Of a stretch of 12,562 bases of DNA, positions 1 to 12,562 are shown piece by piece (position 1 is the stretch's first letter; every line of letters begins with the position of its first letter). Source of the stretch: an uncultured Oscillospiraceae bacterium (GTDB lineage: Bacteria; Bacillota_A; Clostridia; Oscillospirales; Oscillospiraceae); assembly GCA_947631675.1 (NCBI GenBank), contig CANRMG010000042.1:1-12562 (forward strand), read 5' to 3'. The notes under the pieces are model-generated. The model did not search any database. It worked only from the letters and a program-made list of their open reading frames with translations, and was not told the origin of the DNA. The translations under genes were made by a program, and so were the position numbers.

Positions 1-513
1 CCGGACATGCTGAGGGCGTCCACCAACGGCGAGCAGGCCTCCAACCACATCGGAGCCCAGGCGTTCGCAAACTCCGCCGGCTTTACCTTCATCGACGTGC
101 CCAAGAGCGGCACCACCGACCAGATGCTGAGCCTGCGGAGCAGGGAGGCGGATTTCTGCGTGGCGAAGGTGGCCGACATCACCGGACGGGACGCGGACCT
201 GCGCGTGCTGGGCGCGTTCTCCCAGGAGCGGGTGAGCGAGTATCCCGACGCGCCGACCCTGGGCGAGCTGGGGTATTACGATAAGTGGCTGGGCTCCTAT
301 CGCTGCATCGTGGCGCCTGCCGGAACGCCGGAGGGGGCCATCGCCTTTTATGAGGAGGTCTTCCGCCTGGTGATGAACGACAGCGGGTATCTGGCCGCCG
401 CCGAGGAGGCCGGCATCGCTACCGACTATCAGGACGCGGAGGCCACAGCCGCCCTGATCGAACAGCAGCAGGAATTCACCGAGGGCCTGGAAGAGGACTT
501 CTGGTCCGAGTGA
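1..513 (+). CDS. TctC/Bug-family tripartite tricarboxylate transporter substrate-binding protein, 3' part
   Basis: The gene is cut by the window start; 170 C-terminal residues are visible in frame 1 from base 1, and the ATG at 7 is internal. The fragment reads like the second lobe of a TctC/Bug periplasmic-type binding protein. It has a stretch about gaining access to a pocket by proportion of bound ligand (VPKSGTTDQM, then a region where family members carry the 'GG..D' pocket segment), the PDAPTLGELG segment corresponding to the usual 'PDVPT..E.G', and the APAGTPEGAI segment near the start of the last helices. Such lipoproteins capture carboxylates outside the membrane and deliver them to a TctAB permease, which would be expected upstream of the window. 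The stop lies 30 bp before the dTMP kinase gene with no terminator between, so the two may be co-transcribed. The ligand cannot be told. Confidence 0.72.
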   Translation, partial: PDMLRASTNGEQASNHIGAQAFANSAGFTFIDVPKSGTTDQMLSLRSREADFCVAKVADITGRDADLRVLGAFSQERVSEYPDAPTLGELGYYDKWLGSYRCIVAPAGTPEGAIAFYEEVFRLVMNDSGYLAAAEEAGIATDYQDAEATAALIEQQQEFTEGLEEDFWSE

Positions 514-543
514 TACCGCAGGGGAAAGAGAGGCGGACGGAGC

Positions 544-1203
544 ATGGATAAGAAAGGCAGACTCATCGTTATCGAGGGCGTGGACGGCAGCGGCAAGGCC
601 ACCCAGGCCAAGCTCCTCTATGAGGCGCTGCTGGCCCGGGGAGAGCGGGTTATGAAGGTGTCCTTCCCGGACTATGACAGCGACTCCTCCGCCCTGGTGA
701 AGATGTACCTGGCCGGTCAGTTCGGGAAAGAGCCGGGAGACGTGAACGCCTACGCCGCCTCCAGCTTCTACGCCGTGGACCGGTACGCCAGCTATAAAAA
801 GGACTGGGAAGGGTTCTACCTCTCCGGCGGCATCGTGGTGGCTGACCGGTACACCACCTCCAACGCGGTGCACCAGTGCTCCAAGCTGCCGGAGGAACAG
901 TGGCCGGGCTTCCTGGACTGGCTGTTCCATTTTGAATATGACCTTCTGGGCATCCCCGCGCCGGACAAGGTATTATTTTTACAGACAGAGGCCGCCGTCA
1001 CGGAAAAGCTGCTTTTGAAGCGCTACCACGGCGACGCCAGCCGGGAGGACATACACGAGTCCGACCAGGCCTACATGGCCCGCTCCCGCGAAGCTGCGCT
1101 CTACTGCGCCCAGCGCCTGGGCTGGGTCACTGTCCAATGCACCCGGGGCAGCGCTATGCGCTCTGTGGAGGATATACACGGGGAGATCATGAAGATCGTA
1201 TAA
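544..1203 (+). CDS. tmk: Thymidylate kinase (dTMP kinase)
   Basis: This 219-residue cytoplasmic P-loop kinase should phosphorylate dTMP to dTDP using ATP in dTTP synthesis. The P-loop GVDGSGKAT is at residues 12-20; the usual serine before the threonine is alanine here, a substitution tolerated in P-loop kinases because the lysine and threonine remain. FPDYDSD (41-47) corresponds to the family's 'FP.Y.S..' substrate loop, and DRY (101-103) is the conserved dTMP kinase motif. The segment around 151-182 should be the LID with its arginines. Length is slightly above the usual 205-215. A purine-rich GAGAGGCGG lies a few bases upstream of the ATG. It follows the binding-protein gene by 30 bp and is followed by two hairpins, so it is the last gene of its transcript. 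A related deoxynucleoside kinase is the alternative, but the DRY motif favours tmk. Confidence 0.88.
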   Translation: MDKKGRLIVIEGVDGSGKATQAKLLYEALLARGERVMKVSFPDYDSDSSALVKMYLAGQFGKEPGDVNAYAASSFYAVDRYASYKKDWEGFYLSGGIVVADRYTTSNAVHQCSKLPEEQWPGFLDWLFHFEYDLLGIPAPDKVLFLQTEAAVTEKLLLKRYHGDASREDIHESDQAYMARSREAALYCAQRLGWVTVQCTRGSAMRSVEDIHGEIMKIV

Positions 1204-1210
1204 AAAAACA

Positions 1211-1235
1211 TGCCCCGCCGCGATACGGCGGGGCA
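1211..1235 (-). terminator. Hairpin with U-tract on the minus strand, downstream of tmk
   Basis: A perfect 10-bp GC-rich stem (1211-1220 with 1226-1235, loop CGATA) is flanked on its left by a run of seven A (1202-1208). Read on the minus strand this is a stem followed by a T run, so it should stop transcription arriving from the right. In the + direction no T run follows, so on its own it would be a weak stop for tmk. Confidence 0.6.
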
Positions 1236-1256
1236 TACTGCTGCTTTGATGTGTAT

Positions 1257-1306
1257 AACGAAAGCCCTGTGACCGCCATTTGGCGGCCGCAGGGCTTTCG
1301 TTTTTT
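1257..1306 (+). terminator. Strong rho-independent terminator after tmk
   Basis: An outer 13-bp arm (1257-1269) pairs with 1290-1302, and an inner CCGCC/GGCGG stem (1273-1277 with 1282-1286) with loop ATTT sits inside it. Six T follow at 1301-1306. This is a classical intrinsic terminator for the tmk transcript. Confidence 0.9.
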
Positions 1307-1352
1307 GTGCGTTCATGCCCTGTGGAAAATGTTAAGAACAGAACAAAAACAC

Positions 1353-1381
1353 TTGTTATTATGTTTATAATATGCTATTAT
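1353..1381 (+). promoter_or_regulatory. Sigma-A-type promoter with extended -10 for the polysaccharide export operon
   Basis: TTGTTA (1353-1358) and TATTAT (1376-1381) are 17 bases apart, and the -10 is preceded by TGC, making an extended -10. The surrounding 1320-1430 stretch is much more AT-rich than the genes. About 110 nt of leader would precede the permease start at 1494. Confidence 0.55.
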
Positions 1382-1493
1382 CGTTGTTGAGACAGCGGGA
1401 TTATTTTTTATAAAAGTATTATGGGTGTTGTTTTGGCCATTTTTTGGTGTGTCATGGCATAGAGCCTCAGAATCCCAACTAGGAAACAGACAA

Positions 1494-2939
1494 ATGGAGA
1501 GACGGCAGTCGGAAGAGGTAAATCTGAGAAGAGCGATCATCACAGCGATCCTGGGGTACGTCTGTCTGGTCGTGCTTTTCTATGTTCTGGCGGGCCATCA
1601 GCTCCACTTCAGGGCATCCCGGGGTAACCTTGAGATGCCGCCGGCGGAGGCCGGGACGGTGGAGCTTGCCCAGGGCGCGGTCGTTGAACAGTCGTTCTCT
1701 GTAAAGATACAGCGGCTGCAAAATATATCCGTGCAGTGGGGGACCTACTACCGGCCCAACAGCGGCACGGTGACCATGGAGCTCATAAACCAGGCGGATG
1801 GCTCGGTGGTGCTGAGCCAGAGCTTTGACGCGGCGGCCATCACGGAGGGCGGGACCACCACCATGACGGCGGCGGAGCCCATCGAGACGGTGTACGATGC
1901 GCCGCTGCTGCTGCGGATCTATGCTGACTCCCAGCCTGGCAGCGCGGCGTCGCCCATGATGTCGTCCTCCGTTGTGCAGGAGGGTTTCTCTCTGTCCTTG
2001 AACGGCGAGCCCACAGAGGGCGTGCTGTGCTTCTCTGTCAGCGGCGAGGACTACATATGGACAGGACTGCACTACTGGGAGTTCGCGGCGGCGTTCGGGG
2101 TGATGCTGGCCCTGGCGGCGGTGTTCATATGGTACAGGTATAAAAAGGGCAAACACAGCTATGTGGTGAACGCCCTGGTGGCCATGCGGAAGTACCGGTT
2201 CCTCATCCGGCAGCTGGTGGGGCGGGATTTCAAGACGAAGTACAAGCGCTCCGTGCTGGGTGTGTTTTGGAGTTTTTTGAACCCGCTGCTGACCATGGCG
2301 GTGCAGTATGTGGTGTTCTCCAATCTGTTTCGCTTTGACGTGCCCCATTATCAGGCGTACCTGATCATCGGCATCGTATTCTTCAACTTCTTCTCCGAGT
2401 CTACGGGCATGGCCCTGGGTTCCATCATCGGCAACGCCGGGCTCATCACGAAGGTATATGTACCCAAGTATATCTATCCCCTGACCCGGGTGCTGTCGTC
2501 CCTGGTGAATCTGGTCATTTCTCTCATCCCGCTGCTGCTGGTGACGCTGGTTTCCGGCATCGTGCCCACAAAGGCGTATCTGCTGGTGCCCTTCGTGCTG
2601 GTGTGTCTGACGGTGTTCTGTCTGGGCATCGGTCTGCTGCTGGCGGCGCTGATGGTGTTCTTCCGGGACGTGCAGTTTCTGTGGGGCGTGCTGACTATGA
2701 TCTGGATGTATGTGACGCCTATCTTCTATCCGGCCAGCATCCTGCCAAAGAGCGTGGCATGGGTGCTGGATGTGAACCCGCTGTACTACTTCATCACCTT
2801 TGCCCGGACCTGCTTCATGGACGGGATAAGCCCGGAACCCATCGTGTATGTGAAGTGTTTTTTGATGGCATTTGTCACACTGCTGGTGGGCGCGCTGGTG
2901 TTCCGAAGGAGCCAGGACCGGTTCGTGCTGTATCTGTGA
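1494..2939 (+). CDS. ABC-2 type polysaccharide/teichoic acid export permease with N-terminal extracytoplasmic domain
   Basis: This is the membrane subunit of an ABC exporter for lipid-linked cell-surface glycans (Wzm/TagG type), 481 residues. I chose the ATG at 1494 because AGGAAA lies 7 bases upstream and a hydrophobic helix follows soon after; the frame is open from 1425, but the upstream part is AT-rich leader. Residues about 14-33 form a first membrane helix and about 40-190 a non-hydrophobic, probably beta-rich extracytoplasmic region. Residues 196-213 form a second helix ending in a basic stretch, and from about 233 the standard ABC-2 permease domain begins (RDFKTKYKRSVLG, then FWSFLNPLL). 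This domain has roughly six helices, with the conserved P-rich segment MYVTPIFYP and NPLYYF near the end. Typical Wzm/TagG proteins are about 260-280 residues, so residues 1-215 are an added module. The ATPase gene starts 7 bp downstream. Confidence 0.88.
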   Translation: MERRQSEEVNLRRAIITAILGYVCLVVLFYVLAGHQLHFRASRGNLEMPPAEAGTVELAQGAVVEQSFSVKIQRLQNISVQWGTYYRPNSGTVTMELINQADGSVVLSQSFDAAAITEGGTTTMTAAEPIETVYDAPLLLRIYADSQPGSAASPMMSSSVVQEGFSLSLNGEPTEGVLCFSVSGEDYIWTGLHYWEFAAAFGVMLALAAVFIWYRYKKGKHSYVVNALVAMRKYRFLIRQLVGRDFKTKYKRSVLGVFWSFLNPLLTMAVQYVVFSNLFRFDVPHYQAYLIIGIVFFNFFSESTGMALGSIIGNAGLITKVYVPKYIYPLTRVLSSLVNLVISLIPLLLVTLVSGIVPTKAYLLVPFVLVCLTVFCLGIGLLLAALMVFFRDVQFLWGVLTMIWMYVTPIFYPASILPKSVAWVLDVNPLYYFITFARTCFMDGISPEPIVYVKCFLMAFVTLLVGALVFRRSQDRFVLYL

Positions 2940-2946
2940 GGGCGTT

Positions 2947-3675
2947 ATGGGCAAGACGGTGATAGAAGTAAACGACGTGACGATGCGGTTTCGGATGAAC
3001 AACGACCGCATCATGTCGCTGAAAGAATTTGTGACCACAGCGATCCGGGGGAAACTGGCGTACAACGAGTTCACGGCGCTGGACCACGTGTCGTTCACGG
3101 TGGAGAAGGGCCAGACCCTGGGGCTCATTGGGCGCAACGGCGCGGGGAAGAGCACCATGCTGAAGGTCATCTCGGGGATATTGAAACCCACGGAAGGTTC
3201 TGTGCGGACGGAGGGGAACATCGTGCCCATGCTGGAGCTGGGCAGCGGGTTCGACTTCGATCTGACGGGGCGGGAAAACATCTTCCTGAACGGCGCCATC
3301 CTGGGCTACAGCGAGGAATACCTGCACGCAAAGTACGGGGAGATCACGGCCTTCTCGGAGCTGGGAGAGTTTCTGGATATGCCGATCCGCAACTATTCGT
3401 CGGGGATGCTGGCGCGGCTGGCGTTCTCGGTGGCGTCCATGGTGGAGCCGGAGATACTGATCGTGGACGAGATACTGTCCGTGGGCGACGTGGAGTTTCA
3501 GGAAAAGAGCCGTGCGCGGATGCTGGAGCTGATGGGCGGGGGAACCACGGTGCTGTTCGTCTCTCACAGCATGGAGCAGATACGCCAGATGTGTGACAAG
3601 GTGCTATGGCTGGAGCAGGGGCATGTGAAGATGGCCGGGCTCACGGACGAGGTATGCGACGCCTATGTGCTGTGA
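2947..3675 (+). CDS. ABC transporter ATP-binding protein, polysaccharide export (Wzt/TagH type)
   Basis: This 242-residue ATPase should power the permease encoded 7 bp upstream. The start at 2947 was chosen because it just follows the permease stop; the frame is open further upstream only as a shadow of the permease gene. Walker A is GRNGAGKST at 62-70, the signature is YSSGMLA at 150-156, and Walker B is ILIVDE at 170-175 with the family-typical ILSVGD continuation. The switch histidine is in SHSMEQ (His207). The N-terminal insert around residues 20-45, between the first strand and the ALDHVSF segment, is typical of Wzt/TagH. It ends just after the ATPase core, so it lacks the C-terminal carbohydrate-binding domain of some Wzt proteins; selection of the exported glycan must rest elsewhere, perhaps on the permease's extra domain. 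Confidence 0.93.
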   Translation: MGKTVIEVNDVTMRFRMNNDRIMSLKEFVTTAIRGKLAYNEFTALDHVSFTVEKGQTLGLIGRNGAGKSTMLKVISGILKPTEGSVRTEGNIVPMLELGSGFDFDLTGRENIFLNGAILGYSEEYLHAKYGEITAFSELGEFLDMPIRNYSSGMLARLAFSVASMVEPEILIVDEILSVGDVEFQEKSRARMLELMGGGTTVLFVSHSMEQIRQMCDKVLWLEQGHVKMAGLTDEVCDAYVL

Positions 3676-4019
3676 GACGGTACATCGAGGCGGTGACGCG
3701 GAGCATTCTTGCGTTCAGGAAGGAGAACGGCCCTCTGACGGCGGCGCGGGAGGAATACTTTCTGCGGAAGCTGGCGGTGGTCGTGGTGAGCTATTTCGCG
3801 GTGGCGCTGGTGAAAAACCCGGACAAACGACAGGGCCGGCGGGACGCGGAGCGGTACTGGACATGGCTGGAGAGCGAGGAGCCGGAGCTTTTGCGCCGGA
3901 CAGCAAAAAAGTATAAGATGCTGTGCCTGTTCAGCCGGTTGCGGCTGTCCCCGGCGCTGTATCAGGGGATGCTGGATACGCGGCTGTATAAGGCGTTCCG
4001 GCAGATATGGACCAATTGA
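3672..4019 (+). CDS. Short protein resembling the C-terminal part of a family 2 glycosyltransferase (probable remnant)
   Basis: The frame carries 115 residues from a GTG at 3672 that overlaps the ATPase stop codon (GTGA), an arrangement suiting translational coupling; ATG 3654 is an alternative start. The protein is basic and helical, with no membrane segment. Its composition and order (a segment like FRKENGPLT, then a helix ending LVKNPDKR, an RYWTWLE segment and an arginine/lysine-rich end) recall, from memory of clostridial polysaccharide loci, the C-terminal helical tail of GT-A family 2 glycosyltransferases. No catalytic part (no DXD, no nucleotide-sugar fold) is present. It lies between the exporter ATPase and glf, where a glycosyltransferase is expected, so I infer that about 200 N-terminal residues were lost. 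An independent small protein is possible. Confidence 0.5.
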   Translation: MRRYIEAVTRSILAFRKENGPLTAAREEYFLRKLAVVVVSYFAVALVKNPDKRQGRRDAERYWTWLESEEPELLRRTAKKYKMLCLFSRLRLSPALYQGMLDTRLYKAFRQIWTN

Positions 4020-4037
4020 CAAAGAGAGAAGACATAA

Positions 4038-4736
4038 ATGGCAGCATATGACTATCTGATCGTGGGCGCGGGATTATATGGCGCGGTGTTCGCCCGGGAG
4101 ATGACGGACCGGGGCAAAAAGGTGCTGGTCATCGACAGGCGTGACCACATCGCCGGCAACATCTATACAGAGGACGTAGAGGGCATCCAGGTCCACCGGT
4201 ACGGTGCCCACATCTTCCATACCAACGACAGGAATGTATGGAATTATGTAAACCAATTTACCGAGTTCAACCGCTACACCAACAGCCCGGTGGCCAACTA
4301 CCGCGGCGAGATATATGACCTTCCCTTCAATATGAACACGTTCAACAGGATGTGGGGCGTGGTGACGCCGGACGAGGCCAAGCGGAAGATAGAGGAACAG
4401 CGGGCGGCGGCAGGGATCACCGAGCCCCGGAACCTGGAGGAACAGGCCATCAGCCTGGTGGGCACGGACATCTACGAGAAGCTGGTGAAGGGCTACACCG
4501 CCAAGCAGTGGGGCCGGCCCTGCACGGAGTTGCCGGCGTTCATCATCCGGCGGCTGCCGGTGCGGTTCACCTACGACAACAACTACTTCAACGCCCTCTA
4601 CCAGGGCATCCCCATGGACGGCTACACGAAGATGGTGGAGCGGATGCTGGAGGGGATAGAGGTCCGGCTGGGGACAGATTACCTGGCTGATAAGGCAGAA
4701 CTGGACGCACTGGCGGAGAGGGTGGTCTACACCGGT
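4038..4736 (+). pseudogene. glf: UDP-galactopyranose mutase, N-terminal 233 residues only
   Basis: Glf interconverts UDP-galactopyranose and UDP-galactofuranose with reduced FAD in the cytoplasm, feeding galactofuranose into surface glycans; that fits the exporter upstream. The FAD-binding Rossmann motif GAGLYGAVFARE is at residues 9-20, the IDRRDHIAGN segment at about 34-43, and YGAHIFHT at about 55-62. The central helical substrate region follows to the ERVVYTG strand ending at residue 233. In the family this continues into about 135 more residues (YTGPID... and the C-terminal FAD segment), which are absent. From 4737 the sequence is the antisense of a TRAP permease, so the open frame runs on to 5009 with about 90 unrelated residues. 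The truncated protein lacks part of the FAD and substrate site and should be inactive. It starts 18 bp after the previous gene. Confidence 0.85.
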
Positions 4737-4741
4737 CACCT
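4734..4741 (+). repeat. Left arm of short inverted repeat at inversion boundary
   Basis: GGTCACCT here is the reverse complement of AGGGGACC at 5657-5664 with one mismatch (7 of 8). The perfectly matching outer four bases GGTC/GACC coincide with the point where both reading frames break. Confidence 0.6.
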
Positions 4742-5606
4742 GGATATAGGGCAGTCCCAAGGTCTCGGCGATGATGAAGGCCGCCGCCCCCATGATGGGG
4801 GGCATGATCTGCCCGCCCGTGGAGGCGGACGCCTCCACGGCCCCGGCAAAATCGTCCTGGTATCCGGTCTTTTTCATCAGGGGAACGGTGACGGAGCCGG
4901 TGGTCATCACGTTGGCCGCGGGGCTGCCGGAGATCATGCCGAACACGCCGCTGGCCACCGCGGCGGCAATGGCGGTGCCGCCCCGCCTGTGCCCCAGCGC
5001 GCCCGTTGACAGATCCACGAAAAACCGCGCCGCGCCGGAGTATTCCAGCAGCGTCCCGAACAGCACGAACAGGAATATGTACGTGGCAGACACGCCCACG
5101 ACCGTGCCGAAGACGCCCTCAGTGTTCATGGTCAGGGACGCTATCACCTGCCGCCAGCCGTACTCCCGGTGGCCCAGCTGCCCCGGCAGCACATGGCCAA
5201 ACAGGGCATAGGCCAGGAAGATCACCGTGATGATGGGCAGGGCCCACCCCACCCGCCGGCGGGTGGCGTCGATGACCAGCACGATGAGCGCCGCGCCGAC
5301 GGCCAGGTCCGCCGCCGTTGGGAACATGATGCGCACCGCCATGTCGTACCAGTTGAAGTACACGTATACCGCGATGGCGGCGGCCGCCAGGGCGCAGAGG
5401 ATGTCAACGACCCAGGCCGCGTCCGGTTTCTCCCGTCTGGACGCGGCGTAAAGGTATATGAGCACCAGGGCGAAGCCCACGTGGATGCACCGCTGTTCCA
5501 TGGTGGCAAGGGTGCCGAAGCCCGCCGTCAGCACCTGGAACAGCGCCATGGCCACGGCGATGACGCTCATGATCTTCGGTATCGCTTGTGTGAGCCGTTT
5601 ACTCAT
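4734..5606 (-). pseudogene. TRAP transporter fused permease (TAXI type), N-terminal half, on inverted segment
   Basis: The minus strand from ATG 5606-5604 encodes 291 codons matching the first half of a fused TRAP permease, which uses an ion gradient to import an organic acid captured by a TAXI binding protein. About five membrane helices (the DctQ-like small-subunit equivalent) occupy roughly residues 8-155. The start of the large DctM-type domain follows, with the motifs GMISGSPAANV, the GSVTVPLMKKTGY segment typical of TAXI-associated permeases, and GQIMPPIMGAAAFII. Sense ends at ...LPYIQVT (codon at 4736-4734). Beyond it, the frame stays open to 4074 only as antisense of glf. The start lies 3 bp after the TAXI stop codon (TGA 5612-5610), the usual tight coupling. 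The rest of the gene is on the opposite strand at 5665-6660, so this copy is split. Confidence 0.85.
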
Positions 5607-5609
5607 GCA

Positions 5610-5663
5610 TCATTTGCCTTGTATCTCGTCATAATAGCGGGCCGCGCCCGGATGGAAGGGGAC
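5610..5663 (-). pseudogene. C-terminal 17 codons of a TAXI-family TRAP solute-binding protein
   Basis: Reading the minus strand from 5663, VPFHPGAARYYDEIQGK is followed by TGA at 5612-5610. The 'PxHPGAxxYY' ending is characteristic of TAXI (TRAP-associated extracytoplasmic immunogenic) solute receptors. Its position 3 bp before the TRAP permease start codon is exactly where a TAXI gene should end. Nothing of the rest of the receptor is in the window: at 5664 the sequence switches to the other half of the permease. This is a gene tail left by rearrangement. Confidence 0.7.
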
Positions 5664-5664
5664 C
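5657..5664 (-). repeat. Right arm of short inverted repeat at inversion boundary
   Basis: AGGGGACC is the partner of GGTCACCT at 4734-4741. At only 8 bp it is shorter than typical invertase sites; it could equally be the microhomology of an end-joining event or of a strand-switching artefact. Confidence 0.6.
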
Positions 5665-6660
5665 CTGGCGGCGTTCATCCCGGCGATACTCTATTATGGG
5701 GCCATTATCTTCATGATCGTCCTGCACGCCAAGCGGATGGATATAAAGGGCCTGCCAAAGGAGCAGTGCCCAAAGGTATGGCCCGTGCTGAAAAGCGGGT
5801 TTTACCTGGCGTTTCCGCTGCTTCTGCTGATATTCCTCATGGCGTTTATGGGCTGGTCTCCGCTGAAGTCCGGCTTCTGGTCTATCATGGCGTCCATCGC
5901 GGTGTCCTTTCTGCGGCGGGAGACCTGGCTGACGCCCAGGCGGCTGTTTGAGGCGTTTGAGAAGGGCGCTATGGCCTCGCTGACGGTGGCCGTCATTTGC
6001 GCCATCTCCGGCATCGTGATAGGCACGCTGTCCCTGACCAGCCTGGGTCTCAAGTTCTCCTCCATCCTGGTGTCCCTGGCCGGCGAGAACATGGTGGTGC
6101 TGCTGGTACTGGCGGCCGTCGCCGGCGTCATCCTGGGCATGGGCATGTCCACCACGTCGGTGTACATCGTGCTGGCGGTGCTGCTGGCCCCGGCGCTGAC
6201 GAAGATGGGCGTGGACCCTCTGGCGGCGCACCTTTTCGTATTCTATTACGGCTGCCTGTCCGCCATCACGCCGCCGGTCGCCACCGCCTCCTTCGCTGCC
6301 GCCGCTTTGACGGGCAGCCATCCGTTCAAGCTGGGGTTCCAGGCGTGGAAGCTGAGCCTGTCGGGGTACATCATTCCGTTTATGTTCATCTTCAACCAGG
6401 AGCTGCTGTTCCAGGGCTCGCCCCTGGGCATCGTCAAGGCGCTGGTGACGGCGCTCGTCGGCGTCTATGCCCTGAGCTGCAGCATAGAGGGGTATATGCG
6501 AAAGCCTCTGCACTGGGCATTGCGAGTGCTGCTTTTCGCCGCGGCCCTGCTGCTCATCGACGCCGGGCTCTGGACCGACCTGGCCGGGCTGGTGATCGTG
6601 GCGGGGGTCTATTGGCTGGAGAGAAGGGAAGATCCTGCACAGGATCTTACGAGGGGATGA
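5665..6660 (+). pseudogene. TRAP transporter fused permease (TAXI type), C-terminal half
   Basis: The + strand from 5665 (LAAFIPAILYYGAII...) encodes 331 residues that continue the permease whose first half lies on the minus strand at 5606-4734; the frame joins exactly. It contains the remaining membrane helices of the DctM-type domain, the GMGMSTTSVYIVLAVLLAP segment, and the YYGCLSAITPPVATASF segment typical of TRAP large subunits. A helical C-terminal extension ends at the TGA at 6658-6660. The first in-frame ATG is at 5713, with no convincing ribosome binding site, so it may not be translated alone. The two halves together give 622 codons including the stop, a usual length for this fused family. 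Confidence 0.85.
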
Positions 6661-6683
6661 CAGATCGTCATCCCCCGTTTTTT
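6653..6683 (+). terminator. Rho-independent terminator at the end of the TRAP permease gene
   Basis: GGGGATGAC (6653-6661) pairs with GTCATCCCC (6667-6675) around a 5-base loop and is followed by six T (6678-6683). The permease TGA stop lies within the left arm, so termination directly follows the gene. Confidence 0.85.
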
Positions 6684-6749
6684 CTGCGTACAGGCAAAGG
6701 GGTATTACACGAACAGATCCGGTCCCATCAGAGGCGGCACGTTACCCTT

Positions 6750-6780
6750 GATCATGCCAAATCCTGCTTTTTGCATGATC
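6750..6780. repeat. Inverted repeat in the gene-free stretch after the TRAP locus
   Basis: GATCATGC (6750-6757) is repeated in inverse orientation as GCATGATC (6773-6780) with a 15-base loop that can pair further (AAA with TTT). No T run follows on either strand. Between 6684 and 6805 I see no credible gene on either strand; a short minus-strand open frame has no ribosome binding site. Confidence 0.4.
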
Positions 6781-6803
6781 GCAAGAGCGGATTTCATACA
6801 TTC

Positions 6804-6849
6804 AAAAAAGTCCTGCAAGTACCGAAAACACGGTAATTGCAGGACTTTT
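6804..6849 (-). terminator. Strong terminator downstream of tRNA-Pro (minus strand)
   Basis: A 13-bp stem (6806-6818 with 6837-6849) encloses a second 5-bp stem TACCG/CGGTA with loop AAAACA. On the minus strand it is followed by a T run (complement of A at 6804-6809), and it begins only 7 bases after the tRNA-Pro CCA end. It is nearly symmetric and could also act on the + strand. Confidence 0.85.
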
Positions 6850-6855
6850 CTGCTG

Positions 6856-6931
6856 TGGTCGGAGTGAGGTGACTTGAACACCCGACCTCCTGGTCCCGAA
6901 CCAGGCGCGCTACCAACTGCGCTACACCCCG
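6856..6931 (-). tRNA. tRNA-Pro (anticodon CGG)
   Basis: The minus strand folds as a 76-nt cloverleaf. The acceptor stem CGGGGTG pairs with CACTCCG (one G-U pair), discriminator A and an encoded CCA follow. The anticodon arm CCTGG-TTCGGGA-CCAGG gives anticodon CGG, the T arm is GGGTG-TTCAAGT-CACCT with one G-U pair, and the first base pair C1-G72 is normal for tRNA-Pro. It reads CCG only by strict pairing. It lies 131 bp downstream of tRNA-Gly on the same strand and just before a strong terminator. Confidence 0.95.
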
Positions 6932-7062
6932 TTACCTTATTCCCCCTTGGGGCCCCCGCGAAAGCCCAATGCAATGGGTTTCGCGGGGAGAAGGAGGAAG
7001 TTTTCCGACCGATGGAGAGGACGCGCTTGCGCGGCCACGACATCTTCGGGAAACTTCCGACG
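6932..7062 (-). other. Structured spacer between the two tRNA genes
   Basis: This 131-bp stretch has no gene but two large inverted repeats. Arms 6954-6968 and 6975-6988 form a roughly 14-bp GC-rich stem with one bulged base. Arms 6996-7008 and 7046-7058 match at 12 of 13 positions and enclose a CGCG stem at 7022-7033. There is no T run after either hairpin in the minus direction, so they do not look like standard terminators. Confidence 0.5.
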
Positions 7063-7136
7063 TGGAGCAGGTGAAGGGAATCGAACCCTCGTATTCAGCT
7101 TGGGAAGCTGATGTTCTGCCATTGAACTACACCTGC
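7063..7136 (-). tRNA. tRNA-Gly (anticodon CCC)
   Basis: The minus strand gives a 74-nt cloverleaf. The acceptor GCAGGTG pairs with CACCTGC, with discriminator T and encoded CCA. The anticodon arm TCAGC-TTCCCAA-GCTGA gives anticodon CCC, and the T arm is GAGGG-TTCGATT-CCCTT with one G-U pair. It reads GGG by strict pairing. Its promoter is directly upstream at 7148-7176, with transcription expected to begin about five bases before the mature 5' end. Confidence 0.95.
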
Positions 7137-7147
7137 GCGGCTCAAAG

Positions 7148-7176
7148 ATTATATCACCTGCCCCGTGAGATTGCAA
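7148..7176 (-). promoter_or_regulatory. Sigma-A-type promoter for the tRNA-Gly/tRNA-Pro unit
   Basis: On the minus strand TTGCAA (7176-7171) is followed after exactly 17 bases by a perfect TATAAT (7153-7148). The -10 lies 11 bases before the tRNA-Gly 5' end. Confidence 0.85.
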
Positions 7177-7223
7177 GCATAAAATTGCCGCCCCGCCTCA
7201 TAGCTTGTACGGGAGGGACGACG

Positions 7224-7400
7224 ATGAACTATGTGCGGCTTTTGATCGCGGCGGCGCTGTTCCTGGGCGCCGTCTGTGCGAAGGTGTACATCCCCGACCG
7301 GGTGGAGGGGCCTATCGCGGCGGTGCGGGAGATGATCGACAGGGACAGCTTCGCGCTGCCCCTGCCGGAGGAGGCGCTGGCGTGGGTGGACTTGCCTTAA
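7224..7400 (+). CDS. Small single-pass membrane protein upstream of the SpoIVFB-like protease
   Basis: This frame encodes 58 residues from the ATG at 7224, preceded by GGGAGGG (7211-7217) at 6 bases. Residues about 3-20 form a hydrophobic helix or signal anchor, followed by a roughly 38-residue mixed-charge segment with a predicted helix (VEGPIAAVREMIDRD). The final codons contain the ribosome binding site of the protease gene and overlap its start by 19 bp, so the two are translationally linked. The layout recalls the membrane-anchor N-terminus of SpoIVFA/M23-like proteins that sit in this position next to SpoIVFB, but without the extracytoplasmic domain. That comparison is inference; I do not recognise a named family. 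Confidence 0.6.
   Translation: MNYVRLLIAAALFLGAVCAKVYIPDRVEGPIAAVREMIDRDSFALPLPEEALAWVDLP
7367..7374 (+). promoter_or_regulatory. Ribosome binding site that decides the M50 protease start
   Basis: GGAGGAGG lies 7 bases before GTG 7382, inside the coding region of the preceding small gene. It favours GTG 7382 over the next in-frame GTG at 7403. Confidence 0.6.
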
Positions 7401-7942
7401 GCGTGAGCCCCGGGTTCCTGCTGCTGGCGGCGGCAGTATACTTCCTGGGCGGGGCGGGGGCCCTGGCGGCCATGGGCGCGGCGGCCCTGGCCCATGAGCT
7501 GGGGCATCTGGCCGCCATGTTTCTGGCCGGAGCGGGGGTGCGGGGCCTTCGCGTCACCGCCTGCGGGCTGGTCATCGACTACGGCGGGGACCTGACGCGG
7601 CGTGAGGAGATGGGCATATTGGCGGCGGGGCCCCTGGCGGGGCTCTTTTTCGCGGCGCTTTGTTTTATAACAGACATACCCTTTCTCATCTACACCGGCG
7701 CCATCGCGCTGCTGGCGGCCTTGTTCAACCTGCTGCCGGCGCTGCCCATGGACGGGGGGAGGCTGGCGCTGTATATGCTGGAAGGGGTCATGAGCGAGCG
7801 GGCGGCGGCCATGGTGCTGCGCGTCACAGGCACGCTCTGCGCCCTGGGGGTGTTCGCCACGGGGCTCTGCATCCGCTCTGTCAGCGCGGCGGCGGTGGGA
7901 ATTTGGCTGGGAGTACTTGCCAATTTTCCCGATATGCGCTAA
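7382..7942 (+). CDS. SpoIVFB-like site-2 protease, M50 metallopeptidase family
   Basis: This 186-residue polytopic membrane protein is an intramembrane zinc protease. The zinc site is HELGH at residues 38-42 in a hydrophobic helix, and the third-ligand motif NLLPALPMDGGRL is at 116-128 with Asp124. Hydrophobic stretches at about 10-48, 78-95, 100-120 and 145-180 give four to six membrane passes. B. subtilis SpoIVFB cleaves pro-sigma-K during sporulation; the short length without CBS or PDZ domains and the neighbourhood (TIGR03960 and DUF2344 genes next) match SpoIVFB loci. The start GTG 7382 is chosen from the strong GGAGGAGG and the 19-bp overlap with the previous gene. Whether it acts on a sigma factor here is inference, as no other sporulation gene is in the window. 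Confidence 0.83.
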   Translation: MGGLALSVSPGFLLLAAAVYFLGGAGALAAMGAAALAHELGHLAAMFLAGAGVRGLRVTACGLVIDYGGDLTRREEMGILAAGPLAGLFFAALCFITDIPFLIYTGAIALLAALFNLLPALPMDGGRLALYMLEGVMSERAAAMVLRVTGTLCALGVFATGLCIRSVSAAAVGIWLGVLANFPDMR

Positions 7943-7951
7943 ACTGCCGGT

Positions 7952-9796
7952 ATGGAAATGAACGAACACATCGACGCCCTGCTCCGGCAGGTACAGCGTC
8001 CCGCCCGGTATGTGGGCGGCGAATACAATCAAATCGTGAAGGACAAGGCGGACGTGGACGTGCGCTTCGCTTTCTGCTTCCCGGATACCTACGAGATCGG
8101 CATGTCCAATCTGGGGATGAAGATCCTCTATGGCCTCATCAACGACATGCCCGGGGTGTGGTGCGAGCGGGTGTTCGCCCCCTGGGGCGACATGGCGGAG
8201 AAGCTGCGAGCCGAGCATATTCCCCTGTGGGCGCTGGAGAGCGGCGACCCTTTGTCCGACTTTGACGTCATCGCCTTCTCCATCGGCTATGAGATGGCCT
8301 ATACCACCGTGCTGGACATGCTGGACCTGGGCGGCGTGCCCCTCCACGCGGCAGAGCGCACGGGTCTTGAACACATGGTCATGGCCGGGGGCGGGTGCAT
8401 GTGCAACATCGAGCCCATGGCGGACTTCTTCGACCTGTGCTTTCTGGGCGAGGGAGAGGACGTGGACCGGGAGGTCCTGGAGCTCTACCAGAAGGCCAAG
8501 CATGAGGGCTGGGACAAGCCCCGGTTTTTGCGTGAAGCAGCCAAGATAGATGGCGTCTACATCCCCAGCCTCTATGATATATCCTACAACGCCGACGGCA
8601 CTGTGGCGGCCATCACGCCGAAGGACGGCGCGCCGGATAAGGTGCGCAAGCGCATCGTGGAGGACTTCGACGCCTGCTATTTTCCTACAAAGCCGGTGGT
8701 GCCCTCCACAGAGATCGTCCACGACCGGGTGAGCCTGGAGGTGTTCCGGGGCTGCATCCGGGGCTGCCGGTTCTGCCAGGCGGGCCACACCAACCGGCCC
8801 GTCCGCTCACGGAAGGCGGAGACCCTGCTCCGGCTGGGGAAGGAGACCTTGGAGAACACGGGCTATCAGGAGCTCAACCTCTCCAGCCTCAGTACCAGCG
8901 ACTATAGGGAGCTGTCGGAGCTGTGCGACGGGCTCTTGGACTACTGCCGGCCCCGGGGCATCAGCCTGAGCCTGCCCTCTCTGCGGGCGGACAACTTCTC
9001 CATGGACATCATGCACCGGGTCCAGCAGGTGCGAAAAAGCGGCCTCACTTTCGCCCCCGAGGCGGGCACCCAGCGGCTGCGGGACGTCATCAACAAAAAC
9101 GTCACCGAGGAGGACCTTCTCAATTCTTGCCGCATCGCTTTCCAGGGCGGCTGGAACGGGGTGAAGCTCTATTTCATGCTGGGCCTGCCCACGGAAACGG
9201 ACGAGGACGTGCTGGGCATCGCGGACCTGGCAAAGAAGGTATACTGGACCTGGCGGGAGGTCGCTCCCGATAGGAGCCGGGGCGTGCGCATCACGGTGAG
9301 CACCTCCGAGTTCATCCCCAAGCCCCATACGCCTTTCCAGTGGGAGGCGCAGATAAGCCGGGAGGAATACCTGCGGCGGGTGAAACTGCTCACGGACGCC
9401 CTGGCCAGGACCAAGAGCGTTACCTATAACTGGCACGACGCCGAGATGAGCCTGGTGGAGGCGGCCCTGGCCCGGGGCGACCGGCGGGTGGGCGCGGTCA
9501 TAGAGACGGTTTGGAGAAACGGCGGCCGGCTGGAGAGCTGGAGCGAGTATTTCTCCCTGGACCGGTGGCTGGCGGCCTTCCCGGCCTGCGGGTTGGACAT
9601 CGACTTTTACGGCACCCGGGCCCGGCCTACGGAGGAGCTGCAGCCCTGGGAGCACATGGACTGCGCCGTGAGCCGGCGGCATCTGGAGCGGGAGCGGAAG
9701 CGGGCCTATGAGGGCGTGCTCACCCCCGACTGCCGGGCGGGCTGCGCTGGCTGCGGGGCGGCCAGCCTTTTGAAGGAGGGCGTGTGCCGTGGATAA
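7952..9796 (+). CDS. TIGR03960-family B12-binding domain radical SAM protein
   Basis: This is a 614-residue protein of the conserved TIGR03960 family. The N-terminal part (about 30-200) is a cobalamin-binding-like domain. The radical SAM barrel begins with RGCIRGCRFCQAG, in which Cys268, Cys272 and Cys275 form the CX3CX2C ligand set for the 4Fe-4S cluster. LTFAPEAGTQRLRDVINKN and the KLYFMLGLPTET strand (about 400-410) are barrel segments typical of this group. A cysteine-rich tail (CRAGCAGC) near residue 595 may hold an extra metal or cluster. The substrate is unknown to me; the constant pairing with DUF2344 has led to suggestions of RNA or tRNA modification, which remain unproven. The start is 9 bp after the protease stop, and the 3' end overlaps the DUF2344 gene by 8 bp. 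Confidence 0.9.
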   Translation: MEMNEHIDALLRQVQRPARYVGGEYNQIVKDKADVDVRFAFCFPDTYEIGMSNLGMKILYGLINDMPGVWCERVFAPWGDMAEKLRAEHIPLWALESGDPLSDFDVIAFSIGYEMAYTTVLDMLDLGGVPLHAAERTGLEHMVMAGGGCMCNIEPMADFFDLCFLGEGEDVDREVLELYQKAKHEGWDKPRFLREAAKIDGVYIPSLYDISYNADGTVAAITPKDGAPDKVRKRIVEDFDACYFPTKPVVPSTEIVHDRVSLEVFRGCIRGCRFCQAGHTNRPVRSRKAETLLRLGKETLENTGYQELNLSSLSTSDYRELSELCDGLLDYCRPRGISLSLPSLRADNFSMDIMHRVQQVRKSGLTFAPEAGTQRLRDVINKNVTEEDLLNSCRIAFQGGWNGVKLYFMLGLPTETDEDVLGIADLAKKVYWTWREVAPDRSRGVRITVSTSEFIPKPHTPFQWEAQISREEYLRRVKLLTDALARTKSVTYNWHDAEMSLVEAALARGDRRVGAVIETVWRNGGRLESWSEYFSLDRWLAAFPACGLDIDFYGTRARPTEELQPWEHMDCAVSRRHLERERKRAYEGVLTPDCRAGCAGCGAASLLKEGVCRG

Positions 9797-10421
9797 ACTG
9801 AGACTGAAGTTTTCCAAAATAAGCCGGGCGGTGTATCTTTCCCACCTGGACCTGATGCGCACCATGCAGCGGGTGTTCTCCCGGGCGGGGGTGCCCCTCA
9901 AATACTCCGAGGGTTTCAACCCCCACGCCAAAATATCCATCATCCTGCCCCTGAGCGTGGGAACGGCCAGTTTATGCGAGTATATGGACTTCGCCCTCAC
10001 GGAGGACCGGGACCTGACCGCTCTGCCGGCCACGCTCAACGCCTATATGCCCGAGGGCATCGAGGCCCTGGAGGCATACGAGGCCCCCTGCAAGGGCGCG
10101 GAGCTTGCGTGGCTCCGGCTGGAGGGGGTCATGAAAGGCGGCCATGACGCGGCGTTCTATACGGCGTTCTTTTCGCAGGATTCCATTCCTGTCACCCGCA
10201 AGGCCAAGCGGGGCATGCGCACCGACGACATCGCGCCGTCTATCCAGGCGGTGCAGTTCGACGATATGGATGACGGCGTGGCGGCAAAGCTGATCCTCCA
10301 CGCCCAGGACCCCACCGTGAGCCCGGAGCTGATGATGGCGGCCCTGGGGGAGAGCGCCCCGGGATACTGGCGCTTCGCGCGGCTGGAGGCGTTCAAGGAG
10401 GGTATGACGCCCTTCCGTTAA
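9789..10421 (+). CDS. TIGR03936-family DUF2344 protein, partner of the radical SAM protein
   Basis: The 210-residue cytoplasmic protein starts at GTG 9789, with AAGGAGGG (9773-9780) 8 bases upstream, and overlaps the radical SAM gene by 8 bp. The N-terminus [32 protein letters not shown] and the [20 protein letters not shown] segment are hallmark DUF2344 sequences; in some bacteria this domain is fused to the TIGR03960 protein. It is likely to work in the same complex or reaction, of unknown chemistry. The C-terminal half (from about 115) is less conserved. It is the last gene of the cluster that begins at 7224; a new promoter follows 27 bp downstream. Confidence 0.88.
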
Positions 10422-10447
10422 AAAGTGGATATTTTTCGGAAAAATAC

Positions 10448-10476
10448 TTGCATATCCGGGAAAAGTATGCTATTAT
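10448..10476 (+). promoter_or_regulatory. Extended -10 promoter for rplS
   Basis: TTGCAT (10448-10453) and TATTAT (10471-10476) are 17 bases apart, with TGC directly before the -10. The region is AT-rich compared with the flanking genes. It has the same TGCTATTAT element as the promoter at 1353-1381. Confidence 0.75.
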
Positions 10477-10481
10477 ACCCG

Positions 10482-10567
10482 CGCATGAAAATGCGTCTAC
10501 TAGGGCGGTCCGCTGCCGGATGAGAGAAATTCCCGGTATGAACGTCTATTTAAGGAAGGTTTGTATC
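10482..10567 (+). promoter_or_regulatory. rplS 5' leader with hairpins and ribosome binding site
   Basis: The roughly 85-nt leader starts with CGCAT-GAAA-ATGCG (10482-10495), a stem closed by a GNRA-type tetraloop. A second stem GGCGG-TCCG-CTGCC (10504-10517) follows, and AAGGAAGG (10552-10559) lies 8 bases before ATG 10568. L19 leaders that bind the protein for autoregulation are known in Firmicutes, but I cannot confirm a match to that family by eye. Confidence 0.45.
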
Positions 10568-10909
10568 ATGGATCTCATCAATGCGCTGACCCAGCAGTAC
10601 ATGAAGCCGGAGCTGCCCGAGATGAACGTGGGCGACACTGTCCGCGTCACCGTCCGCATCAAGGAGGGCAACCGCGAGCGCAACCAGGCGTTCGAGGGCA
10701 CCCTGATCGCGAAGAAGCACGGCGGCATCAACGAGACCATCACCGTGCGCCGTATCTCCTACGGCGTGGGCTGTGAGAAGGTCTTCCCGGTGCATTCTCC
10801 CACTATCGTCAGCGTAGACACCGTCCGCAAGGGCAAGGTCCGCAGGGCGAAGCTGTACTACCTGCGCGACCGCGTGGGCAAGGCCGCCAAGGTCCGGGAG
10901 AAGCTGTAA
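10568..10909 (+). CDS. rplS: 50S ribosomal protein L19
   Basis: This 113-residue basic protein is L19 of the large subunit, located at the 30S-50S interface. [32 protein letters not shown] and the [23 protein letters not shown] segment are diagnostic, and the end [22 protein letters not shown] is the classical C-terminus. The frame is open from 10448, but the first part is promoter and leader; ATG 10568 with AAGGAAGG is the right start and gives the normal family length. A terminator follows 17 bp after the stop. The order rplS-lepB-rbgA is conserved in Firmicutes. Confidence 0.97.
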
Positions 10910-10926
10910 AAACCGAAAAGACCGAC

Positions 10927-10953
10927 AAAAAAGAGGCCTTGAGCCTCTTTTTT
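10927..10953 (+). terminator. Rho-independent terminator after rplS
   Basis: GAGGC (10933-10937) pairs with GCCTC (10943-10947) and is followed by six T (10948-10953), with a matching A run (10927-10932) before it that lengthens the stem to 11 bp. The flanking A and T runs let it work in both directions. Confidence 0.88.
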
Positions 10954-10954
10954 G

Positions 10955-10984
10955 TTGCGTTTAGAGGGAGTTATATTGTATAAT
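10955..10984 (+). promoter_or_regulatory. Possible promoter for lepB
   Basis: A perfect TATAAT (10979-10984) lies just after the rplS terminator. The best -35 is TTGCGT (10955-10960), 18 bases away and a poor match. A promoter is needed here because the terminator separates rplS from lepB. Confidence 0.45.
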
Positions 10985-11067
10985 CATTTGTTGAGCGTAT
11001 GGTAATCGCTCCCGGCGGCGGGAAAAAGCGGCAGCCGGGAGATATAAGGACAGGAGGCGGAAGGCCA

Positions 11068-11751
11068 ATGCGCGAAATGGGAAAGCACGCCGTGGACGCA
11101 CGTCCCGTGGCGGAACAGGAGGATCAGGGGGGAAAGAAGGAGAAAAAGCCCGTCGATCCCTATAAAGATACGTACGAGTGGATACACTGCATCGTGGTGT
11201 CGGTCATCATATGTGTGCTGGTGTTCGTGCTGGTGGCCCGGGTGATCCAGGTCCAGGGCCGGAGCATGCTCCCCAACCTGGAGCAGGGCGACCGCATCAT
11301 CATCACCCGCCTGGCGGGGGATTATGAGCAGGGCGACATCGTGGTGCTGAAGGCGGAGAAGTTCAAGAACGAGCCCCTCGTCAAGCGCATCATCGGCACC
11401 GGCGGCCAGACCATCACTCTGGACTTTGCCACCGGCGACATCACTGTGGACGGCCAGGTGCTGGATGAGCCCTACATCTTCGAGCGGACCATCGACAGCT
11501 ACCACATCATGGACCCGCAGTACTATGACGTGTACGGCATCGACCCGGAGAAGGACGTGACGGAGACCAGCGTGACCATCCATGTGCCGGAGGGGCATCT
11601 CTTCTGCATGGGCGACAACCGCAACAACTCCAGCGACAGCCGCGTCTCCACCATCGCCTATATCGACACCCGGGACGTGATGGGCAAGGCGGTGTTCCGT
11701 CTGTATCCCTTCCACAAGATGGGCGCCATCTACGGCGCAAAGCAGTCTTAA
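11068..11751 (+). CDS. lepB: Signal peptidase I (type I, S26 family)
   Basis: LepB cuts signal peptides from exported proteins at the outer face of the membrane. With the start at 11068 (AGGAGG at 11052-11057) it has 227 residues; ATG 10999 in the same frame would add 23 but lacks a ribosome binding site. A charged N-terminal segment (1-38) is followed by one membrane helix (about 41-60). The catalytic Ser66 lies in QGRSMLPNL, the general base Lys106 in LVKRIIGTGG, and the box E motif GDNRNNSSDSR is at 182-192. An insert of about 20-25 residues at 140-165 before the final beta region is longer than in the smallest Gram-positive enzymes. The stop overlaps the rbgA start (TAATG), so the two are co-translated. 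Confidence 0.94.
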   Translation: MREMGKHAVDARPVAEQEDQGGKKEKKPVDPYKDTYEWIHCIVVSVIICVLVFVLVARVIQVQGRSMLPNLEQGDRIIITRLAGDYEQGDIVVLKAEKFKNEPLVKRIIGTGGQTITLDFATGDITVDGQVLDEPYIFERTIDSYHIMDPQYYDVYGIDPEKDVTETSVTIHVPEGHLFCMGDNRNNSSDSRVSTIAYIDTRDVMGKAVFRLYPFHKMGAIYGAKQS

Positions 11752-12562
11752 TGGCGGAGGTGCAGTGGTTCCCCGGCCACATGAAAAAGGCCGAGCGGAT
11801 GATGCAGGACAGTCTGAAGCTGGTGGACGCGGTGTGCGAGGTGGTGGACGCCCGCATACCCCAGTCCAGCCGGAACCCGGACCTGGACGGCATCATCGCC
11901 GGGCGAAAGCCGAGGCTGCTCATCCTCAACCGCGCCGACCAGGCGGACCCCAACGTGACCGCTCAGTGGCGGACCTATTATAAGCAGCAGGGCGTGGCAT
12001 TCCTGGAATGCGACGCCAAGTCCGGCCGGGGCGTGAAGGACCTGCCCCGTGCCCTGCGGGCCCTGCGGGACAAACAGGGTCCCATGCGGGCCATGGTGGC
12101 GGGCGTGCCCAACGTGGGCAAGTCCACCTTCATCAACAAAGTGAGCGGCCGGAAGACCGCCGCGGCCTCTGACCGGCCCGGGGTCACCCGGGGCAAGCAG
12201 TGGATCACCGTGGATAACCAATTGGAGCTGCTGGACACCCCGGGCATCCTGTGGCCCAAGTTCGACGACCCGGCGGTGGGGGACAAGCTGGCCTTCACCG
12301 GGGCGGTGAAGGACGAGATACTGGACGGCGAGGACCTGGCGGCGAAGCTGCTGGTGACGCTGCGGGACATGTATCCCGGCGCTTTGGCGGAGCGATATAA
12401 GATAGACCCGGCTCCCGACTTGCAGGGCTGGGAGCTTTTGGAGGCCTGCGCCAGAAAGCGGGGCTTTCTCATGGCCGGCGGCAACGTGAACACCGAGCGG
12501 ATGGCGGCGGTGCTGCTGGACGAATTTCGGGGCGGCAAGCTGGGGAGGATCAGCCTTGAAAG
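11751..12562 (+). CDS. rbgA: Ribosome biogenesis GTPase RbgA (YlqF), 3' end beyond window
   Basis: RbgA is a circularly permuted GTPase needed for late 50S assembly. The reading frame from ATG 11751 overlaps the lepB stop by one base and is open to the window end, with 270 codons visible; the family is about 280-290 residues, so only a short tail is missing. The N-terminal WFPGHMKKA is typical. The motifs occur in permuted order: G4 as NRAD at 60-63 (usually NKxD, so Lys is Arg here), G5-like DAKSG at 88-92, G1 GVPNVGKST at 118-126, G2 within PGVTRG (Thr146), and G3 DTPG at 162-165. The C-terminal helical domain includes the CARKRGFL and GGNVNTERMA segments. The gene order after lepB is the one seen in B. 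subtilis. Confidence 0.95.
   Translation, partial: MAEVQWFPGHMKKAERMMQDSLKLVDAVCEVVDARIPQSSRNPDLDGIIAGRKPRLLILNRADQADPNVTAQWRTYYKQQGVAFLECDAKSGRGVKDLPRALRALRDKQGPMRAMVAGVPNVGKSTFINKVSGRKTAAASDRPGVTRGKQWITVDNQLELLDTPGILWPKFDDPAVGDKLAFTGAVKDEILDGEDLAAKLLVTLRDMYPGALAERYKIDPAPDLQGWELLEACARKRGFLMAGGNVNTERMAAVLLDEFRGGKLGRISLE

Follow-up and report, generated by a model that had tools for sequence, protein, structure and literature searches.

Gene content and the inverted segment

The window, which is the whole stretch of 12,562 nucleotides analysed here from an uncultured Oscillospiraceae bacterium, encodes, in order, tmk, an ABC exporter, a glycosyltransferase fragment, part of glf, the rearranged pieces of a TRAP transporter, tRNA-Pro, tRNA-Gly, and a conserved block (Table 1). 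The latter reaches from a radical SAM gene (TIGR03960) to YlqF and is collinear with the corresponding regions of the relatives G028, G024, and G015 over the extent compared in each case. At the other end of the window (1-544), a TctC-type binding protein gene terminates 30 bp before tmk (513/544). These two genes are about 3.66 kb apart in G028 and G024, and in G028 a TctA-like open reading frame (ORF; assigned by reading) lies between them. This spacing was not counted as an additional deletion, with match positions in G025 and G032 placing both genes close together.

Table 1. Features of the variable region and of the rearranged segment, in window coordinates.
Feature	Position	Strand	Basis
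ABC exporter of polysaccharide type (permease, ATPase); upstream part of the putative island	1425..3675	+	NCBIfam matches below curated cut-offs; 85% to G028, 77% to G001
Glycosyltransferase family 2-like fragment, C-terminal part only, 115 codons	3672..4019	+	About 30% identity to one G004 protein (PF00535)
glf (UDP-galactopyranose mutase), cut after 232 codons at conserved YTG-P	4038..4733	+	Pfam GLF; 89% to G028
Left junction, GGTC common to glf and reversed permease	4734..4737		Sequence comparison at the join
Inverted segment, 931 bp: last 17 codons of TAXI solute-binding protein, then permease codons 1-291	4734..5664	-	92% to L002 9072-10000 (uninverted there)
5' permease part, residues 1-291	4734..5606	-	PF06808; TIGR02123 TRAP_fused for intact relative P0001
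3' tail of TRAP-TAXI solute-binding protein, VPFHPGAARYYDEIQGK and stop	5607..5664	-	Residues 1-16 identical to end of L002 protein (TIGR02122)
Right junction, GACC common to reversed binding-protein tail and permease	5661..5664		Sequence comparison at the join
3' permease part, residues 292-622 and stop	5665..6660	+	PF06808; nucleotides 92% identical to L002 as far as 6630
tRNA-Pro(cgg), right border of variable region	6856..6931	-	tRNA gene call and relatives

The original prediction held that a permease gene is split between the two strands and can be rejoined in frame to the exact base, and both its coordinates and its codon counts were reproduced. The first 291 codons (MSKRL...YIQVT) are read off the minus strand from 5606 to 4734, the remaining 331 codons and the stop follow on the plus strand (5665-6660), and reverse-complementing 4734-5664 rebuilds an in-frame, 622-residue TRAP fused permease with 0 bases gained or lost. 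Ahead of the permease start, the inverted piece carries the end of the gene for a TAXI solute-binding protein on the minus strand; the first 16 of the 17 residues of this tail match the end of the L002 binding protein exactly. The broken gene belongs to the same family as the TAXI-type TRAP transporters (TIGR02122, TIGR02123), but differs from them in that the permease is split and only the tail of the binding protein is present.

At the permease join, the breakpoint is ambiguous within 4 bases (GGTC). The segment ends form an 8-bp inverted match, GGTCACCT/GGTCCCCT, in which 7 of 8 bp agree, in line with the earlier claim that GGTC/GACC breakpoints lie within an 8-bp inverted repeat with one mismatch. 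Only 1.9% of 200,000 random inversions within the window had at least 4 ambiguous bases, indicating that the short match is likely to have mattered, and 0.065% of such inversions reached inward matches of at least 7/8. The 7/8 match is therefore more than a blunt join would be expected to show by chance. Taken simply as an inverted repeat it is unremarkable, since 1094 8-bp inverted pairs of the same quality were found in 4400-6000, and the flanks beyond it have no similarity (11 of 52 positions agree). The permease site also contains a possible hairpin, CCAGG-TGAC-CCTGG, with 5-bp arms (CCAGG/CCTGG). It is not unusually stable, given that 55 of 200 shuffled sequences fold at least as well, and was rejected as a trigger on those grounds.

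Intact relatives and a third breakpoint

The uninverted order that the original prediction proposed to look for in related genomes is present in two of them, the uncultured Oscillospiraceae bacterium isolates Lapin-032 bin129 (L002) and Lapin-008 bin48 (L001). In both, the binding-protein gene is followed directly by a whole, uninterrupted permease, and the inverted segment of the window is collinear with theirs (92% for L002, 87% for L001). Of the best 120 among 6878 permease homologues, 119 run through the join (rejoined residues 281-302) within a single alignment. The sole exception, P0085, is the window's own chimeric ORF, a 510-aa product of the minus strand (4074-5606) in which permease residues 1-291 are fused to antisense glf; it is labelled DctM in the database and is a spurious protein. 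One of the 119, P0009, shares 98.9% identity with the rejoined protein over 467 residues that include the join. P0001, which is 92% identical to the rejoined permease, matches TIGR02123 over its full length with a score of 665.7 (cut-off 320.65), of the 413 positions in the PF06808 profile the window halves cover 3-167 and 170-407, respectively, and the L002 binding protein matches TIGR02122.

A query of 4720-5680 against 300 family-group genomes returned some match in 139, and the best among the matches listed, that of G002, covers 4734-5663 and ends there. Four others among the matches listed (G223, G074, G271, and G179) begin 1-14 bases outside the left breakpoint, extensions that are taken as alignment overhang. 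With a query of 4734-6660, 34 of 35 genus-group genomes gave some match; among the matches listed only G002 covers the whole query, in two pieces that meet at the right breakpoint in opposite orientations, and the remaining genomes show short stretches of about 26-350 bases.

Both permease halves look selected. The dN/dS values against L002 are 0.16 (inverted half) and 0.12 (other half, last codons omitted), those against L001 are 0.13 and 0.09, and that of the glf part against G028 is 0.13. Such low values suggest that the genes were under selection until recently, and hence that the event is young or not real. Together with the homologues that span the join, they bear out the earlier proposal that the parent of the contig had an intact permease.

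Flipping the segment back leaves glf joined out of frame to the binding-protein tail and then a stop (...YTGPLPSGRGPLL*), so that glf and the binding-protein gene stay truncated and the rearrangement is not the simple reciprocal inversion that had been proposed. The glf part covers positions 1-88 of 203 of the Pfam GLF profile, and glf of G028 has 376 codons. P0121, a Glf protein identical to the window at 233 of 233 residues, continues beyond the cut into a normal C-terminal region. Since the flip heals the permease only and P0121 extends beyond the glf cut, there are three breakpoints, in glf, in the binding-protein gene, and in the permease, all at GGTC/GACC. The event took away the remainder of glf and the beginning of the binding-protein gene, which from gene lengths amounts to at least about 1.4 kb of missing sequence. 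Such a rearrangement would inactivate the permease, the binding protein, and glf. Of the explanations offered earlier, a one-off microhomology event and an artefact are both plausible, with the amendment that the event comprised three breakpoints with an intervening deletion and not a simple inversion.

The two near-identical proteins are encoded on short contigs with oddities of their own. P0009 (478 aa, 1922-bp contig) terminates in a frameshift that would result from the loss of 91 bp somewhere in 6222-6319 of the window. P0121 (355 aa, 1426-bp contig) lacks 11 residues, DTDNYQGNAVV, of a well-kept block whose motif was matched in 110 of the 116 Glf homologues with 340 aa or more (from the best 120). 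Of the six misses, P0121 and P0236 are gapped, the latter at the same place and for longer, P0207 is divergent, and P0149, P0164, and P0220 carry substitutions only.

A variable region between tmk and tRNA-Pro

The distance from tmk to tRNA-Pro is 5653 bp in the window, 2.9 kb in G015, 5.6 kb in G029, and 29.5 kb in G024, and these differences between relatives mark the interval as a variable region. The stretches available for G036, G026, G025, and G023 were too short for this comparison, and in G037 no tmk match was found within the 14.8 kb before its tRNA-Pro. Since tmk, a variable region, and tRNA-Pro/tRNA-Gly also occur in G015, G029, and G024, the contig ends agree with those relatives.

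Two relatives carry an exporter and a TRAP pair on a single strand of a single contig. In G001, 21 kb separate the ATPase (27419-28150) from the solute-binding protein (49323-50315), and the permease lies at 50319-52184; the run opens with the ABC exporter, continues through glycosyltransferases, other genes, and AMP-binding enzymes, and closes with the binding protein and the permease (nine genes named by Pfam, the remainder by reading). In G002, the ATPase (44929-45771) is 8 kb from the solute-binding protein (53721-54746) and the permease (54743-56593), and its ABC exporter is 67% identical to that of the window in part of the ATPase. It is therefore plausible that the exporter/glf and TRAP parts of the window belong to one island. 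The gene orders support an ancestral arrangement of exporter ... binding protein - permease whose interior would have been lost in the window, and by this comparison the window looks like a contracted, rearranged version of the relatives' island. Glf and TRAP genes were not found together on one relative contig, and G001 C11 24000-62000 gave no glf match.

Further features recur around the island. The TRAP-TAXI pair comes last in a series of polysaccharide-type genes (L244 16222-19094, L243 6323-9184, window 4734-6660). In G001 (Pfam) and G002 (by reading) an AMP-binding enzyme stands before it, and tRNA genes are next downstream in G002 and the window; none were found in L001. A tyrosine integrase-like gene (PF00589) lies upstream of the ABC exporter of the G001 island (L242 15-1963), and one (by reading) lies upstream of that of G028 (L150 reverse complement 518-3843), with a sugar-nucleotide gene between. 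In the window, tmk occupies the position of these integrase-like genes.

The start codon overlapping the ATPase stop is in a different frame from the glycosyltransferase fragment, a further truncated gene. Its assignment derives from a single G004 protein found in two overlapping loci, and its search against the 35 genus genomes gave 0 matches, an empty answer that, with the method used, shows nothing. As a probable second lesion of the island, the fragment fits island decay.

Origin of the rearrangement

An exact in-frame rejoin mimics a programmed switch until the outer sides of the breakpoints are checked, and here that check revealed two more truncated genes. The reading that we favor, and to which we give an even chance, is a one-off, non-programmed rearrangement of the polysaccharide/TRAP island by a double inverted template switch at 4-bp microhomology. 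The path and direction that we infer would begin with DNA synthesis from the tRNA side that halted in permease codon 291. Synthesis would then have changed strands through a GGTC/GACC match within the terminal part of the binding-protein gene and run 931 bp in the reverse direction, returning to its stopping point in the permease, where GGTC would have served for another switch, this time into glf. The outcome would be an inversion of 931 bp and the loss of the sequence from glf codon 232 to the last 17 codons of the binding protein. Both joins have GGTC/GACC and no long repeat, as microhomology-mediated template switching requires, and both junctions fall at the same permease site, which is expected of one event and improbable for two separate events.

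Inversions in starving Escherichia coli have been explained by two inverted template switches, with replication stalling at secondary structures in the proposed path, and are near-reciprocal with small deletions or insertions at their ends (Lin et al., 2011; PMC3161906). Like those inversions as described in that account, the window has two inverted joins that are not exactly reciprocal and has lost sequence at an end, and its 931 bp are within the one to two kb allowed by the model (PMC3161906). Unlike them, it lost at least about 1.4 kb and had two further genes cut, where the account of the E. coli cases gives only small end deletions or insertions (PMC3161906), and the single window hairpin tested folds no better than shuffles.

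An origin in the cell, to which we likewise give an even chance, is in our view more likely than one in the tube. The competing possibility, which is a serious one even if we would not expect it to prove correct, is a technical chimera: a molecule formed by multiple displacement amplification (MDA) or library preparation and present in a low-coverage contig, while glf, the binding-protein gene, and the permease gene are all intact in the cell. Of 475 MDA chimeras, 406 (85%) were inverted, 337 of these 406 joined sequences under 10 kb apart, and in most of them priming involved 2-21 matching bases (Lasken and Stockwell, 2007; PMC1855051). The window has this form twice. As in such chimeras, it combines an inverted join with an intervening deletion, the interiors of glf and of the binding-protein gene being missing, and the complementarity is within the 2-21 nt described there (PMC1855051). 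Near-identical permease (P0009) and glf (P0121) sequences extend beyond the cuts on further contigs from this strain or a very close one, an observation that is predicted equally well by an artefact, and those short contigs themselves have odd deletions (equal to 91 bp and 11 residues). The number and placement of the joins speak against a chimera. Two within 931 bp of a contig consensus are many compared with the 495 chimeras in 10,878,753 mapped bases, or about one per 22 kb of reads, on our reading of that study (PMC1855051), and the second lies exactly beside the first; two joins at one shared site within a contig consensus are unlike the MDA chimeras in its account. The glycosyltransferase lesion is in direct orientation, which is rare for MDA chimeras under 10 kb (11 of 475; PMC1855051). 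Moreover, right of the tRNAs no gap of at least 6 bases occurs in 7060-10906 relative to G028, G024, and G015, short indels there being confined to 10907-11120. A check for damage in the radical SAM core gene favors neither origin: among the best 120 of 8000 homologues, the closest has 95% identity over a full-length protein and none combines near-identity with damage, but the database is clustered at 90%.

The same product could have arisen in the cell in two steps, by a deletion that fused glf to the binding-protein tail at GGTCCC and a later, plain inversion of 931 bp between GGTC/GACC. The flipped sequence does have a clean join of glf and binding protein at GGTCCC, and each step requires short matches only, but the inversion would need to hit the older deletion scar within 4 bases, a coincidence of about 1 in a thousand (a rough estimate over the 5653 bp between tmk and tRNA-Pro). 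We therefore regard two separate events as unlikely. It is more doubtful still that the island end is a hot spot in which very short matches repeatedly delete or invert DNA without a dedicated recombinase, such that the window, P0009, and P0121 would each have arisen independently. If this were true, transporter and glf genes would be lost or flipped in many cells.

We give hardly any credence to the phase-variable switch that the original prediction had considered, here taken as an invertible element that toggles the transporter through a recombinase encoded elsewhere in the genome. The exactness of the permease reconstruction on flipping and the tyrosine integrase-like gene (PF00589) near the ABC exporter of the related G001 island would be compatible with such a switch. 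Against it, the opposite orientation leaves glf and the binding-protein gene cut, so that the locus is not restored; with the binding-protein gene gone, the permease would be without a partner at this locus. The inverted match extends to 7 of 8 bp only with none beyond (11/52), and the short-match site is not conserved in L001. An inverted repeat of 8 bp is too short for the recombinases known to act at such sites. The earlier statement that the window contains no recombinase gene stands for the genes identified, in that none was found among the window proteins scanned with Pfam (9) and NCBIfam (7). A programmed switch is thus very unlikely, there being no restorable alternative state, no repeat of useful length, and no identified recombinase. 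The window resembles the invertons of gut bacteria, as far as these are characterized in the portions drawn on here (PMC11892184, PMC8748976), in having a DNA segment in inverted orientation, and differs from them in having no useful-length repeat, identified invertase, or functional alternative state. By the length of its inverted repeat and by whether both orientations are meaningful, it does not qualify as an inverton. Judged by title, nothing related to phase variation of TRAP transporters by inversion was found in the literature searched, nor any paper on intragenic invertons in bacteria.

A chimera between distant species was rejected, with the nearest relatives all within one genus group of 35 genomes: G028/G024 for the right part (89-91%), G028 for glf (89%) and the ABC exporter (85%), and G002 for TRAP (92%). 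The window thus need not mix distant genomes, and exchange between close species may have contributed. A viral origin was dismissed, as three viral-contig scans contained no permease or radical SAM relative and glf relatives at most 71% identical.

If the rearrangement is an artefact, the 510-aa P0085 is a false protein in the database. If it is real and took place in the cell, the window would document the decay of an island by template switching in a gut Oscillospiraceae lineage.
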